This document shows, piece after piece, positions 1-64,000 of a stretch of 64,000 nucleotides of DNA. The DNA is from Verrucomicrobiia bacterium (GTDB lineage: Bacteria; Verrucomicrobiota; Verrucomicrobiia; Palsa-1439), in the NCBI GenBank assembly GCA_022072455.1, contig JAJVHY010000026.1, positions 1 through 64,000 of the forward strand, read 5' to 3'. The position numbers were made by a program, and so were the translations under genes. The stretch's first letter is position 1, and every line of letters begins with the position of its first letter. The notes under the pieces are model-generated. The model made no database searches and had not been told where the DNA came from. It saw only the letters and a list, made by a program, of their open reading frames with translations.

Positions 1-492
1 CAGTTGGAGCCAGCGTTGGGGAATCGCCGGGAAACTGGTGTCGTTGGTGGTGGTGAGCCGGATAAAGGCGGCCCCATTCAGATACCAACTGGCGGCGAGA
101 TCGTTGGTATCCCCGCGGTTGACGGTGACGCCGTAGGGGCTGGCGACGAAGGTGACCAGCGCGGTGGCCACGCCACTGTCGGCACTGGTGACGGTGATGT
201 CGTTGGTGAGGTTGTAGAGGCCGGTGTCAATCCGCACCTGATCGCCGCCAGTCAACGTGTAGGTATCAATGACACTCTGCACCGTCGCCTTTGGGAAGTT
301 GGTCGAAAGGCCGTCGTTGCTGTCATCGCCGATCGCACTGCACCAGAGGTCGTTGCTGGTGCTGCCGTCATTAACATAATAAACGGCGGCGCGGCTGAGT
401 TGGGGAACTGCCAACACTATACCCAGTACACTGGCGAGGATGAAAGTGAAACCTCCCCGCCTCCTTGATCGTGCCAATTTGTCTAATCGCAT
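1..492 (-). CDS. Secreted beta-helix-type protein, N-terminal part (runs off window)
   Basis: An open frame of 164 codons reads from an ATG at 492 to the window edge without a stop, so only the N-terminus is seen. Residues 1-36 form a signal peptide: basic RSRRRGG stretch, hydrophobic core, cleavage expected after SRAA. The mature start (VYYVNDGSTSNDLW) followed by a TGGDQVRI / LTNDITVT pattern resembles the N-cap and first rungs of right-handed parallel beta-helix (pectate-lyase-like) proteins, where an N-terminal YYVN segment is common. It is divergent from the O-acetyltransferase gene at 657. The secreted location is well supported. The enzymatic role is not, because the catalytic rungs lie outside the window. 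Confidence 0.7.
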   Translation of the reverse strand, partial: MRLDKLARSRRRGGFTFILASVLGIVLAVPQLSRAAVYYVNDGSTSNDLWCSAIGDDSNDGLSTNFPKATVQSVIDTYTLTGGDQVRIDTGLYNLTNDITVTSADSGVATALVTFVASPYGVTVNRGDTNDLAASWYLNGAAFIRLTTTNDTSFPAIPQRWLQL

Positions 493-656
493 AACCCTGA
501 CGCAAACATGACGTTAATGGTTTCTCACCGAGTTGGGGTGACTATATTCAAAACCGAGCCAATTACAAATGAGATTCCACAATCCACCCCAACCTGAAAC
601 GGGCTGCCGGGCTTGTATTCGCGGGGCTTTCCAGTAAACTCACCGGCCAGTCCAAC

Positions 657-1970
657 GTGCAATTCAACGAGCCGACATTTCTCCTGCTGTTCCTCCCGGT
701 TCTTTTGTTGATGTATTATGCGCTCCCGCCACTGCGCAACGCACTCCTTCTCGGGGCCAGTCTGATCTTCGCGTTCTGGGGAGGGAAGCAAACCATCGGC
801 GTCCTGTTATTGGCGTTCGCATTCAACTACACGCTCGGGTTTTTCGTGGCGCAACGGCGCGGTCTGCTCGTAGCCGGCATTGTCATGAATTTGGCGTTGT
901 TGATCTGGTGCAACTACGCGGATTTTCTCCAACTGCCTCTGCCACCCATTCCCCGACCGCCAGGGCTGTCGTTCTTCACCTTCGTCGCCATCGCGTACCT
1001 CGTGGACATCTACCGGGGTGACGCCCAACCGCTCCGGCATCCGTTCGCCGCCGGTAATTTCTTTCTCTTGTTCCCAAAATTCTTTGCCGGCCCTATCGTC
1101 CGGTATCGTGATCTCGGCGCGCAAGTGCTCCAGCGCGATCACAATCTCGACTTGTTCTCGACCGGGGTTCGGCGTTTCATCATCGGTCTCGGCAAGAAGG
1201 TGCTCGTTGCCACCACGGTCGGTGACGTGGCCGACAAGATATTCGCGTTACCGGTGGACGCGTTACGCCCGGAATTGGCTTGGCTGGGCGCGGTTGCGTA
1301 CACCGTGCAAATCTATTTCGACTTTTCCGGTTACACCGACATGGCCATTGGCTTGGGGGCGATGTTCGGATTCAAATTGCCGGAGAATTTCAATTACCCC
1401 TACGTCGCGACCTCGATTCGCGAGTTTTGGCGGCGGTGGCACATGACGTTGAGCGGGTGGCTGCGTGACTATGTTTACATCCCACTTGGCGGCAGCCGCT
1501 GCCCGGTATGGCGCACGTATTTCAATCTCGTGCTGGTCTTTTACCTCTGCGGTCTCTGGCACGGCGCGAATTGGACGTTCATCGTCTGGGGCGGACTCCA
1601 GGGGTTGTTCCTGCTGGTGGAACGCCTGACCGGCAACAAAGACCTCCCAAAACCGGTCGGTCACGCTTACGCACTGTTGGCGACGCTGATCAGTTGGGTG
1701 TTTTTTCGTTCCACCTCGCTGTCGCACGCGACCGGCTTCCTCAGCGCGATGTTTGGTCTGAACCAAGTCACCGGTATCGCTGACGGTCTCACTGCGTTTC
1801 TCGATCCCTTCACTGGCATTATGTTTGGTATCGGTATTCTCGGTTCGTTTCCCATTCTGCCGAAGCTGCGCGAACCGTTCCCAACACTCGGCTACGGTTT
1901 TGTTCTGGTCATGGTGTTCTTGGTGGTCGCAGTGAAAACCTACACGCCATTCATCTACCAACAATTCTGA
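657..1970 (+). CDS. MBOAT-family O-acyltransferase, AlgI-like
   Basis: This 437-residue polytopic membrane protein matches the length and layout of AlgI/DltB-type MBOAT proteins, which move acetyl groups across the inner membrane for O-acetylation of an exported polymer. Visible family signatures are EFWRRWHMTLSGWLRDY (His near residue 262) and CGLWHGANW with the putative catalytic His near residue 302. The start is GTG at 657. Its stop overlaps the next start (TGATG), so the AlgJ/AlgX-like partner is translationally coupled. No alginate or cellulose synthase is in view, so the polymer acetylated is unknown. Confidence 0.9.
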   Translation: MQFNEPTFLLLFLPVLLLMYYALPPLRNALLLGASLIFAFWGGKQTIGVLLLAFAFNYTLGFFVAQRRGLLVAGIVMNLALLIWCNYADFLQLPLPPIPRPPGLSFFTFVAIAYLVDIYRGDAQPLRHPFAAGNFFLLFPKFFAGPIVRYRDLGAQVLQRDHNLDLFSTGVRRFIIGLGKKVLVATTVGDVADKIFALPVDALRPELAWLGAVAYTVQIYFDFSGYTDMAIGLGAMFGFKLPENFNYPYVATSIREFWRRWHMTLSGWLRDYVYIPLGGSRCPVWRTYFNLVLVFYLCGLWHGANWTFIVWGGLQGLFLLVERLTGNKDLPKPVGHAYALLATLISWVFFRSTSLSHATGFLSAMFGLNQVTGIADGLTAFLDPFTGIMFGIGILGSFPILPKLREPFPTLGYGFVLVMVFLVVAVKTYTPFIYQQF

Positions 1971-3010
1971 TGAAACGCGTCCTCGTCATCGTCTTTCTCC
2001 TCGGCATCAGCCTGCCGCTGACCGTCCAACTCAGCACCCGTCACAAACTCACCGAAATTCCCAGCCTCACCACCGGTTGGCAATTCCCCCAAAAATTTGC
2101 CGCCTACTACGGCAAGAACTTCGGCCTCCGCGCCGAGCTGCTCCGCGTTCACGCCCACGCCATGTACCGGCTCCTCCGCCAATCGCCATCTGACAAAGTG
2201 CTGATCGGCAAGGACGACTGGTTGTACTACGCCGATGATTCCAGCCTCGAAGATTTCCGGTCACTCGAACCGTACCAAGTATCCGAAATGGAGGTCTGGC
2301 GTCAGGTGCTCGAAACCCGGCAAGACTGGCTCGCAAAACGCGGCAGCAAAATGATCACGGTGTTTGCCTGCGACAAGTACGTCATATACCCCGAATACAT
2401 GCCGGCGGGTTACCGGCGTAAGGCCGCGCGGTACCGGGTGGAAGAACTGGCGGAATACCTCCAGCGCGCGAATCTCACCATCGTTCCGCTCCACCAGCCC
2501 CTCCGTGCCGGCAAGACCGATCGTCTCTATCATCGGACCGACACCCATTGGAATGACCGCGGGGCCTACATCGGTTACCGGGAAATTCTCGCGGCGATGA
2601 AGCTGCGCCCGCTCGATTACATGCCGGTCGAGCAACAAACGCCCGGTTGGGATCTGGCTCGACTCATGGGCTTGGCCGACATTCTCCGGGAAGAAGACCG
2701 GCAACTCACCCGGGTCCGGCGCGCCAAAATCGTCGAGATCGACCGGGAAGACCCGACGTGGAATGTGGGGCGCGTGGCCCTCGAAGTGGACGACCCGGCG
2801 CTGCCGAAGCTGGTGATGTTCCGCGACTCATTCGGTTCGGCCTTGGTGTCGTTTCTGGCTGAACACTTTCGCCGCAGTTTGTTTCTCTGGCAACACGACT
2901 TTGACCCGGCAATTATTGAAAATGAGAAACCGGATTACGTCGTCTGGGAAATCACCAGTCGGCGGTGCCACTCCGCGTGGTTCCGGCCGGCCAATCCGCC
3001 GCTACCGTGA
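1970..3010 (+). CDS. AlgJ/AlgX-like SGNH acetyltransferase/esterase
   Basis: The 346-residue product has an N-terminal membrane anchor or signal (RVLVIVFLLGISLPLTV) and an AlgX/AlgJ-type SGNH hydrolase fold. Motifs seen are GKDDWLYY (about residue 80), DTHWND (Asp191 and His193, the Asp-His pair of the triad) and RDSFGS (Ser287, nucleophile position). In characterised systems such a protein receives acetyl groups from the MBOAT partner and places them on the polysaccharide in the periplasm. The one-base overlap with the AlgI-like gene supports that pairing. The polymer is unknown. Confidence 0.85.
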   Translation: MKRVLVIVFLLGISLPLTVQLSTRHKLTEIPSLTTGWQFPQKFAAYYGKNFGLRAELLRVHAHAMYRLLRQSPSDKVLIGKDDWLYYADDSSLEDFRSLEPYQVSEMEVWRQVLETRQDWLAKRGSKMITVFACDKYVIYPEYMPAGYRRKAARYRVEELAEYLQRANLTIVPLHQPLRAGKTDRLYHRTDTHWNDRGAYIGYREILAAMKLRPLDYMPVEQQTPGWDLARLMGLADILREEDRQLTRVRRAKIVEIDREDPTWNVGRVALEVDDPALPKLVMFRDSFGSALVSFLAEHFRRSLFLWQHDFDPAIIENEKPDYVVWEITSRRCHSAWFRPANPPLP

Positions 3011-3101
3011 ACCGCCCCCCGCGGAATTCGTGGAGGCAAATCTTGATTTTTTTTGAGCGCGGTCACATCATCGGCCTTGGCTCACCCCGGCCAAAGGAGA
3101 C

Positions 3102-4403
3102 ATGAAAGTTATCGCGCCATTGGATCCGCAGTTTCAGCCACCTGTGCTTGCCAACCGTGAGCATCGGCGCCACGCCCGGCAACCGTTGGTGATTGGTCTT
3201 GAAGGCGAAGCCGGCCGCGTGTCGCGCTTTGAGACGGTCGTTAATCCCGCCGCGCCTGACGCCGCCCGATATGTCGAGCGGCTGGTGAAATTCTTGTTGT
3301 GGGCGCGCGGTGGATGGAAACTTCATCTTGCCGGCGCCAGTGCGGCGGTGCGCGCTTTCGACGCGGAATTGATGGCGCGGGTTTACGAGAAGCCGTTCGA
3401 GATTGTTGTGACCGAACCTGAAAAAATCCCGCCGGCCAAAGAGTCTGGCGCGACCTTGGGCGGGCATCTGAATGGTTGCCGGATTGGATTTGATCTGGGC
3501 GCAAGCGATTACAAAGTGGCGGCGGTTCAAGATGGTGACGTTGTTTACGCGGACGAATTTCCGTGGGATCCAAAAAACCAACCGGACCCACAATATCACT
3601 TTGACCACCTCCAGCGCGGCTTGACCGCGGCTGCCGCGAAGTTGCCGCGCGTGGACGCCATCGGTGGCAGCACGGCCGGCGTTGTGGTGGATAACCGGAT
3701 CATGGTTGCGTCGTTGTTCCGGTCGGTGCCCGCCGAAAAATTTGCGGCGGCCCGGGATATTTTTCTCCAGCTGCGCAAGCAATGGTCGGTGCCGTTTGAA
3801 GTGGCCAACGACGGGGATGTCACCGCGCTGGCCGGCGGGATGTCGTTGAAGGTTACCGGCGTGCTCGGCGTCGCCATGGGGTCGAGCGAAGCGGCGGGGT
3901 ACCTCAGCCCGACCGGGCAGATGACCGGCTGGCTGAGCGAATTGGCGTTCGCACCCGTAGATTACAATCCGAACGCGATCGCGGATGAATGGTCCGGTGA
4001 TCGGGGCGTGGGCGCATCGTATTTTTCGCAACAAGCGGTGGGGCGATTGCTCGCGCCGGCCGGGATTGAGTTGCCGAAGGAAATGGGCTTGCCGGAGAAA
4101 TTGAAAGAAGTCCAGAGGTTGATGGCGCAGGGCGATCCGCGGGCGGCGAAAATCTACGAAACCATCGGCGTCTATCTCGGTTACACAATTCCGCATTACG
4201 CCGATTTTTACGACTTCCAACATCTCCTCGTCCTTGGTCGCGTCACGACCGGGCGGGGGGGCGACATTCTGTTGGCCAAGGCGCGCGAAGTCTTGGCCAC
4301 GATCTTCCCCGAAATCGCGGCGCGGATCCAATTGCATGTTCCCGATGAAAAATCCAAACGCGTCGGCCAGGCAGTTGCCGCCGCCAGCCTGCCAAAATTA
4401 TGA
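3102..4403 (+). CDS. ROK-like (ASKHA) sugar kinase/regulator family protein
   Basis: The 433-residue protein carries an actin-like ATPase core beginning near residue 127 with FDLGASDYK (phosphate-1-like loop). Later come GGSTAGVVVDN and a VANDGDVTAL segment that replaces the NDANAAAL-type catalytic motif of ROK kinases, keeping the Asp. The first 120 residues are an unusual extension. The usual ROK zinc motif is not obvious, so catalytic kinase activity is uncertain. The ATG follows AAGGAGAC (good ribosome site). The stop overlaps the PIG-L start by 4 bases (ATGA). The neighbours (deacetylase, NagB, aminotransferase) suggest an amino-sugar substrate. Confidence 0.7.
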   Translation: MKVIAPLDPQFQPPVLANREHRRHARQPLVIGLEGEAGRVSRFETVVNPAAPDAARYVERLVKFLLWARGGWKLHLAGASAAVRAFDAELMARVYEKPFEIVVTEPEKIPPAKESGATLGGHLNGCRIGFDLGASDYKVAAVQDGDVVYADEFPWDPKNQPDPQYHFDHLQRGLTAAAAKLPRVDAIGGSTAGVVVDNRIMVASLFRSVPAEKFAAARDIFLQLRKQWSVPFEVANDGDVTALAGGMSLKVTGVLGVAMGSSEAAGYLSPTGQMTGWLSELAFAPVDYNPNAIADEWSGDRGVGASYFSQQAVGRLLAPAGIELPKEMGLPEKLKEVQRLMAQGDPRAAKIYETIGVYLGYTIPHYADFYDFQHLLVLGRVTTGRGGDILLAKAREVLATIFPEIAARIQLHVPDEKSKRVGQAVAAASLPKL

Positions 4404-5254
4404 AACTACACAATTCCACTGCGGATATTTTTGTGCCCGACGGCAAACCCGTTGCCGAAGCACTGCAACGCATCACGCACCTCGGCATCGGTGCGCATCA
4501 AGATGACCTCGAGTTCATGGCGTACCACGGCATCCTTGCCTGCCACCAAAGCGAGACGCAATGGTTCGGCGGCGTCACCTGCACCGATGGCGCCGGCAGT
4601 TCGCGCACCGGTCCGTACGCCAAGTACAGCGACGCCCAGATGATGCAGGTCCGGCGGCGCGAACAAAACGCCGCCGCCGTCGTTGGCCGGTATGGCGCGA
4701 TGATCCAACTCGACTATCCGAGTCGCGCTGTGAAAAGTCCCACTGAAACGGCGTTGCGTGATGACTTGAAGCAGATCCTCACCGCGGCGCACCCCGAGAT
4801 TGTCTACACGCACAATCCAGCCGACAAACACGACACACATATCGGCGTGGTCATCGCGACTTTGCACGCATTGCGTGAATTGCCGCGCGCTGAGCGTCCG
4901 AAGAAAGTTGTCGGCTGCGAAGTCTGGCGGGATCTGGATTGGTTGCCGGATGCCGACAAAGTCCTGCTTGATGTGAGCGCGCATGAAAATCTGGCCGCCG
5001 CGCTCAACGGCATCTTCGACTCGCAGATCGCCGGCGGGAAACGGTATGACCTCGCCACGATGGGACGACGCCGCGCCAACGCCACGTACTTCGAGTCACA
5101 CGGAAGCGACACCGTTACGCAGTTATGGTTCGCGATGGATTTGACACCGCTGGTCGTGGACGAAACGCGCGACATCGTCGAATACGTCACCGGCTACATC
5201 GACAAATTCAAAACGGATGTCACCCAGAAGCTGAGCAAGCGTCTTGGCCGGTAA
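4400..5254 (+). CDS. PIG-L family N-acetyl-sugar deacetylase
   Basis: The 284-residue product has the zinc-binding AHQDD motif at residues 32-36 (equivalent to the PHPDD of GlcNAc-PI de-N-acetylases and BshB) and a downstream HNPADKHDTH segment that supplies the third zinc ligand. The family removes N-acetyl groups from GlcNAc-type sugars or conjugates. It is coupled to the ROK-like gene by an ATGA overlap and ends base-to-base with the convergent nagB. This context fits processing of N-acetylated amino sugars. The exact substrate cannot be read. Confidence 0.85.
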   Translation: MKLHNSTADIFVPDGKPVAEALQRITHLGIGAHQDDLEFMAYHGILACHQSETQWFGGVTCTDGAGSSRTGPYAKYSDAQMMQVRRREQNAAAVVGRYGAMIQLDYPSRAVKSPTETALRDDLKQILTAAHPEIVYTHNPADKHDTHIGVVIATLHALRELPRAERPKKVVGCEVWRDLDWLPDADKVLLDVSAHENLAAALNGIFDSQIAGGKRYDLATMGRRRANATYFESHGSDTVTQLWFAMDLTPLVVDETRDIVEYVTGYIDKFKTDVTQKLSKRLGR

Positions 5255-6046
5255 TTAGCGCCGGAACTCCTGCCATTCGGGCTCGTTGTCGAAGATCCAC
5301 CGGTAGTAATCGGTGTTCTTGAGCTTGCTGGCGGCGGCTTCGTCCACGACAACGGTGCAATGCGCGTGTAACTGCATCGCCGTAGCGGTGATTGTCGATG
5401 TGATCGGACCTTCGACGGCCTTGGCGACGATGGCGGCTTTTTCGGCGCCGGTTGCTAACACGATGCACCGGCCGCATTCCAGAATCGTCCCGACGCCCAT
5501 TGTGATCGCGCGCCGCGGGACTTTGCTCAGATCGCCGCCGAACAGCGGCGCGTTTTGCGCGATGGTCTCCGGGGTCAAGGCCTTGTCGCGGGTGCGTGAA
5601 CGCATGGCTGAAAGCGGTTCGTTGAAGCCAATGTGGCCGCTCCGGCCGATACCGAGAAGTTGGACGTCAATGCCACCGCAGTCATGGATCAAGTGCTCGT
5701 AGTGTTTGCACTCCGCCTTCACGTCGGTCGCCATGCCATTCGGCAAATGCGTGTTGCGCTGGTCGATGTTGACGCGGGCGAACAGATGCTCATTCATGTA
5801 ATGCCGGTACGAATGCGGATCGTCTCGTGAAAGGCCGATGTACTCGTCGAGGTTGAACGTGCGGCACAACGAAAAATCCAGCCCCTCGTCGCGATGCAGG
5901 CAGGCGAGTTTGTCGTAGACGGTCTCCATCGTCCGGCCGGTGGCCAGTCCGAGCACCAACTGCGGCCGGGCGCGGAGTTCGCGCGCGATGATTTTCGCGA
6001 CCAACCGGCTCGCGTCATCTTCGTTGGGGCGGATGATGACTTCCAT
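5255..6046 (-). CDS. nagB: Glucosamine-6-phosphate deaminase
   Basis: The 263-residue protein matches NagB in length and order of motifs: LGLATGRTMETVY (phosphate loop), FNLDEYIG, GIGRSGHIGFNEP with the active-site His, and ITMGVGTIL. NagB converts glucosamine 6-phosphate to fructose 6-phosphate plus ammonia, linking amino sugars to glycolysis. It is the last gene of a minus-strand operon and abuts the upstream oxidoreductase (stop at 6047, start at 6046). The usual acidic residue in GIGxDGHI is Ser here. Confidence 0.93.
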   Translation of the reverse strand: MEVIIRPNEDDASRLVAKIIARELRARPQLVLGLATGRTMETVYDKLACLHRDEGLDFSLCRTFNLDEYIGLSRDDPHSYRHYMNEHLFARVNIDQRNTHLPNGMATDVKAECKHYEHLIHDCGGIDVQLLGIGRSGHIGFNEPLSAMRSRTRDKALTPETIAQNAPLFGGDLSKVPRRAITMGVGTILECGRCIVLATGAEKAAIVAKAVEGPITSTITATAMQLHAHCTVVVDEAAASKLKNTDYYRWIFDNEPEWQEFRR

Positions 6047-7135
6047 CTAGGCTGGGTACTCTTTGGCGCTCTCGGGAATCGTGAACAACACCTTCCGCGC
6101 CGGTACCTTTTCTTTCAGCTCGGCGATTTCATCCACGCCGGCCGTCAGCGGTAATGCGATCTGACCGCCTTCCGCCGCTGAGCGATACAACGCCGCCATG
6201 ATCTCGAAACCTTGATACGCATGGGCAAATGCACACGGATGAACGCGCTTGTCGTCGTCGAGCCAGTCGCACATTTCTTGGATGTACGGCGGCATGTCTT
6301 CGACGTAGTCCATCGTGCCGGGACCGCTCTGGTAGCCGCCACTCTTCGTGACCGCGCGCCAGCCGCCGTTCGTTAGCACTTCGGCGAAACCTTCCGAGCC
6401 TTGTGCGCCCATCCGGCATTTGCGCCACCAGAGTTTTTGTTCCTTCGACGCATCGATCTCCGGCACGTCAGGCGCACCGGCCCCGCAATCGTAGATCCCG
6501 CGCACGCCATTCTGGAAATGCACGACGCCGGCAACGTAGTCGGGTGAAGTATGCAGATCCGCCAGCTTACCGCGGCCCGCAGCTTGCCCCATGGCCCAGG
6601 CGGCCGGTGCGTAGTTGTTGAACCAAGATGTGTAATCGATCAAATGACTCAACATGTGCGCGGCCCAGCCGGTCGCGGTGCCGTACACGGTGTGAACGTG
6701 ACCGAGCGCGCCGCTGGCGACGATCTCTTTCACTTTCTTGTAATGCTCGCCATACCGGTGTTGGTGGCTGACGACGGCTTTGATGCCGGCTTTGTCGAGT
6801 GCTTGCTTGATCGCGATGCCTTCCGTGCTGCTCATGGCGACCGGCTTCTCGAACGCAATGAGCTTCGCGCCGGTCTCGATGCCGAGTTTGATCATCGGCA
6901 ACCGGAGATTCGGCAGCGTGCAAAAGCAGAACAAATCCGCTTTCACTTCCTTCGCGAGCGCGGCGGCATCCGTGCTGGTTTTCGGGTTACCGAGTTTCGG
7001 CGCAGCCGCAGCGAGACGGGCTTGATCGATATCGCAGATGCCGACGAGTTGAAACCGCGGGTTCGCCACGAACGTCGTGGCATGGTGCATCCCGCGTTTG
7101 CCCATCCCGACAACAATGACCCGGTAAGTCTTCAT
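6047..7135 (-). CDS. Gfo/Idh/MocA family NAD(P)-dependent sugar oxidoreductase
   Basis: The protein of 362 residues starts at MKTYRVIVVGMGKRG. This ATG overlaps the aminotransferase stop by 4 bases and is preferred over an upstream in-frame ATG at 7159. It has an N-terminal Rossmann fold (VVGMGKRGMHHA), the family EKPVA motif near residue 97, and a C-terminal alpha/beta substrate domain. The family oxidises or epimerises cyclic sugars and inositols. Placement between a DegT aminotransferase and NagB suggests it prepares or processes a keto/amino sugar. Its substrate is not determined. Confidence 0.85.
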   Translation of the reverse strand: MKTYRVIVVGMGKRGMHHATTFVANPRFQLVGICDIDQARLAAAAPKLGNPKTSTDAAALAKEVKADLFCFCTLPNLRLPMIKLGIETGAKLIAFEKPVAMSSTEGIAIKQALDKAGIKAVVSHQHRYGEHYKKVKEIVASGALGHVHTVYGTATGWAAHMLSHLIDYTSWFNNYAPAAWAMGQAAGRGKLADLHTSPDYVAGVVHFQNGVRGIYDCGAGAPDVPEIDASKEQKLWWRKCRMGAQGSEGFAEVLTNGGWRAVTKSGGYQSGPGTMDYVEDMPPYIQEMCDWLDDDKRVHPCAFAHAYQGFEIMAALYRSAAEGGQIALPLTAGVDEIAELKEKVPARKVLFTIPESAKEYPA

Positions 7136-8253
7136 TGTGCTTTGTCCCACTCGAGGCACTTGGCGATGACGTAGTCGATTTCTTCGGTCTTCAATTCAGG
7201 GAACATCGGCAAGCTGATGCAGGTCGCCGCGTTGTGTTCCGCCGTGGCCACCGAGCCGACGATTCGCGCGCCTTTACCCCACGGGTAACCGGCCTGCTTG
7301 TGGATCGCGATCGAATAATGCGTCTTCGCATCGATGCCATTCTTCGAGAGGAAATCGACGAACGCGTCGCGCTTGGCCGCATCTTTCACTTCGATGACAT
7401 ACAAATGCCACACGTGCCGGTAGCCGGGCTTGTGGTAGGGCAATGTGAAATTCTTCGCGCCTTTCAGGCCAGCGGTGTACCGGGCGGACCACTTGCCGCG
7501 GAGATCGTTCCAAGCGTGGATGTGCTTCAGCTTGGCACTGAGGATGCCGGCGTGGATGTCGTCGAGACGGCTGTTGAAGCCGAAGCTGTGGACGTTGCGA
7601 GCCGGCGAGCCGTGGGCGCGGAGTAACCGCGTCACTTTATTGATCTGCTCATTGTTCGTGACGATGGCGCCGCTGTCGCCGAACGTGCCGAGATTCTTTT
7701 GGATGATGAAACTCGTCGTGACTGCGTCGCTGAGTTCGCCAATCTTGAAAGTGTCACCGGCGGCGTCGATGCCTTGGGCGTTGTCTTCGATGACAAACAA
7801 TTTGTGTTTGTCCGCGATCTTCTTGATGGCCGGCATGTCCGCGCATTGGCCATAGAGATGCACCGGGATGATGCATTTGGTCTTCGGCGTGATGGCGGCT
7901 TCAATCTTCTTCGGGTCGATGCACTTCGTCTGCGGATCACAATCCACAAAAACGGCTGTCGCGCCTGTAATCCAGATCGCTTCGGCGGTGGCGAAAAATG
8001 TGTTGGGGTGGGTGATGACTTCGTCGCCCGGCCCGATGCCGAGCGCCATGAGCGCGAGCCAGATTGCGTCGGTGCCGTTGCCGGTGCCGATGGCGTACTT
8101 CATCCCGTGGAATGCCGCGAGTTCCTTTTCGAACTGCTTGTTCATCGGGCCGTGAACGTATTCACCGCTCTCGAGAACCTTCGCGATGTTGGCGTCGATC
8201 TCGGCTTTGATATTGTGATACTGGCGAACGTGTCCGTAGAAACCTACTTGCAT
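7132..8253 (-). CDS. DegT/DnrJ/EryC1/StrS-type PLP aminotransferase
   Basis: The 373-residue protein belongs to the sugar aminotransferase family that installs an amino group on keto-sugars. Seen in order: GTGNGTDAIWLAL (cofactor phosphate region), HLYGQCADM, VIEDNAQGIDA with the Asp that contacts pyridine N, and SFIIQKNLGT with the Schiff-base lysine at Lys186. The ribosome site GGAG precedes the ATG by about 8 bases. It is first in a tightly coupled operon with the oxidoreductase and nagB. AHBA- or keto-sugar-type substrates are both possible. Confidence 0.9.
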   Translation of the reverse strand: MQVGFYGHVRQYHNIKAEIDANIAKVLESGEYVHGPMNKQFEKELAAFHGMKYAIGTGNGTDAIWLALMALGIGPGDEVITHPNTFFATAEAIWITGATAVFVDCDPQTKCIDPKKIEAAITPKTKCIIPVHLYGQCADMPAIKKIADKHKLFVIEDNAQGIDAAGDTFKIGELSDAVTTSFIIQKNLGTFGDSGAIVTNNEQINKVTRLLRAHGSPARNVHSFGFNSRLDDIHAGILSAKLKHIHAWNDLRGKWSARYTAGLKGAKNFTLPYHKPGYRHVWHLYVIEVKDAAKRDAFVDFLSKNGIDAKTHYSIAIHKQAGYPWGKGARIVGSVATAEHNAATCISLPMFPELKTEEIDYVIAKCLEWDKAQ

Positions 8254-8360
8254 TGTTGTCTCCTGTTCAGCGGTTGGGGTGAAATTTGTGTGCCGGCGAC
8301 ACTAGCAACGAAGCAAAATCGCAGCAAGCAGTTTCAGGGACAGATGCACCAGAAAAGCAA

Positions 8361-8388
8361 ACGGGCCTGAAATTGCTTTCAGGCCCGT
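8361..8388 (-). terminator. Hairpin terminator behind the tRNA-like sequence
   Basis: A perfect 12-bp inverted repeat (ACGGGCCTGAAA with TTTCAGGCCCGT, 4-base loop) lies just 3' of the tRNA-like sequence on the minus strand. It is followed there by TTTGCTTTTC. This is a good intrinsic terminator for minus-strand transcription. Confidence 0.7.
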
Positions 8389-8395
8389 CTCAAGT

Positions 8396-8490
8396 TGGTA
8401 GCGGGGGTGGGATCGCCGAAAACGACATCGGCTTCTGCGAATTGAACCCACGATCCCGCTCCGAGCGGGATTATGAGCCGGACGGTCTGT
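8396..8490 (-). pseudogene. tRNA-like remnant with interrupted T arm
   Basis: On the minus strand the 3' end reads as a tRNA: acceptor 3' strand CCCCCGCTACCA as in the initiator tRNA upstream, T-stem GTGGG/CCCAC and TTCAA. The T loop carries 28 extra bases (8414-8441). A GGCTCATAATCC segment looks like a CAU anticodon arm but pairs poorly, and the D arm is missing. An intrinsic terminator follows directly. It is most likely a decayed or rearranged copy of a Met-type tRNA. A functional interrupted tRNA is not excluded. Confidence 0.45.
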
Positions 8491-8742
8491 AATCTCCCCG
8501 ATTGAGTCCGGTAATCTCGAAGAATCCTGTTCCACCTTTCTGGCGCTTCAACAGATTTTCAAGTTTGCGTGCTTCGGTTAAGGACATGCATTCCCGACAC
8601 CAGACAATTGTCCACGGACCCTTGCCTCTTGTCCATTTGACACACCGGCATTGTGCTGGAGAAGGCGGGCTGCCGGGTCTTCCGAGATGCCGATATACAA
8701 ACACCGGCGCGACTCCGACCAAAGGACATACACCGAATACAC
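8471..8742 (-). pseudogene. GIY-YIG nuclease-like gene broken by a frameshift
   Basis: Two frames together give one GIY-YIG domain. From a GTG at 8742 one frame reads VYSVYVLWSESRRCLYIGIS followed by EDPAARLLQHNAG, containing the YVL...LYIGIS core. The second frame continues with TRGKGPWTIVWC and SLTEARKLENLLKRQKGG, the canonical second half, to a stop at 8471. The switch lies near 8640-8650. Intact single-domain GIY-YIG proteins are about 85-95 residues, matching the combined length. The gene sits between two tRNA-type sequences, a common place for such genes. Either it is a pseudogene or the read has a one-base error. Confidence 0.75.
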
Positions 8743-8756
8743 CTGCTCCGGCCTGG

Positions 8757-8796
8757 ATGAAAATGAGTTAGCCCGGAGCGCTTGCTCCGGGCTAAC
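8757..8796 (-). terminator. Terminator of the initiator tRNA gene
   Basis: A perfect 13-bp inverted repeat (GTTAGCCCGGAGC with GCTCCGGGCTAAC, loop GCTT) starts 4 bases after the tRNA CCA end on the minus strand and is followed by TCATTTTC. It is a typical intrinsic terminator, with a short U run. Confidence 0.7.
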
Positions 8797-8799
8797 AAT

Positions 8800-8876
<77 letters not shown>

Positions 8877-8892
8877 GTCAAAATCTTCAACG

Positions 8893-8921
8893 ACCTTATG
8901 TGAGCCTTACCGGTTCGTCAA
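8893..8921 (-). promoter_or_regulatory. Predicted sigma-70-type promoter of tRNA-fMet
   Basis: On the minus strand, TTGACG (8921-8916) and TAAGGT (8898-8893) are separated by exactly 17 bases and lie 17 bases before the tRNA 5' end. The -35 is strong and the -10 weak. It begins right after the ftsB-like stop codon. Confidence 0.5.
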
Positions 8922-8927
8922 GCACCC

Positions 8928-9272
8928 TTATCTTCGAGGGGTGGATTTGGGAGGTGGCGGTAGTTGAGCAGGCTGGGTGGACTCGAACCGAAAGATGACT
9001 TCGGTCGGTTTGGCGAGGTTGAGCTTGTTGCGGGCGGTGCGCTCGACGTAGCTGGCATCGGTTTTTAACGACTCGATTTCCTGCCGTTGCTGTTTTTCCA
9101 ATGTCTCTTGCCGGATGATTTCGGAATCGAGTCGCTGCAGTTCCAATTGCATTTCATGCCGGCGGTGCAGCGCCGGCACGAAGAGAAACACCGCCACGCC
9201 CGCCGCCACGATGCCGGCAAAAACAACAAACCCCAACGACTGCAACCGCAGCCAGAGCGCCTGCCAATTCAT
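8928..9272 (-). CDS. ftsB: FtsB/DivIC-like septum formation protein
   Basis: The 114-residue bitopic protein has a short cytoplasmic N-terminus (MNWQALWLRLQ), a transmembrane segment at about residues 12-34, a coiled coil (about 36-75) and the conserved YVERTARNKLNLAKPTEVIF motif of FtsB/DivIC. A proline-rich tail follows. These proteins join the FtsQLB divisome subcomplex. The start chosen is the ATG at 9272, 4 bases after the enolase stop. An upstream ATG (9293) inside eno would add 7 residues. The eno-ftsB order is widespread in bacteria and supports the call. Confidence 0.85.
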   Translation of the reverse strand: MNWQALWLRLQSLGFVVFAGIVAAGVAVFLFVPALHRRHEMQLELQRLDSEIIRQETLEKQQRQEIESLKTDASYVERTARNKLNLAKPTEVIFRFESTQPAQLPPPPKSTPRR

Positions 9273-9276
9273 CCGA

Positions 9277-10557
<1,281 letters not shown>

Positions 10558-10610
10558 TTACATCCTCCTTTGCGCCGCATTCTAGGGGCACCGCCCGCAT
10601 CGTCAAGGAA

Positions 10611-11597
10611 TTAAACGCGCCGGGCGGCGGCCAGCAACGAGTCGAGCGTGCGCGCGTTCCCAAGCGAATCGGCTTCCGAAATCAGCGGCGGTCGATTCTG
10701 TCGGAAACATTCCGCAACGTGTGCCAGTTGCAGTGCGAAATTGGCAAAGACGTGGGCCGGTACTTCGGGTGGGGCGACGCGGATGGTTTCGCTCTTGCCG
10801 GCGCGCACGACGGTGAACTCCGTCGGCCAGACCGGGGGCATCCACGGATGAGGGATGCTGATGCGCCCGGCAGTGCCGACAATCTCCGCCGCGAAACTTG
10901 GCTCCGACTCGAAACTGCAACAGAACTGCGCGGTCAGATTTTCCGGGAACACCAAGGTGCCGGTCAGCGTCAAATCCACCTCGGCGCGGAAATGTGCATT
11001 GGCCGCGACTTGGATCGGTTCAGCGCCGGCCACCACGCGCGAAAAGTTCACGCAATAACAACCGATGTCGAGCAGCGCACCGCCACCGGCATTTTTGTCG
11101 TACCGCGGATTGCCGGGTTCGCGTCCCTGGCTCATCCGGTACGAACGAATGTGGAGGAGCCGGCCAATCTCACCGGCGCGGACCCGCTCCAAAATTAGCG
11201 GCAGCTGCGGGTGAAACCGGTACATGAACGCTTCCATCAACTGCCGGTTCGCCTGCCGGGCGACCGCGAACATCCGTTCGACTTCCGCCGCACTGCACGC
11301 GAGGGGTTTCTCACAGAGCACGTGTTTGCCGGCCTGCAATGCGCGAATGCTCCACTCGCAATGGAGTCCATTGTGGAGCGCATTGATGACCACATCGACG
11401 GTCGGATCCGCGAGCAAGGCTTCATAGCCGGTATGCGCGCGCGGGATATTGTGCTGCGCCGCCACGGCCCGGGCACGGTCCCTGTCCCGACTGGCGACCG
11501 CGACGAGTTCCAGTCCCGGCAGAAGCCGGCAAGCGTCAGCATATTTGCGGACAATCCAACCGGAACCGAGAATGCCGAAACGAGTGGGGGACGGCAT
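10611..11597 (-). CDS. Gfo/Idh/MocA family oxidoreductase
   Basis: The 328-residue protein starts with a Rossmann motif (FGILGSGWIVRKYADA) and has GKHVLCEKPLA near residue 94 and the GGALLDIGCYCVNF motif that carries the catalytic-region Tyr. This pattern is closest to the dihydrodiol dehydrogenase / glucose-fructose oxidoreductase-like branch. It overlaps the arsC-like stop by one base (TAATG) and so is coupled to it. The substrate is unknown; a pyranoside dehydrogenase role is inferred from family. Confidence 0.85.
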   Translation of the reverse strand: MPSPTRFGILGSGWIVRKYADACRLLPGLELVAVASRDRDRARAVAAQHNIPRAHTGYEALLADPTVDVVINALHNGLHCEWSIRALQAGKHVLCEKPLACSAAEVERMFAVARQANRQLMEAFMYRFHPQLPLILERVRAGEIGRLLHIRSYRMSQGREPGNPRYDKNAGGGALLDIGCYCVNFSRVVAGAEPIQVAANAHFRAEVDLTLTGTLVFPENLTAQFCCSFESEPSFAAEIVGTAGRISIPHPWMPPVWPTEFTVVRAGKSETIRVAPPEVPAHVFANFALQLAHVAECFRQNRPPLISEADSLGNARTLDSLLAAARRV

Positions 11598-11932
11598 TAG
11601 AGTAACTCCGTCACTTTTTCCGGTGGTCGGGCGACGACGGCGCGGTTGCCGCGGACGACGATCGGGCGTTGCAGCAGGATGGGGTGTTTCACGATGGCGT
11701 CGAGCAACTCGGCGTCCGATTTATCCGCGAGTTTGAGAGCGGCGTATTCGTCCTCGTTATCGCGAATAAGCTCCCGCGCCGGTAAGCGGAATGACCGGAG
11801 GGTGTTCACGTCGGGCGGAGTCTTCAGGTATTCGATGACCGTTGGTTTGATGTGGTGTTGCCGGAGAATTTCAAGGGCTTGCCGGCTCTTCGAGCAACGC
11901 GGGTTGTGGTAGATGACGAAGTCGTTAGGCAT
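11597..11932 (-). CDS. arsC: ArsC/Spx-family arsenate reductase-like protein
   Basis: The 111-residue thioredoxin-fold protein has the HNPRCSKSRQAL motif with Cys13, then TPPDVNTL, KHPILLQRPIVV and RPPE, which match glutaredoxin-dependent ArsC, where Cys12 and three Arg residues act on arsenate. No arsB/arsR is nearby, so a housekeeping or Spx-like role is also possible. A TATACT -10-like element ends 6 bases before the ATG, hinting at a very short or absent 5' leader. Confidence 0.8.
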   Translation of the reverse strand: MPNDFVIYHNPRCSKSRQALEILRQHHIKPTVIEYLKTPPDVNTLRSFRLPARELIRDNEDEYAALKLADKSDAELLDAIVKHPILLQRPIVVRGNRAVVARPPEKVTELL

Positions 11933-12008
11933 GCGGTCAGTATATAGCGATTTGCCGGCGCATTTTCCACTTTCCGCTTTTCGCCTCGGCTGCTACGGTG
12001 CGCGGTCA

Positions 12009-12482
12009 ATGACACAAGGCATCAAGTGGGTCTATCTCATTTCGCTGGCGATGTGGGTCGGCAGCATCATGTTTTTCAGTTTCGTTGTCGCGCCGACTGT
12101 CTTCAAAGTCTTGAAACCGGAAGATGCGGCGAAATTGCAGCGGGCGCTCTTTCCGAAATATTATCTCGTCGGCATCATCTGCGCCGGCATCGGGATTGTC
12201 TGCGTCGGGTTGCTGTTGGCGGAGCGGGCGGTGGGGAAGTGGCCGGGGGTGTTGAGCTTGTTGCTGCTGGCAGCCATGGGGGGGACCGACCTCTGGCTCC
12301 GGCAAGCCGTCGTGCCGCAGATGGCGGAGATTCGCGAGCAACGCGCCGCGGCCGCCACACCGGATCCCGACCTTGACGCTGAGTGGAAGTCCATGCATCG
12401 GTTGAGCGTGCAGTTGAATGCCGTCGTCTTGTTGTGCGGATTCGTGTTGGTGTTTCTGGTGGTCTTTTCCCGGGTCGTTTGA
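12009..12482 (+). CDS. DUF4149-like four-helix membrane protein
   Basis: The 157-residue protein has four predicted membrane segments: IKWVYLISLAMWVGSIMFFSF, an YYLVGIICAGIGIVCVGLL region, a VLSLLLLAAMGG region and VVLLCGFVLVFLVVF. Together with the conserved APTVFKVL and MHRLSVQLN patches this resembles the DUF4149/TMEM205-like family. No function is established for it. It is divergent from arsC and ends 3 bases before the pullulanase start. The ATG at 12009 is chosen because the hydrophobic helix begins there. Confidence 0.7.
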   Translation: MTQGIKWVYLISLAMWVGSIMFFSFVVAPTVFKVLKPEDAAKLQRALFPKYYLVGIICAGIGIVCVGLLLAERAVGKWPGVLSLLLLAAMGGTDLWLRQAVVPQMAEIREQRAAAATPDPDLDAEWKSMHRLSVQLNAVVLLCGFVLVFLVVFSRVV

Positions 12483-12485
12483 ATT

Positions 12486-14975
12486 TTGAACTCGCTCCAA
12501 ATATATCGCCGGTTTGGTAAACCGGTTTTTCTGGCGGTGGCCTTGCTCACTGCCTGCGACCGCGCCAAGAAACCGGTGCCGCCGCCAACCGCTGGGCCTG
12601 TGACGGTGCATTATCACCGGTATGACGGGGATTATGCCGCCACGATCTGGTCGTGGGACGAAACCAATCACCGAACTCCCACGCAAAACGAACTGAAGCC
12701 GGTCGGCCGCGATGACTTCGGACTGATCTTCCAGTTCGACCCCAAGGACTATGGCCAACCGGGCCAACCGCAGAAAATCGGACTCGTCCCACGCCTGCAC
12801 GACGACTGGAATCAGAAAGACTCACCTGACAAATTCTGGACGCCGGCAATGGGCAATCACGTTTATCTCATTGGAGGCGATGCAAAGATTTATATGAAGA
12901 AACCCGTCCTCACCAAACAAGTGATCGCCGCGTACGTCGAAACGCGCGACCGACTCATCGTGGAAGTCTCCGAACCGGTGGACGGCAGTTTGCCGGTAAC
13001 GGTCGCCGACCGGGCCGGTAATCAGGTCGCGGTTGCGACGACCCGCCATCACAAGGCCAACGCCATCGAAGCCCGGCTCGCGCAGCCGCTCGATTTGGCA
13101 CGGGATGGCTACACCGTGAGCGTTACCGGGTTTGCGGGAAACGTGGGGCTGACGCCGCGCGGTATTTTGGATGACCGGGATTTGTTCTTCGACCGGGATG
13201 CGGTCTTGGGTGCGACGTACACGGCGGCGGCGACGACGTTCCGCGTGTTTGCGCCGACGGCGCTCGCGGTCAACGTGGTGCTTTACGATTCGGCGACCGG
13301 TGCGACGGGGCGGCGATTGGTCGCGATGACGACCGCCGGCAAGGGGATTTGGGAGACGCAAGTGACCGGCAATCTCGCCGGTAAGTTTTACGCGTACAGT
13401 CTGGATGGCGCCGGTCTCGCGCCGGACCGGGACGTGCTGGATGTTTATGCGGTCAACGCCGTGGATAGTTCCCGGCGGGCGCGGATTACCGATATGGCGG
13501 CGACGGGGCAGGTGCCGCCGGGGCCGCGCGTCGGCGCGCCGCAGGATATCGTCGTGTATGAGATGCACGTGCGGGATTTCACGATCGCGCCGAACTCGCC
13601 CGCGAAACCGGCGGACCGCGGCCGGTATCTCGGCTTCATCGCCGGCATCCCGCACTTGCAGGAACTGGGCGTGACGCATGTGCAGCTGTTGCCGATTCAG
13701 GATTTCGAGAACAACGAGCACTCGACCAACTACAACTGGGGGTATGTCACCTCGGTTTTCAACTCGCCCGAAGGTTGGTTCGCGTCGAATCCGAACGACG
13801 ACAGCCGGGTGCGGGAGTTGAAACAACTCGTCACCGCGCTGCACGAAGCCGGCATCGGGGTGATCATGGACGTGGTCTATAACCACACGTCGAACAATGC
13901 GCCGTTCAACTCGCTCGTGCCCCGGTATTACTACCGGCTGGACAAGAACGGCGGTTATCTCAACGGCTCCGGTTGCGGCAACGATTTTCGCACCGAGGCG
14001 CCGATGGCACGGAAGTACATCATTGATACGATGAAGTTCTGGGTGCAGGAGTACGGGATTGACGGGTTCCGATTTGACCTGATGGCGTTGTTGGATCTCG
14101 ACACGATGTTGGAATTGGAACGAGAGCTCCGCGCGATTCGCCCCGACATCATTTTATACGGCGAACCTTGGGCGGCCGGGCCGAGCACCGCGAAGATTCC
14201 AACGAACAAACAGACCATCGGCGGCACGCGGATCGGCGCGTTCAATGACGCGATGCGGAATGCGATCATCGGGTCGCCGTTCGACAAGGCACATGGTGGT
14301 TTTTTGCAGGAGGGCGGGCACCGCGAGCAGTTGCAACGGGCGATTCCCGGCCAGTGGCGCGATTGGGGCGATGGACCGCATCAGGTTGTGCAATACATTA
14401 GTTGCCACGACAACTACGTCATCTACGACAAATTGCAGTTGTCCAAACCCGGCGCGACGCATGGCGAACTGATCGAGATGATGAAACTCGGGTACCTGAT
14501 GCTGTTCACGGCGCAAGGCATCCCGTTCATCCACGGTGGCGAGGAATTTGCGCGCACGAAAAAGGGGCACGAAAATAGTTACGAAGCGCCCGATGACATC
14601 AATCAAGTTGACTGGTCGTTGAAGCAACAGAATCGCGGGCTCTATGAATATGTGCGCGGGCTGATTGCGTTGCGGAAGGCGCACCCGGTCTTCCGGATGC
14701 GAGCCAAGGAGCAGATCGCCGCGTGGATGAAGTTCCCGGAAACCGGCGACCCGAATGTCTTTATGTTCACGGTGGATGCCGGCCATGTGGCCGGTGAGAC
14801 TTGGCAGCAAGTCTGCGTCATCTTCAACGCCGCCGACAGCATCAGCGCGGAAGTGACATTACCGACGGGGCAGTGGCGGGTGGCGTTTGACAAGGATGGC
14901 CCGGTACAGAATGGGCAAACCGTTACCGGCACCGCGCGCGTCCGCTACAAGTCGGGGATGATTTTGTGGCAGTAG
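12486..14975 (+). CDS. Secreted type I pullulanase (GH13) lipoprotein
   Basis: The 829-residue product cleaves alpha-1,6 branches in pullulan or starch. A TTG start gives a lipoprotein signal (AVALLTAC). A CBM41-like starch-binding region (HYHRYDGDYAATIWSWD) and a CBM48-like region follow. The GH13 catalytic domain has MDVVYNHT, GFRFDLM (nucleophile Asp531), YGEPWA (acid/base Glu560) and SCHDN (Asp642). The YNWGY motif is typical of pullulanase type I. The TAG stop is the first triplet of a 22-bp inverted repeat. It faces a GH66-like gene, pointing to glucan breakdown outside the cytoplasm. Confidence 0.9.
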   Translation: MNSLQIYRRFGKPVFLAVALLTACDRAKKPVPPPTAGPVTVHYHRYDGDYAATIWSWDETNHRTPTQNELKPVGRDDFGLIFQFDPKDYGQPGQPQKIGLVPRLHDDWNQKDSPDKFWTPAMGNHVYLIGGDAKIYMKKPVLTKQVIAAYVETRDRLIVEVSEPVDGSLPVTVADRAGNQVAVATTRHHKANAIEARLAQPLDLARDGYTVSVTGFAGNVGLTPRGILDDRDLFFDRDAVLGATYTAAATTFRVFAPTALAVNVVLYDSATGATGRRLVAMTTAGKGIWETQVTGNLAGKFYAYSLDGAGLAPDRDVLDVYAVNAVDSSRRARITDMAATGQVPPGPRVGAPQDIVVYEMHVRDFTIAPNSPAKPADRGRYLGFIAGIPHLQELGVTHVQLLPIQDFENNEHSTNYNWGYVTSVFNSPEGWFASNPNDDSRVRELKQLVTALHEAGIGVIMDVVYNHTSNNAPFNSLVPRYYYRLDKNGGYLNGSGCGNDFRTEAPMARKYIIDTMKFWVQEYGIDGFRFDLMALLDLDTMLELERELRAIRPDIILYGEPWAAGPSTAKIPTNKQTIGGTRIGAFNDAMRNAIIGSPFDKAHGGFLQEGGHREQLQRAIPGQWRDWGDGPHQVVQYISCHDNYVIYDKLQLSKPGATHGELIEMMKLGYLMLFTAQGIPFIHGGEEFARTKKGHENSYEAPDDINQVDWSLKQQNRGLYEYVRGLIALRKAHPVFRMRAKEQIAAWMKFPETGDPNVFMFTVDAGHVAGETWQQVCVIFNAADSISAEVTLPTGQWRVAFDKDGPVQNGQTVTGTARVRYKSGMILWQ

Positions 14976-15035
14976 GGTGCGCTATTGCGCACCACGTTGA
15001 TGATCCCAGCGAATGGTGCGCAATAGCGCACCCTA
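14973..15035. repeat. Inverted repeat shared by two convergent stop codons
   Basis: Perfect 22-bp arms (14973-14994 and 15014-15035) flank a 19-base spacer. Each arm is itself a hairpin (GGTGCGC-TATT-GCGCACC). The outer TAG of the left arm is the stop of the pullulanase gene and the outer CTA of the right arm is the minus-strand stop of the GH66-like gene. It has the same two-hairpin design as the repeats at 17053, 40507 and 54383. It could also serve as a two-way transcription barrier. Confidence 0.85.
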
Positions 15036-16040
15036 CGGGACGACTTGTAGACACGCGTTCTCTGCCTCATTTAGCGGCACTGTGTCCGGCCAGTATTCGG
15101 TTTTCATGCGCCGGGCGCCGTCGCCGACGATGAGATAGACCAAATTATGGCGCTGGGCTTCCGCGTGCCGGGCGCAGATAACCTCCGCGGCGGTCTGACC
15201 GGCGGGGACGGCGACGGTGGCGTACATCGCGAGGACTCCACGCGTGCCGGCCATTTCGGAGTGATCCATTTCAGCGTAGTAGCGCTTGGTCGTGGCGTCG
15301 GACCAGGATTCGACGTAGGGGAATTCCAGTTGCTCACGCACGATGGCGCGATCCCACCAGGCCATGTCCACCAGATTCATCGTCTGGCGTAAGCCGTGCC
15401 GGGCGAGCAGGGGGCGGGCGGTTTTCAGGAAGGCGTGGATGCCGGCCGTTTCAGCGCCGTAGTCGCCGGCAATTTTTCCCAACGTGTCCCAGTGGATGCC
15501 GTCGAAGCCGAGTTGTTTGACGCGGCGGGCCCAGCGGCTGACCATGTGTTTGGCCCACGCGGCATTGGCGAAGTAGGTGGGAAACCGGGGTTTCTCTGCG
15601 CCGGGGGGATGCCAGTGCCATTGACCGGCGGCGTTGCGGAGTTTCCAGATGTCCTGCTGGGGGTCTTCGAGATCTTTTTCGTCTGAACCGATGGCCTGCA
15701 CGTAAGCCCAAGCGCGGCCGCCTTGCCGGTGGATTTCATCAATGCTGATTTCGATGGTGCGCCGGTCGATTCGTCCCTTTTGGAAATACGGCGTCGGCCA
15801 ATGGTCGCCGGCCACGGGCGTGGAGTAGTCGGCAAACCAGTCGTAGAATTGGAATTCGCGGATGCCGTAGTCGCGGGCCATCGTGGCGATGCGGGTGCGG
15901 ATGGTTTCTTCGGCTTGCGGGCCCATGACAGCGCTGGAGAGGAAACCATACGGACCGGTCAGGCCGCGTGGTTTTTCGGCGGCAACGGTGGCGGTGCCGA
16001 GCGCCAGCACGGTGAGGAGTTGGAGAATGGTTTTGTTCAA
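15033..16040 (-). CDS. GH66-like secreted glycosidase (dextranase/cycloglucan family)
   Basis: The 335-residue protein starts at a TTG (16040) that overlaps the upstream stop (TTGA). Earlier in-frame codons give no signal sequence. Residues 1-21 are a signal peptide ending TVAAE. GH66 hallmarks seen are REFQFYDWFADY, RAWAYVQAIG, LGFDGIHWDTLG (Asp185, nucleophile position) and FPYVESWSD (Glu244, acid/base position). It lacks the extra domains of full dextranases, so it is a minimal form. Substrate inferred: alpha-1,6-glucan. It faces the pullulanase. Confidence 0.75.
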   Translation of the reverse strand: MNKTILQLLTVLALGTATVAAEKPRGLTGPYGFLSSAVMGPQAEETIRTRIATMARDYGIREFQFYDWFADYSTPVAGDHWPTPYFQKGRIDRRTIEISIDEIHRQGGRAWAYVQAIGSDEKDLEDPQQDIWKLRNAAGQWHWHPPGAEKPRFPTYFANAAWAKHMVSRWARRVKQLGFDGIHWDTLGKIAGDYGAETAGIHAFLKTARPLLARHGLRQTMNLVDMAWWDRAIVREQLEFPYVESWSDATTKRYYAEMDHSEMAGTRGVLAMYATVAVPAGQTAAEVICARHAEAQRHNLVYLIVGDGARRMKTEYWPDTVPLNEAENACLQVVP

Positions 16041-16957
16041 TCCGTTTTGACCGGGAGGTCGCCGAGGATTTTGTTGTATTGGTGGATCAGGATGAGAAAC
16101 GACAGGGGCAGGGTGAAGATGATGCCGATGAAGCAGCCGATGATGCCGATGGAGCCGAGGATGCCGGCGACGAACATCAACGCGAATGTACTCCACCAGT
16201 GTTTACCGACGACTTGCCGGCTGAGTTGCATGGCGGGCCAGAAGGGGAGGCGTTTATCGGCGGCCAACGGCAGGGCGTAAATCCAACTGATCGTCAGGTA
16301 GCAGGCGACCAGAATGCCGACGGCGAACAGCGCAATGCTGGGGATCAACCAGATGCCCATTGCCGTCCAATTCGGTGCGCTGCCGTGTTTGACTGCGCCG
16401 GTCACCAGCACACCCACGACGGCGACAATCACGCCCGGCAGCATGCAGAGACCGGTGAAGAGGCTGATCACAATCTGGGTCAGCATGAGGTTGAGGAAGT
16501 TGTTTTTGAAGCCGCTGAAGACTTCGCTGACCGGTGGGGCTTCGCCGCGGATGTGGCGCGCCAAGACCGCAAACAAGCCGCCCAGCAACGGGCCTTGCAC
16601 GATGAGTTGGGGGATGAAGCCGATGAAGGGAATCAAGCTGCACGCGGTAATCAGTCCGAAGGCCGCCAACGTCGCGCCGAGAATACTCCCGAAGTTGGCC
16701 CGGTAGGTTGTCCACGCGGCGTTGATCGAGTCGCCGATGTCGATGGTGTAATCCCGGTTCCGCACGGTTTCGGTAGTGACCAGCGGCTCGACCGGTGGTG
16801 TGGCGGTGGCGAGTTGGCTGTAGGGTTTCCATTCGGGCAGACCGTCGCGCCAAACAAGGGTTTCGGGGCGAATGACGCCGGTGGCGACGAGCTGTTGAAA
16901 TTCGCTGTCGGTGACCGGTCCGGTTTGTTGACCTGCGGCGACGTAGTACCAATTCAT
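16037..16957 (-). CDS. GYF-domain (DUF4339) integral membrane protein
   Basis: The 306-residue protein has an N-terminal GYF_2-type domain at residues 1-50 (NWYYVAAGQQTGPVTDSEF, then LVWRDGLPEWKP). A hydrophobic part follows with about six membrane segments resembling DUF975-type proteins. GYF domains bind proline-rich peptides. The function here is unknown. GAGGAG precedes the ATG. It is translationally coupled to the GH66-like gene by a TTGA overlap, which may tie it to export or surface handling of that enzyme. Confidence 0.7.
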   Translation of the reverse strand: MNWYYVAAGQQTGPVTDSEFQQLVATGVIRPETLVWRDGLPEWKPYSQLATATPPVEPLVTTETVRNRDYTIDIGDSINAAWTTYRANFGSILGATLAAFGLITACSLIPFIGFIPQLIVQGPLLGGLFAVLARHIRGEAPPVSEVFSGFKNNFLNLMLTQIVISLFTGLCMLPGVIVAVVGVLVTGAVKHGSAPNWTAMGIWLIPSIALFAVGILVACYLTISWIYALPLAADKRLPFWPAMQLSRQVVGKHWWSTFALMFVAGILGSIGIIGCFIGIIFTLPLSFLILIHQYNKILGDLPVKTD

Positions 16958-17052
16958 AGGTGGCTCCTCGGCCCGATAGTAACGAGGGGCAGGGAAGAGC
17001 GCGAGTGGAAATTAGGGCGTGTCATGCACTTTTAGCGAACAAATTGCTGCCC

Positions 17053-17124
17053 GTGGGAGCGGCGTCCCCGCCGCGACTTGCAGCGCGCAAGCATAACCGG
17101 TCGCGGCGGGGACGCCGCTCCCAC
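17053..17124. repeat. Two-hairpin inverted repeat with adjacent short repeat
   Basis: Perfect 24-bp arms (17053-17076 and 17101-17124; outer sequence GTGGGAGCGGCG) are separated by 24 bases. Each arm folds on itself (GCGGCG-TCCC-CGCCGC). A separate small palindrome, GGCCACG-ACGGAG-CGTGGCC, follows at about 17144-17163. The element fills the gap between the DUF362 gene and the GYF gene. Confidence 0.85.
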
Positions 17125-17188
17125 TCCCGCTGGTCTGGCAATCGGCCACGACGGAGCGTGGCCCTCCATTCAACTCCAGCATGGCGGC

Positions 17189-18142
17189 TTAGGGCGTCAG
17201 GTTGATTTCCTGGAAGTCGGTTTTCGCACGGTCGGCCTGGACATGCGTGGCGCGCTGGCTGGCGGAGGGGAGGTTGTTTTGCTGGCGTTTGGCGTCGAGC
17301 AATTCGAGGCAGACGGCATCGAGCGCGGCGGCGTCGCGGCTGAAATAGAGGCCGGCGTGGGGCCAGGAATACTGCGGCCTGAAGGCCGGGCCGCCGGCGT
17401 AGCCGGCAATGAGCGCGTCGGTGAGATTGAGGACAAGTTTGCCGCGGATTTCCGGGCGCGCGAACAATTCGGCGATGGCGGGGTCGGGGCGTTGGCCAAA
17501 TTGTTCGAAGCGGCGGACGTTGTCGGCCAGGCCGAGGGTCACGTTGTAGACGCATCCGGCGATGCCGGCGGCTTCGTGATCCATGAGGACGGGGGCGTTG
17601 ATGAGTTTGGTGATGGTTTGGGTGAGGAGCTTGGGGAGGTGGGACCGGGTGCTGAGCGGTTCCGGTTGACCGAAGTTGAGATCGCCCCAGATGAGTTTGC
17701 CGACGAGATTGTTGTCGATGAACGCGGCGGGATCCCAGCCGGTCCCGCCAATGATGGCAGTGGCCGGCAGGTTGGTGTAACCGGCGTCGCGGAGTTTCTT
17801 CGGGTCGCGGTCGAAGATGTAGATCTGGTTGGTGGCGATCCCGGCGTGGTGGAGGCCGGCGATGAGGGCGTCGAGGACGGCTTGATGGGTGACGTGGCCG
17901 GGGGCGGCGAGGGTGCTGACTTTGATGCCGACGATGTCGGTGCTGGAGAAGAGGTGCCGCCAGGCAGCGGGTTCGTTGGTCTGGCCGGTGAGGGATTGGA
18001 GGCCGGTGGTGACCATGTGGTGGACCCGGTCGGCATGGATCGTCAAGCCGGTGATCGCCGCGGAGTCGCGGACGAAGACCACGCGGTTAGTGGCATGGGT
18101 GGTGGACGCGAGGAGGCAGAAAACGAGGAACACGCGGTGCAT
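17189..18142 (-). CDS. DUF362 family exported protein
   Basis: The 317-residue product begins with a signal peptide (MHRVFLVFCLLASTTHA). The ATG at 18142 is chosen because the signal starts there. The body has DUF362 features: IVGIKVSTLAAPGHVTH, FDRDPKKLRDAGY, KLINAPVLMDHEAAGIAGC and GPAFRPQYSWPHAGLYFSRD. The biochemical role is unknown; some relatives carry [4Fe-4S] ferredoxin domains, absent here. It stands alone between a repeat-rich gap and the sensor kinase. Confidence 0.75.
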   Translation of the reverse strand: MHRVFLVFCLLASTTHATNRVVFVRDSAAITGLTIHADRVHHMVTTGLQSLTGQTNEPAAWRHLFSSTDIVGIKVSTLAAPGHVTHQAVLDALIAGLHHAGIATNQIYIFDRDPKKLRDAGYTNLPATAIIGGTGWDPAAFIDNNLVGKLIWGDLNFGQPEPLSTRSHLPKLLTQTITKLINAPVLMDHEAAGIAGCVYNVTLGLADNVRRFEQFGQRPDPAIAELFARPEIRGKLVLNLTDALIAGYAGGPAFRPQYSWPHAGLYFSRDAAALDAVCLELLDAKRQQNNLPSASQRATHVQADRAKTDFQEINLTP

Positions 18143-18537
18143 GCGAGGATGATGGCGGGCGGGTGGGGGAATTGCAAGCGCGCGGGGCAGGCGGATGGCC
18201 ACGGATGGGACATTGAAGGCCGGTGATGGGACGCCGTCCATACCGGTGCGTTTGCGCCGGCCCATCCTGGGCATTGGGCCGGCAGTCGCCCGGCGACGGT
18301 GGCGGAGGCGATTGACCGGTTGGCGGCGGCGGTGACTAACAACGGCGTGTCGCCGATTGCGTGAGGGGGCCGGGCGGTTTTGTCGCCGCCGGAAAATTCA
18401 GGTTCGACAAGTTGACCTGTGTCTGCTATAACTTGCAGTGGAAGGGCGCGGGCGGGGGCCTGCGTCAAGGTGCCGTCAAAGTCCGGACGGTTTCCGATTG
18501 CGGACGACGAGAATGAAAGTGTCGTCGTGATTTGGGT
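18143..18537. other. 395-bp gap upstream of the PAS kinase
   Basis: No intact gene is seen. A plus-strand frame at about 18227-18363 translates to a plausible C-terminal tail (ATVAEAIDRLAAAVTNNGVS) ending in TGA, with no start or upstream coding sequence, so it may be a gene remnant. A weak promoter-like pair, TTCGAC (18403-18408) and TATAAC (18427-18432) with an 18-base spacer, could drive the kinase operon. Confidence 0.4.
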
Positions 18538-21500
18538 ATGAGCCGGTCGGAGACAACAATTGGGCAGCCGCCGCCGCGCGGACCAGTCCGGTCCATCCGC
18601 ACGCAAGTGCAACGGATGGTCATCCTCACCACCGTGATCGCGCTGGCCGTGGCGTGCGTGCTGATCATCGCTTACCAGTATGTGAATTACCGGCGGACGA
18701 TTGTCGCGAGGACCCACGCGTTGGCGGAGATGATTGGGGTCAACAGCGCCGCCGTGCTGCGGAGTCAGGACGCGGATGCGGCACGCGAGTTATTGCGGAC
18801 GTGCGCGAAAAACCCGGAGATTCTCTCGGCCCGGCTGCATACGCCCGGCGGCGATGTGTTTGCCGAGTATGTCCGGCCGGGGGGCGTGGTCGCGCCGTTC
18901 CCGCTGGGAGTGTTACCGGAGGGGTACGTGATGGAGGGGAGTCAACTGATTTTGCGGCATGCGATTATGGAGGAGGGGCAGCTGCTCGGGGTGGTTGGGG
19001 TCCGCGCCGACATGCGGGCGGAGGTGCGATATTTTCAGTTGTCCACTGTCTTGGTGCTGGTGTGCATGGTCCTGGCCGCGCTGGTGGCGTCGGTCGTGGC
19101 GCGGTGGTTCCAAGGGGAGATTCTCGAACCGGTCGTGGAACTGGCCAGCGTGGCGGACAAGGTCGTGCAGACGAGTGATTACAGTCTCCGTGCGACGACG
19201 GCGAGTCGCAATGAAATCGGGGCACTGGCGGGGACTTTTAACAACATGCTCAAGCAGATTCAGGAGCGGGACAAGGAGGTCAGCGAGGCGTACGACGAGT
19301 TGGCAAAGACCACCGGTCAGTTGCAGGTCAGTGAGGAGCAGTTCCGGCAGTTGGCGGAAAACATCAACGAAGTGTTTTGGCTGACCAATCATGACAAGTC
19401 GCAGTTGATTTACGTCAGTCCGGCTTACGCGACTGTCTGGGGGCGAAGTTGCGCGAGTCTGCTGGCGGAGCCGCGGTCGTGGGCGGACGGCATTCATCCC
19501 GAGGACCGGGACCGGGTGGCGGCGGCGATGCCGGCGCAGGTGGCGGGGGAGTATGACGTGGAATACCGGATTCGCCGGCCCGATGGAAGCGAACGCTGGA
19601 TTCATGACCGGGCGTTTCCGATTCGGGACGCTGAGGGGCAGGTCTATCGGATTGCCGGGATTGCGGCAGATGTGACTGATCGGAAGGAAGCGGAACTCGC
19701 TTTGCAGATTGTTAATACTGAGCTGGAAAAGCGGGTGCGGGAGCGGACGGCGGAACTGGCTGACGCCGAACAACGCATGCGTCTGGCCACAGAGGCGACC
19801 GCCGTCGGAATTTGGGAGTGGAATCTGACGACCAACCGGATTCGCTGGGATGCCCAGATGTTCCGCAATTACGGGATGACACCGACCGCGACGGGTTTCG
19901 TGGAATACACCGAGTGGAGCACCGCGGTGTTGCCGGAAGAACTGGCGCAACAGGAAGCGCTGCTGCAAGACACGGTGCGACGCAAGGGACACGGCACGCG
20001 CGAATTCCGAATCCGGCGGCGCAATGATGGACAGGTGCGCATTTTTCAGGCTGTCGAAACCGTTCGCACCGACGCGCACGGGCAGGTGGAATGGGTCGTC
20101 GGTACCAATCTCGACATCACGGAGCGGAGGGAGGCGGAGGAGCAGATCCGACAGATGAACGCGGCGTTGCGGGATAGCGAGGGCCGGCTGCGGTTGGCGC
20201 TGGCGGCGTCGAAAGCCGGGGTGTGGAGTTGGGACGCAGGCACGAATGACAGTCAGTGGGACGAACAATACCGCGCGTTGTACGGGTTCGCGCCGGCGGG
20301 GCCGATTGCGGTCGAAGTCTGGTTTGAGCGGATCCATCCGGATGACCGCGACCGGATTATGAAAGCCCATTACGCGCTCGTCGAGCGGGGCACCGCGACC
20401 GCTTGGAATGAGGAATTTCGCATTGTCCATCCCACCCGCGGAGTCCGTTGGGTGACTGAGTTGGGACGGATGGATCGGGATTCGGTCGGCGAGGTCGTGC
20501 GGACGGCCGGGATCGCTTTTGACATCACGGAGCGCAAGGAGGCGGAGGAGCAGATTCGGCAGCTCAATGCCGAGTTGGAGCAGCGCGTGCTCGACCGGAC
20601 GGCGCAACTCGCCGCTGTCAACAGCGCGTTGCGCGCGCAGCAACAGGAACAACAGACCATCCTGGATTCGGTGCCGTCCTTCATTTGGTACAAGGACTGT
20701 CACAATCGCATCCTCCGCATCAATCAAAGTGCGGCGACGGCGATCGGGAAAACCGTGGCGGAAGTCGAAGGGCGACCGACCGCGGAGTTTTATCCGGATG
20801 AGGCCGAGTTGTATTATGCGGCGGATCAGGAAGTGATTCGGTCCGGGCAGCCGAAGCTCGGGATTGTCGAGCCGGTCACGGTGGCGGCCGGCGAAAAGCG
20901 CTGGGTGCAAACCGATAAAGTGCCGTTTCGGAACGATCGCGGAGAGATTATCGGCATCATCGTCTGCGCGACGGACATTACCACGCTCCGCCACATTGAG
21001 ATCGCCTTGCGCGAGACTGAGACCCGGCTCAACCAGACAATTCAAGCCGGCAATATCGGTATGTGGGACTTGGACTTGAAGACCCAACAGGTGTTTTACT
21101 CGGACCGCTGGAAAAGTCAGCTGGGCTATGCCGACCACGAGGTTGCCAATGAGTTCAGCGAATGGGAGAGCCGCCTGCATCCGGACGACCGTGGGCCGAT
21201 CTTGCAGGTGATTCGGGACTACTATACGGCCCCCACTGAGACAGCCAAACTCGAATTCCGGCTGCGGCATAAGGATGGTTCATATCGTTGGATTCTGTCC
21301 CAATCATCGCTTTTCCGCGACGCGGCCGGGAACCCACAGCGCCTCTTGGGCACACACGTGGATATTACGTCAATCAAAGAAGCGGAACTCAATCTCCGCT
21401 TGCAGGCCGCGGTCATTCAGAACATGGCCGGGGGGGTCGTGATGGCCCGGTTGGCGGATGCCCGGATTATCTATGTGAACCCGACATTCGAGCGCAAGTA

Positions 21501-23898
21501 TGGCTATGCCACCGGTGAATTGAATGGCCAATTGGTTCGTGTGCTCAATGCGGGTACTGAAGCCGAGGCCGCCACGGTCGAGCAGGAGAGTTTTGCCGCT
21601 CTGAAAAAGGACGGGTTCTGGAGCGGGGAAATTCACAACCGGCGCAAGGATGGCACGACCTTCTGGTGCCATGCCACCGCCTCGACATTTGAGCACGCGG
21701 AGCACGGCGTGGTCTGTGTTTCAGTCCAGGAGGACGTGACGGAACAGAAACGCGTCCAAGATGCGCTCCGGCAGGCTGAAGCCCAATACCGGCACCTGGT
21801 TGAGAGCGTGCCGGCGGTGACCTACACGTGTGAGCTTGGTGCCGCCGGGCGCTGGCATTTTGTCAGCCCGCAGTTGGAGCCGTTGCTGGGTTTTACACCC
21901 GCGGAATGGCTGGCGGACCCGCAACTGTGGCACCGGCAAGTTGTGCCCGAGGACCGGGAGCTGGCGTTATTCCATGATGCCGCTGCCAGCCGCACCGGCC
22001 GGTTCGATGCGGAGTATCGGATGTTGACTCGCACCGGGCGGACGATTTGGGTGCGGGATACCGGGTTGTTGCTTCAGGGGACGAATGATTCGCCGCCATT
22101 ATTACAGGGGATATTGCACGAGATCACCACACGCAAAGAGGCAGAACTGGCGTTGCGGGAGAGCGAGGAGCGCTACCGGCAGTTGATCGAGCAGGCGCCG
22201 GAGTGCATTGGTGTGGCGGTGGCCGGCAAGCTGGCGTTCATCAACTCGCAAGGGGCGAAGTTGTTGGGGGTGGACAACCCCGCGGCGGTGCTCGGGCGGC
22301 CGGTGGCGGAGTTTGTTCACCCCGATGATCTGGGTTTGCTGCAGAAACGGATCCGGCAACTGTTGAAGACTCACGGGCCGGCCCCGCTGGAAGAGTACAC
22401 ACTGCGCCGAGTGGATGGGACGATGGTGCAAGTCGAGGCCACGGCGACATTCGTCACCTACCAAGGGGCACCCGCCGTCCAAGCGGTGATTCGCGATGTA
22501 TCGGCCCGCCGGGCCGCGGAAGTGGCGTTGCGGGAAAGCGAGGAGAACTACCGGCGGTTGGTGAATGCGTTGCAGGAGGGGTTGTGCGCTTCGGATGCGA
22601 ATGCGGTGATGACGTTTGTGAATCCGCAGTTTGCCGCGATGGTCGGGTACCAGCGGGAGGAGTTGGTGGGGCAGTCGTTGTTCATGGTTTTGGACGCGGC
22701 GGGGACGGCCCGGGTGCAGGAACAATTGGCGCGCCGCCGGCAGGGGCATTCGGATGAGTATGAACATGAGGTGATTCATAAGTCAGGTCGGCGGATTCAG
22801 GTGATGGTGCGGGCGGTGCCGTTGCTGGATGGGCAGGGCCGGTATCTGGGCGCGTTGGCGAGCCTGACCGACATCACGGAGCGGAAACTGGCCGAGAAGG
22901 CCGCGCGCGAGAGTCGGGAACAGTTACAGGTGATTTTGGACAATTCCCCCGCGGTCATTTATCTGAAGGATCCGGCGGGGAAATATCTGTTGATCAACCG
23001 GCAGTATGAGTTGCTGTTTCATGTCAAGCTGGCCGACGTGATGGGGAAGACGGATTGTGATTTGTTTCCGGCGAACGTGGCGGAAGAGATGCGGAAAAAT
23101 GATCAGCGGGTGTTGACGGAGAAGCAGGCGTTGCAAGTTGAAGAAGTGGTGCCGCTGGGGAAGGAGATGCACACGTATGTCTCGGTGAAGTTTCCGATCT
23201 GCGACGCGGCTGGTGTGCCGGTCGCGATCGGGGGGATTTCGACGGATATTTCGGACCGGCAACGGTTGCAGCGGCAGTTGCTGGAAGTGAGTGACCGGGA
23301 GCAGCGGCGGATCGGGCGGGATTTGCATGATGGGTTGTGTCAGTTGTTGACGGGCACGGCCTTTGCCGCAAAGGCGTTGGAGGAACGACTGGCGGCGGCG
23401 GGGGTGGCGGAGGTGAAGGATGTGAGCAAGATTCTGGATTTCGTGCAGCGCGCGAATGTTCAAGCCCGGAATGTGGCGCGGGGGTTGTACCCGGTGGAGT
23501 TGCAGGTTGGCGGTCTGGTGGTGGCGTTGCGGGAACTGGTCGCCGGTGTTCACCAGATATACCGGGTGGATTGTCAGTTGGAATGTGATCCAGAATGTGC
23601 GTTGCCGGATAGCGCCAAGGCGGTGCATCTGTACCGGATTGCCCAGGAGGCGGTGACAAATGCAGTCAAACACGGTCAGGCGAAGCAAATCGTGGTACGG
23701 CTTGCGCAGGCGGACGGCACGGTGGCGCTCAGTGTGGTGGATGATGGGCGGGGGTTGCCGGCCGCGGGGCCGGCCCCGACCGGGATGGGGATGACAATCA
23801 TGGCGTACCGGGCGCGCATGCTGGGGGGGACGTTGAGTGTGACGCGCCGGGCGGGGGGTGGGACGATAGTGGAGTTGGTGTGTGCACTGGAACAATGA
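18538..23898 (+). CDS. Ten-PAS membrane sensor histidine kinase (HisKA_3/NarL-type)
   Basis: The 1,786-residue protein has an N-terminal membrane helix (about 23-45), an extracytoplasmic segment, a second helix (about 168-188) and a HAMP linker. Ten PAS-type domains begin near residues 268, 413, 548, 705, 830, 955, 1083, 1212, 1337 and 1463, several followed by PAC motifs (DITERKEAE). The kinase part has RRIGRDLHDGLCQLL with His1597 and an HATPase with EAVTNAVKH and DDGRGLP. The ATG at 18538 is preferred; a TTG lies two codons earlier. The NarL-type regulator downstream is the evident partner. The signal is unknown. Confidence 0.93.
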   Translation: MSRSETTIGQPPPRGPVRSIRTQVQRMVILTTVIALAVACVLIIAYQYVNYRRTIVARTHALAEMIGVNSAAVLRSQDADAARELLRTCAKNPEILSARLHTPGGDVFAEYVRPGGVVAPFPLGVLPEGYVMEGSQLILRHAIMEEGQLLGVVGVRADMRAEVRYFQLSTVLVLVCMVLAALVASVVARWFQGEILEPVVELASVADKVVQTSDYSLRATTASRNEIGALAGTFNNMLKQIQERDKEVSEAYDELAKTTGQLQVSEEQFRQLAENINEVFWLTNHDKSQLIYVSPAYATVWGRSCASLLAEPRSWADGIHPEDRDRVAAAMPAQVAGEYDVEYRIRRPDGSERWIHDRAFPIRDAEGQVYRIAGIAADVTDRKEAELALQIVNTELEKRVRERTAELADAEQRMRLATEATAVGIWEWNLTTNRIRWDAQMFRNYGMTPTATGFVEYTEWSTAVLPEELAQQEALLQDTVRRKGHGTREFRIRRRNDGQVRIFQAVETVRTDAHGQVEWVVGTNLDITERREAEEQIRQMNAALRDSEGRLRLALAASKAGVWSWDAGTNDSQWDEQYRALYGFAPAGPIAVEVWFERIHPDDRDRIMKAHYALVERGTATAWNEEFRIVHPTRGVRWVTELGRMDRDSVGEVVRTAGIAFDITERKEAEEQIRQLNAELEQRVLDRTAQLAAVNSALRAQQQEQQTILDSVPSFIWYKDCHNRILRINQSAATAIGKTVAEVEGRPTAEFYPDEAELYYAADQEVIRSGQPKLGIVEPVTVAAGEKRWVQTDKVPFRNDRGEIIGIIVCATDITTLRHIEIALRETETRLNQTIQAGNIGMWDLDLKTQQVFYSDRWKSQLGYADHEVANEFSEWESRLHPDDRGPILQVIRDYYTAPTETAKLEFRLRHKDGSYRWILSQSSLFRDAAGNPQRLLGTHVDITSIKEAELNLRLQAAVIQNMAGGVVMARLADARIIYVNPTFERKYGYATGELNGQLVRVLNAGTEAEAATVEQESFAALKKDGFWSGEIHNRRKDGTTFWCHATASTFEHAEHGVVCVSVQEDVTEQKRVQDALRQAEAQYRHLVESVPAVTYTCELGAAGRWHFVSPQLEPLLGFTPAEWLADPQLWHRQVVPEDRELALFHDAAASRTGRFDAEYRMLTRTGRTIWVRDTGLLLQGTNDSPPLLQGILHEITTRKEAELALRESEERYRQLIEQAPECIGVAVAGKLAFINSQGAKLLGVDNPAAVLGRPVAEFVHPDDLGLLQKRIRQLLKTHGPAPLEEYTLRRVDGTMVQVEATATFVTYQGAPAVQAVIRDVSARRAAEVALRESEENYRRLVNALQEGLCASDANAVMTFVNPQFAAMVGYQREELVGQSLFMVLDAAGTARVQEQLARRRQGHSDEYEHEVIHKSGRRIQVMVRAVPLLDGQGRYLGALASLTDITERKLAEKAARESREQLQVILDNSPAVIYLKDPAGKYLLINRQYELLFHVKLADVMGKTDCDLFPANVAEEMRKNDQRVLTEKQALQVEEVVPLGKEMHTYVSVKFPICDAAGVPVAIGGISTDISDRQRLQRQLLEVSDREQRRIGRDLHDGLCQLLTGTAFAAKALEERLAAAGVAEVKDVSKILDFVQRANVQARNVARGLYPVELQVGGLVVALRELVAGVHQIYRVDCQLECDPECALPDSAKAVHLYRIAQEAVTNAVKHGQAKQIVVRLAQADGTVALSVVDDGRGLPAAGPAPTGMGMTIMAYRARMLGGTLSVTRRAGGGTIVELVCALEQ

Positions 23899-23909
23899 GA
23901 GGTGACCTG

Positions 23910-24596
23910 ATGAAAACCGAACAAAAAAAGGCGGGGAAGGCGCGGGTCTTTTTGGTGGATGATCATCCCATTGTGCGGGAGCATCTGGCGCAATTGATCA
24001 ATCAACAGGACGATCTGTTGGTGTGTGGCGAGAGCAGCGCGGCGGATGAATGTCTGCGGTTGCTGCCGAAGATGCAGGCGGATTTGGCGATTGTGGATTT
24101 ATCACTGCAGAATTCGCATGGGATTGATTTGATCAAGGATCTGCACTTGCGATTTCCGGAGCTGCCGGTCCTGGTGTTGTCCATGCACGATGAGTTGACG
24201 TATGTGGAGCGGTCGTTGCGCGCGGGGGCGCGCGGGTACGTGACAAAGGCGGAAGCCACGACCGTGGTCATGACGGCGATTCGCCGGGTGCTGGGCGGCG
24301 AGATTTATCTCAATGAGCGGATGGCGACGCAATTGGTGGGGTTGTTCATTCACGGTTACCAGCCGGCCGACGGCCCGGCGTTGACGGCGCGGTTGACGGA
24401 TCGGGAGTTGCAACTCCTCGAACTCATTGGGCGCGGGCATCCGACACGGAAGATTGCCGAGATTTTGAAGATTGATGTCAAAACCGTGGACACACACCGC
24501 AGTCATTTGCGGGAGAAGCTCAAGGTGGCCAACGTGGAAGAACTCCGGGTGGTCGCGGAGCGGTGGGTGCAATCGGCGCATCGAATACCGCAATAA
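23910..24596 (+). CDS. NarL/FixJ-family response regulator
   Basis: The 228-residue protein has a receiver domain (FLVDDHPIVREHL acidic pocket, LAIVDLSLQN phosphoacceptor Asp, GYVTKAE lysine) and a C-terminal LuxR-type helix-turn-helix (LTDRELQLLELIGRGHPTRK, then IDVKTVDTHRSHLREKL). The ATG at 23910 follows GAGAGGTGACCTG. Alternative starts overlap the kinase end. Placement 11 bases after the ten-PAS kinase makes it the cognate regulator. Target genes are unknown; the short membrane ORF downstream is a candidate. Confidence 0.93.
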   Translation: MKTEQKKAGKARVFLVDDHPIVREHLAQLINQQDDLLVCGESSAADECLRLLPKMQADLAIVDLSLQNSHGIDLIKDLHLRFPELPVLVLSMHDELTYVERSLRAGARGYVTKAEATTVVMTAIRRVLGGEIYLNERMATQLVGLFIHGYQPADGPALTARLTDRELQLLELIGRGHPTRKIAEILKIDVKTVDTHRSHLREKLKVANVEELRVVAERWVQSAHRIPQ

Positions 24597-25081
24597 GCGG
24601 TTGTTTCGCGCGGAGCCCCCTAGATAAAATCAGAGGCTCCCTCAGGTTGTTCGCCAGCCGGCACCTGTGTAATCTGAGCGCACGAAGACAGGGAGCGACC
24701 AACTGAAGGAGGCGCCCGTGCAAGTGAAAGATGACATAATTACGATTTGGATGATTTTGGGAGCGATGGCAGCGACGGCGGCGTTGTTGCTTTGGTTGTT
24801 GCGAGTCTGAGCATGAGCATGATCCCCCAGATGATTCGTGGCAGCGGCAGCCACCCCGAGGTGGCGACCACAGACCGGCGCAAGCCAGCGATGCACTTCC
24901 CACCTAATCAGTGCACGCCATACCTCACCGTGTTGCGCCGGGAGTCGGTCGCAGGCCGGAGGGCCTGCCGCTCCCCCGGAACACCTGGGTGATGCCGGAC
25001 AGGAAAGACCGGACCCGGGTTGTCCGAACCGGGCTGGGCGCAGAGCCGGGCGGCGTTCGCCAGAACGCCGCCCGTTCTTTT
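24597..25081. other. 485-bp gap with small ORF, structured leader and palindromes
   Basis: The gap holds a possible folded leader (24644-24704), a 30-codon ORF (24718-24810), a GCAGGCC/GGCCTGC hairpin near 24953-24970 and a plus-strand terminator at 25048-25083. The rest (about 24811-24950 and 24975-25045) shows no recognisable gene. Confidence 0.6.
24718..24810 (+). CDS. Small single-span membrane protein (30 aa), hypothetical
   Basis: A GTG start 5 bases after GGAGG opens a 30-codon frame: VQVKDDIITIWM, then a hydrophobic helix (ILGAMAATAALLLWLLRV), then TGA. The strong ribosome site, charged N-terminus and one membrane span with a C-terminal Arg are typical of real bacterial small membrane proteins. 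It lies 121 bases after the response regulator and is followed by an intrinsic terminator. It is too short for usual gene callers. No family is recognised. Confidence 0.55.
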   Translation: MQVKDDIITIWMILGAMAATAALLLWLLRV

Positions 25082-25083
25082 TC
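25048..25083 (+). terminator. Intrinsic terminator, plus strand
   Basis: A 10-bp perfect stem (GGGCGGCGTT with AACGCCGCCC, 6-base loop) is followed on the plus strand by GTTCTTTTTC, which runs into the convergent rho stop codon. It would end transcripts of the kinase/regulator/small-ORF region. On the minus strand the hairpin lacks a U run. Confidence 0.75.
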
Positions 25084-26443
25084 AGAATTTCATCGAGAGG
25101 AGGAACTCGGCGTTGGAGTGCGTCTTCTTCAGTTTCTCGACGACCAACTCCATCGCTTCGATGGCGGGAACGCCGGCCAAGGCTTTACGAAGAATATAAA
25201 TGCGACTCATTTCGTCGGGGTGATAGAGGATTTCTTCTTTGCGGGTGCCGGAGCGCTCAATATTGATGGCCGGGAAGATCCGTTTCTCGACCAGATGCCG
25301 GTCGAGACACATCTCCATGTTGCCGGTCCCCTTGAATTCCTCAAAAATGACTTCATCCATCCGTGAGCCGGTTTCAATCAAGGCCGTGGCGATGACGGTG
25401 AGGGAGCCGCCTTCTTCGACATTGCGGGCGGAACCGAAAAACCGTTTCGGTTTGTGCAGTGCATTGGCGTCCACACCACCGGAGAGAATCTTGCCGGAGT
25501 GCGGCTGGAGGGTGTTGTAGGCGCGGGCCAACCGGGTGATCGAATCGAGCAGGATCACCACGTCTTTTTTGTACTCGACCAACCGTTTGGCTTTCTCCAA
25601 CACCATCTCGGCGACTTGGGCGTGGCGTTCCGGCGGTTCGTCGAAGGTGGAACTGATGATCTCCGCTTTGACGGTCCGCTTGAAATCGGTGACTTCTTCC
25701 GGTCGCTCATCAATCAAGAGCACGATCACGACCGCTTCCGGATTATTGGCGATGATCGCGTTGGCGATTTTCTGCAGCAGGATGGTCTTGCCGGTGCGCG
25801 GGGGGGCGACGATCAGCCCGCGTTGACCTTTGCCAATCGGACAGAACAAATCCATCACGCGGGTGTTAATTTCTTCGGCCGTGGTCTCCAGAATAAACCG
25901 GCCAGTCGGATAAAAGGGTGTCAGATTGTCGAACACCACCTTGTCTTTGGACTTTTCCGGGTTGTCGTGGTTGATGGATTCGACCTTCAACAGCGCGAAA
26001 AACCGCTCTTTGTCTTTGGGCGGGCGGACCTGGCCGGCCACCACGTCGCCGGTCTGCAATTCAAACCGGCGAATTTGCGAAGGCGAAACATAAATGTCTT
26101 CCGGGCACGGGAGGTAGTTGTACGTCGGCGACCGCAAGAACCCAAAGCCGTCCGGCAATATCTCCAGCACGCCTTCGCCGAGAATCGTGGCGGAGGCATT
26201 CTTTTTCAGAATCTCAAAAATGACTTCGTGTTTCTTCGCCGTGACGGGGATTTCGATGCCGAGTTCCCGCGCATTGACCACCAATTCTTCGAGCGATAAC
26301 AACTGCAGGGCCGGCAAATGCACGGTGGCCGGGGGGATGCTCGGTTCCGGGGCGACTGGCGCCGGCGCGACAGGCTCCGCGACCGCGACAGTTGTCTCGG
26401 CGGGCGCCTCCACGGGCGGTTTCTTGGTTGCTTTCCGCGGCAT
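25082..26443 (-). CDS. rho: Transcription termination factor Rho
   Basis: The 453-residue protein has a Pro/Ala-rich N-terminal extension (residues 5-45), the RNA-binding cold-shock-like domain with [21 protein letters not shown], then the ATPase: [12 protein letters not shown] Walker A (about residue 213), [28 protein letters not shown] and [19 protein letters not shown]. The ATG at 26443 follows GAAGGAGAATTAGTC, 2 bases after the coaE stop. An upstream in-frame extension is not needed. Rho is a hexameric RNA helicase that ends untranslated transcripts. Confidence 0.97.
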
Positions 26444-26445
26444 GA

Positions 26446-27033
26446 CTAATTCTCCTTCAGCTTGTTCCAAATCAGTTCGGCTTGGCGGTCTAACACCGCG
26501 CGTGAGCCATCGTTCCAAATCACAAAATTGCCCCGATCCATCTTCTGCTGCATCGGCCACTGCGACCGGATCCGCGCGCCGGCTTGTGCTTCCGTCAAGC
26601 CTTTCGCCGTCAACCGCGCCAATTGCGTTGGCGCGCTGCACCCGACCACGACCACGGTGTCAAACTCCGCTTCCGCGCCGATTTCAAACAACAGCGGAAT
26701 CACGACCACCCGCACACCGCTGGTCTCCGCCAGTGCCTGTGTCCACTGCTGGCGGACGACGGGATGAATGATGTTGTTCAACTTTTGCCGGCGGGCGGCG
26801 TCGTTGAAGACGATCTCGCCCAAAGTCCGGCGGTTAATGGTGCCGTCGGGGTTCACGATATCTGGGCCAAATTCCGCCACCACCTGCCGGTACGTGGGAG
26901 TACCGGGGGCGAGGGTCGCGTGCGCCAGCGAATCCGAATCAATGATCGTCGCCCCGCGAGTCCGCCACAATTCCGCGACGGAGGATTTCCCGGCGGCAAT
27001 GCCGCCGGTGAGACCGACTTTGGTGAAGTGCAT
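26446..27033 (-). CDS. coaE: Dephospho-CoA kinase
   Basis: This 195-residue P-loop kinase performs the last step of coenzyme A synthesis. Seen: [14 protein letters not shown] (Walker A, residues 7-20), [30 protein letters not shown] and VVIPLLFE. The length is normal. The ATG at 27033 gives the standard N-terminus [11 protein letters not shown]. It is upstream of rho with a 2-base gap, so the two are probably cotranscribed, and is divergent from hpt. Confidence 0.95.
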
Positions 27034-27117
27034 GGGGTTGGCTACTTTCGGGGCGTGAATCCTTGGGGCTAACGCGCGCACCATACGAAGCCACCCCGAA
27101 ACCGTCAAGCTTTTGCT

Positions 27118-27145
27118 TTGCCGTGTGCCGGCAATCCAGTACAGT
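27118..27145 (+). promoter_or_regulatory. Possible promoter giving a near-leaderless hpt transcript
   Basis: TTGCCG (27118-27123) and TACAGT (27140-27145) are 16 bases apart. The hpt GTG begins only 6 bases after the -10, leaving no room for a ribosome-binding site. The hexamers match the sigma-70 consensus only moderately. Confidence 0.35.
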
Positions 27146-27151
27146 CCCGGC

Positions 27152-27706
27152 GTGCGCCACGACCTCGAAGAAATCCTGCTCACTGAAACCCAAATCCAAC
27201 GCCGGCTCGACGAGTTGGGCAAAGAGATGGAGCGCGATTACGCTGGCCGGGATTTGACCATGATCGCCGTGCTGACCGGCAGCGTGCTCTTTGCCGCCGA
27301 TTTATTGCGGCGGCTGCCGTTGCAGGTCCGGCTCGATTGTCTCGGCATCTCCAGCTACCACGGCCAGACTCGCTCTTCGGGCGAGGTCACCGTCACCAAA
27401 TCACTGCACCTCGACGTGCGCGACCGGGAGGTCCTCGTGGTGGATGACATTCTCGATACCGGCCTGACGCTCGTGCGGATCCGCGAAATGCTCGGCAAAC
27501 TCGGGCCCCGCTCGCTGAAGTTTGCCGTCTTCCTCGAAAAAGAGGTGCCGCACCACGAGAATTTCCGGGCCGACTACGTGGCGTTTCGGATCCCGAACAA
27601 GTTTGTCGTCGGCTACGGCCTCGACTACCTCGAACGCTACCGGAATCTTCCCTACGTCGGGACCTTGAAGCCGTCGGTTTATGAAAGTCACGGTTCAGCT
27701 CTTTAG
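27152..27706 (+). CDS. hpt: Hypoxanthine phosphoribosyltransferase
   Basis: The 184-residue enzyme salvages hypoxanthine or guanine with PRPP. The PRPP motif VLVVDDILDTGLTL, the ITxLTGS-like AVLTGSVLFAADLLRR and SSYHGQTRSSGEV are clear. The GTG at 27152 (RHDLEEILLTETQI) matches the usual N-terminus. An earlier in-frame ATG (27113) is disfavoured because it would lie upstream of the predicted promoter. It overlaps the MoaD-MoaE gene by 26 bases. Confidence 0.92.
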   Translation: MRHDLEEILLTETQIQRRLDELGKEMERDYAGRDLTMIAVLTGSVLFAADLLRRLPLQVRLDCLGISSYHGQTRSSGEVTVTKSLHLDVRDREVLVVDDILDTGLTLVRIREMLGKLGPRSLKFAVFLEKEVPHHENFRADYVAFRIPNKFVVGYGLDYLERYRNLPYVGTLKPSVYESHGSAL

Positions 27707-28295
27707 TTTCCTCCGGCAACTCACCGGCCAGACGGAACTCCAGGTTGTCCTGCCGGCGGCGGCGACGGTGGGGGATTTGTTGACCGAGCTTTACCGCCGG
27801 CATCCCCGGCTGCACGAGGCGGAGGCGACGATGCTGATCGCCATCGGTGTCGAATTCGCGCGCCGGCAGGATCCGTTGCAGGACGGGGATGTGGTTTCAC
27901 TGATGCCGCCATTGCAGGGCGGCGCACCGGCCGAATTGGAGATCACGGACCAGCCGCTCACGGCCGAGAAGTTTACCGGGGACGCGGGCGCGGTGGTGAT
28001 ATTCTGGGGCGTGGTGCGCGGTCAGGAAGCCGGGCAGCCGATCAGCGCACTGGATTATTCAGCCTACCGGGAAATGGCCGAGCATCAGTTTCGCAAGTTG
28101 ATCGCCGAGACGAAACATCGCTGGCCGCTGAAACAGGTGCGGGTGGTGCATCGGTTGGGCGTGGTGCCGGTGGGGGAGGCATCCTTGTTGGTGCGGGTGG
28201 AGTCGCGGCACCGGGGTGAGGCGTTCGCGGCGGCACAATTTCTGATCGATGAGCTCAAGCAGAAGGTGCCGATTTGGAAAGCAGCGGTGCGCTAA
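27681..28295 (+). CDS. moaX: MoaD-MoaE fusion (molybdopterin synthase, MoaX-like)
   Basis: Residues 1-81 form a MoaD ubiquitin-like sulfur carrier (MKVTVQLFSFLRQLTG, ending PPLQGG at 80-81). Residues 82-204 form MoaE, with FWGVVRGQ, VVHRLGVVPVGEASLLVRV and the C-terminal KQKVPIWK catalytic-lysine motif. Together they make molybdopterin from cPMP. A free C-terminal Gly-Gly is normally required, so cleavage after Gly81 is expected, as reported for the M. tuberculosis MoaX fusion. Its stop overlaps the convergent kinase gene by 4 bases. Confidence 0.9.
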   Translation: MKVTVQLFSFLRQLTGQTELQVVLPAAATVGDLLTELYRRHPRLHEAEATMLIAIGVEFARRQDPLQDGDVVSLMPPLQGGAPAELEITDQPLTAEKFTGDAGAVVIFWGVVRGQEAGQPISALDYSAYREMAEHQFRKLIAETKHRWPLKQVRVVHRLGVVPVGEASLLVRVESRHRGEAFAAAQFLIDELKQKVPIWKAAVR

Positions 28296-29584
28296 CTGGC
28301 TTTCGCCGCCGGGAAGTGCAGGAAGACGCGCGTGCCTTGGTTGACAGCGCTCTCGATTTCAATCTCACCGTGATGGTGTTTCATGATCGAGCGCGCAATG
28401 GTCAGGCCCAGGCCGGCACTTTCGGGTTTGGTGGTGAAGTACGGGTCGAAGACGCGTTGCCGGATTTCGTCGGACATGCCGGGGCCGGAATCGGCGATGG
28501 TGACGGTGACGCGTTCGGGCGCGCCGTTTTTCAGGAGCACATCAATCTGTGTGTCAGTGGGGGCGGCGTGAATGGCGTTGCTGAGGACGGCGAGGAAGGC
28601 TTGCTCGAAGAGTCCCCGGTCAATGACGGCGCGGGGCAGGTCATCATCGGACCGGTAATCAATTCGGAGGCCTTTTTCGGAGATTTGTGGTTCAAGCAGT
28701 GCAATGGCATCGTGGACGATGGGTTCGATTTGGTGGGCGGCGGCGGTGGGATTGAGCGGGGTGAGAGTGGAGTGGAGGGCGCGCACCCATTGATCGAGTT
28801 TATTGACGAGGGCAATGATGTAGTTGAAGCCGACGCGCGAATCGGGGTTGGCGGCGGCGGCATTACTTTCGTATTGGGCGAGGGAGCGAATGGAGTTGAG
28901 CAGACTGCGGACGTTGTGGGTGACGTGGGAGCAGGCTTCGCCGATAGTGGCGAGGTGCTGGTTGCGTTCGCCGGCCGAGCGCAGGGCGACGAGTTCGGCG
29001 GCGAGTTGGTTGATGTGATTGACGATCTCGACAAATTCCTCGTCGCCAATCGGCGAAACCTTGCGTTCCAAATCGCCGCGGGCGAGGGCGCTGACGCCTT
29101 GGTTCAAATAGCCCAGCGGCATGAGGCACCACCGGCGGACGAGCCAGATGAGCACGATGAACAAGAGGACGCTGTCGAGCATGATGACGACGAGACCGAT
29201 CGTGATCCAGCGATGGATTTTCACCAGCCGGTCCGAAGCCGTGTGAGCCGCGCGCCGGTAGAACGCGCCAAGCTCTTCGAGCGCCGCCGTGGGTTGGCCG
29301 GTGGTCAAGCCGTGCCGGGCGGTGCTGATGAGTTGGCGTTCCGGCTCGGTGCGGGCGAGGCGTTCGAGGTCATCGAGCCGGGCGATGTGTTCCGTGCGGC
29401 GCTGCGGTGTCAGCCGGTAAGCTTGGATGGCGTCGGCGACTTGGCTGATTTGAAGATGATGGTGGTTGGATTCAGACAAAATTGCGGTGAGATGGCCCAT
29501 CACGACGACGGCCACAATTTCCACCACCAACAGAAAGGCCGCCGCTAAACTGAAGGCGGTAGTGAGCTTGGCGCTGACTTTCAC
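28292..29584 (-). CDS. Membrane sensor histidine kinase with atypical H-box
   Basis: The 430-residue kinase has two membrane helices (about 10-32 and 127-149) enclosing a short periplasmic part, then a HAMP-like linker (LMPLGYLNQGVSALARGDLE), an H-box region reading EACSHVTHNVRSLLNSI in place of HELRNPL, and an HATPase domain with LSNAIHAA, DSGPGM and GLGLTIARSIM. The candidate phosphoacceptor is one of the His in HVTH. No response regulator is adjacent. Its ligand is unknown. Confidence 0.88.
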   Translation of the reverse strand: MKVSAKLTTAFSLAAAFLLVVEIVAVVVMGHLTAILSESNHHHLQISQVADAIQAYRLTPQRRTEHIARLDDLERLARTEPERQLISTARHGLTTGQPTAALEELGAFYRRAAHTASDRLVKIHRWITIGLVVIMLDSVLLFIVLIWLVRRWCLMPLGYLNQGVSALARGDLERKVSPIGDEEFVEIVNHINQLAAELVALRSAGERNQHLATIGEACSHVTHNVRSLLNSIRSLAQYESNAAAANPDSRVGFNYIIALVNKLDQWVRALHSTLTPLNPTAAAHQIEPIVHDAIALLEPQISEKGLRIDYRSDDDLPRAVIDRGLFEQAFLAVLSNAIHAAPTDTQIDVLLKNGAPERVTVTIADSGPGMSDEIRQRVFDPYFTTKPESAGLGLTIARSIMKHHHGEIEIESAVNQGTRVFLHFPAAKAS

Positions 29585-29623
29585 GGCGGTCAGGCTACAA
29601 CGAATTGCCGGAATAGTAAAATC

Positions 29624-30595
29624 CTAGCGCACTACATTTTGCGGCGTGCCGGCGGCGAACGCAGCGATGTTGCCGGCGGTCGTGTCGAGAATGCGCTCCA
29701 GGGCTTCCTGGGAATTGAAGGCGTTGTGCGGTGTGAACACGACGTTTGGTTTCTTGAGGATCAAATGATTCTGGATGGCGCGGCGCAATAACTCCGGGTT
29801 GGTCTTGTCGCCCAGCAACGCGCTTTCTTCGAGGACGGCTTCTTCGCCTTCCAGCACGTCCAAGCCCGCGCCGGCCAGAATGCCGGTCTCCAACGCCTTC
29901 AACAACGCCTCCGTATCCACCAACCCGCCCCGCGAAGTGTTGATGAGGATGGCGCCACGTTTGATCTTCGCGATGTTACCGGAGTTGATCAGATGGTGCG
30001 TGTGCCGGTTATACGGCGCGTGTAGCGACAGTATATCCGCCCGGCCGAGCACGTCGTCGAGATCGGCGTACTCAAAACCGAGCACTTCCGCCATGAAATT
30101 GTCGCGGCGCAAATCGAACGCCAACACCTTCATCCCGAATCCCCGCGCAATCCGGATGACGTGCAACCCAATGTGCCCGGCGCCGACCACACCAATCGTC
30201 TTATCCTTCAGATCAAAACCACGCAGCCCATCAAGCGAGAAGTTGCCGGCGCGCACGCGCACGAATGCTTCGTGGACTTTCCGCGACAGCGCGAGGATGA
30301 GTGCAAAGGTGTGCTCGGCAACGGTGTTTTCGCCGTAGAACGGCACGTTGCAGACCGTTACCCCGCGCCGGTGACATTCCGCGACATCAATGTGGTCAAA
30401 GCCCGTCGAACGCGTCGTCACCAGTTTCAACTTCGGCAACGCCGCCAACACATCTGCCGTCAACTTTGAATAGATGAACGGCGAAACCACCTGAACGTCG
30501 CCGGTCAGAGCCGCCGTGAATTCGTGCGCCGGATCAATCCGCGCCCGCAGGTACTGCTCTTCCCACTCGTTCAGTTCAAGCAACGCGATTTTCAT
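29624..30595 (-). CDS. D-isomer 2-hydroxyacid dehydrogenase (LdhA-like)
   Basis: The 323-residue NAD-dependent enzyme shows TTRSTGFDHID (substrate Arg), GVVGAGHIGLHV (Rossmann), INTSRGGLVD, GLDVLEGEE (Glu) and FTPHNAFNS (catalytic His). The EGEE / NHLILKKPNVVFTPHN style is closest to D-lactate dehydrogenases. The ATG at 30595 lies inside the end of the upstream gene (20-base overlap), so translation is coupled to the AhbA/B-like protein. Confidence 0.88.
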   Translation of the reverse strand: MKIALLELNEWEEQYLRARIDPAHEFTAALTGDVQVVSPFIYSKLTADVLAALPKLKLVTTRSTGFDHIDVAECHRRGVTVCNVPFYGENTVAEHTFALILALSRKVHEAFVRVRAGNFSLDGLRGFDLKDKTIGVVGAGHIGLHVIRIARGFGMKVLAFDLRRDNFMAEVLGFEYADLDDVLGRADILSLHAPYNRHTHHLINSGNIAKIKRGAILINTSRGGLVDTEALLKALETGILAGAGLDVLEGEEAVLEESALLGDKTNPELLRRAIQNHLILKKPNVVFTPHNAFNSQEALERILDTTAGNIAAFAAGTPQNVVR

Positions 30596-31709
30596 CGAGC
30601 CATTTCCGGTAAGCCAATGGGGAGATTTCACTGGGTTTGATTTCGCTGCGGCCGCCCCAGAAGACGTTCGTGTAATTGACCGCGATCCCGGCTTCTTCGA
30701 GATGCCGGTCGATGGCAGCTTTGTGAGCCAGCAACACTTGTTTATCGGTGCCGTGGGCCACGCCCATGATGTTGACGCCGTGAAACTCCGGGCCAGCTTC
30801 GCGCCAGTAGGCATGGGTCATGATGTGATGCCGGCCGACTTCCCGGCCGGCGTCAATCTCGCGGCCCGCCGGTACGGCCCAGTGGAACAACGCGTTGTAG
30901 CGGGTGACTTGTTCGCCGGTCGTGAGTGGTTTGACGTGTTCGAGGAACGTTGAGAAACGGCCGATGATCTTGCGGCGGTTGAAGTCGGCGGCCATGGCGA
31001 GGAATTGGTCGAGTGGCACACCGGCGTCGCGGGCGCGCGCGGTCCAGAGGTCGGGGGCGAGTTCGGCGGGCATGAATTCGCGTTTGAGCGCTTCGAGGAT
31101 GCGCCATTCCAACTCGGTGAGTTCGACGACGGCGACATCTTGGATATCGGCCAGCACTTCGGCGCGACTGCCGGGTTCGAGGCCGCGCCGGCGGACGTGC
31201 CCGACGCCGAGTGCAAAAAGTTTTTTCGCCGGTAACAGAACGAATCGTTCCGCACCGGTTTGCCGGCAGAGAAATTCGCAATGGGTAGTCAGCGAGAATC
31301 CTTGCGGCACCTTGAGGGTGGTCCAGAGCCGGTATTTGGTTTTGCCGGCATCCGTGGTGCGGATGACGACATGGCCGGAGAAGGGGTCGCGTTGAAACAT
31401 CCAATCGAATGCGGCGGTGAGCTTATCTTCCGGCACCTGCCAGGCGACGAGCGCGCCTTGGGCGAGGTTGGTGGCGAGCAAGGTTTGGCGGACGCGCCGG
31501 ATGGTGCCGGCGCGGAGCATGGCTTGGATGCGCTCGATCACCGCCGGCAATTCGACGCCGGATTGACGGCTGATTTCGCCGAGCGGATCGGGTTGGAAGC
31601 CTTGAAGCCGGTCTTCGGAGATGGCCAAAATTCGGGCGTTAATTGGATCGCTGGGCGTTACGGGAGTCGTCACGCGGGCAAACTTAAAAGAATCCAACGC
31701 GGGCGGCAA
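30576..31709 (-). CDS. Two-domain Lrp/AsnC-like protein, siroheme decarboxylase (AhbA/B, NirDL) type
   Basis: The 377-residue protein appears to be a tandem of two Lrp-like units. Each has a winged-helix part (ILAISEDRLQGFQPDPLGEI; LTELEWRILEALKREFMPAE) followed by an RRxR-like segment (GTIRRVRQTLLATNLAQGA; KIIGRFSTFLEHVKP) and an alpha/beta domain with a HxxxHAYWRE patch. Siroheme decarboxylases AhbA/AhbB and NirDLGH share this layout. No other heme d1 or alternative heme genes are nearby, so a regulatory role remains possible. Confidence 0.65.
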   Translation of the reverse strand: MPPALDSFKFARVTTPVTPSDPINARILAISEDRLQGFQPDPLGEISRQSGVELPAVIERIQAMLRAGTIRRVRQTLLATNLAQGALVAWQVPEDKLTAAFDWMFQRDPFSGHVVIRTTDAGKTKYRLWTTLKVPQGFSLTTHCEFLCRQTGAERFVLLPAKKLFALGVGHVRRRGLEPGSRAEVLADIQDVAVVELTELEWRILEALKREFMPAELAPDLWTARARDAGVPLDQFLAMAADFNRRKIIGRFSTFLEHVKPLTTGEQVTRYNALFHWAVPAGREIDAGREVGRHHIMTHAYWREAGPEFHGVNIMGVAHGTDKQVLLAHKAAIDRHLEEAGIAVNYTNVFWGGRSEIKPSEISPLAYRKWLDENRVA

Positions 31710-31733
31710 GAGAGGAACTGCACTTAAACCGAA

Positions 31734-32960
31734 TTATTGGGTCAGGCGTTCGAGAACGGCGGCGGCAATGATTTGGAATGCATCGCGGATGGCTTGAGGG
31801 GTTCCTGCTTGGAGAGCCTTGCCGCTGGGTAAGTCAGAGTCGAAAGTAGGGCTGGCCGGATCATTGGCGATTTCACGGAGGAAGTTCAAATCGACGTTGT
31901 TGCCGTAGCCGATCGAGTAGACGAAAATGCCGCCAGCTTGGGCAGTTTTGGCGACGGCGATGGCCCGGTCGCGGCCTTCTTCGCGGATGTTCGTTGCCGT
32001 GGGAGTGAGTGTGCCGCCATTCACCGAAGTGAACCGGGTGAACCCACCGCAGCAACTCGGAACGCCGCTCGCTTGGCAAAGGGTGGTCGAATCGGAGTTA
32101 CTCGGCATTACCCAATAACTGTTACCGCTGTCACTGCCGCCAAACATCAACTCCCGGGTGGGTGGGCAATTGACGGTTTCTTTAATCATATTGGCACGAC
32201 CATCTGTAAAAAAGACAATCGCACGAGTGACGTTTTCGCCAGTCAGCACCGGGGCCGCGACAACTTGAGCATAGCCGGCTTCGATGCCGCCATGTGAAAA
32301 GGTCGCGCCTTCGTATTGGCTGCGAAGGCGAGGGACGCGGCTCTTGACTTGGGCCTTGAAAGGCTGGGTCATCGCGAGGTCAGTGCGGACGGTGGTGGCA
32401 TATGTGACCAACGCGGCTCGGTCAATCGTATCGTCAAAGAGGTCAATGAATGTATCGACGCCCGGCGGCAAGCCTTGCCAGCCGCCGTTGTCGGACATTG
32501 AGCCGGACCGGTCAAGAACCAACCCCAAAATGGCACGACCGCGCTGAGTTTCAGCGTTGGCACGCACGGTAACGGTTCGCCACGTCGGCAACACCCGGAT
32601 GAAAAACGTGTTGATAGTGGCTGTGGCGGAAACTTGCAGGCGGCGGGTGTTGGTTGTGGTGTCGGTGACAATGGTGACGGTGGGGACAACTGTGCCGGTA
32701 TCGCGGCCGGGCCGACCATAGTTCATGGCAAACGCGCTCTGGACGATGGTTTGCACCTGTTGATCCATCAAATTGCGGACTCCGACCAAGGCGGCGGCAT
32801 CGACGGCTTTCGACAAGTTAGCCTTGGTGATGTAGGCGAAACCGACGTCAATTCCGAGGCCGACGAACAGGATCAACACGATGAGAAAAAAGACGAAGGT
32901 AATCAACATTTGGCCGCGGTTGCGGCGGGGGTGAAGGAAGCGGCGGAGGAAGGTGTTCAT
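31734..32960 (-). CDS. TadG-like pseudopilin with von Willebrand factor A domain
   Basis: The 408-residue protein has a TadE/G-type N-terminus (RRNRGQMLITFVFFLIVLIL) with one membrane helix. A vWA domain follows, with the metal-binding MIDAS motif DRSGSMS, ALVTYATT and IVFFTDGRA. Cysteines in NCPPTRELM and GVPSCCGG may form disulfides outside the cell. TadG proteins are minor components of Flp/Tad pilus systems. It is third after two TadE-like genes. No TadA/B/C motor is in the window. Confidence 0.85.
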   Translation of the reverse strand: MNTFLRRFLHPRRNRGQMLITFVFFLIVLILFVGLGIDVGFAYITKANLSKAVDAAALVGVRNLMDQQVQTIVQSAFAMNYGRPGRDTGTVVPTVTIVTDTTTNTRRLQVSATATINTFFIRVLPTWRTVTVRANAETQRGRAILGLVLDRSGSMSDNGGWQGLPPGVDTFIDLFDDTIDRAALVTYATTVRTDLAMTQPFKAQVKSRVPRLRSQYEGATFSHGGIEAGYAQVVAAPVLTGENVTRAIVFFTDGRANMIKETVNCPPTRELMFGGSDSGNSYWVMPSNSDSTTLCQASGVPSCCGGFTRFTSVNGGTLTPTATNIREEGRDRAIAVAKTAQAGGIFVYSIGYGNNVDLNFLREIANDPASPTFDSDLPSGKALQAGTPQAIRDAFQIIAAAVLERLTQ

Positions 32961-32974
32961 GGGATCAATAACTC

Positions 32975-33496
32975 CTAAAAGTATGCCGCATCGTAAATTC
33001 GGGTTGGCAAGGTCAGCCCCAAGAGCCGCCCAATGGGGGTGATGGGCGTGTAGGTATAATACACTTCAGCCACGTAGACAGTCTGGTTGGGACGCGGGAG
33101 GGCAATGGTCGTCGTGGGGAGCGTGGCGGTACCGCCCACGGTTGTGCCAATTCGGCTGGTGGCTGCGGTCAAGGAACCGCGAGCCATTTGGGCGAGAATG
33201 CGGTTGGCGTTATTGGTGCGGATGACCGAAGTGATTATCACCCGGCCTTTGGTGTTGAGTTGGAGTGGAGCGGCGGCCAACATGACGGCATTGATAGTGT
33301 TGGTGAAATCGGTGGCGCGCGACGCCAAGTTCGCGCCTTCCCGGGTGAGATTGGTCAGGATTTGCCGTTCGTATACGGCTCGTCCAAAATCGATCAGGCC
33401 GAAGAGCAGGGCCACCATCATAAAGGCGATGAAGGTAAATTCGACCAAGGCTTGACCGGCTTGGCGGTTGCGGAATTTTTTCAGTAAGGTTGCCAT
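32975..33496 (-). CDS. TadE-like pseudopilin
   Basis: The 173-residue protein opens with a TadE signature (RNRQAGQALVEFTFIAFMMV), where the Glu five residues into the helix is typical, and a single membrane anchor. The rest is extracytoplasmic beta-rich sequence. The ATG at 33496 follows AAGGGGCACC. It starts 15 bases after the stop of the previous TadE-like gene and ends 15 bases before the vWA gene, so the three form an operon. Confidence 0.8.
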   Translation of the reverse strand: MATLLKKFRNRQAGQALVEFTFIAFMMVALLFGLIDFGRAVYERQILTNLTREGANLASRATDFTNTINAVMLAAAPLQLNTKGRVIITSVIRTNNANRILAQMARGSLTAATSRIGTTVGGTATLPTTTIALPRPNQTVYVAEVYYTYTPITPIGRLLGLTLPTRIYDAAYF

Positions 33497-33510
33497 GGTG
33501 CCCCTTTGCC

Positions 33511-33999
33511 TCAACTTGTCCGGTTCGGGGGGAAAGGTTCGTTACGGAATGACGTGCTCACTCGAAAAGTGTGGATGCCATTCGGAAAGAAGCGCCCGAT
33601 CAACGGTGTGATCAAGCGGAGATTGGTAGTTAATGAAATGGTCACCGTATCGCCGGGGCCACCGGCCCGGGCGGGGCCGGTATTACCGTTGTTGACGCTG
33701 CTGATTTGGATATTGGAAACATCCAAACCGGCTGCCGCATTTTGGGCGACCTTGATGATGGAATCAACACGCGACATTTCGCGATTTGTATTCGGATCCA
33801 TCAGATGGTTGCCGGTTACGGCAAAGCGCCCCGCCTGCCGCACGGCATTCTGCAAGGTGACTTGGACAAAGAACGCACGCCCAATGTCAATCATTCCAAA
33901 GGTTAACAGGAGGAACAACGGGACAACCATGGTGTATTCCACCAATGACTGCCCTTTACGCCCAATAATTTGTTTTCGCCTCGATTTCCAGATCTTCAT
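33511..33999 (-). CDS. TadE-like pseudopilin, first gene of the pilin operon
   Basis: The 162-residue protein starts at MKIWKSRRKQIIGRKGQS; the ATG at 33999 puts the hydrophobic segment LVEYTMVVPLFLLLTFGMI directly after the basic leader. GRKGQSLVEYTM is the TadE hallmark, with the Glu at position +5 of the processed helix. The rest (AVRQAGRFAVTGN) matches TadE-like soluble domains. It is paralogous to the next gene. The membrane-anchored minor pilin role is inferred. Confidence 0.82.
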   Translation of the reverse strand: MKIWKSRRKQIIGRKGQSLVEYTMVVPLFLLLTFGMIDIGRAFFVQVTLQNAVRQAGRFAVTGNHLMDPNTNREMSRVDSIIKVAQNAAAGLDVSNIQISSVNNGNTGPARAGGPGDTVTISLTTNLRLITPLIGRFFPNGIHTFRVSTSFRNEPFPPNRTS

Positions 34000-34057
34000 G
34001 GTTGGTGCTCTCACGCTGCGTCCATAATCTTCCATCATTCCCAGCACTTGACACGCC

Positions 34058-34086
34058 AAGATGCTGCGTCCCTCACAACTTGTCAA
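34058..34086 (-). promoter_or_regulatory. Predicted promoter of the TadE/TadE/TadG operon
   Basis: On the minus strand a perfect TTGACA (34086-34081) is followed after 17 bases by CATCTT (34063-34058). It lies about 60 bases before the first TadE-like ATG. The -10 is weak, so this is a moderate call. Confidence 0.4.
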
Positions 34087-34157
34087 CCCGCTTCACACCT
34101 TTATCCCGAACAAGTCGTTTGTTTAAGAACCACAGCCGTTTGGGCTCGTACTGCCGA

Positions 34158-34715
34158 CTACCGGGTCGCCTGCACTATCAACGAACGATGTAACTCGCTC
34201 ATTGGTAACTCCAATGCAATCGCTTGCGCTGCCGGTGTCATTTTCCGCCACGTCTTCCGGAGAATATCCACCATCTTCTCCTCACCGGTCTTCGTAACTG
34301 TCTCCGCCAACTGCATTTCCAGAAATGTCAGACACAACGCATCCTCCAATACGCGCCCCTCGTCGTCGCGGGGGAAATTGCGTTTACAGATCAAATGCTG
34401 GACTCGCGCAATCAGCGTCGCATCATAACCGACATTTTTGAGAATCTCGCCCGCCTTGCGGGCGTGGAACTGCTTCAAATCCTCACGCCACTTCAAATAA
34501 CCGATGCGGCCCGGCGGATACGCATCCCGCGGACTCAACCACCGGCAAATATGCTGCGCGCGCGCGGCCAGCCGGAGCGCCTCACTGGCAGCGGGTGCCA
34601 GTTTCTCGACCCAGCCAGAGAGCCGTTGGGAGTACGGCAACTCCACGCCGCGCGGGTCGGCGGCGTTCGCGGCGTCAATTTGGGCAATCGCCGCTTGAAA
34701 GCGTTCGGCGTTCAT
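34158..34715 (-). CDS. DUF4202 family protein
   Basis: The 185-residue soluble protein has the characteristic DUF4202 block RAQHICRWLSPRDAYP, then GRIGYLKWREDLKQFHA, and LICKRNFPRDDEGRVLEDA. Conserved His and Asp residues in these blocks recall HD-type metal-dependent phosphohydrolases, but no activity is established. It is divergent from the Rieske gene, with only 17 bases between the two start codons. Confidence 0.75.
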   Translation of the reverse strand: MNAERFQAAIAQIDAANAADPRGVELPYSQRLSGWVEKLAPAASEALRLAARAQHICRWLSPRDAYPPGRIGYLKWREDLKQFHARKAGEILKNVGYDATLIARVQHLICKRNFPRDDEGRVLEDALCLTFLEMQLAETVTKTGEEKMVDILRKTWRKMTPAAQAIALELPMSELHRSLIVQATR

Positions 34716-34732
34716 GCGACAAACCTTATACC

Positions 34733-35047
34733 ATGAGCAACCTAATCAAAGTAGCCGAGACTTCCGACCTCAAACCCGGTGAAGGCAAAACTGTCGTCGC
34801 CGGTGAACGCGAACTTGCCTTGTTCAACATCGACGGCAAATTCCACTGCATTGACAACGTTTGCCCCCATCGCGGCGGCCCGTTGGGCGAAGGCATGGTC
34901 GAAGGCAACCATGTTGTCTGCCCGTGGCACGGCTGGCGGTTCGACTGCACCACCGGCGTCTCGCCGGTGATCCCGACCGCCAAAGTGGACAAGTTTGACG
35001 TGGTCGTCGAAGGCAACGACGTGAAGGTGAATCTCAATGGCGCTTAA
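34733..35047 (+). CDS. Rieske [2Fe-2S] ferredoxin-like protein
   Basis: The 104-residue protein carries the Rieske cluster ligands CPHRG (Cys44, His46) and CPWHGW (Cys63, His66) in a NirD/BphF-type soluble domain with no membrane anchor. It likely passes electrons to an oxygenase or reductase. The partner is not adjacent. It overlaps the next small gene by 11 bases. Confidence 0.9.
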   Translation: MSNLIKVAETSDLKPGEGKTVVAGERELALFNIDGKFHCIDNVCPHRGGPLGEGMVEGNHVVCPWHGWRFDCTTGVSPVIPTAKVDKFDVVVEGNDVKVNLNGA

Positions 35048-35306
35048 ATCCTCCTGGGAACTCGCGCTCGAACGCACCGGCGGCAAAACCGCCGGCAAAC
35101 TGACTGACGCGCAGAAAACCAAGCTGGCCGAACTGGAAAAACTTTACACCGCGAAAATTGCCCAGGAAGAGCTGACCCTCAAACCCCGCATCGCCACCGC
35201 CAAACCGGAAGACGCGGCGAAACTCGAAGAAACACTCCGCAACGAAATCGCCAAGCTGCGCCGGAAACTTGAAGAAGAAAAAGACAAAGTCCGGCAAAGC
35301 GGCTGA
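35037..35306 (+). CDS. Small coiled-coil protein, hypothetical
   Basis: The 89-residue, highly charged protein (ALKSSWELALERTGGK, then LAELEKLYTAKIAQEELTLK and EETLRNEIAKLRRKLEEEKD) is almost wholly helical and likely coiled coil. No catalytic motif is seen. Its start overlaps the Rieske stop and its end overlaps the queC start by 38 bases, so all three are one operon. The function is unknown. Confidence 0.7.
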   Translation: MALKSSWELALERTGGKTAGKLTDAQKTKLAELEKLYTAKIAQEELTLKPRIATAKPEDAAKLEETLRNEIAKLRRKLEEEKDKVRQSG

Positions 35307-35910
35307 CGTCTGCGTCCTCGTCAGCGGCGGCCTCGACTCCTGCGTGCTCGTCGCTGAACTCGCCAAGCAATACCGGCGCGTCTACCCCGTCTTCATCCGG
35401 CAAGGGTTGCATTGGGAAGCTGTCGAACTCCGGTACCTTCGCCGGTACCTCCGCGCGATCCAGGCGAGACCGCTGACTGTGCTCGATTCACCGGTCAACT
35501 ACGGCAACCACTGGAGCATGACCAGTAAGAAAGTCCCCGGCGCAAAATCCCGCGACGAAAAAATGTACTTACCGGGCCGCAACCTCATGTTGCTCTCGAA
35601 AGCCGCCGTCTTCTGCGCGCTCCAGAATATCCCGATCATCGCCATCGGTTCGCTGGGGCACAATCCTTTCCCCGACGCCACGCCGAAATTCTTCCGCGAC
35701 TTCGCCCGCGTCGCCGGGAACGCGCTGAATTACCGGTTGAAAGTCATCGCGCCATTCCGGCAACTCTCGAAAACACAAGTCATCCGCCGCGGTCGTGACT
35801 TACCGTTGCACCTGACGTTTTCCTGTGTCGCGCCACAACACGGGAAGCCCTGTGGCCGGTGCAATAAGTGCGCGGAACGGCAGCGCGCCGTTGCTGAAAA
35901 TGAACGCTGA
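35269..35910 (+). CDS. queC: QueC-like 7-cyano-7-deazaguanine synthase
   Basis: The 213-residue enzyme has the PP-loop VLVSGGLDSCV, the LPGRNLMLL motif and a zinc site LTFSCVAPQHGKPCGRCNKC. QueC converts carboxydeazaguanine to preQ0, a queuosine precursor. The second pathway gene in the window, tgt, lies 26 kb away. The start is probably TTG at 35269, giving the basic MKKKKTKSGK N-terminus; no ATG or GTG sits ahead of the PP-loop. Confidence 0.85.
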   Translation: MKKKKTKSGKAADVCVLVSGGLDSCVLVAELAKQYRRVYPVFIRQGLHWEAVELRYLRRYLRAIQARPLTVLDSPVNYGNHWSMTSKKVPGAKSRDEKMYLPGRNLMLLSKAAVFCALQNIPIIAIGSLGHNPFPDATPKFFRDFARVAGNALNYRLKVIAPFRQLSKTQVIRRGRDLPLHLTFSCVAPQHGKPCGRCNKCAERQRAVAENER

Positions 35911-36370
35911 CGATCACCAGCCGCTGTCCGCGTTCTGTTCACCGGTCATTCCGTATGAGCGCTATGTCTGGGATACGCCGGCCAGCCCGACTGAGTTGGC
36001 GCAACGGCTGGAAAAGATCACCGGCTCTGACCGCACGTATCGCGGTCGTGTGCAAGCGACGGGATTCGAAGTGCAGCGGGTGATAACCTACCGGAACTCA
36101 TTTGTGCCAGTCGCGGCGGGCCGCTTCCTGCCGGGGCCACAGGGAACGCGAGTGATCATGAGCCTGCGGGTCAGCGGCGGGACGGCTGTGCTGTTGGGCT
36201 TTTGGTTGACGGTGGTCGGCCGGTTTCTCGGGTTGGAACTGGGACGCGGGAATTGGGGGCTGATCCCGCTCGGAATGCTCTTGTTCACGGCGGTGATGGT
36301 TGTCGCCGCGTACAAAACGGAAGCGAAAATTGCCCGCCGGGAGCTTGGGGAATTGCTGACCCACCGGTAA
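35900..36370 (+). CDS. Hypothetical protein with two membrane helices
   Basis: The 156-residue protein has a soluble N-terminal half (SPVIPYERYVWDTPASPTEL) and two membrane helices near residues 97-113 and 122-140 (VLLGFWLTVVGRFLGLEL; LIPLGMLLFTAVMVVAAY). The ATG at 35900 overlaps the queC end by 11 bases. No family is recognised. Cotranscription with queC and ubiD is likely. Confidence 0.65.
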   Translation: MNADDHQPLSAFCSPVIPYERYVWDTPASPTELAQRLEKITGSDRTYRGRVQATGFEVQRVITYRNSFVPVAAGRFLPGPQGTRVIMSLRVSGGTAVLLGFWLTVVGRFLGLELGRGNWGLIPLGMLLFTAVMVVAAYKTEAKIARRELGELLTHR

Positions 36371-36387
36371 TCTGGTATCAGAACGGC

Positions 36388-37794
36388 ATGGCCTACGATT
36401 CATTGCGCGACTTTGTGGCGAAGCTCGATGCGGCCGGTGAGCTGAAGCGCATCACTGTCGAAGTTGATCCGATTCTCGAAATCACTGAAATCGCCGACCG
36501 CGAGATGAAGTTGCCCGGCGGCGGGAAGGCGTTGCTTTTCGAGAAGCCAAAGGGCGCGAAATTCCCGCTGTTGATCAACGGGTACGGCTCGGTGAAACGC
36601 ATGGCGTTGGCGCTCGGCGTGAACAGCGTCGATGAGATTGCCGGCGATCTGGAAGCGTTGTTGAAAGCGAAGCCGCCGACTTCCTTCAAAGAGGCGGTCT
36701 CATTGCTCGGGACGGCGCTCGAACTCCGGCACGCGAAACCAAAGACCGGTACGGGCGACTGGACGGAATGCCGGCTGAGTGATTTGCCCATTCAGAAATG
36801 TTGGCCAATGGATGCCGGGCGGTTCATCACGTTGCCGCTCGTGATCACACGCGACCCGGACACCGCGGCGCGCAACGTCGGGATGTACCGGATGCAGGTG
36901 ATTGATGACCGGACCACATTCCTGCACTGGCAACTCCACAAGACCGGCGCGCGGCATTACCGGCGGTACAAGGAACTCGGAAAACGCATGCCGGTAACAG
37001 TCGCGCTCGGCGGTGATCCGGTGTTGGCGTTCTGCGCGACCGCGCCGCTGCCGGATGGACTCGATGAATTCATGCTCGCCGGTTACCTGCGGAAGAAATC
37101 GGTGGAACTGGCGGGCGATGTGCCGGTGGACGCGGATTTCGTGCTCGAAGGTTACGTTGATCCGACCGAGGAGCCCGCGATGGAGGGGCCGTTCGGGGAT
37201 CATACCGGGTATTACACCTTGCCGGAGCTGTATCCGAAATTTCATATTGAGCGCATCACGGCGAAGAAGGATGCGATTTACCCGAGCACGATTGTCGGTA
37301 TTCCGCCGATGGAAGATTTCTACATGGGGACGGCCAGCGTGCGGATTTTCCTGCCGGTCTTCAAGATGACGTTCAACGAGATCGTGGACATCGCTCTGCC
37401 GGCGGAAGGCGCGTTCCATAATCTGGTGGTGGTCTCGATCAAGAAACAGTTCCCGTATCACGCGATGAAGGTGATGCATGGGCTGTGGGGGATGGGGCAG
37501 ATGATGTTCACGAAGATGATCGTTGTCGTAGACGAGGATGTGAATGTGCACGACTTGAGTCAGGTGATGTTCCGGTTGACCGCGAACGTCGATCCGCAGC
37601 GCGACATCATTTTCACGAAAGGCCCGGCCGACGTATTGGATCATTCGACACCAGTGATGGGACTCGGGAGCAAGATGGGTTTCGACGCGACGCACAAGTG
37701 GGCGGACGAAGCCGGTACACGTGAGTGGCCGCCGATTATCAAGATGGATGAGGCGGTGAAGAAGCGCGTGGATGCGTTGTTGGGTCATGCCTGA
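36388..37794 (+). CDS. ubiD: UbiD family prenylated-FMN decarboxylase
   Basis: The 468-residue protein matches UbiD in length and sequence: DSLRDFVAKLDAAGELKRI N-terminus, ITRDPDTAARNVGMYRMQV, GGDPVLAFCA and EEPAMEGPFGDHTGYYT with the E-R-E active-site Glu. These enzymes decarboxylate aromatic or polyprenyl-aromatic acids in quinone synthesis. In a PVC-type organism a menaquinone (futalosine-route) role is as likely as ubiquinone. No UbiX is adjacent. It overlaps the next gene by 8 bases. Confidence 0.9.
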   Translation: MAYDSLRDFVAKLDAAGELKRITVEVDPILEITEIADREMKLPGGGKALLFEKPKGAKFPLLINGYGSVKRMALALGVNSVDEIAGDLEALLKAKPPTSFKEAVSLLGTALELRHAKPKTGTGDWTECRLSDLPIQKCWPMDAGRFITLPLVITRDPDTAARNVGMYRMQVIDDRTTFLHWQLHKTGARHYRRYKELGKRMPVTVALGGDPVLAFCATAPLPDGLDEFMLAGYLRKKSVELAGDVPVDADFVLEGYVDPTEEPAMEGPFGDHTGYYTLPELYPKFHIERITAKKDAIYPSTIVGIPPMEDFYMGTASVRIFLPVFKMTFNEIVDIALPAEGAFHNLVVVSIKKQFPYHAMKVMHGLWGMGQMMFTKMIVVVDEDVNVHDLSQVMFRLTANVDPQRDIIFTKGPADVLDHSTPVMGLGSKMGFDATHKWADEAGTREWPPIIKMDEAVKKRVDALLGHA

Positions 37795-38041
37795 CGAAGA
37801 GTTCATCTGTCCGAACTGTGGTGCTGAAGTACCGGCGAAGGCGAAAGCCTGCCCAGAGTGCGGCGCGGATGAAAAGACCGGTTGGGCCGACGACACGATC
37901 CACGAGGAAGATCCCGGCGACTTCGATTACGACGACTGGAAGCGGCAGGAGGGCATCGGGAAACCGAGTGGCCGGCAGGTTTGGATCTGGATTGTGGCGG
38001 CCGTGATGTTGGCGTTGTTTATCTATCTGCTCTTGCGGTAG
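37787..38041 (+). CDS. Small zinc-ribbon membrane-anchored protein
   Basis: The 84-residue protein has a CPNCG...CPECG zinc ribbon (residues 8-26), an acidic middle (HEEDPGDFDYDDW) and a C-terminal membrane helix (VWIWIVAAVMLALFIYLLLR). It overlaps ubiD by 8 bases and lies 18 bases before dnaE. The function is unknown. Confidence 0.75.
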   Translation: MPDEEFICPNCGAEVPAKAKACPECGADEKTGWADDTIHEEDPGDFDYDDWKRQEGIGKPSGRQVWIWIVAAVMLALFIYLLLR

Positions 38042-38059
38042 AGTGACCGGCGCGAGTTC

Positions 38060-41000
38060 ATGAAACACTCTGACTTTGTCCATCTGCATTTGCACACCGA
38101 GTACTCGATGCTCGATGGGGCGGCGCGCGTGGATGATGTGGTCAAGAAAGCCGCCGAATATGGGATGCCGGCGCTCGCGATTACCGACCACGGCGGGATG
38201 TTCGGGGCGGTGGACTTTTTCAAGGCGGCCAACAATGTCGGCGTCAAACCGCTCATCGGTTGCGAAACGTATATCGCGCCGGGATTACGGTTGGAGAAGA
38301 AGGCCGGCAGTGCCCGCGACGCGGCGTATCATCTCGTGCTGCTCGCGAAGGATGAGACCGGCTACAAGAACCTGATCAAAATGGTGACGGAAGCGCACTT
38401 GAACGGGTTTTATTACAAGCCGCGCATCGACAAGGAACTGCTCGCGGCGCATTCGAAGGGACTCATCGGTTTCACGTCGTGTCTGAAGGGCGAGGTGCCG
38501 AACAAGATCATCAACGAGCAAATCGCGCAGGCGAAGACCGCGCTGGATGAGTACCGGCAGATCTTTGCTCCCGGCGATTTCTACGTCGAGATTCAGAACC
38601 ACGGCATCGAACAACAGCACGTCGCCAACCGGCAACTGTTGAAATGGGCGAAGGAGTTCAAGTTGCCGGTCGTGGCGACCAACGACGTGCATTACGTCGA
38701 ACGCGGCGATTGGGAAGCGCATGATTGTTTGATCTGTTTGCAGACTCAGGCGCTCGTGGCCGATGAGAAACGGATGCGATATGAGCCGGAGCAGTTTTTC
38801 CTTCGGTCACCGGCGGAGATGGCGGAGCTTTTCAAGGAAATACCAGAGGCGTTGAAAACGACGCTGGAAGTGGCGGAGAAATGCAGTTTCAAATTTGAGT
38901 TCGGCAAGTCAAAGTTTCCGTCGTACGACCCACCGGCCGGGCTGACGCGCGACCAGTATCTCCGTCAGCTAGTTGAAAAGGGCATCCTCGAACGCTATGG
39001 CGGGACCGCGTCAAAGGAAATTCTGGCGCGGGTCGAACACGAGTTGAGCGTCATCTCGAAACAGGGGTTCACGAGTTATTTTCTGATCGTGTGGGATTTT
39101 GTGAATTTTGCGCGGACGCATGGGATACCGGTGGGGCCGGGGCGTGGCAGCGCGGCCGGCAGTCTCGTGGCGTATGCGTTGAAGATCACGGATATTGATC
39201 CACTCTGGTATGGGTTGTTCTTCGAGCGGTTTTTGAATCCGGAACGTGTGTCGCCGCCGGATATTGACATGGATTTCTGTTACAACCGGCGGCCGGAAGT
39301 CATCGAGTATGTCCGGCAGAAGTACGGGACGGAACGTGTGGCGCAGATCATCACGTTCGGCACACTCGGCGCGAAGATGGTGGTGCGCGACATCGGCCGG
39401 GTGCTTGGACTGAGCTACGGCGAGTGCGACCGGATCGCGAAGATGATTCCGCCGGACTTGAACATGACCTTGAACAAGGCTCTCGAAATGAGCCCCGACC
39501 TCAAGCAGGCGTATCAGTCCGAGGAAGTGGTCAAGAAGATCATCGATAACGGCAAGACTCTCGAAGGCATTGCCCGCAACGCCTCCACGCACGCGGCGGG
39601 AGTGGTCATTGGCGCAGAGCCGTTGACGAATCTCGTCCCGCTGACGACCGGCACGAATCCGACCGACATTGTCACTCAGTACTCGATGAATCCGCTCGGC
39701 GATCTCGGCGTGTTGAAGATGGATTTTCTCGGACTGAAGACATTGACGGTCATCAAGGATTGCCTCGATCTCATCGAGCAGACGACCGGCACGCGACCCG
39801 ACATGGATAAGATTCCGTTGAACGACCAGAAGACGTTCGACTTGTTGATGAAGGCGAACACGATCGGCGTGTTCCAACTGGAATCCGGCGGGATGCGCGA
39901 CCTTTGCCGGCGGATCGGGATTGATTCCATCGAGGTGATCAACGCACTCATCGCGCTTTACCGGCCAGGGCCGATGCAGTTCATTGACGACTACATCGCC
40001 CGCAAGCACGGCAAGGTGAAGATCGAATACGACCACCCGGCGCTCGAACCGATCTTGAAAGAGACGTACGGCATTTTCGTTTACCAAGAGCAGGTCATGC
40101 AGGCCGCGAACGCGCTGGCCGGCTACACCCTCGGCGGCGCGGACATGTTGCGGCGTGCGATGGGCAAAAAAGACAAAGAGAAGATGGCCAAGGAGCGCGA
40201 GAAGTTCGTCAAGGGCTGCCATGAGCAATACAAAATTCCGCGCGCGAAGGCTGAGAAGATCTTCGACATGCTGGAGAAGTTTGCCGGGTACGGCTTCAAC
40301 AAATCGCACAGCGCAGCATACGCGGTCGTCGCATACCAGACCGCGTACCTGAAGGCGAACTATCCGGTCGAGTTCATGGCCGCGTCGCTGTCGAACGAAC
40401 TGGCGAACACCGACAAGATCCAGCAGTTCATCAACGAATGCCGGCACATGAAGATTGAAGTGTTGCCGCCCGACGTGAATGCCAGCGGTGTCCGGTTTAC
40501 TGTTGCTAGTGGAACGGGCGTCTCGCCCGTTGGCGCATCGGCGGAAAACGGGCGGGACGCCCATTCCACTAAAGCCATACGCTTCGGTATGGCCGCGATC
40601 AAGAATGTCGGGGAAATCGCCGTGCAAAACATCATTGATGTCCGTGGAACGGCCGGCCAGTTCCAGTCGCTCGCGGACTTCTGCGACCGGGTGGACTCGC
40701 GGGTCGTCAATCGCAAGGTCGTGGAATGTCTCATCAAGTGCGGCGCGTTTGACTCGGTCAACCGGCAGCGCTCGCAGGTGTTTGCCGAGTTGGAGTACCA
40801 ACTCAACCGGGCGGCCACCGTCCAGCGCGACCGCGATCGCGGGCAGGCGGCGTTGTTTGACGTCGCGCCGGTGAATGCGCGCAAACAATCCCCCGGCCAC
40901 ATTCCCGCGGTCGTCTGGTCCGAGAGCGAGATGCTCGGATTTGAGAAAGAGTTACTGGGTTTCTACGTGACCGGCCATCCCTTGAGTCAGCACGCGGAGA

Positions 41001-41686
41001 TCCTCCGCCGGTACGAACTCGCTTCGACCGCGCAACTGGCGACTTTACAGGACGGCCAAGCCACGCGCATCGGCGGACTGATCAGCAAGCTCACGCCAAA
41101 ATTGACGAAGCAAGGCAAACCGATGGCGATCATCGTCCTCGAAGATCTCGACGGCGCGGTGGAGGTCCTCGTCTTCCCGGAGGCGCACGCCAAGTGTTCG
41201 GTGCATCTGAAGGTCGACGCGCCAGTGTTTGTGACCGGCGTAGTCAACCTGCGTGAAGACAAACCGAAGATTTTCGCTGATCAAGTGATCCCACTGACGG
41301 ATGTGCCCAAGCGGTTCACGAAAGCGATGCACATCCGCGTGCCCACGCCGACAGCGAACGAGGGTACATTGGATCGCATTCACTATCTGTTGCGGGCGAA
41401 TGCGGGGAGTGTGCCGGTGATGTTTTGTTTCATGTATCCGGAAGGCAAACTGCTGTTCCTCGAAGCCCACGAACAGTTTGCCGTCACGCCCACCAGTGAA
41501 CTCATCGCCGCGCTCGAAGATCTGCTCGGCGAGGAGGCGGTCTGGTTGAAAGTGGATACAGAAAAACTGACCGCCAAGCCTCCGAGTTCCCGGCCAAATT
41601 GGGGTGGGGGAGGCGACTCGTTCCGTAAACCCAACGCCCCGCAGAAGGCGATCGTGTGGGATAGTAACCGGCCGGAAAAAGCCTGA
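38060..41686 (+). CDS. dnaE: DNA polymerase III alpha subunit
   Basis: The 1,208-residue replicative polymerase has a PHP domain at the start ([19 protein letters not shown]), polymerase Asp residues in PPDIDMDF and [25 protein letters not shown], the helix-hairpin-helix and OB-fold regions ([20 protein letters not shown]) and a C-terminal tail. About 22-25 residues near 815-838 (including GTGVSPVG and NGRDAHST) come from a palindromic repeat inserted in frame between FTV and IRFG. The reading frame is kept and all catalytic motifs are present, so the gene should be functional. Confidence 0.96.
40507..40571. repeat. Palindromic two-hairpin repeat inserted in dnaE
   Basis: Arms of 25 bp (40507-40531 and 40547-40571, outer TAGTGGAA) are complementary with 2 mismatches around a 15-base spacer. 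Each arm contains its own hairpin (ACGGGCG-TCT-CGCCCGT in the left one). The insertion is read through in frame and adds a loop to DnaE. Confidence 0.85.
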
Positions 41687-41692
41687 CCGGGA

Positions 41693-42220
41693 TTACTTCG
41701 GGATCGTCAGTTTTTGGCCGAGTTTGATGTCGTCACTGGTCAGGCCATTGGCTTTCTTCAAATCGGTGACCGTGACTTTGTAGACCTTCGCGATGGAACT
41801 GAGGGTGTCGCCTTTCGCGACAACGTGTTCCCGGCTGCCCGCCGCGACCGGCGTGATCGGCTTGCCGGAGCTGAGGCCGGCCAGTTCTTTAGCGAGTTGC
41901 TCGATGATGGCTTGCCGGTCGGCTTTCCGGGCGTTGTCCACGGCTTGGATCCGGTCTTCGAGAGCCTTCAATTCGGCTGCGGAGACGCCCACGCCACCTG
42001 CCCGGCGGAACTCCATGAGTTCGCCCCGAATCAAATCGCTGTCCTTCTGAAGTTGCTGATACCGGACCAGCAAATCCTCCATTTGTGCGTTGAGCCGATT
42101 TACCTTCTCATCCAAAACGGCCAAGTTTTGGTTGATTGTCTGGTCGCCGAATGAACTTGCCGGCACCCAACTGAGCAAGGTGGAAACTACCAAAGCCATT
42201 GAAAACAAGCGCGTTGTCAT
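41693..42220 (-). CDS. Exported coiled-coil LysM protein
   Basis: The 175-residue protein has a signal peptide (MTTRLFSMALVVSTLLSWVPASS), a coiled coil (about 30-75, LDEKVNRLNAQMEDLLVRY) and a C-terminal LysM domain (EHVVAKGDTLSSIAKVYKVT, ending GQKLTIPK) that binds peptidoglycan or GlcNAc polymers. The layout recalls CpoB/YbgF-like envelope proteins with LysM in place of TPR. It faces dnaE with 6 bases between the stops. Confidence 0.8.
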   Translation of the reverse strand: MTTRLFSMALVVSTLLSWVPASSFGDQTINQNLAVLDEKVNRLNAQMEDLLVRYQQLQKDSDLIRGELMEFRRAGGVGVSAAELKALEDRIQAVDNARKADRQAIIEQLAKELAGLSSGKPITPVAAGSREHVVAKGDTLSSIAKVYKVTVTDLKKANGLTSDDIKLGQKLTIPK

Positions 42221-42309
42221 GCCGGCAATCTAGAAAAACAACGCCACGGATGCAAGCTCGTTGGCAATCAGCGACTTACTGGCACGGGATTCGCTATTTA
42301 TGAGCGCGG

Positions 42310-43653
42310 ATGATAGCGTTAGCCAAAGAAGATTCGACGAGCAAGGTTGTCAGTTTCATGCCACACGTGAAAATGGCAGCCTCGACTTCCTTGCTGGTGG
42401 ACGACGGTCGCATCTTCAAGCCGGCCCAGCCCAGTTCGCTCGACGAACTCGGCATCGCCCCGGGTCTGGTTGGCGATCTGGCCCTGAAAGCAATGGCGTT
42501 TGCTCCGAATTCGACTGCCGCGGAAATCGGCACGCGCTTGCACCTTGGGTTGATGATTACCGACGCGGTCCTGCAAAAACTCACCCGCGACAAATTCATC
42601 GAAATCAAAGGCGTCGTCGGCGCCCACAACCACCGGTACGCGATGCTCGAGCGCGGTTGGACGGAAGCAGCGCGGATCAATTCCAGCAATAGCTATGTCG
42701 GCCCCACGCCTGTCTCCCTCGAAGCCTACTCTGAAAAACTCACCGGCCAAGTCCAAGCCCGACTTCCCACCGCCCGCAGTCAACTCGACCAAGCAATGGA
42801 TGATCTCGTCCTCAACGAGGGCGTTAAACAAGTCCTCGGCTTGGTGGCCAGCTCCGGGCGCAGCCTGTTTCTCAGCGGTCCTTCCGGTAACGGCAAGACC
42901 GCCATCGCGCGGTCGCTGGTCAACGCGATTGACGGCGACCTCTGGATTCCCTACGCGATCGAAGTGGATGGTCAGATCATTCGCCTCTACGACCAGCACA
43001 CCCACCAAGCCACCCGCATCACCGAGACCGACTACGACCGGCGCTGGGTCAAAATCAAACCGCCGCTGGTGGTTGTCGGTGGCGAACTCACGATTGAAAG
43101 CATGGAACTGGCGAACTCCCCCGCGCACCGGTATTACGAAGCGCCGTTCCAATTGAAATCCAACGGTGGCGTCCTTGTCATTGACGACCTTGGCCGGCAA
43201 CGCTGCTCCCCGGAGGCTTTGCTCAACCGGTGGATCATCCCGCTGGAAAATCGGATTGATTATCTGACCCTCAACACCGGCAAAAAAATCCAGGTCCCGT
43301 TTGAACAAGTCATCGTTTTCGCCACCAACCTCACTGTTTCCGACTTGGCTGACGAAGCGTTTCTGCGGCGAATGGGTTACCGGATCCACGTGATGGCCCC
43401 GAGTCCCGAAACCTACGCCGATATTTTCATCCGCTACGCCCGCCGGCATGGCCTGACCGTCGAACCCAGCCTCCTCGCCCATCTGGAAATCCGCTACGGC
43501 AAAGAAAACCGCGAACCGAAAGCCTGCGAACCGCGCGACATCATTGACCGCGCCATTGAAGTCTGCCGCTACAACCGCGAAAAACTCTGCCTTAGCAAAG
43601 AAATCGTGGACATCGCTTGGGACGGCTATTTTGGTGCCGTCGCGAGTGGATAG
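42310..43653 (+). CDS. AAA+ ATPase, hypothetical
   Basis: The 447-residue protein has an N-terminal winged-helix-like region (about 45-120: AAEIGTRLHLGLMITDAVLQ), a Walker A GPSGNGKT (about 190-197), a Walker B GVLVIDDLGR (about 286) and sensor ATNLTVSDLADEAFLRRMGY. Similar stand-alone ATPases accompany Tad/Flp pilus genes in some bacteria, but here the TadE genes lie 8 kb away. The start is uncertain: ATG 42310, or ATG 42358 (MPHVKMAAS). The attenuator of the DAHP synthase gene begins 2 bases after its stop. Confidence 0.75.
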   Translation: MIALAKEDSTSKVVSFMPHVKMAASTSLLVDDGRIFKPAQPSSLDELGIAPGLVGDLALKAMAFAPNSTAAEIGTRLHLGLMITDAVLQKLTRDKFIEIKGVVGAHNHRYAMLERGWTEAARINSSNSYVGPTPVSLEAYSEKLTGQVQARLPTARSQLDQAMDDLVLNEGVKQVLGLVASSGRSLFLSGPSGNGKTAIARSLVNAIDGDLWIPYAIEVDGQIIRLYDQHTHQATRITETDYDRRWVKIKPPLVVVGGELTIESMELANSPAHRYYEAPFQLKSNGGVLVIDDLGRQRCSPEALLNRWIIPLENRIDYLTLNTGKKIQVPFEQVIVFATNLTVSDLADEAFLRRMGYRIHVMAPSPETYADIFIRYARRHGLTVEPSLLAHLEIRYGKENREPKACEPRDIIDRAIEVCRYNREKLCLSKEIVDIAWDGYFGAVASG

Positions 43654-43654
43654 A

Positions 43655-43683
43655 TTGACTTTCGCCCCGCCGCCCTCTACACT
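43655..43683 (+). promoter_or_regulatory. Promoter of the aromatic attenuator / DAHP synthase operon
   Basis: TTGACT (43655-43660) and TACACT (43678-43683) have an ideal 17-base spacer. The leader-peptide ATG lies 8 bases after the -10, so transcription should start at or next to the A of the ATG and the leader would be read without a 5' untranslated region. No ribosome-binding site precedes the ATG. Confidence 0.7.
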
Positions 43684-43691
43684 GCCTCGCA

Positions 43692-43763
43692 ATGAATCGT
43701 CAACCCACTCCAGCCAGCGCGTGGTATTTTTATTTTAGCCACCCCGCGCGGGCGCTGTGTTGA
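43692..43763 (+). CDS. Attenuator leader peptide rich in aromatic residues
   Basis: A 23-codon ORF reads MNRQPTPASA, then Trp-Tyr-Phe-Tyr-Phe (codons 43722-43736), then SHPARALC and TGA. A run of all three aromatic amino acids directly ahead of the first enzyme of aromatic synthesis is the classic layout of a ribosome-stalling leader peptide, as in trpL and pheL. The run sits in the loop of a possible hairpin (43715-43720 with 43752-43757), so ribosome position would control folding. The peptide itself probably has no other role. Confidence 0.8.
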   Translation: MNRQPTPASAWYFYFSHPARALC

Positions 43764-43814
43764 CGCGAATCGAACGCACGTCAAACCGTCCCGCAGCGCG
43801 CGGGGCGGTTTTTT
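43742..43814 (+). promoter_or_regulatory. Attenuator: antiterminator versus intrinsic terminator
   Basis: The terminator stem pairs 43786-43794 (CCGTCCCGC) with 43800-43808 (GCGGGGCGG), one G-U pair, loop AGCGC, followed by six T (43809-43814). The competing antiterminator pairs 43742-43750 (CCCCGCGCG) with 43797-43805 (CGCGCGGGG), a perfect 9-bp GC helix that destroys the terminator. A third hairpin (43715-43720 with 43752-43757) would sequester the antiterminator arm when the ribosome does not stall. Aromatic amino acid shortage should therefore raise DAHP synthase expression. Confidence 0.82.
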
Positions 43815-43832
43815 AGTTTCGGGAGAAAAACC

Positions 43833-44858
43833 ATGATCATCGTTCTTAAAATTGGCAGCCAGGAAGACGAAATCCAACAGGTCGTCGCCGCTGTGAAAAA
43901 ATTCCAGTACGAACCCAAGCTGATTCGTGGCGTCGAACGCACCATTGTGGCCTGCGTCGGTGACGAGCGGAACCATCACACCCTCGAATCGCTCATCGTT
44001 CTCCCGCAAGTCGAGTCCGTTACACCCGTTCAGAAGAAATACAAGCTAGTCAGCCGCGAATACCAGGCCCACGACACCCTCATCGATGTGGCGGGACTTC
44101 AGATTGGCGGGAAAGCATTTCACGTCGTGGCCGGGCCGTGTTCCGTTGAATCCGCCGAACAAGCCAAGGAAACCGCGCAAGCCGTCAAATCCGCCGGCGC
44201 GACGCTGTTCCGGGGCGGCGCCTTCAAACCGCGCACCTCGCCGTATGATTTCCAAGGCCTGGGAGTACCGGCGCTGGAGATGTTGCGTGAGGCACGCGAA
44301 AAAACCGGCCTGCCAATTGTGACCGAGGTCATGAGTCCGCAAGATGTCGAGTTGGTGGCCCGGTATGCGGATGTATTACAGATCGGCGCCCGCAACGCCC
44401 AAAACGTTCCGCTCCTCGCCGCCGTCGCCGCCTCTGGCAAACCCATCTTGCTCAAGCGCGGTGTGTCCGGCCTCGTGGACGAATGGTTATTGGCCGCCGA
44501 ATACATCTGTGTCCACGGCAACAGCAAAGTGATCCTCTGCGAACGCGGCATCCGCACCTTCGAGCACGCTTGCCGGAACACGCTCGATCTCTCAGCGGTG
44601 GCCGTGGCGAAAAAGGAAACGCATTTGCCGGTGTTCGTGGACCCGAGTCACGCGGCTGGTCGCGCCGATATGATCATCCCGTTGGCGCGGGCCGCGGTCG
44701 CGGTCGGTGCGGACGGCTTGCTCGTTGAAGTCCATCCTGATCCGGCCATGGCACTCAGTGACGGCGGGCAGCAACTCAAGCCTGCCCAGTTTCAACAACT
44801 CATGGATGAACTTCAGCCCATCGTGGCGGCGATGGGACGGCAGTTCGCCGGTGCATAA
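43833..44858 (+). CDS. aroF: 3-deoxy-7-phosphoheptulonate (DAHP) synthase, type I-beta
   Basis: The 341-residue enzyme joins phosphoenolpyruvate and erythrose 4-phosphate in the first step of aromatic synthesis. Residues 1-70 are an N-terminal ferredoxin-like regulatory domain (MIIVLKIGSQEDEIQQVV) as in Thermotoga-type enzymes. The barrel has HVVAGPCSVES, FRGGAFKPRTSPYDFQG, QIGARNAQN, LLKRGVSG and VFVDPSHAAG. Regulation is thus double: allosteric through the N-terminal domain (family knowledge) and by the leader-peptide attenuator upstream. GGGAGAAAAACC precedes the ATG. Confidence 0.95.
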   Translation: MIIVLKIGSQEDEIQQVVAAVKKFQYEPKLIRGVERTIVACVGDERNHHTLESLIVLPQVESVTPVQKKYKLVSREYQAHDTLIDVAGLQIGGKAFHVVAGPCSVESAEQAKETAQAVKSAGATLFRGGAFKPRTSPYDFQGLGVPALEMLREAREKTGLPIVTEVMSPQDVELVARYADVLQIGARNAQNVPLLAAVAASGKPILLKRGVSGLVDEWLLAAEYICVHGNSKVILCERGIRTFEHACRNTLDLSAVAVAKKETHLPVFVDPSHAAGRADMIIPLARAAVAVGADGLLVEVHPDPAMALSDGGQQLKPAQFQQLMDELQPIVAAMGRQFAGA

Positions 44859-44860
44859 AC

Positions 44861-45853
44861 TTATTCATCCGCAGGTGGCTGGGCTGCGAGGGCTTCGATT
44901 TCACCTTCGGTCAGGGCCCGTTTGTAAAACCGCACCTCACTGACCAAGCCGCGAAAACCACCGTCATCGCCAGCCGCGTTCGCGCCGCCGATGTAAAGAT
45001 CGCCGGTATGATCCAAGCGGCCGGATACCGCGGCTTTCTCCTGGAGTTTGCCGTCGAGATAAATCCGCGCTTCGCCATCGGCTTGCGAATAGGTGGCGGC
45101 AATGTGCTGCCAGCGGTTGCCGGCGAATTCGGGAAAATGCAAGTTCGTCACCCGGCCGCCCGCGCAGGGATTTTCCTGGGCCAGTACGAAATTGGAGCTT
45201 CCGCCTCCACGAATGAAAAAGCCCCCGCGGCAATTGTCGGCTTTGCGCAGCAAGGTACCCCAACCGTTACCGGCGGCTTGACCGGGTTGGCCTTTGATCC
45301 AAGCACTGAAGCTGAGTGCCTCGGACGGCTCCAGTGCGGCCGCGCGGGGGATGAGGAGGTAACTGGCTGTGTTGCCGGCGAAACGGACGCCAACGGTTTC
45401 CAAGTCGGCGCCCACCAGTTTGCCGTGCAGCTTTTGCCCGCTGTGGTCTTCGACATCGCCACGGAAAGGGTAATAGGCGATCAACCCGTCCTGCACGCTC
45501 GCCGCACCGCCCGGCAAGGCGACGGTGATGGTGGTGATCTTATCCCAGGGGAGTGTTACCGGGCCGAAAACCGTCGCCAAGTCGACCGGTGCGTCCGATA
45601 TGGCAGACTGAATCTTGTCACCGTTTTGCAGTGTGATGAGAACGTCGTCCCGACTGGCGGTGAACGTGACCGTTCGGATTTTGTCGAGCGGCACCTCCAA
45701 TTTGCCGAGGGTTTCGGACTGCACCAGCAACCGCTTCCGGGCGGGGGTCCCGAGTAGTCGCGAGCCGTCGGTGAGTTGGATGGTGAGCCGTGGAGTGGTT
45801 TCAGCGATAGCGGATGTTCCGAGCAACAACGCGCTGAGGAAGTAAGTTCGCAT
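44861..45853 (-). CDS. Secreted LamG/concanavalin-like domain protein
   Basis: The 330-residue product has a signal peptide (MRTYFLSALLLGTSAIAE). An N-terminal beta region (residues 20-110: RLTIQLTDGSRLLGTPARK) resembles repeated Sm-like/DUF sequence motifs of PVC secreted proteins. A LamG-type jelly-roll follows (GLIAYYPFRGDVEDHSG, SFSAWIKG, RWQHIAATYSQADGEARIYL, GLVSEVRFYKRALTEGEIE). LamG domains bind carbohydrates or proteins; no catalytic site is seen. It converges on aroF. Confidence 0.82.
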   Translation of the reverse strand: MRTYFLSALLLGTSAIAETTPRLTIQLTDGSRLLGTPARKRLLVQSETLGKLEVPLDKIRTVTFTASRDDVLITLQNGDKIQSAISDAPVDLATVFGPVTLPWDKITTITVALPGGAASVQDGLIAYYPFRGDVEDHSGQKLHGKLVGADLETVGVRFAGNTASYLLIPRAAALEPSEALSFSAWIKGQPGQAAGNGWGTLLRKADNCRGGFFIRGGGSSNFVLAQENPCAGGRVTNLHFPEFAGNRWQHIAATYSQADGEARIYLDGKLQEKAAVSGRLDHTGDLYIGGANAAGDDGGFRGLVSEVRFYKRALTEGEIEALAAQPPADE

Positions 45854-45897
45854 AACCCCGGTAGGTTGAGATACGGGGGCAAGTATGTCAAACGCGA

Positions 45898-47328
45898 TTA
45901 CTTCAACGGCAGCACCACAAACCGGCTCGCCTCCTGGTTTTTCACCAGCAACAAGGCTTTGTCTTTCGCGTCCTTCAGCCCTTTGCGGAATTCTTCCACA
46001 TTGGTTACCCGTTGCCGGTTGACTTCAACAATCAGGTCGCCGGTGCGCAGACCCGCTTCAGCGGCCGAACTGCCAGGCTCAACCTCGGCAATCATGACGC
46101 CAGTCTCTTTATCCAGACCCAGCGCTTGAGCTTGCCGGTCGGTTAGGGGTTCGACGGTCAACCCATAGTCAGTCTTGGTCTCGCTGCGCCGGTTGCCGCG
46201 GCGTTCCCGGGCGGGGCTGGCGTCGTCGTCCGGTAGTTCGCCGAGGGTGACCACCAATTTCTTTTCTTTGCCATCGCGCAGAACGACCACGTCAGTTTTT
46301 GCGCCGGGATCGGTGGCGGCGACACGATTGCGCAGGTTGCGGGTGTCCTCGACCGGTTGGCCGGCAAAGCGCACGATGACGTCGCCGGCTTGGATGCCGG
46401 CTTTTTCGGCGGGGGTGTCTTTGTTGACTTGGGCGACGATGGAACCTTTGGTCTGGCCCAGCTTGAACTGCTCGGCCAACGTGGGGGTGATGTCTTGAAT
46501 GATGACTCCGAGAAAGCCGCGGGTCACGTGACCGGATTTGACGAGGTCGCGGGTGATGCGTTTGGCCATGTTGACCGGGATGGCGAACCCGACGCCGGCG
46601 GATTGGCCGCTGGCGGAGATGATGGCGGTGTTGATGCCGATGACTTCGCCGCGCAGGTTGACAAGCGGGCCGCCGGAGTTGCCGCGATTGATGGCGGCAT
46701 CCGTTTGGAGGAAGTCTTCATAATTCCCACGGCGGCCATCCACTTGGCCGCGGCCTTTGGCGCTGATGATGCCGGCGGTGACGGTTTGCTCGAAGCCGAA
46801 CGGCGCGCCGATGGCCAACACCCATTCGCCCACGCGAAGCGCATCGGAATCGCCGAGCGCAGCGGGAGCCAGGTCGGCCGGGAGTTTGCCTTTGAGTTTG
46901 AGGACGGCGATGTCGGTGGCTGGATCGGTGCCGATGATTTCGGCGTCGAGGATGGTGCCGTCGGTGAACTTCACTTTCACGTCGTCAACGTCATCCACCA
47001 CATGGTTGTTGGTGAGGATGTGCCCCTCTTTGTCCAAAACCATGCCGGAGCCCATGCCGGTTTGTTTGAACTCGCGCGGGACTGACCGGCGCGGGCGCGC
47101 GGAGTCTTCCTCTTCAAAAAACCACTGGAATGGCGAGCCGTCGCTGAAGGGATGAAAGCGCGGAAGCTTGACGACTTTCTCGGAATAGATGGTCACAACG
47201 CTCGGGCGGACGCGTTCCGCGACATCGGCAAATGAGTCGCTAAAGGCTTGGAGCGGGGTGGGAGCGGCGGGCGTATTGCCGGCGATTGTGACCAAGGCGA
47301 GGACGGCGACCAATAATGTAGTTTTCAT
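45898..47328 (-). CDS. degQ: HtrA/DegP-type periplasmic serine protease
   Basis: The 476-residue protease has a signal peptide (residues 1-22), a trypsin-like domain with the triad His109 (TNNHVVDD), Asp139 (ATDIAVLK) and Ser218 (RGNSGGPL), and two PDZ domains (about 300-380 and 400-470). It degrades or chaperones misfolded envelope proteins. A long LA-loop region (HPFSDGSPFQWFFEEED) matches the family. The ATG at 47328 gives the signal; an upstream extension lacks one. It is divergent from the eRF1-like gene. Confidence 0.93.
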   Translation of the reverse strand: MKTTLLVAVLALVTIAGNTPAAPTPLQAFSDSFADVAERVRPSVVTIYSEKVVKLPRFHPFSDGSPFQWFFEEEDSARPRRSVPREFKQTGMGSGMVLDKEGHILTNNHVVDDVDDVKVKFTDGTILDAEIIGTDPATDIAVLKLKGKLPADLAPAALGDSDALRVGEWVLAIGAPFGFEQTVTAGIISAKGRGQVDGRRGNYEDFLQTDAAINRGNSGGPLVNLRGEVIGINTAIISASGQSAGVGFAIPVNMAKRITRDLVKSGHVTRGFLGVIIQDITPTLAEQFKLGQTKGSIVAQVNKDTPAEKAGIQAGDVIVRFAGQPVEDTRNLRNRVAATDPGAKTDVVVLRDGKEKKLVVTLGELPDDDASPARERRGNRRSETKTDYGLTVEPLTDRQAQALGLDKETGVMIAEVEPGSSAAEAGLRTGDLIVEVNRQRVTNVEEFRKGLKDAKDKALLLVKNQEASRFVVLPLK

Positions 47329-47422
47329 GGCTATCACATGCGACACCGGGAGGCGGGGGAGCGTTGAATGAAATTCAGTTTTGCATCCGTGACCGGTTTC
47401 TGGCATATTCGGGGTGTCGAGC

Positions 47423-47453
47423 TTGCCATGAGGCTGCAAACGACTCTTATAAT
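47423..47453 (+). promoter_or_regulatory. Predicted promoter of the eRF1-like gene
   Basis: A perfect TATAAT (47448-47453) is preceded by TTGCCA (47423-47428) with a 19-base spacer. The ATG follows 30 bases later with a GAGGAGG ribosome site between. The -10 and ribosome site are strong and the -35 spacing is long. Confidence 0.55.
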
Positions 47454-47482
47454 CCTGACTCATTCTCGAGGAGGTCTGCGTT

Positions 47483-48628
47483 ATGATCACCCGTCAGCAG
47501 GTCGAACAGTTGCTGTCCTTTCAGAACGGCCAATACCTGGTTACCAGTTGTTACCTGAATCTTGACCGCGCCAAGATGCCGGCGCAGATGGTCAAAATCA
47601 AAGTCAAAGATCTGCTGCAAGCCGCCCAGCAGCAGCTCGCCCAGAAAACCGGCAGCCACGCGCAGCGCGAATCCTTGCGCCGCGATTTCGCGGACATCGA
47701 GGCGTATGTCCTGCCGGAGATTGTCGCCAACCGGTTCAAAGCTGTCGCCATTTTTTCCTGCGCGGGTGAAAAATTCTGGCAGGCCTACGGTCTGCCGCGC
47801 ATGGTCCGCAACATCCTGATCGCTGACCATAATCCCTACATCCGCCCGCTGACCGCGATCCTGTCCGAATATCACCGGTACTGCGTCGCGGTGGTGGACC
47901 GGGCGCACGCGAAATTCTACGAAGTTTATCTCGGCGAAATCCTCGACCACGGCGGCGTCGATGACGAAATCCCGCGGCGCGTTCGCGAGGGCGGTTTGGG
48001 CGGTCGCGACGAACGCCACATCGAGCGCCGGCATGGCCACGCGATCCAGCATCATTACCGGACGGTGGCCGAGCAGTTGTTGCGCGTGTTCACGGGGGGG
48101 CGCTTCGATTGGCTGGTGCTCGGTGGACAACGCGAGCCGTTGCGGGAATTCAAGGACTACCTCCACCCAACCCTGCGGCGTCGCTGGGCGGGCGACTTCC
48201 ACGCCGACCCGACGCACGTCACGGTCCCGGAAATTCTCCAGCAAACGCTGGCCGTTGAGGAGCGCGTGGAGTGGGAACACGAACTCAAGCTCGCCGGCGA
48301 ATTGATCCAAAAAGCCGAAGCCGGCCAGCGGGCCGTCAAAGGACTCGGTGCGACGCTGACCGCCCTCGACCGGGGCGAGGCGCAGACGTTACTCGTCGAG
48401 GACGGGTTCGAGGTGCCGGGCTATGCGTGTTTTGCCTGCCACTTCGCCAGTCTCGAACAACAGTCCTGTCCCCATTGCGGCAAGCCGGTCGAACCGTGCG
48501 CGGATGTGGTGGACGAGGCGATTGAACTGGCGCTGCAACGCAATTGTCAGGTCGAGCACCTCCAAGGCCCGACGCCATTGCGCGAAGGCGGCCGCATCGG
48601 CGCATTGCTGCGCTACCAGACAGCCTGA
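47483..48628 (+). CDS. Bacterial archaeo-eukaryotic release factor-like protein (baeRF)
   Basis: The 381-residue protein has the three-part layout of bacterial eRF1 homologues: an N-terminal alpha/beta domain (QLLSFQNGQYLVTSCYLNL), an eRF1 domain-2/3-like core (YCVAVVDRAHAKFYEVYLGE, FDWLVLGGQRE, VEEAIELA-like end) and an inserted zinc ribbon (CFACHFASLEQQSCPHCG). The stop-codon and GGQ motifs of true release factors are not recognisable; GGQRE occurs but in a different context. A role in ribosome rescue or stress is proposed for such families, not proven. It has its own good promoter. Confidence 0.75.
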   Translation: MITRQQVEQLLSFQNGQYLVTSCYLNLDRAKMPAQMVKIKVKDLLQAAQQQLAQKTGSHAQRESLRRDFADIEAYVLPEIVANRFKAVAIFSCAGEKFWQAYGLPRMVRNILIADHNPYIRPLTAILSEYHRYCVAVVDRAHAKFYEVYLGEILDHGGVDDEIPRRVREGGLGGRDERHIERRHGHAIQHHYRTVAEQLLRVFTGGRFDWLVLGGQREPLREFKDYLHPTLRRRWAGDFHADPTHVTVPEILQQTLAVEERVEWEHELKLAGELIQKAEAGQRAVKGLGATLTALDRGEAQTLLVEDGFEVPGYACFACHFASLEQQSCPHCGKPVEPCADVVDEAIELALQRNCQVEHLQGPTPLREGGRIGALLRYQTA

Positions 48629-48686
48629 TTTTCGATTGAACCGACCGGTCTGACACCGTATAGTGCCCACCAGTAACGGAGGCAGC

Positions 48687-48956
48687 ATGGCGTCATTTTC
48701 CAACAAATACACCGACAACATCCTCGGCAGGTTCTACGTGGACGACCAGTGCATTGATTGCGATCTCTGCCGCGAAACCGCGCCCGACAACTTCACCCGC
48801 AACGAAGACGGCGGCTACAGCTTCGTCTACAAACAGCCCGTCTCACCGGCGGAAGAAGCCCTCTGCAAAGAAGCCATGGAAGGCTGTCCTGTCGAAGCCA
48901 TCGGCAATGACGGCGCCACGCAACCCGTCGCCTCCCAAACCCAAGAAGCCAAGTGA
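48687..48956 (+). CDS. Ferredoxin, single [4Fe-4S] type
   Basis: The 89-residue protein has CIDCDLC and a distant CP (EGCPVEAIG), the ligand set for one [4Fe-4S] cluster, with the YVDDQCIDCDLCRETAPDNF context typical of small ferredoxins. The tail is degenerate. AACGGAGG lies 4 bases before the ATG (48687). A GTG at 48663 would add 8 residues and is less likely. Its end overlaps the DciA-like start (GTGA). Confidence 0.88.
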   Translation: MASFSNKYTDNILGRFYVDDQCIDCDLCRETAPDNFTRNEDGGYSFVYKQPVSPAEEALCKEAMEGCPVEAIGNDGATQPVASQTQEAK

Positions 48957-49309
48957 CGCCCGCCCTGCGAACGCAGGTACTCCGCGAATGGCAGCCGTGG
49001 TCGGCCCCACCGGCGCTGACCAAACCCGCGCCCGCGCTCGACCAACTCGTTCCCGGCGTGATGAAACGTCTCGGCATCGAACAGCGGCTCTACGAAGCGC
49101 AAGTTTTCCACCAATGGTCACAAATCGTCGGCACCGAAGTTGCCAAGCACGCGCAGCCGGTCAGTCTCACCAATAAGCTGTTGCGAGTCTCCATTGATCA
49201 TCCCGTCTGGCATCAACAACTTTTACCTCTCAAGCCGCTCATTCTCCAAAAAGTTCGCGACCGCATCGGCAAAGCTGCCGTCCGCGACATTGTCTTCCGC
49301 ATCGGCTAA
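48953..49309 (+). CDS. DUF721/DciA-like protein
   Basis: The 118-residue protein matches DUF721: LVPGVMKRLGIEQRLYEAQV, WSQIVGTEVAKHAQPVSL and LLRVSIDHPVWHQQLLPLK, then VRDIVFRIG. DciA proteins of this family load the replicative helicase DnaB in most bacteria that lack DnaC. The GTG start overlaps the ferredoxin stop by 4 bases. The next gene begins at its last base. Confidence 0.8.
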   Translation: MTPALRTQVLREWQPWSAPPALTKPAPALDQLVPGVMKRLGIEQRLYEAQVFHQWSQIVGTEVAKHAQPVSLTNKLLRVSIDHPVWHQQLLPLKPLILQKVRDRIGKAAVRDIVFRIG

Positions 49310-50265
49310 TGCGCCGCTTCGCATTTTTCCTTCTCTGCGCCTGCCCGGTCTTCGCGCTTGACGTTCCTTTCATCGCCCAAAAGCCCGGTCAATGCGGTCC
49401 CGCTGCCCTCGCGATGCTCGCCAACTTCCACGGTCACAAAATCACGCAAGAAGAAATCGCCGCTGCTATCTACTTGCCTGATATCCATGGGACCCTGACC
49501 ACGGACCTCGCTGACTACGCCAAAAAGTTCGGTCTCTGGGTCCGCCAATACCGCGGCACCCAAGCCGACCTCCGCCAAAAAATCGCCGCCGGCATCCCGC
49601 TGCTCGTCCTCGGAAAATTCGGCGACCGGCCCCATTACTTCCTCGTCCTCGACTTCGACGATTTTGCCAAAACCGTCACCGTCCACTCCGACCAACGCGC
49701 CCGCCACGCCATGACCCAGGAACAATTCTGGCGCGTCTGGGACCGCGCCGACCGCTGGACACTCCTCGTCTGCCCCCCCGGCATAGCCACTTGGTCACTC
49801 TCGGCCGCCGAACACAACGACCTCGGCGTCTTCCTTGAACGCTTGGGAAAATTCCCCGCCGCCGCCGGCAATTACCGCCGCGCCGCCGAACTCGCCCCAA
49901 CCAATTCCTATTATTTGATGAACCTTGGCAACGCGTTGATGAAACAAGAACTACCTGCTGAAGCCGCCACCGCCTACCGGCAAGCCCTCCAAGTCGAACC
50001 CGACAACGCCGACGCCATGAACAATCTCGCCCACGCCTATCTCACCTTGAACGCCAACCTCGACGAAGCCGTCGCGCTTTGTGAACGCGCCGTCAAACTC
50101 CGGCCGGGTCACCGGGCGTACTACCTCGACACCCTCGGTCACATTCTGCTAAAACAAGGCCGGGTCGCCGAAGCCGGTAAAACATTTGAAAAAGCCCTTG
50201 CAGCCACGACCGACCGGCAAAGCGCGTTGCGCGAAAAAATCCGGCAAGCCATGCCCAAACAATGA
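49309..50265 (+). CDS. C39-like cysteine peptidase with TPR repeats
   Basis: The 318-residue protein has a short signal (MRRFAFFLLCACPVFA), a C39-like papain fold (residues 20-150) with QCGPAALAML (catalytic Cys), a HYFLVLD His and a downstream Asp. TPR repeats follow at about 165-300 (NDLGVFLERLGKFPAAAGNY, MNLGNALMKQELPAEAATAY, MNNLAHAYLTL). C39 peptidases often trim bacteriocin leaders, but such C39-TPR proteins occur without bacteriocins. The substrate is unknown. Its stop overlaps the deaminase start by 4 bases. Confidence 0.8.
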   Translation: MRRFAFFLLCACPVFALDVPFIAQKPGQCGPAALAMLANFHGHKITQEEIAAAIYLPDIHGTLTTDLADYAKKFGLWVRQYRGTQADLRQKIAAGIPLLVLGKFGDRPHYFLVLDFDDFAKTVTVHSDQRARHAMTQEQFWRVWDRADRWTLLVCPPGIATWSLSAAEHNDLGVFLERLGKFPAAAGNYRRAAELAPTNSYYLMNLGNALMKQELPAEAATAYRQALQVEPDNADAMNNLAHAYLTLNANLDEAVALCERAVKLRPGHRAYYLDTLGHILLKQGRVAEAGKTFEKALAATTDRQSALREKIRQAMPKQ

Positions 50266-50729
50266 ACTCTGATTTCATGAAAGAAGCCGTCCGGCTTGCC
50301 GTCGAAACCATGCACGCCGGCAAAGGCGGCCCATTCGGTGCCGTCATCGTTCGCGCGGGTCAGATCGTTGGTCGCGGCGCCAACCAAGTCCTCGGCACCA
50401 ATGACCCGACCGCCCACGCCGAAGTCACCGCCATCCGCAATGCCAGCCGCGAACTGCAGCAATTTCACCTCAAAGGCTGCGAGATTTACACGAGCTGCGA
50501 ACCCTGTCCGATGTGTCTCGGCGCGATTTACTGGGCACAACTCGACAAGATTTACTACGCTCTCTCCCGGCAAGACGCCGCCGCGATGGGCTTTTCCGAT
50601 GAATTCCTCTACACGGAATTGGTGAAGTCACTCGACCAACGCACGATTCCGATTCAACGCGCCCCCGACAGCGGCGCGCGCGCCGCGTTGGAAGAATGGA
50701 ATCGGAAGACCGACCGGACGCTGTACTAG
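50262..50729 (+). CDS. guaD: Guanine deaminase (GuaD-type nucleoside deaminase)
   Basis: The 155-residue zinc enzyme has HAE (His52, catalytic Glu54) in DPTAHAEVTAIR and SCEPCPMCLGAIYWA (Cys82, Cys85). The DPTAHAEVTAIRNA and GFSDEFLY segments and the C-terminal tail match Bacillus GuaD more closely than TadA or cytidine deaminases. It converts guanine to xanthine. The ATG overlaps the upstream stop (ATGA). Confidence 0.87.
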   Translation: MNSDFMKEAVRLAVETMHAGKGGPFGAVIVRAGQIVGRGANQVLGTNDPTAHAEVTAIRNASRELQQFHLKGCEIYTSCEPCPMCLGAIYWAQLDKIYYALSRQDAAAMGFSDEFLYTELVKSLDQRTIPIQRAPDSGARAALEEWNRKTDRTLY

Positions 50730-50774
50730 CGGCTCAGACCGGCTTGTGTTACAAATACCGTCACGGGTCACGAA

Positions 50775-53700
50775 ATGCGCAATTTCCTCATGGCTGGGGC
50801 GCTCTTGCTTTCGGTGAGCGGTGCCTTTGCCTTCCATGAACCAGCCACTCCGCCACTGCCCAATTTCGATCTTCGCGTGGCGCCGAATGAACGCCGGCAG
50901 ATCTACACCCCGACCGGCTTTCAGCCCGGCCCTCCGGTAGATCCGCTGGCCCTCGGCGACGCCCGCTTGAAATGCGATTACACCAGTCCGCACAGCCAGA
51001 TGCGGACGAAGGTGTGGCAGCAGGTGGTGGATGGCATTCCGGTCTTCGGTGGCGTGCTGGTGATGCACACCACGAAGCATGGCGAGTTGGTGGGGCAGCA
51101 AAGCCGGTTCGTCCCGAATCCCGGCAACCTCCAAGCCAAACCCAAGTTGCCGGCAGCGCAGGCCGTGGTCGTTGCGACGAACAACGTCGGTGCAGCCATC
51201 AGTGAGCCGACGACCCGCTTGGTTTGGTTGCCGGCTGATCAACTGACGTTGTGCTGGGAAGTGATCGTGACCGGTCGCGAGACATACCGGCTGGTGGTGG
51301 ACGCGACCACGGGCAAGATATGGGTCCGGCAATGCCTGACCGAATATTTCACGGACGCGACTTACCGGGTGTTCACCGCCGACAGTCCCGCGCCGTTCTC
51401 ACCCGGCCACACGACACCCTCGACCAACCAGCCGGCCACCGTGGCGCGCAGTCTGGTGACACTGAGCGCGTTGTCATCGAACGCGTCGCCGAACGGCTGG
51501 ATCAACGACGGCGACAACACCACGCTCGGCAACAATGTGGACGCGCACCTCGACCGCAACGCCAACGACTCCGCCGATCCCGGCTCGCGTCCACCGGGCA
51601 ACCCGGCGCGGACGTTTGATTTCGCGGTCAATCTCGCCGCTGCGCCGGTCACTTACACCAACGCGAGCGTCGTGTGCGTGTTCTACTGGTGCAATTGGAT
51701 GCACGACAAACTTTACAACCTCGGCTTCACCGAAGCCGCCGGCAATTTCCAGACCGACAACTTCGGCCGGGGTGGTCTCAGTGATGACGCGGTGCAGGCA
51801 GATGTGCAGGATGGTGGCGGTTTCAACAACGCCAACTTCACCACGCCGCTCGATGGGACAGCGCCGCGGATGCAGATGTTTTTGTGGAACAGCATGACTC
51901 CGAACCGCGACGGCGCGTTCGACGCCGAGATCATCCTCCACGAATACACGCACGGCCTGAGCAACCGGCGCGTCGGCGGCGGCGTGGGCATCACACAACC
52001 GCAGAGTCGCGGCATGGGTGAAGGCTGGTCGGATTTCTTCGCGCTCGCGTTGTTGAGTGAACCTGCCGACAACGTGGACGGCAACTACGCGTTCGCGGCC
52101 TACGTCACTCAGAATTATTACTGGGGCATCCGCCGGTACCCCTATACGACCGACCTCAACAAAAACCCGCTCACGTTCAAAGACATTGACCTCCTGCAAA
52201 TCGAGCATCATCCCGGCATTCCGAAGAATCCCGGCGTCGGCGTCGCGGCTGCCGACGTGCACCGGCAAGGCGAAGTCTGGGCCAGCGCGTTGTGGGAGGC
52301 GCGCGCCAATCTGATTCGCAAACACGGCGCGGCAACCGGCAACCAGTTGATGCTGCAACTCGTCTGCGATGCGATGAGCATCACGCCCGCCAATCCCACA
52401 TTCGTCGAAGGCCGCGACGCAATCCTGCAAGCCGACTTTGTGCTGACCGGCGGCGCGAACGCGAAAGAACTCTGGGCTGGTTTCGCAAAACGCGGACTGG
52501 GTTGGAGCGCAGTGGCGTCGGCCAGTTCGACCGTGCTTGGCGTGGTCGAGACGTTCGACGTGCCGGATGATTTGCAGATCACGCCAGTGACCGGCGGCGC
52601 ACTCAACTACGCACCCGCCGATATGGCGTTCGTGCCGGGCTGCACGAACTACACGCTCTTGAATACCGGCAGCGCGACGCTGAACTGGACGGCGTCCAAA
52701 TCACAGACGTGGCTCGAGGTCACGCCGACCAGCGGAACGTTGACGGCCGGCGCGACGACGACGGTGGCTGTCTGCATCAATGCCGGTGCGAATACGTTGC
52801 CGGTGGGGTTCTATTATGACTCGGTGATCTTCACCAACACGACCACCGGCGTGCCGCAATACCGGGGCGCGCAGTTGTGCGTGCAGGCGTTTGCCGGGTT
52901 GCCGTTCACGGAAGGGTTTGAGAGCGGCGCGTTCAGTAGTTACTGGACGATTACCGGCTCATACCAATTCCGGACCATCCTCACCAACGCGTACTCGCCC
53001 CACGGCGGCAGCCGGCAGCTGACGATGGACACGAGTATCAACGCCTTGGCAGCGCGTAATGAAGCCACACTCGGCATCAACCTCGCCGGCTACACGAACG
53101 TCGTGTTGAGTTTCTGGGCGAAAAGTTTTGGGGACGAGTCAAACGGCCCACCTACCGCGCCGTTCGTCAACCACGCGGATTTCGACGGCGTCGCCATCAG
53201 CAACGACGGCGCGACGTGGTGGGAAATCCAGAGCTTGCGCGGATTGACGACCGGCGTGTGGACGCAATTCGTGGTCAATCTCAACAACGTGCCGGTTGGC
53301 TACAGCGGGACCTGGCGCATCCGGTTCAATCAGTACGACAATTTCGGGATTACCGGCGCAGATCCGGACGGGATCGCGATTGATGACATCAGCATTACCG
53401 GCGCGCTGTTCGACACCGATGGCGATGGGTTGCCGGATTGGTGGGAGCAGACCTATTTCATGCATCCGACCAATGCTGTGGCCGGGGAGGACGGCGATGG
53501 CGACGGGTTGAGCAATCTGGAGGAATTCCTGGCCGGCACTGTACCGACCAGTGCTGCCAGCGCATTTCGTATCACCAGTGTGGCCGGCTTCACGGTCACG
53601 TGGAGTTGTGGCGAGAACCGAACGTACCAAGTGCTTTACGCGCCTGCGCCCGGCGGTCCGTGGTTGGAGGATTTGCCGGCTTCGGAAGTGACCACCACGT

Positions 53701-53786
53701 CCGGCGAAACCATCAAGAGCTACACCGACCCAACCGCCAGTGCTGCGGACCGGCGGTTCTATAAAATCAGGCTGGTCGTGCCCTGA
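50775..53786 (+). CDS. Secreted M36 (fungalysin) metallopeptidase with C-terminal calcium-repeat tail
   Basis: The 1,003-residue protein has a signal peptide (MRNFLMAGALLLSVSGAFAF), a FTP/PepSY-like propeptide (about 40-190) and an M36 catalytic domain with HEYTH (zinc ligands His389 and His393, catalytic Glu390) and downstream GEGWSDFFAL with the third ligand Glu. After it come a BACON/Ig-like domain (about 605-705) and a jelly-roll-like region. The tail GLPDWWEQTYFMHPTN then DGDGDGLSNLEEFLAGT is a thrombospondin-3-like calcium repeat common in secreted Verrucomicrobia proteins. It likely degrades protein outside the cell. Confidence 0.9.
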   Translation: MRNFLMAGALLLSVSGAFAFHEPATPPLPNFDLRVAPNERRQIYTPTGFQPGPPVDPLALGDARLKCDYTSPHSQMRTKVWQQVVDGIPVFGGVLVMHTTKHGELVGQQSRFVPNPGNLQAKPKLPAAQAVVVATNNVGAAISEPTTRLVWLPADQLTLCWEVIVTGRETYRLVVDATTGKIWVRQCLTEYFTDATYRVFTADSPAPFSPGHTTPSTNQPATVARSLVTLSALSSNASPNGWINDGDNTTLGNNVDAHLDRNANDSADPGSRPPGNPARTFDFAVNLAAAPVTYTNASVVCVFYWCNWMHDKLYNLGFTEAAGNFQTDNFGRGGLSDDAVQADVQDGGGFNNANFTTPLDGTAPRMQMFLWNSMTPNRDGAFDAEIILHEYTHGLSNRRVGGGVGITQPQSRGMGEGWSDFFALALLSEPADNVDGNYAFAAYVTQNYYWGIRRYPYTTDLNKNPLTFKDIDLLQIEHHPGIPKNPGVGVAAADVHRQGEVWASALWEARANLIRKHGAATGNQLMLQLVCDAMSITPANPTFVEGRDAILQADFVLTGGANAKELWAGFAKRGLGWSAVASASSTVLGVVETFDVPDDLQITPVTGGALNYAPADMAFVPGCTNYTLLNTGSATLNWTASKSQTWLEVTPTSGTLTAGATTTVAVCINAGANTLPVGFYYDSVIFTNTTTGVPQYRGAQLCVQAFAGLPFTEGFESGAFSSYWTITGSYQFRTILTNAYSPHGGSRQLTMDTSINALAARNEATLGINLAGYTNVVLSFWAKSFGDESNGPPTAPFVNHADFDGVAISNDGATWWEIQSLRGLTTGVWTQFVVNLNNVPVGYSGTWRIRFNQYDNFGITGADPDGIAIDDISITGALFDTDGDGLPDWWEQTYFMHPTNAVAGEDGDGDGLSNLEEFLAGTVPTSAASAFRITSVAGFTVTWSCGENRTYQVLYAPAPGGPWLEDLPASEVTTTSGETIKSYTDPTASAADRRFYKIRLVVP

Positions 53787-54609
53787 TGCGTTCGGCGTAA
53801 AACAGATACTGCTGCGCCCAGCCGGCATACGGGCCGAAGTGTGCCCGGATTTTCGGGGGGGTCAGCTTGCGCCGGGGAAACAGCCGCTTCAACGACCGTT
53901 GCACGTGGACATCAATCGGAAACGCTTCGTGATGTCCGCATGAAAACAGCAACGTGCAATTCGCGATCTTCTCCCCGACACCGGGGATCTTCAGCAATTC
54001 TTCCAGTGCCCGCCCATATTCCATCGCCGGTAACTCCGCGAGGCGGACGGCGCCGCTTTCCACCATTCGTGCCGCGGCGAGCAGGTATTTGGCGCGAAAC
54101 CCGAGTTTACACGCCGCCAGTGCCGGCAACTCGGCGCGTGCGACGCGTTCCACCGCCGGAAACGCGCCGTTCTCGCCCAGCCGTTCCGCCAAGTGCGCCA
54201 CGATTTGCCGGATCTGGACGATTTGTTTCGTCGAACTTGCGATAAACGACGCCAGCGTCTCCCATGGTTCTTGTCGGAGAACGCGCAGCCCCCAATGGGC
54301 TTCCACGGCTTGTTGCAAGGCTGCATCTTGGGGAAAACTGGCGACAATCGCCGGCAGAGAGAGGTCGAGTGTGAGGTAGTCGTGTAGCCGCGAGTCTGCT
54401 CGCGGCTCCGGTAGCGGGTTGGGCTGGCCGCGAGCAGGCCCGCGGCTACATTGCCATTCCAGATTGTTCCCGTCCTGTCGCAACCGCCAGACTTCGTTCC
54501 AAACCACCCCGGTATACCAGCCATCCGCGTCCCGCGACCAACGGAATGCTTGGCCACATTCGAGCGTCGCGGCCAGATTGAAATCTGTGACGTTGATTCG
54601 CTGGGTCAT
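53767..54609 (-). CDS. ogg: OGG1-like 8-oxoguanine DNA glycosylase
   Basis: The 280-residue protein has the OGG N-domain (FNLAATLECGQAFRW), a helix-hairpin-helix with the catalytic lysine (LLKIPGVGEKIANCTLLF) and a downstream catalytic Asp (FPIDVHVQRSLKRL). It removes 8-oxoguanine and nicks DNA. Residues 53-77 (QCSRGPARGQPNPLPEPRAD) come from an in-frame palindromic insertion within the N-domain. The frame and catalytic core stay intact. AlkA-type activity is a less likely alternative. Its end overlaps the M36 gene by 20 bases (convergent). Confidence 0.85.
   Translation of the reverse strand: MTQRINVTDFNLAATLECGQAFRWSRDADGWYTGVVWNEVWRLRQDGNNLEWQCSRGPARGQPNPLPEPRADSRLHDYLTLDLSLPAIVASFPQDAALQQAVEAHWGLRVLRQEPWETLASFIASSTKQIVQIRQIVAHLAERLGENGAFPAVERVARAELPALAACKLGFRAKYLLAAARMVESGAVRLAELPAMEYGRALEELLKIPGVGEKIANCTLLFSCGHHEAFPIDVHVQRSLKRLFPRRKLTPPKIRAHFGPYAGWAQQYLFYAERIRARPA
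54383..54450. repeat. Palindromic two-hairpin repeat inserted in the ogg gene
   Basis: Arms 54383-54406 and 54427-54450 (outer TGTAGCCGCG) pair over 24 bp with 2 mismatches, and the left arm folds on itself (GCCGCGAG-TCTG-CTCGCGGC). The spacer is 20 bases. It is coding on the minus strand without breaking the frame. Confidence 0.85.
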
Positions 54610-54642
54610 CTTTGGTAGAAGCTCGCGCGGGGAACCCTAGAG

Positions 54643-55983
54643 ATGTTGCCGAAGGAGGTCAATACCATCCATTTTGTCGGTGTTTGCGGCACGGCCATGG
54701 CGTCGGTTGCCGCAACGTGCCGCGCTCTCGGCTACTCGGTCACTGGCAGCGACGAGAACGTCTACCCGCCGATGTCCACGTTCCTCGAACACGCCGGCAT
54801 CCCGATCCAGACTGGTTATCGCGAAGCAAATCTCGATCACCGGCCCGACCTCATCGTCATCGGCAACGCGATGAAACGCGGGAACCCCGAAGTTGAACGG
54901 GCACTCGACGAACGGCTGCACATTTGTTCGTTGCCGGAATTACTTCGGGAGTTCTTCATCCGTGGCAAACATTCGATTGTCGTGGCCGGCACGCACGGCA
55001 AGACGACCACGACTTCGTTGCTCGCGTGGGTGCTCGAATCCGCCGGCAAATCGCCGTCATTTTTGATTGGCGGGGTGCCGAATAATTTTCCCGATGGTGG
55101 TTGCCGGCTGGGGAAGGGCGCGCACTTCGTCCTCGAAGGCGATGAATACGACACCGCCTTTTTCGATAAGCGCAGCAAGTTCGTGCATTACCTGCCAGAC
55201 ACGGTCATCCTGAACAACATCGAATTCGACCATGCCGACATCTTTGCGGATCTGGCAGCGGTCAAACGCGCGTTCCGGCAACTCGTCGCCATCGTGCCGC
55301 GGCGCGGGCTGATCATCGCCAACGGTGACGACGCCAACGTGCGTGAAGTAGTGGCCGGCGCTCAAGCGCGAGTGAGATATTTTGGCTTGCCGGAATTTGC
55401 GGGCTACCGGCTTTCGCTGCCGGGCGAGCATAATCAACGCAACGCGGCGGCGGTTGCCGTTTGCGCGACGGAACTGGGATTGAGCCGAGAGCAAATCCAG
55501 ACCGGGTTTGACACGTTTACCGGTATCAAACGCCGAATGGAAGTGCGCGGCGAGGCAGCCGGGGTGACGGTGCTCGATGATTTTGCGCATCATCCGACCG
55601 CGCTTGTGGAAACGATTCGCGCCATCCGGCTGAAGTATCCGCAGCAGCGGGTATGGGCGTTGTTCGAGCCGCGCAGTAATACGACACGGCGGAATATTTT
55701 CCAGCGGGAGTTGGGGGAGGCGTTGGCGTTGGCTGACGGTGTGTACATCACGCGGGTGGATCGCCTGAACGAATTACCGGAACACGAGCGGTTGAATCCC
55801 GAGCAGATGATTGCGTCGCTCCGGCAGCAGGGGAAACCGGCGGAGTATTCGGCGAATGCCGAGGCAATCCTCGCGTCACTGACACCGCAACTTCGGCAAG
55901 GGGACGTGGTGGCGGTGTTCTCGAACGGCAAGTTCGACGGCATCCACGAAAAGCTTTTAGAGCGGTTACGCGTTACCGCTTAG
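54643..55983 (+). CDS. mpl: UDP-N-acetylmuramate:tripeptide ligase (murein recycling)
   Basis: The 446-residue Mur ligase relative re-attaches recovered L-Ala-gamma-D-Glu-meso-DAP to UDP-MurNAc. Seen: VGVCGTAMASVAATCRALG (N-domain), VAGTHGKTTTTSLLAWV (ATP loop), FVLEGDEYDTAFFDKRSKF (the YD/F signature separating Mpl from MurC) and FAHHPTALVETIRAIR. The length fits Mpl. It implies recycling of DAP-type peptidoglycan. It is divergent from ogg and overlaps the PhyH-like stop by 4 bases. Confidence 0.93.
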   Translation: MLPKEVNTIHFVGVCGTAMASVAATCRALGYSVTGSDENVYPPMSTFLEHAGIPIQTGYREANLDHRPDLIVIGNAMKRGNPEVERALDERLHICSLPELLREFFIRGKHSIVVAGTHGKTTTTSLLAWVLESAGKSPSFLIGGVPNNFPDGGCRLGKGAHFVLEGDEYDTAFFDKRSKFVHYLPDTVILNNIEFDHADIFADLAAVKRAFRQLVAIVPRRGLIIANGDDANVREVVAGAQARVRYFGLPEFAGYRLSLPGEHNQRNAAAVAVCATELGLSREQIQTGFDTFTGIKRRMEVRGEAAGVTVLDDFAHHPTALVETIRAIRLKYPQQRVWALFEPRSNTTRRNIFQRELGEALALADGVYITRVDRLNELPEHERLNPEQMIASLRQQGKPAEYSANAEAILASLTPQLRQGDVVAVFSNGKFDGIHEKLLERLRVTA

Positions 55984-57089
55984 TAGCTACCGGCAGGCGC
56001 TTTCGCTTCTTCGTCTTTGTCCACCAACGTTGGGTCGGCGATGGCGCAGCCGAGCAGACCATTGTTCATGCTGGCGATGATGCGGGCTGCGTAATCACTT
56101 TGTTGGCGGCGTTCGTTTGCCGGCAATGTGGCGGCGCAGGGGGTGCCGAAGCGGGGTTGCGCGAATGGCAGGTGTGTGTCGCCGCGGGCGAGGATGTGGT
56201 AGCCGTTGGCCATCTTGGTGACGGGATCGGTGCGGGGTGGTTGCAGGTCGGGATCGACACCCCATTGGGTGAAGCTGCGCGCGTTGCAGTAGTGGCTGAC
56301 AAAGCTGCGCCGGAACCGGTCCGTCGTAAAATTCTTTTTGCTGCGGTGCAGGACGTGACCGCCGAAGAAAACGACGTCGCCGGGTTGGGCGGGAACAAGG
56401 ACTTGGTCGTATCGGTTGGCGACGCGGGTGAGCATATTCTGGGAGTCGTCGCTATGGGAGACGCCCTTGACGTAGGTGATGTCGCTGACGAGTTTATCAC
56501 CGAAACCGTAGCCGATTTCTGGGCAGGGCGGATAGACGGGTTCGACTTGGCTGTCTTTGGCAAACCACATCGCGCCGTTGAGTTCGTCGCAGTCATCAAT
56601 TGCGATCCATGCGCCGCAGAGTGTGTCGGGGTGCGTGGGGATGTAATAGGAGTCTTGGTGCCAACCTTGGCCGGGTTTACCGGGCGGCTTGAGGAACAAC
56701 ATCGTCTGCAGCGCGAGAACGTCGGGGCCGATCAGGACTTCGAGCACGTCGAGCACGCGCGGGTGCAGCATGTAGCGCTCGTGGAGCTCGAGTTTGCGGT
56801 GAAGCATATGGAGGCGGAGAAAATATTGTGCTTTTTCGATTGGGGAGAGGTGCGCCGGTGGGGCTTCGAGTCCTTGGGCGGACACGCCGTGGTCCTTATT
56901 GAGATCGCGTTCGGCCATCTGTGCCCGCTGCTCCGGCAGACGGCCTTGCATCAGGTCTTCGGTGTGTTGCCGGAGTTCGGCGATTTCGGCGGGGGAAACC
57001 AGGCCGGGGATGACAAGAAAACCATCACGACGAAAACGAGTGTATTGTTCAACCGTGACTTGGTATCGGTCGAGCATGGTGGCGTTCAT
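55980..57089 (-). CDS. Phytanoyl-CoA dioxygenase (PhyH) family protein
   Basis: The 369-residue Fe(II)/2-oxoglutarate oxygenase has GQGWHQDSYY (His-x-Asp iron ligands), a distal His in FGGHVLHRSKKN and a 2-oxoglutarate Arg in FRRSFVSHY. A bacterial PhyH subgroup with DCDELNGAMWFAKDSQ is evident. The substrate is unknown. The ATG at 57089 (MNATMLDRYQV) is chosen over a long extension without homology-like features. It stands alone behind a 462-bp gap. Confidence 0.82.
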   Translation of the reverse strand: MNATMLDRYQVTVEQYTRFRRDGFLVIPGLVSPAEIAELRQHTEDLMQGRLPEQRAQMAERDLNKDHGVSAQGLEAPPAHLSPIEKAQYFLRLHMLHRKLELHERYMLHPRVLDVLEVLIGPDVLALQTMLFLKPPGKPGQGWHQDSYYIPTHPDTLCGAWIAIDDCDELNGAMWFAKDSQVEPVYPPCPEIGYGFGDKLVSDITYVKGVSHSDDSQNMLTRVANRYDQVLVPAQPGDVVFFGGHVLHRSKKNFTTDRFRRSFVSHYCNARSFTQWGVDPDLQPPRTDPVTKMANGYHILARGDTHLPFAQPRFGTPCAATLPANERRQQSDYAARIIASMNNGLLGCAIADPTLVDKDEEAKAPAGSY

Positions 57090-57551
57090 TGGTGGCGGAA
57101 AATAGCCGGCGAGGTGGAGTTCGTCAATCCGTTGCGGTGTGGTGTTTTTCCGGGAAATCAGGCGCAACAAGCGGCCCAAGGCGGTCAGCACCCGGGGAGC
57201 CGGGCAACGCTTCTGACGCAGCCTGTCATCCGCGATGAGGCAAGTTTCCTCGAGCCTGACATGGACTTTTGTGCTGGGTCGATTTTGTCGGGAAATGTTG
57301 CCGGTATTTATCTCGGGCACCTCGACGCGACTTTTCTTCAAAGCTTGGGGGTGACAAAATCACGAAAAAGTCGGCCGCGGCGGTGATCCTCGACAGTTGC
57401 ACCTTCCAGTCCCCACCGGAGAGCGGGGATGACTTGGTTTGTTCCCGCTTCGCGGTGGTGAGATGGGAGGTCGCACAGAAGCGCGACCGTCCAATAAAGG
57501 GATGACGGCCATCTGTGCAGTCGCCCTCCAACTGGACGATCACCGGGCGGG
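57090..57551. other. 462-bp gap between the PhyH-like gene and ilvB
   Basis: Two frames cross the gap but neither resembles a protein family. Short hairpins are present on the minus strand (GTCGC...GCGAC near 57470; CCCC...GGGG near 57405-57425) without a U run. No ribosomal, tRNA or riboswitch signature is recognised. It probably holds the ilvB 3' end and the PhyH promoter. Confidence 0.5.
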
Positions 57552-59381
57552 TTATAGGCCGAGGTTGTCGCCGAGATTGGGTTTGCTGTCGGCGTCCACA
57601 ATGATTTCCCGAACGGTCTTGCCGGCGGGGATCATGGGGAGGACGTGCTCGGTGTAGGGGACGATGACGTCGAGGACGTACGGTTCTTTGGAGTCGAGCA
57701 TGCGCTGCATGGCGGCGCGGAGTTGACTCTTTTTGAAGACACGCTCTGCGGGGACGTTGAAGCCTTTGGATATGGCCACGAAATCTGGATAGACTTTATG
57801 CGGGTGTTCGGGGTCGCCGAGGTACGTGTGGCCGCGGTTCGAGTTGTAGAACTTGTCTTCCCACTGGACGACCATACCGAGGTGCTGGTTATTGAGGACG
57901 AGGGCTTTGGCGGCGATATGTTCGATGTGGGCGGTGCCGAGTTCCTGGATGTTCATGACGAACGAGCCGTCGCCATCGATGTCCACGACCTCTTTGTTGG
58001 GGAAGGCGAGCTTGGCGCCGAGGGCGGCGGGGTAGCCGTAGCCCATCGAGCCGAGGCCGGCCGAGGTGAGGAACGTGCGCGGGTGTTTGATTTTGAAATA
58101 TTGCGCGGCCCACATCTGGTGTTGGCCGACGCCGGTGGTGATGATTGCATCGCCCTTGGTGAGTTCGTCGAGCAACTCGATGGCGTATTGCGGCATGATG
58201 ATTTCGTCCGTCTTGCCGTGGAGGAATTCGCGGACGTATTCGCTCCGCAAGACTTCGTCGTTCACGCGATACCGGAAGGGGAACTTGGCCTTCCATTCGT
58301 TGATCTGGGTGTGCCAGGCTTTGAACGGTTTGCCTTTGACGACTTTGTTCAACTGCTGGAGCGCGTACTTGATGTCGGAGACGATGGGCAGGTGCGCGAC
58401 TTTGTTTTTGTTGATCTCGCTGGGGTCAACATCGATGTGAACGATGGTGCCGTGCTTGGCAAATTCGCTGACTTTGCCAGTGACGCGGTCGTCGAAGCGG
58501 ACGCCGAAAGCGAGGAGCAAGTCGGATTTATCCACGGCGTAGTTGGCGGTGACGGTGCCGTGCATCCCAAGCCATTGCATCGAGAGTTTGTGGTCGGCGG
58601 GAATCGCACCGATGCCCATGAGGGTCGTGGTGACCGGGATGTTGGTTTTTTCGGCGAACTCGATGAGGTCGGCGCTGGCGTTGGCGGAGATGATGCCGCC
58701 GCCGCAGTAAATGACCGGTCGTTCGCTCTTTTCGATGAGGCCGGCAATCTCGTTGACAGCGATTTCGCTGATGCGTTTGTCGGCGTTATAGCCGCGGAAG
58801 TTGAGTTTTTCTGGGAAGACCGGCTTGCAGTGGCCTTGCTGAACGCTCTTCGGAATGTCAATCCAGACCGGCCCCGGCCGGCCTGTGGTGGCGATGTGGA
58901 AGGCTTCTTTGATGACCTGCGGGATGTCTTCGACGTTCAGGATGAGGTAGCTGTGTTTGACGATGGGCACGGAGAGGCCGAAGACATCGGTTTCTTGGAA
59001 GGCGCCTTTGCCAATCATGTGTGACGGAACTTGTCCGGTAATGACGACAAGCGGAATGGAATCGAGATAAGCGTCGGCGACGCCGGTAACGAGGTTGGTG
59101 GCGCCGGGGCCGCTGGTGGCCATGGCGACGCCGGCTTTGCCGGTGGCGCGGGCGTAACCTTCGGCAGCGAAAACGCCGCCTTGTTCATGCCGGGGGAGGA
59201 CGGTGCGAATTTGTTTGGAGCGGGTGAGCGATTGGTGCAGTTCCATGCTCGCGCCGCCGGGATAAGCGAAGACCAGTTCCACGCCCTCGCGTTCGAGGCA
59301 GCGGACGACAAGGTCGGCACCCCGCATCGGGCTGGTTTCGGCGATTGGCTTGGGTTTGATTGTGGTCTGGATCTTACTCAT
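57552..59381 (-). CDS. ilvB: Acetolactate synthase large subunit
   Basis: The 609-residue ThDP enzyme makes acetolactate or acetohydroxybutyrate for valine, leucine and isoleucine. Seen: [20 protein letters not shown] with the catalytic Glu region, [22 protein letters not shown] (FAD contact) and the ThDP motif [16 protein letters not shown]...[14 protein letters not shown]. The length is normal for the biosynthetic (AHAS) type. No small subunit ilvN follows. The promoter lies so close to the ATG that the mRNA is probably leaderless. Confidence 0.95.
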
Positions 59382-59389
59382 AGCGGGTG

Positions 59390-59419
59390 TTTATACACTT
59401 GGGAAATGGCGGCAAGCAA
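59390..59419 (-). promoter_or_regulatory. Predicted promoter giving a leaderless ilvB transcript
   Basis: On the minus strand TTGCTT (59419-59414) and TATAAA (59395-59390) are 18 bases apart and the ATG starts 8 bases after the -10. There is no ribosome-binding site. The design matches the promoter/ATG spacing of the aromatic leader peptide at 43655. Confidence 0.55.
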
Positions 59420-59423
59420 CGGG

Positions 59424-59465
59424 AAAACAAAACACCCGGTCGCGCCGCGAGGACACGACCGGGTG
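59424..59465 (-). terminator. Intrinsic terminator of the secreted-paralogue operon
   Basis: A perfect 10-bp stem (CACCCGGTCG at 59433-59442 with 59456-59465) is followed on the minus strand by TTTTGTTTT. It ends transcription of the trio at 59487-61764, just ahead of the ilvB promoter. Confidence 0.85.
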
Positions 59466-59486
59466 AGATGCGAGAACGACTTGAGA

Positions 59487-60476
59487 CTAGAACTGCTGGA
59501 TCGTGGAGATGTTGAACGAGCCTTGAATCACTTCCACAATGTTGGTCGCGACGGGCGACGGTGTCGTTTGCGACGCGGAGAACGTGAACGTGCCGCTGGC
59601 CTTTTGCTGCGCGAGATTGAAGGTCGCGATGTACACGGTGCCCGAGAGGTTGCTCGAATAGGTTTTGCCTCCGGCAATGTCAATGACCCCGGTGCCAGCG
59701 CCAGCCGGATATGGACCGGGGCCGACCACGTTGACGGCGGAAATGTTGACGGCTTTCTGCCCGTTCAAGGCCGGCCCGTTCACGGTGAATTGGCCGGTGA
59801 TGTTCACATAGACGCCGGCGGCAGCCGGGGCATTATGTTGAACGCCGTTGATGCGGCATTGCAGGCCGTTCCCGCCACCATCGCCATTGCTGTCGTTTGC
59901 CTTGTCAATGGTCTTAATGGCGCTGAGCAGGCTTTTCAGCGAGCTGCTCAAGGCTTTGGCTGCGAGCGCGAAGTCTGGGGAGGTGCCGGCTTGGTTCAGG
60001 AGATCCTGTGCGGTGTCATGCGCGGTTTGCGCTGAAGTTTTGGCGCTGCCTTCCGGCAGGGCGTTGATTTCGGTTTGGATTTCGTCGAGTTCGGTTTGGA
60101 TCGTGGCGACGAGGTTGCTGAGGCTGCCTTCGAGGAGATCGGAGAGATCGTTGACCACGAGCAGTTCGGTCACGGCTGCTTCGAGCACGAAGTCATCCGG
60201 AAACGCTTTGAGGAGGGTCTTCGAGATTTTGCCCAAGGCTTTGATGTCGCCGGACAAGGTGGTGGACTTGTCAATGGCGGCGATGACCTTGACGCAGGTC
60301 TTGCCTAATTTCTGTTCCACCTTGTCCACGCTGCCGGTCAAGCTGTTGGCGCGGGCGAGTAGTTCGGCGCGCAAGGCGTCGAAGCTGCTGGTCGCGGCCG
60401 CGTGGGCGGCGGACGAGGTTACGAGAATGGCGGTCGTTACGACAGCCGTCAAATGACGAACATTCCTTAGTTGCAT
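59487..60476 (-). CDS. Secreted helical paralogue 1 with extra C-terminal domain, unknown function
   Basis: The 330-residue product starts at MQLRNVRHLTAVVTTAILVT (signal peptide cleaved after SAAHAA). The N-terminal 170 residues are helical and share with the next two genes SVDKVEQKLGK, AAIDKSTTLSGDIK and LLKAFPDDF. A C-terminal beta domain (about 200-330: GLQCRINGVQHNAPAAAG ... GTFTFSASQTT) resembles DUF6252-like lipoprotein domains. It is last of the three and lies directly ahead of the terminator. The function is unknown. Confidence 0.7.
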   Translation of the reverse strand: MQLRNVRHLTAVVTTAILVTSSAAHAAATSSFDALRAELLARANSLTGSVDKVEQKLGKTCVKVIAAIDKSTTLSGDIKALGKISKTLLKAFPDDFVLEAAVTELLVVNDLSDLLEGSLSNLVATIQTELDEIQTEINALPEGSAKTSAQTAHDTAQDLLNQAGTSPDFALAAKALSSSLKSLLSAIKTIDKANDSNGDGGGNGLQCRINGVQHNAPAAAGVYVNITGQFTVNGPALNGQKAVNISAVNVVGPGPYPAGAGTGVIDIAGGKTYSSNLSGTVYIATFNLAQQKASGTFTFSASQTTPSPVATNIVEVIQGSFNISTIQQF

Positions 60477-60584
60477 AGGCTTTCTGCGGATGACTCCTTT
60501 GGTTTTGGTTTGTTTAACCGCGACTGCGCCCGCGGTAGGTTGCGGGAACAAGGCGCGGGTTCGACGAAATGGTAACGGCCGCGA

Positions 60585-61178
60585 TTAGTTCAATTCGATT
60601 TTATCGATGATCTTTTGGGCTTTCGCGGCGGACTTGAGACAGGCGCCGAGAAGCTTCGAAGCTTCGCTCCAAGTCGTGTCGCCGAACGCAGCTTCCAGCG
60701 CATTGGCGGCATCATTGAGCGCGGCTTGAGCCTGGTCGCGATCTTTGCTTTCGGGGAGGGAATCAATGCTCAACTGGAGGTCTTGCAAGATGATGTCGAG
60801 TTGGTCGGCAATGCTGAAATAGCCGTTGACGAGCAGGGTGCGAACATTGTTGGAAAACACCAGTCCGCCGACGATGGTAGGCGCGAATTCATCGGGAAAG
60901 GTCTTTTGCAACAATTTGGCGAGTTTGGCGCTGGCCTTGATGTCGCCCGCGAGTGTGAGGGATTTGTCAATAATCACGATCCCTTTGGTGCAGGCCTTCG
61001 CTAGTTTCTGCTCCGTCTTGTCCACGCTGTTGCTCAAAACTCCGAGCCGATCAGAGAGTTCGGTGCGCAGATCAGTGAAGTTGCTGATAAGCGCGGCGTG
61101 GGATGCCGGGACAGTTCCGAGCAGGGTTATCATGGCGCCGGTCAGAAATGACAAAATACGAATGCGCTGCGACTTCAT
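60585..61178 (-). CDS. Secreted helical paralogue 2, unknown function
   Basis: The 197-residue protein has a signal peptide (FLTGAMITLLGTVPASHAA) and an all-helical mature part with the shared pattern NSVDKTEQKLAKACTKGIVI, IDKSLTLAGDIKAS, LLQKTFPDEF, SLPESKDRDQAQAALNDAA and a final LLGACLKSAAKAQKIIDKI. AGGAGAACTAT precedes the ATG. It sits 25 bases behind paralogue 3. No known family is recognised. Confidence 0.75.
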   Translation of the reverse strand: MKSQRIRILSFLTGAMITLLGTVPASHAALISNFTDLRTELSDRLGVLSNSVDKTEQKLAKACTKGIVIIDKSLTLAGDIKASAKLAKLLQKTFPDEFAPTIVGGLVFSNNVRTLLVNGYFSIADQLDIILQDLQLSIDSLPESKDRDQAQAALNDAANALEAAFGDTTWSEASKLLGACLKSAAKAQKIIDKIELN

Positions 61179-61203
61179 ATAGTTCTCCTGAATTGCCGGC
61201 TGA

Positions 61204-61764
61204 TTAAACGGGCATCGCTTTGGCGATAATTTTCAGGGCCTTCTCGATGTTTTTGAGGCAAGCGCTGAATCGCTTCGTGGTTTCCTGGTAGTCCTCCTGC
61301 TGGAAGAAGTAGGCCGCGGCCTCCAACTCATCCAGGGCATCCTCGTAAGCCGCTTCGGCCTTCTCACGATCTTTGCCGACCGGCAACATGTTGACCAAGA
61401 CCTCCAAGTCGTCGAGTCGGTCACTAAGCGATTCGCCGATGTTGTTGTAGCCTTCCAGCATCAGGGCGTAGAGGTTGTTCGAGACGGCGGCCTCGAATTC
61501 GTCGGGGAACGCTTTGGCCAAAAGTTTGCCCAACTTGAAGCTGATCTTGATGTCGTCAGCCAAATCGCTGACGTCATTGATCATGGCGATGCCTTTGACC
61601 ACTGCTTTGTCTTGTTTCTGCTCATCTTTGTCTTCGCTCCCACCCAACACAGCATGACGCAGGACCAACTCATCGCGCACCGCGAAAAAGTTGCTGGGGA
61701 TACCGGCGGTGGCGGTGCCGACGGCGAAAAAGATGATTGGTAGCAGGCTCACGAGTTTCTTCAT
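61204..61764 (-). CDS. Secreted helical paralogue 3, unknown function
   Basis: The 186-residue protein has a signal peptide (MKKLVSLLPIIFFAVGTATA), then the shared helical module: SEDKDEQKQDKAVVKGIAMI, DIKISFKLGKLLAKAFPDEF, LPVGKDREKAEAAYEDALDE and CLKNIEKALKIIAKAM. GGGAGAAAT precedes the ATG. First gene of the operon. The strong FPDEF and DIK motifs define the family together with the next two genes. Confidence 0.75.
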   Translation of the reverse strand: MKKLVSLLPIIFFAVGTATAGIPSNFFAVRDELVLRHAVLGGSEDKDEQKQDKAVVKGIAMINDVSDLADDIKISFKLGKLLAKAFPDEFEAAVSNNLYALMLEGYNNIGESLSDRLDDLEVLVNMLPVGKDREKAEAAYEDALDELEAAAYFFQQEDYQETTKRFSACLKNIEKALKIIAKAMPV

Positions 61765-61886
61765 ATTTCTCCCTTAAACAGACGATTGGTTGAGTTGCCA
61801 GACTGAAGTGGTTCATACTGCCAACGCACCGGCGTCGTCAAGTTCCGTTTGCTTTCCGGGGCATCAATCACTAGCCTGCCGTCCCG

Positions 61887-63020
61887 ATGGTGGGAAATTT
61901 CCAGATTGAAGCGACCGATCGCACCACGCGCGCCCGTGCCGGTAAGCTGCAAACGGCGCACGGCGTGATCGAAACGCCGGTCTTCATGCCGGTCGGGACG
62001 CAGGGGACGGTCAAATGCATGGCGCCGGGCGAACTGCGCCAGTTGCCGGCGCAGATCATTCTGGGCAATACCTATCATCTGATGATTCGCCCGGGCCTCG
62101 AACTCATCCAAAAGGCCGGGGGATTGCACAAATTCATGAATTGGGCCGGCCCGATCCTGACCGACAGCGGCGGGTTTCAGGTTTTCTCGCTGGCGAAGCT
62201 CCGCAAGATCAGCGAGCGCGGCGTTGAATTCCAATCACATGTGGACGGCCAGACGCTATTCCTCGGGCCGGTCGAAGCGATGGAAGCGCAGACAATTTTA
62301 GGCAGCGACATTGCGATGGCATTCGACGAATGCGCCCCGTGGCCGTGCGACCGAGAATACGCTTGCAGAAGCGTAGACCTGACAATACAGTGGGCGGCTC
62401 GCTGCCGGGAAAAGGGTCTCGGCTCGCGACAATTGCTCTTTGGAATCGTGCAGGGCAGCCTGTTTGCCGACCTGCGGGAACGGTGTGCGAAAGAACTCGT
62501 TGCCTTGGACTTCCCCGGCTACGCCATCGGCGGCGTGAGCGTCGGCGAACCCGAACCGGAGATGTTGCAACAAGTTGATGCCGCCGTACCGCACTTGCCG
62601 GCGGAAAAACCCCGGTATGTGATGGGGGTCGGAACGCTGCCGCAACTGGTCCAGATGGTCGCGCGGGGGATTGACATGTTTGATTGTGTCTTGCCGACAC
62701 GCGCGGCGCGTCATGGGAAGGTGTTCACCAATACCGGCTCGTTTTCGATCCGGGCGGCCGCTTGCCGCGAAGATTTTGGACCGTTGGAAGCCGGGTGCGA
62801 GTGTTACGCGTGCCGGGAATTTAGCCGGGCGTACCTCCGGCATTTGATTTGGGCGAATGAGATTTTGGGGCTGCGGTTGTTGACGTGGCACAATTTGCAT
62901 GTGTTTCTGAACCTGTTGCGCCGGGCGCGGCAGGCGATCGGAGCGGGGGAGTTTGGGGAATTTCAGCGCGAGTTTATCGCGCAGTACACGGAGAAAGCTG
63001 ATTATGATGAACGCATTTAG
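61887..63020 (+). CDS. tgt: tRNA-guanine transglycosylase
   Basis: The 377-residue enzyme exchanges guanine for preQ1 at position 34 of QU(N) tRNAs. Seen: GVIETPVFMPVGTQGTVK, LTDSGGFQVFSL (Asp), FGIVQG, GGVSVGEP, DMFDCVLPTRAARHG (catalytic Asp) and the zinc site CECYACREFSRAYLRHL. Its length is standard. The tgt-yajC-secD order is widespread in bacteria. It works in the same pathway as the queC gene at 35269. Confidence 0.95.
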   Translation: MVGNFQIEATDRTTRARAGKLQTAHGVIETPVFMPVGTQGTVKCMAPGELRQLPAQIILGNTYHLMIRPGLELIQKAGGLHKFMNWAGPILTDSGGFQVFSLAKLRKISERGVEFQSHVDGQTLFLGPVEAMEAQTILGSDIAMAFDECAPWPCDREYACRSVDLTIQWAARCREKGLGSRQLLFGIVQGSLFADLRERCAKELVALDFPGYAIGGVSVGEPEPEMLQQVDAAVPHLPAEKPRYVMGVGTLPQLVQMVARGIDMFDCVLPTRAARHGKVFTNTGSFSIRAAACREDFGPLEAGCECYACREFSRAYLRHLIWANEILGLRLLTWHNLHVFLNLLRRARQAIGAGEFGEFQREFIAQYTEKADYDERI

Positions 63021-63354
63021 TTTGTTGGCCATGGGCCCGCCGCCGGGAACTGAACAAGACCCGAAGGCGCAAATGGTGCAGATGATCGCGATGTTTGCGA
63101 TTATGGGCGTGATGTTTTATTTCCTGCTGATCCGGCCCCAAAGCAAGCAACGCAAGCAACAGGAACAACTGTTGAAAAACCTCAAGACCGGCGACAAAGT
63201 GCTCATGAGCAACGGCATCTTCGGCATCATCGCCAACGTCAAAGAGAAGAGCTTCGTCGTCAAAATCGCCGACAACGTGAAGATCGAAGTCGTCAAGAGT
63301 GCGGTCACCACCGTCCTCAAGAGCGATGATGCACCGGCCACCGCGGCGAGCTAG
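63004..63354 (+). CDS. yajC: Preprotein translocase accessory protein YajC
   Basis: The 116-residue protein has one membrane helix (IAMFAIMGVMFYFLLIRPQS) and the conserved LLKNLKTGDKVLMSNGIFGI block of YajC, with a C-terminal tail. YajC associates with SecDF at the Sec translocon. The ATG at 63004 overlaps tgt by 17 bases; ATG 63007 is an equal alternative. Next gene is secD, 3 bases on. Confidence 0.93.
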   Translation: MMNAFSLLAMGPPPGTEQDPKAQMVQMIAMFAIMGVMFYFLLIRPQSKQRKQQEQLLKNLKTGDKVLMSNGIFGIIANVKEKSFVVKIADNVKIEVVKSAVTTVLKSDDAPATAAS

Positions 63355-63357
63355 GCC

Positions 63358-64000
63358 ATGAACAAGCAATTCACTTGGAAGGTTCTGCTGATTGTTGCCG
63401 TGGCGGCAATCAGCGGTTGGGCGATTCACAACTACGGCATTCAACTCGGCCTCGATCTCAAAGGCGGGACCTCGTACCTGCTCAAGGTTGACCTCTCGCA
63501 AATCGAGACCGCCGGCCGCGGTCAGGCCGTCAAGCAGGCAATTGAGATTCTCGGGAAGCGCGTGAATCGCTTCGGAGTTGCCGAGCCGATCATCCAAGCC
63601 GTCGGGACGGACCGGATCCTCGTGCAGATTCCCGGTTTGAAGGAGCAGGACCGGGCCGAGGCCCGCAGCTTGATTCAGAAAACGGCGAAACTCGAATTTC
63701 GCCTCGTCCATGCAGATAACGATACCTTGCAGCGTGAAGCCACCAGTCCGTACTTCCGCGCGCCGCTGGGCTACACGAATCTGACCGAGACCGTGGTCCG
63801 CGAAGGCCGGTCGGAGACGCGCAGTTATTTTTGCAAAACCACGCCGGAACAGGGCTTGACCGGGACGTATGTCGAGCGGGCGTTTGTGGATTACGATAAC
63901 CTCGGGCGGCCGCATATTTCGATGGAGTTCAACAAGGAAGGCGCCGCGCTGTTCGCCAAAGTCACGCGGGTCAATGTCGGCCGGCAACTGGCCATTGTTT
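63358..64000 (+). CDS. secD: Protein translocase subunit SecD, N-terminal part (runs off window)
   Basis: An ATG at 63358 opens a frame that stays open to the window edge (214 codons). It begins with a membrane helix (FTWKVLLIVAVAAISGWAI), then LGLDLKGGTSYLLKV (the conserved SecD D1 motif), KRVNRFGVAEPIIQ and LVQIPGL. SecD uses the proton gradient to help pull proteins across the membrane. It is coupled to yajC. Confidence 0.95.
   Translation, partial: MNKQFTWKVLLIVAVAAISGWAIHNYGIQLGLDLKGGTSYLLKVDLSQIETAGRGQAVKQAIEILGKRVNRFGVAEPIIQAVGTDRILVQIPGLKEQDRAEARSLIQKTAKLEFRLVHADNDTLQREATSPYFRAPLGYTNLTETVVREGRSETRSYFCKTTPEQGLTGTYVERAFVDYDNLGRPHISMEFNKEGAALFAKVTRVNVGRQLAIV

Follow-up and report, generated by a model that had tools for sequence, protein, structure and literature searches.

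Structure of the convergent junction

The window (the whole stretch of 64,000 nucleotides that was analysed) carries a perfect inverted repeat at 14972–15036, with 23-nt arms (14972–14994 and 15014–15036) and a 19-nt spacer, at the meeting point of two convergent genes. On the plus strand lies a pullulanase-type gene (12486–14975) encoding PUD, CBM_48, alpha-amylase and pullulanase C-terminal domains (Pfam). Its partner on the minus strand is GH66-like; the codon model places it at 15033–16040, with the start at 16040, and the longest ORF covers 15033–16196. This assignment has Pfam support, and solved GH66 enzymes match the protein (3wnk, E 6e-10).

Each arm corresponds to one REP unit. Unit 1 (14972–14993, plus strand) has a GTAG foot at 14972–14975 followed by the hairpin GGTGCGC-TATT-GCGCACC, and unit 2 (15015–15036, minus strand) is its inverted counterpart, with the foot at 15036–15033. 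Between them lies a spacer (14994–15014) whose outermost bases are also paired and whose length and sequence differ among copies of the element. The TAG of the left foot (14973–14975) is the stop codon of the pullulanase-type ORF, and that of the right foot (15033–15035, read on the minus strand) is the stop codon of the GH66-like ORF. The sequence-only reading had proposed that the outer TAGs of a palindrome serve as the stops of both genes, so that the repeat terminates both reading frames, and the ORFs and the sequence agree on this. The palindrome that it described is real, but its arms were given as 22 bp; they are 23 nt long and reach one base further out, making the foot GTAG rather than TAG.

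The repeat strand folds into a very stable RNA structure (−54.4 kcal/mol, z = −9.7, with none of 200 dinucleotide shuffles as good). Among the matches listed for the 64 kb, the repeat is one of the two longest perfect inverted repeats and it is also one of 15 copies in the genome, which together exclude a chance origin.

A family of GTAG-tagged REP doublets

The palindrome consists of two GTAG-tagged REP units arranged head to head, a doublet of the REPIN or BIME type. In REPINs, two inverted REPs form one larger hairpin and constitute the replicating unit. The same paired inverted REPs are found here, although the genome holds only 14 doublets, plus one single unit. Their arms are near-identical while their spacers are unrelated. 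The copies are scattered, mostly extragenic and arranged in inverted pairs, as expected of REPs, and carry the characteristic unpaired GTAG (GTRG) tetranucleotide at one end of the hairpin: 26 of the 29 feet read GTAG, the remaining three being GCAG, GTTG and ATAG. Three degraded or lone matches (C13:28060–28109, C4:272949 and C3:61993) are kept outside these counts. No copies of the family were found in 56 relatives.

The stems covary. Across the eight distinct REP units, three of the seven stem pairs are altered on both sides, and stem cells are paired in 100% of cases against 90.3% in shuffles, a value reached by none of 500 shuffles. The doublet at C7:37588–37650 illustrates this, with the paired change GGTACGC/GCGTACC in both hairpins.

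In form, the unit closely resembles a Haemophilus REP, GTAGGGTGGGCTT(c/t)AGCCCACC; the copy number is low compared with the more than 100 per genome given as usual in the same source (PMC2817692). REPs of the form GTAGGGTGCGC-NNNN-GCGCACC also occur in records titled Phycisphaerae, Rhodobacter and relatives, Microcoleus, Melainabacteria, Sulfurovum and others. The contig scan for this form returned at least 119 stretches with matches (80 loci among the matches listed), and 107 REP matches were examined; coding and antisense frames could not be distinguished in the table of open lengths drawn from it, which was therefore kept out of the statistics.

A RAYT transposase between two doublets

The genome encodes one RAYT, at C9:197045–197620, lying between two doublets of the family: its start is 2 nt past one of them and its stop is supplied by the foot of the next. 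The protein matches the solved TnpArep structure 4er8 (E 5.7e-35) and scores 182 bits against NCBIfam NF047646 (cut-off 80). Two toxin chains that appeared in its PDB search are chance matches (E 0.28 and 0.77). All four other Y1_Tnp genes tested fall below the NF047646 cut-off of 80. These genes are longer (L026, L027, L028 and L029; 314–372 aa), and a scan for adjoining GTAG or GTGG hairpins listed none. A cognate RAYT flanked by the same REP is thus present in this genome, and this gene, of the TnpA_REP type, is the likely mobiliser of the doublets. A GTAG-bearing sequence, GTAGGGTGCGCTATTGCGCACC, is a candidate single-stranded substrate for it.

REPtrons, in which RAYTs are flanked by REPs and a REP often directly follows the rayt stop, have been described (Nunvar et al., 2010, PMC2817692). 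Relative to those of that account, the present RAYT sits between two complete doublets and its stop lies inside a foot. Among RAYT relatives elsewhere, GTAG hairpins adjoin the gene at nine of the 11 other loci examined, or 10 of 12 if ours is counted, and the stems of some are altered. In four of the seven cases that the script could place, ours included, the RAYT ORF ends on a foot TAG. RAYT genes that stop on a REP-foot TAG (L267, L271, L273 and L285) belong to genomes reached via records of different phyla.

REP feet as stop codons

The flanks of all 29 feet were scored with a codon model and cross-checked against ORFs and Pfam. Twenty feet face the 3′ end of a gene. Of these facing genes 14 stop on the foot TAG, six stop earlier, leaving 0, 0, 0, 2, 4 and 18 nt ahead of the foot, and none reads past. 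The 14 include the RAYT and a trypsin-like gene, which the script's margin labelled unclear but whose top frame is the foot frame and which have Pfam hits. Among the 54 other complete genes called in the window, 14 stop with TAG, against 14 of 20 facing genes (Fisher p = 0.0009).

The preference extends to the reading frame. A gene may run into the element in any of three frames, of which one encounters an immediate TAG, another a TGA at base 27 and the last no stop. Every gene that reaches a foot does so in the immediate-TAG frame (14 of 14; p = 2e-7 against an expectation of one third). By our reading, six elements lie between convergent genes, and in four of them the feet supply the stops of both genes. 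At the single unit (C19:97926; 1727–1750 of L025), the foot ends the trypsin-like gene and a TAG in the loop, which reads TACT instead of TATT, ends the facing rsmA-like gene, whose protein is 5–8 residues longer than its homologues.

Stop provision by GTAG-tagged REPs is already known. ORFs that flank such REPs are often given a TAG stop by them, and Opitutus terrae, of the Verrucomicrobia, is mentioned for its many GTAG repeats (Di Nocera et al., 2013, PMC3733652). The head-to-head dimers of that account resemble the present element both in doublet form and in giving TAG stops to flanking ORFs. They differ in that the present stem sequence does not appear in the text (figures excluded) of the paper and in that a stop-giving share, 14 of 20, is available here. 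Our locus is a tidy example, and the frame count is a modest addition.

C-termini of foot-terminated genes

Does the element cut into the proteins that it ends? For the pullulanase, two homologues without the repeat (G010 and G004; 59 and 57% identical) run one residue further; TAG is the stop of one and TAA that of the other. For the GH66-like protein, the homologue search gave none in the 56 relatives, a single distant match among 383 further genomes of the class and two good matches from the phylum (G491 and G543; 66 and 59%). The latter end three and eight residues later, both with TAG, and carry no further domain. The sequence-only reading had suggested that insertion truncated longer ancestral C-termini, and called for an alignment of orthologues at this point. 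That alignment shows nearly the same C-termini where the repeat is lacking, essentially the outcome that the reading itself had named as refuting, and so does not support this part of it; a long truncation was rejected on these homologues.

The comparison was extended to nine more foot-terminated genes, whose C-termini differ from those of 31 homologues by −2 to +14 residues. Over the 11 genes, the per-gene medians centre on +2 residues (homologues ending later), with a range of −1 to +6.5. The protein is shorter than its homologues in eight genes, longer in one and equal in two (p = 0.04), a weak trend without a control set. The orthologue sets were picked by hand from 40 stretches; urod and gh130, with weak matches, and u589 were left out, and the rsmA-like gene, which is ended by a REP loop and not by a foot, lies outside the 11-gene summary. 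Small trims of the C-terminus are therefore likely, on the evidence of these alignments, and a long truncation is not.

Tight junctions and contrasting repeats

Convergent genes in the window usually abut. The seven other convergent pairs have spacers of −20, −4, −4, 0, 2, 6 and 485 nt. The syntenic m32/manA junction in three relatives leaves 276–437 nt between the stops; ancestral junctions thus need not have been tight, and tightness at the time of insertion is an assumption.

A GTAG foot does not in itself lead to use as a stop. This genome holds a second GTAG family (54383–54450; GTAG with a CCGCGAG hairpin, few copies) whose foot TAG ends no gene: six genes have stops starting 15–87 nt before the foot, and for one the call is that it reads past. 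The same REP type as ours occurs in a Phycisphaerae genome, where 19 genes face a foot; five of them stop on it, 12 stop earlier and two read past it, a lower share of use than the 14 of 20 in our genome (p = 0.01); most facing genes there stop 8–31 nt short of the foot. The second family and this weaker pattern indicate that stop-giving is no simple consequence of the foot sequence. Genome-wide compaction as the sole cause was rejected, given that the second family in the same genome stays away from stops. A small set of 11 feet from Phycisphaeraceae comprises no foot TAG, five genes stopping before, one reading past and five other cases, numbers too low to be of use. Copies from Rhodobacterales were dropped since 36 of their 43 feet were unclear, perhaps because antisense frames score alike.

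Origin and retention of the doublet

The arrangement is very probably the product of a REP doublet, spread by the RAYT, that landed in a tight tail-to-tail junction and whose outward GTAG tags re-terminated both genes close to their old stops. The doublet would be a non-autonomous element, probably mobilised by the one bona fide RAYT of the genome, that inserts into the tight junction of two convergent genes. As convergent genes here usually abut, its entry would break or displace both stops, so the doublet would have to re-terminate both genes. It could do so because GTAG faces outward on both strands, and an insertion in the right frame would put a new amber stop in each gene a few codons at most from the old one. 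In either of the other frames the hairpin would be translated into an extra tail, and such insertions would probably be lost, with only the immediate-TAG frame well tolerated. Such loss would explain the strict frame seen in this genome. The anatomy, the copies, the RAYT lying between two of them, the stops, the frame bias and the near-natural C-termini are observations, whereas the mobility, the insertion history and the selection by frame are inferences. A broader proposal is that in this genome the reading frame binds the family to gene ends: as GTAG carries an amber codon on both outward strands, the only insertions to survive in overlapping or abutting tail-to-tail genes would be those that re-terminate both neighbours. 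The recognition tag of the transposase would then double as a safety stop, and the element could live in junctions without spare DNA. This we put forward tentatively, as possible but on balance doubtful.

Alternatively, the doublet may have been kept as a two-way 3′-end device, its hairpin protecting or ending convergent transcripts or slowing ribosomes at the stop, while other copies were lost. The great stability of the hairpin would suit this role, as would the position of all 20 facing genes, which end at the foot or within 18 nt of it, and translation in E. coli can be lowered where a REP lies less than 16 nt from the stop codon (PMC12306157). Ribosome stalling by E. coli REPs within 15 nt of the stop is cited in the same source; the hairpin lies likewise within 15 nt here, with the difference that the REP itself contains the stop codon. 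Yet no T-run adjoins the hairpin, nine of the 15 copies do not lie between convergent genes by our reading, and the absence of copies from all 56 relatives argues against an old conserved function. On these grounds the device is rather unlikely. The sequence-only reading had also suggested that the repeat could block colliding transcripts, and the terminator scan gave no hairpin with a T-run. An intrinsic bidirectional terminator with no mobile history, for which a strong hairpin between convergent genes might be taken, is scarcely credible and was dropped: a scan of 14700–15300 for Rho-independent terminators (a G+C hairpin followed by a T run) found none, and 15 near-identical dispersed copies with unrelated spacers, GTAG feet and covarying stems, two of them enclosing a RAYT, are not accounted for.

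The order of events could also be the reverse, the RAYT targeting pre-existing TAG stops so that the doublet inserted there and supplied no stop. GTAG takes part in the choice of cleavage site in one REPtron (PMC8266576), three further genes have a TGA directly abutting a foot, as if stops were preferred, and TAG ends both GH66-like homologues and one of the two pullulanase homologues. Across the foot-terminated genes, however, only nine of 35 homologues end with TAG by our count, and homologues tend to end a few codons later. In the Phycisphaerae genome most genes stop 8–31 nt ahead of the foot, and TnpA_REP, although dependent on GTAG, is known to cleave mainly at C|T (PMC8266576). Targeting of stops is accordingly improbable.

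A literature search listed no paper that treats frame selection of REP insertions, judged by titles and the openings of abstracts. The doublet changes no current view; it offers a clean, countable case, with 14 of 20 facing genes ended by a foot and no read-through, for which tight convergent junctions are the likely reason, and with a contrasting family in the same genome. It also carries a warning for annotation, in that the stop codons and last few residues of neighbouring genes can belong to a mobile repeat.

Another palindrome family is represented in the window at 17053–17124, with arms GTGGGAGCGGCGTCCCCGCCGCGAC (the GTGG family). A strict hairpin filter kept two matches and was loosened for the scoring of feet. 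Of the 30 feet scored, 10 received the label “open” or “reads past”, lying within an open coding frame or running on through it, for the most part in a single frame (GTG GGA GCG GCG); as a coded insert, the family may thus reside within genes.

Follow-up and report, generated by a model that had tools for sequence, protein, structure and literature searches.

Among described proteins, one experimental lead for the locus reported here is Riean_0653 of Riemerella, a hypothetical protein needed for hemolysis: transposon mutants lose hemolysis, complementation restores it, and the recombinant protein is not itself hemolytic (PMC7881567). Model NF052634 is named after this protein. The other comparison is DUF6252 (PF19765), a known but uncharacterised kind of domain for which a search of the literature library used, with this name and related phrases, found no paper. 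Both bear on the C-terminal beta domain of one of three related genes (A, B and C) in the window, as we call the whole stretch of 64,000 nucleotides that was analysed, from a Verrucomicrobiia bacterium. We conclude that the trio is real, constrained, rare and partly unclassified.

Gene layout and transcription signals

According to the ORF list of the window, A, B and C are three consecutive head-to-tail genes on the minus strand, flanked by ilvB (57552-59381, minus strand) and tgt (61887-63020, plus strand), with the following features:

61204..61764, minus strand: gene A (P0001), first of the trio; 186 aa; predicted exported six-helix-type protein
60585..61178, minus strand: gene B (P0002); 197 aa; predicted exported six-helix-type protein
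59487..60476, minus strand: gene C (P0003); 329 aa from ATG; predicted exported, helical module plus C-terminal beta domain
59892..60398, minus strand: helical module of gene C (residues 27-195); AlphaFold2, pLDDT about 75-96 in most blocks
59490..59885, minus strand: C-terminal beta domain of gene C; distant DUF6252 / Riean_0653-type, with matches to PF19765 and NF052634
59433..59465, minus strand: intrinsic terminator downstream of gene C; 14-bp stem, loop of 5, TTTTGTTTTC tail

The frame of gene C extends in the ORF list to 60551 from an alternative TTG start. The intergenic gaps measure 25 bp (A-B) and 108 bp (B-C), and transcription of A-B-C as an operon is plausible from this layout. The preliminary description had assigned ribosome sites to the genes, which holds well for A (GGGAG) and B (AGGAG) but less so for C, where a weaker AGGAG lies about 17 nt upstream of the ATG. 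The clear terminator that it reported, a 14-bp stem with a T tail after gene C, is indeed the strongest among the five terminator-like sites detected. A search for a sigma-70-like promoter found none. Judged by eye, the N-termini of A, B and C resemble Sec signal peptides, and in none of the three does the signal peptide end in a lipobox Cys, as it would in a bacterial lipoprotein; the Cys residues are located at position 169 in A, 63 and 180 in B, and 61 and 207 in C.

The shared helical module

The three proteins have in common a helical module of ~165 residues, over which pairwise identity is 38-47%, A and B being the closest pair (47%). BLASTP aligned A with B at 45% identity (1e-34), B with C at 42% (1e-24) and A with C at 40% (3e-22), and the motifs DKxEQK, DIK, L/K..FPD[ED]F, LPxxxDR..A and CLK...KA.KII occur in the trio, with two deviations in C (LPEGSAK in place of the KDR version and SLK...AIKTI in place of CLK...KA.KII). 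These results confirm the initial view of three consecutive signal-peptide genes with a common helical module. Moreover, conservation follows the order 2 > 1 > 3 by codon position in all three gene pairs, a pattern that supports A, B and C as genuine, constrained proteins.

AlphaFold2, supplied with three sequences only, predicted the mature module as six helices, with high confidence in the models of both B and C. The model of B (mean pLDDT 84) is a helical chain with helices at residues 2-48 (merged with the signal peptide), 54-72, 76-93, 99-139, 145-164 and 170-196, such that its mature module comprises three shorter helices, one long helix and then two more. We also considered an internal duplication of the module, but the score of helices 1-3 against helices 4-6 was reached by 237/1000, 97/1000 and 336/1000 shuffles, and although hhalign placed the half-profiles in register, it did so with a probability of just 4.9%; we do not claim such a repeat. 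What had been proposed as a secreted, repeat-expanded family is thus a small secreted paralogous family whose expansion amounts to three genes in one genome, the internal repeat being unsupported.

Comparisons with curated collections gave no credible match for the module. Foldseek searches against the PDB with the B or C model returned nothing at E<=0.001, and a module profile found nothing significant among PDB sequences (best E=0.12). In Pfam no model matched the module above its cut-off; the best were COG6_N (E=0.003), WXG100 (E=0.07-0.1) and BBH37 (E=0.14), all far under the cut-off and typical low-specificity helical matches. NCBIfam yielded no match for A or B, and the best PHROGs match of the module (0.0027), to a dehydrogenase, was taken as spurious. 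By these sequence comparisons, the module represents an undescribed, predicted exported family that has no credible curated model in Pfam, NCBIfam or PHROGs.

The beta domain and a two-domain relative

The trimmed beta domain of C matched PF19765 along almost the entire profile (positions 6-120 of 124) with E=5.5e-4 and 20.6 bits, below the gathering cut-off of 27.2, and NF052634 with E=8.2e-5 and 23.6 bits, against a cut-off of 57. AlphaFold2 predicted strands here, but at pLDDT <50 this part of the model is unreliable. On the strength of the profile matches, we classify it as a distant DUF6252 / Riean_0653-type domain. Accordingly, the earlier statement that no known family is recognised applies to the module, for which no curated match exceeds its threshold, but not to the beta domain of C. 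A and B do not have this domain, and the DUF6252 profile excludes the N-terminal helical module.

The same combination recurs in a distant relative. In a class sample of 384 genomes, a profile built from the modules only (A2) found, with E=0.01 per genome, a protein of genome G628 (L012:1411-2358, G628:C24), which belongs to another family of the same class as the trio. This protein consists of a signal peptide-like start, the module and then a DUF6252 domain. Its module scored 21.8 bits against the A2 profile, whereas none of 5000 shuffles scored as high (best 16.4), and the Smith-Waterman scores of C and of B against it were each reached by 0/2000 shuffles. The comparison with A was not significant (485/2000 shuffles), and the link therefore runs via B and C. 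Its DUF6252 domain, likewise matched along almost all of the profile, exceeded the PF19765 cut-off of 27.2 (E=6.6e-8, 33.3 bits), and this gene was the only one to do so in the class sample (1/384 genomes). With NF052634 it scored 38.5 bits (2.1e-9), which, like the score of C, is below 57, making both non-members by the curators' rule. Although the E-value is unconvincing over 384 genomes, we accept the G628 protein as a relative on the basis of the shuffles, the adjoining signal peptide-like start and the DUF6252 domain. The absence of homologues outside this genome, which the preliminary description had named as grounds against a new family, is thus narrowly avoided by one good homologue.

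The order and kinds of parts in the G628 protein match those of C, with about 28% identity over the module. The two beta domains align poorly with each other (132/2000 shuffles reach the pairwise score); since that of C matches the same models as that of the G628 protein, we regard the two proteins as sharing one architecture. By contrast, the G628 gene is present in a single copy in a neighbourhood different from that of the trio, and its predicted mature product is basic (pI 8.9 versus about 5).

This relative bears on the history of the family. C had been described as having gained a beta domain, but the only outside homologue already consists of module and DUF6252, as C does, and loss in A/B is therefore more parsimonious. 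Probably, then, the two-domain form came first: in this lineage, tandem duplication of an ancestral gene encoding both parts would have given rise to the trio, and the A/B branch would have lost the beta domain. With a single outgroup, this direction is a preference rather than proof. Proteins of this type place DUF6252 in a new architectural context. The module defines an orphan domain family, narrow yet open to testing, that none of the curated libraries searched contains and that has a conserved two-domain form; its patchy distribution limits how widely it matters. As genome content the trio is ordinary, and its interest as a new domain family is modest.

Distribution and possible functions

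Beyond G628, iterated profile searches of the class and of G628's order revealed no further convincing member, and no further copies of the module were found in the trio's own genome. Partial matches within frames of 463-1262 residues in six genomes (G280, G076, G136, G511, G089 and G531; E 0.006-0.04) were treated as chance, and a match in another genome (L009, G133) was rejected as such because the protein appeared by eye to be an outer-membrane-efflux-type coiled protein. Scans of genome contigs with two short peptide patterns also gave no relative; as the G628 protein lacks these patterns, the scans say little on distant relatives.

We consider it reasonably probable, judging from sequence features, that A, B and C form a small family of non-enzymatic proteins, exported by Sec and either kept in the periplasm or released, in which the module has a binding or structural role. 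The residues found unchanged in all four modules (A, B, C and G628), namely R, E, D, K, S, L, I, F, P and A, are for the most part charged or of a structural kind (R, E, D, K, L, P, A); no catalytic dyad or metal site is obvious among them. The four modules share no conserved His, Cys or Met, and the G628 protein has no Cys at all; this composition favours a non-enzymatic binding or structural extracytoplasmic role over metal or heme carriage. The mature module would fold as a six-helix bundle that may bind a partner protein, a glycan or the envelope surface, or act as a structural spacer, and the beta domain of C could provide a further unit for binding or anchoring. A, B and C would be made together, and at the cell envelope each probably acts as a variant of the other two. 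That the module is a new exported domain family, ancestrally fused to DUF6252, sporadic in the class, and amplified and split here into a multi-subunit envelope assembly is a more tentative proposal, which we hold to be possible but doubtful.

The distribution raises the prospect that these orphan genes are selfish or came in by lateral transfer, serve no role in the cell and are a transient insertion between ilvB and tgt. The trio was absent from all 10 other genomes of its family (0/10), which are also the whole sample of its order. In G009, the one relative with ilvB and tgt on a single contig, the gap is occupied by other genes, for an ACT-type, an XdhC-like and a MobA/MocA-like protein (L034 2982-6019; named by eye), which indicates that the gap is a variable site and that the trio's place appears specific to its lineage. 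In the remaining relatives with tgt, ilvB was not found near it within the stretch examined; G001, of the same genus, gave no tgt match, though its completeness is 99%. Against an orphan origin, the three diverged copies have kept their signal peptides and open frames, with codon position 2 the most conserved, GC by codon position in the trio is similar to that of neighbouring genes, and plasmid, phage and viral collections contained no match to the module. We regard such an origin as unlikely.

Alternatively, the proteins might be envelope factors that help a different exported protein to assemble or act, by analogy with Riean_0653 in Riemerella hemolysis. The NF052634 match of C points in this direction, but it lies so far under the cut-off that Riean_0653 is no more than a lead, the helical module does not match NF052634, and a common fold does not carry function over; this role seems improbable to us. 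We give equally little credence to periplasmic metal, heme or lipid carriers on a helical bundle in the style of EfeO, cytochrome b562 or PsbQ-type proteins, since, although helical bundles frequently hold cofactors and the module weakly resembles PsbQ (oxygen-evolving enhancer 3; non-significant, E=0.29) as well as, in Foldseek, designed heme bundles and EfeO (E 0.14-1.1), every structural match is non-significant, the Cys sites differ among A, B and C, and the missing His, Cys and Met conservation argues against heme or soft-metal binding, including the metal binding suggested in the preliminary description.

Elsewhere in the window, we noted a fungalysin-type (M36) metallopeptidase with a BACON domain (50775-53786, plus strand, 1003 aa), a protein with a C39-peptidase-like domain followed by TPR repeats (49309-50265, plus strand, 318 aa) and a laminin-G-like/concanavalin A-type domain protein (44861-45853, minus strand).
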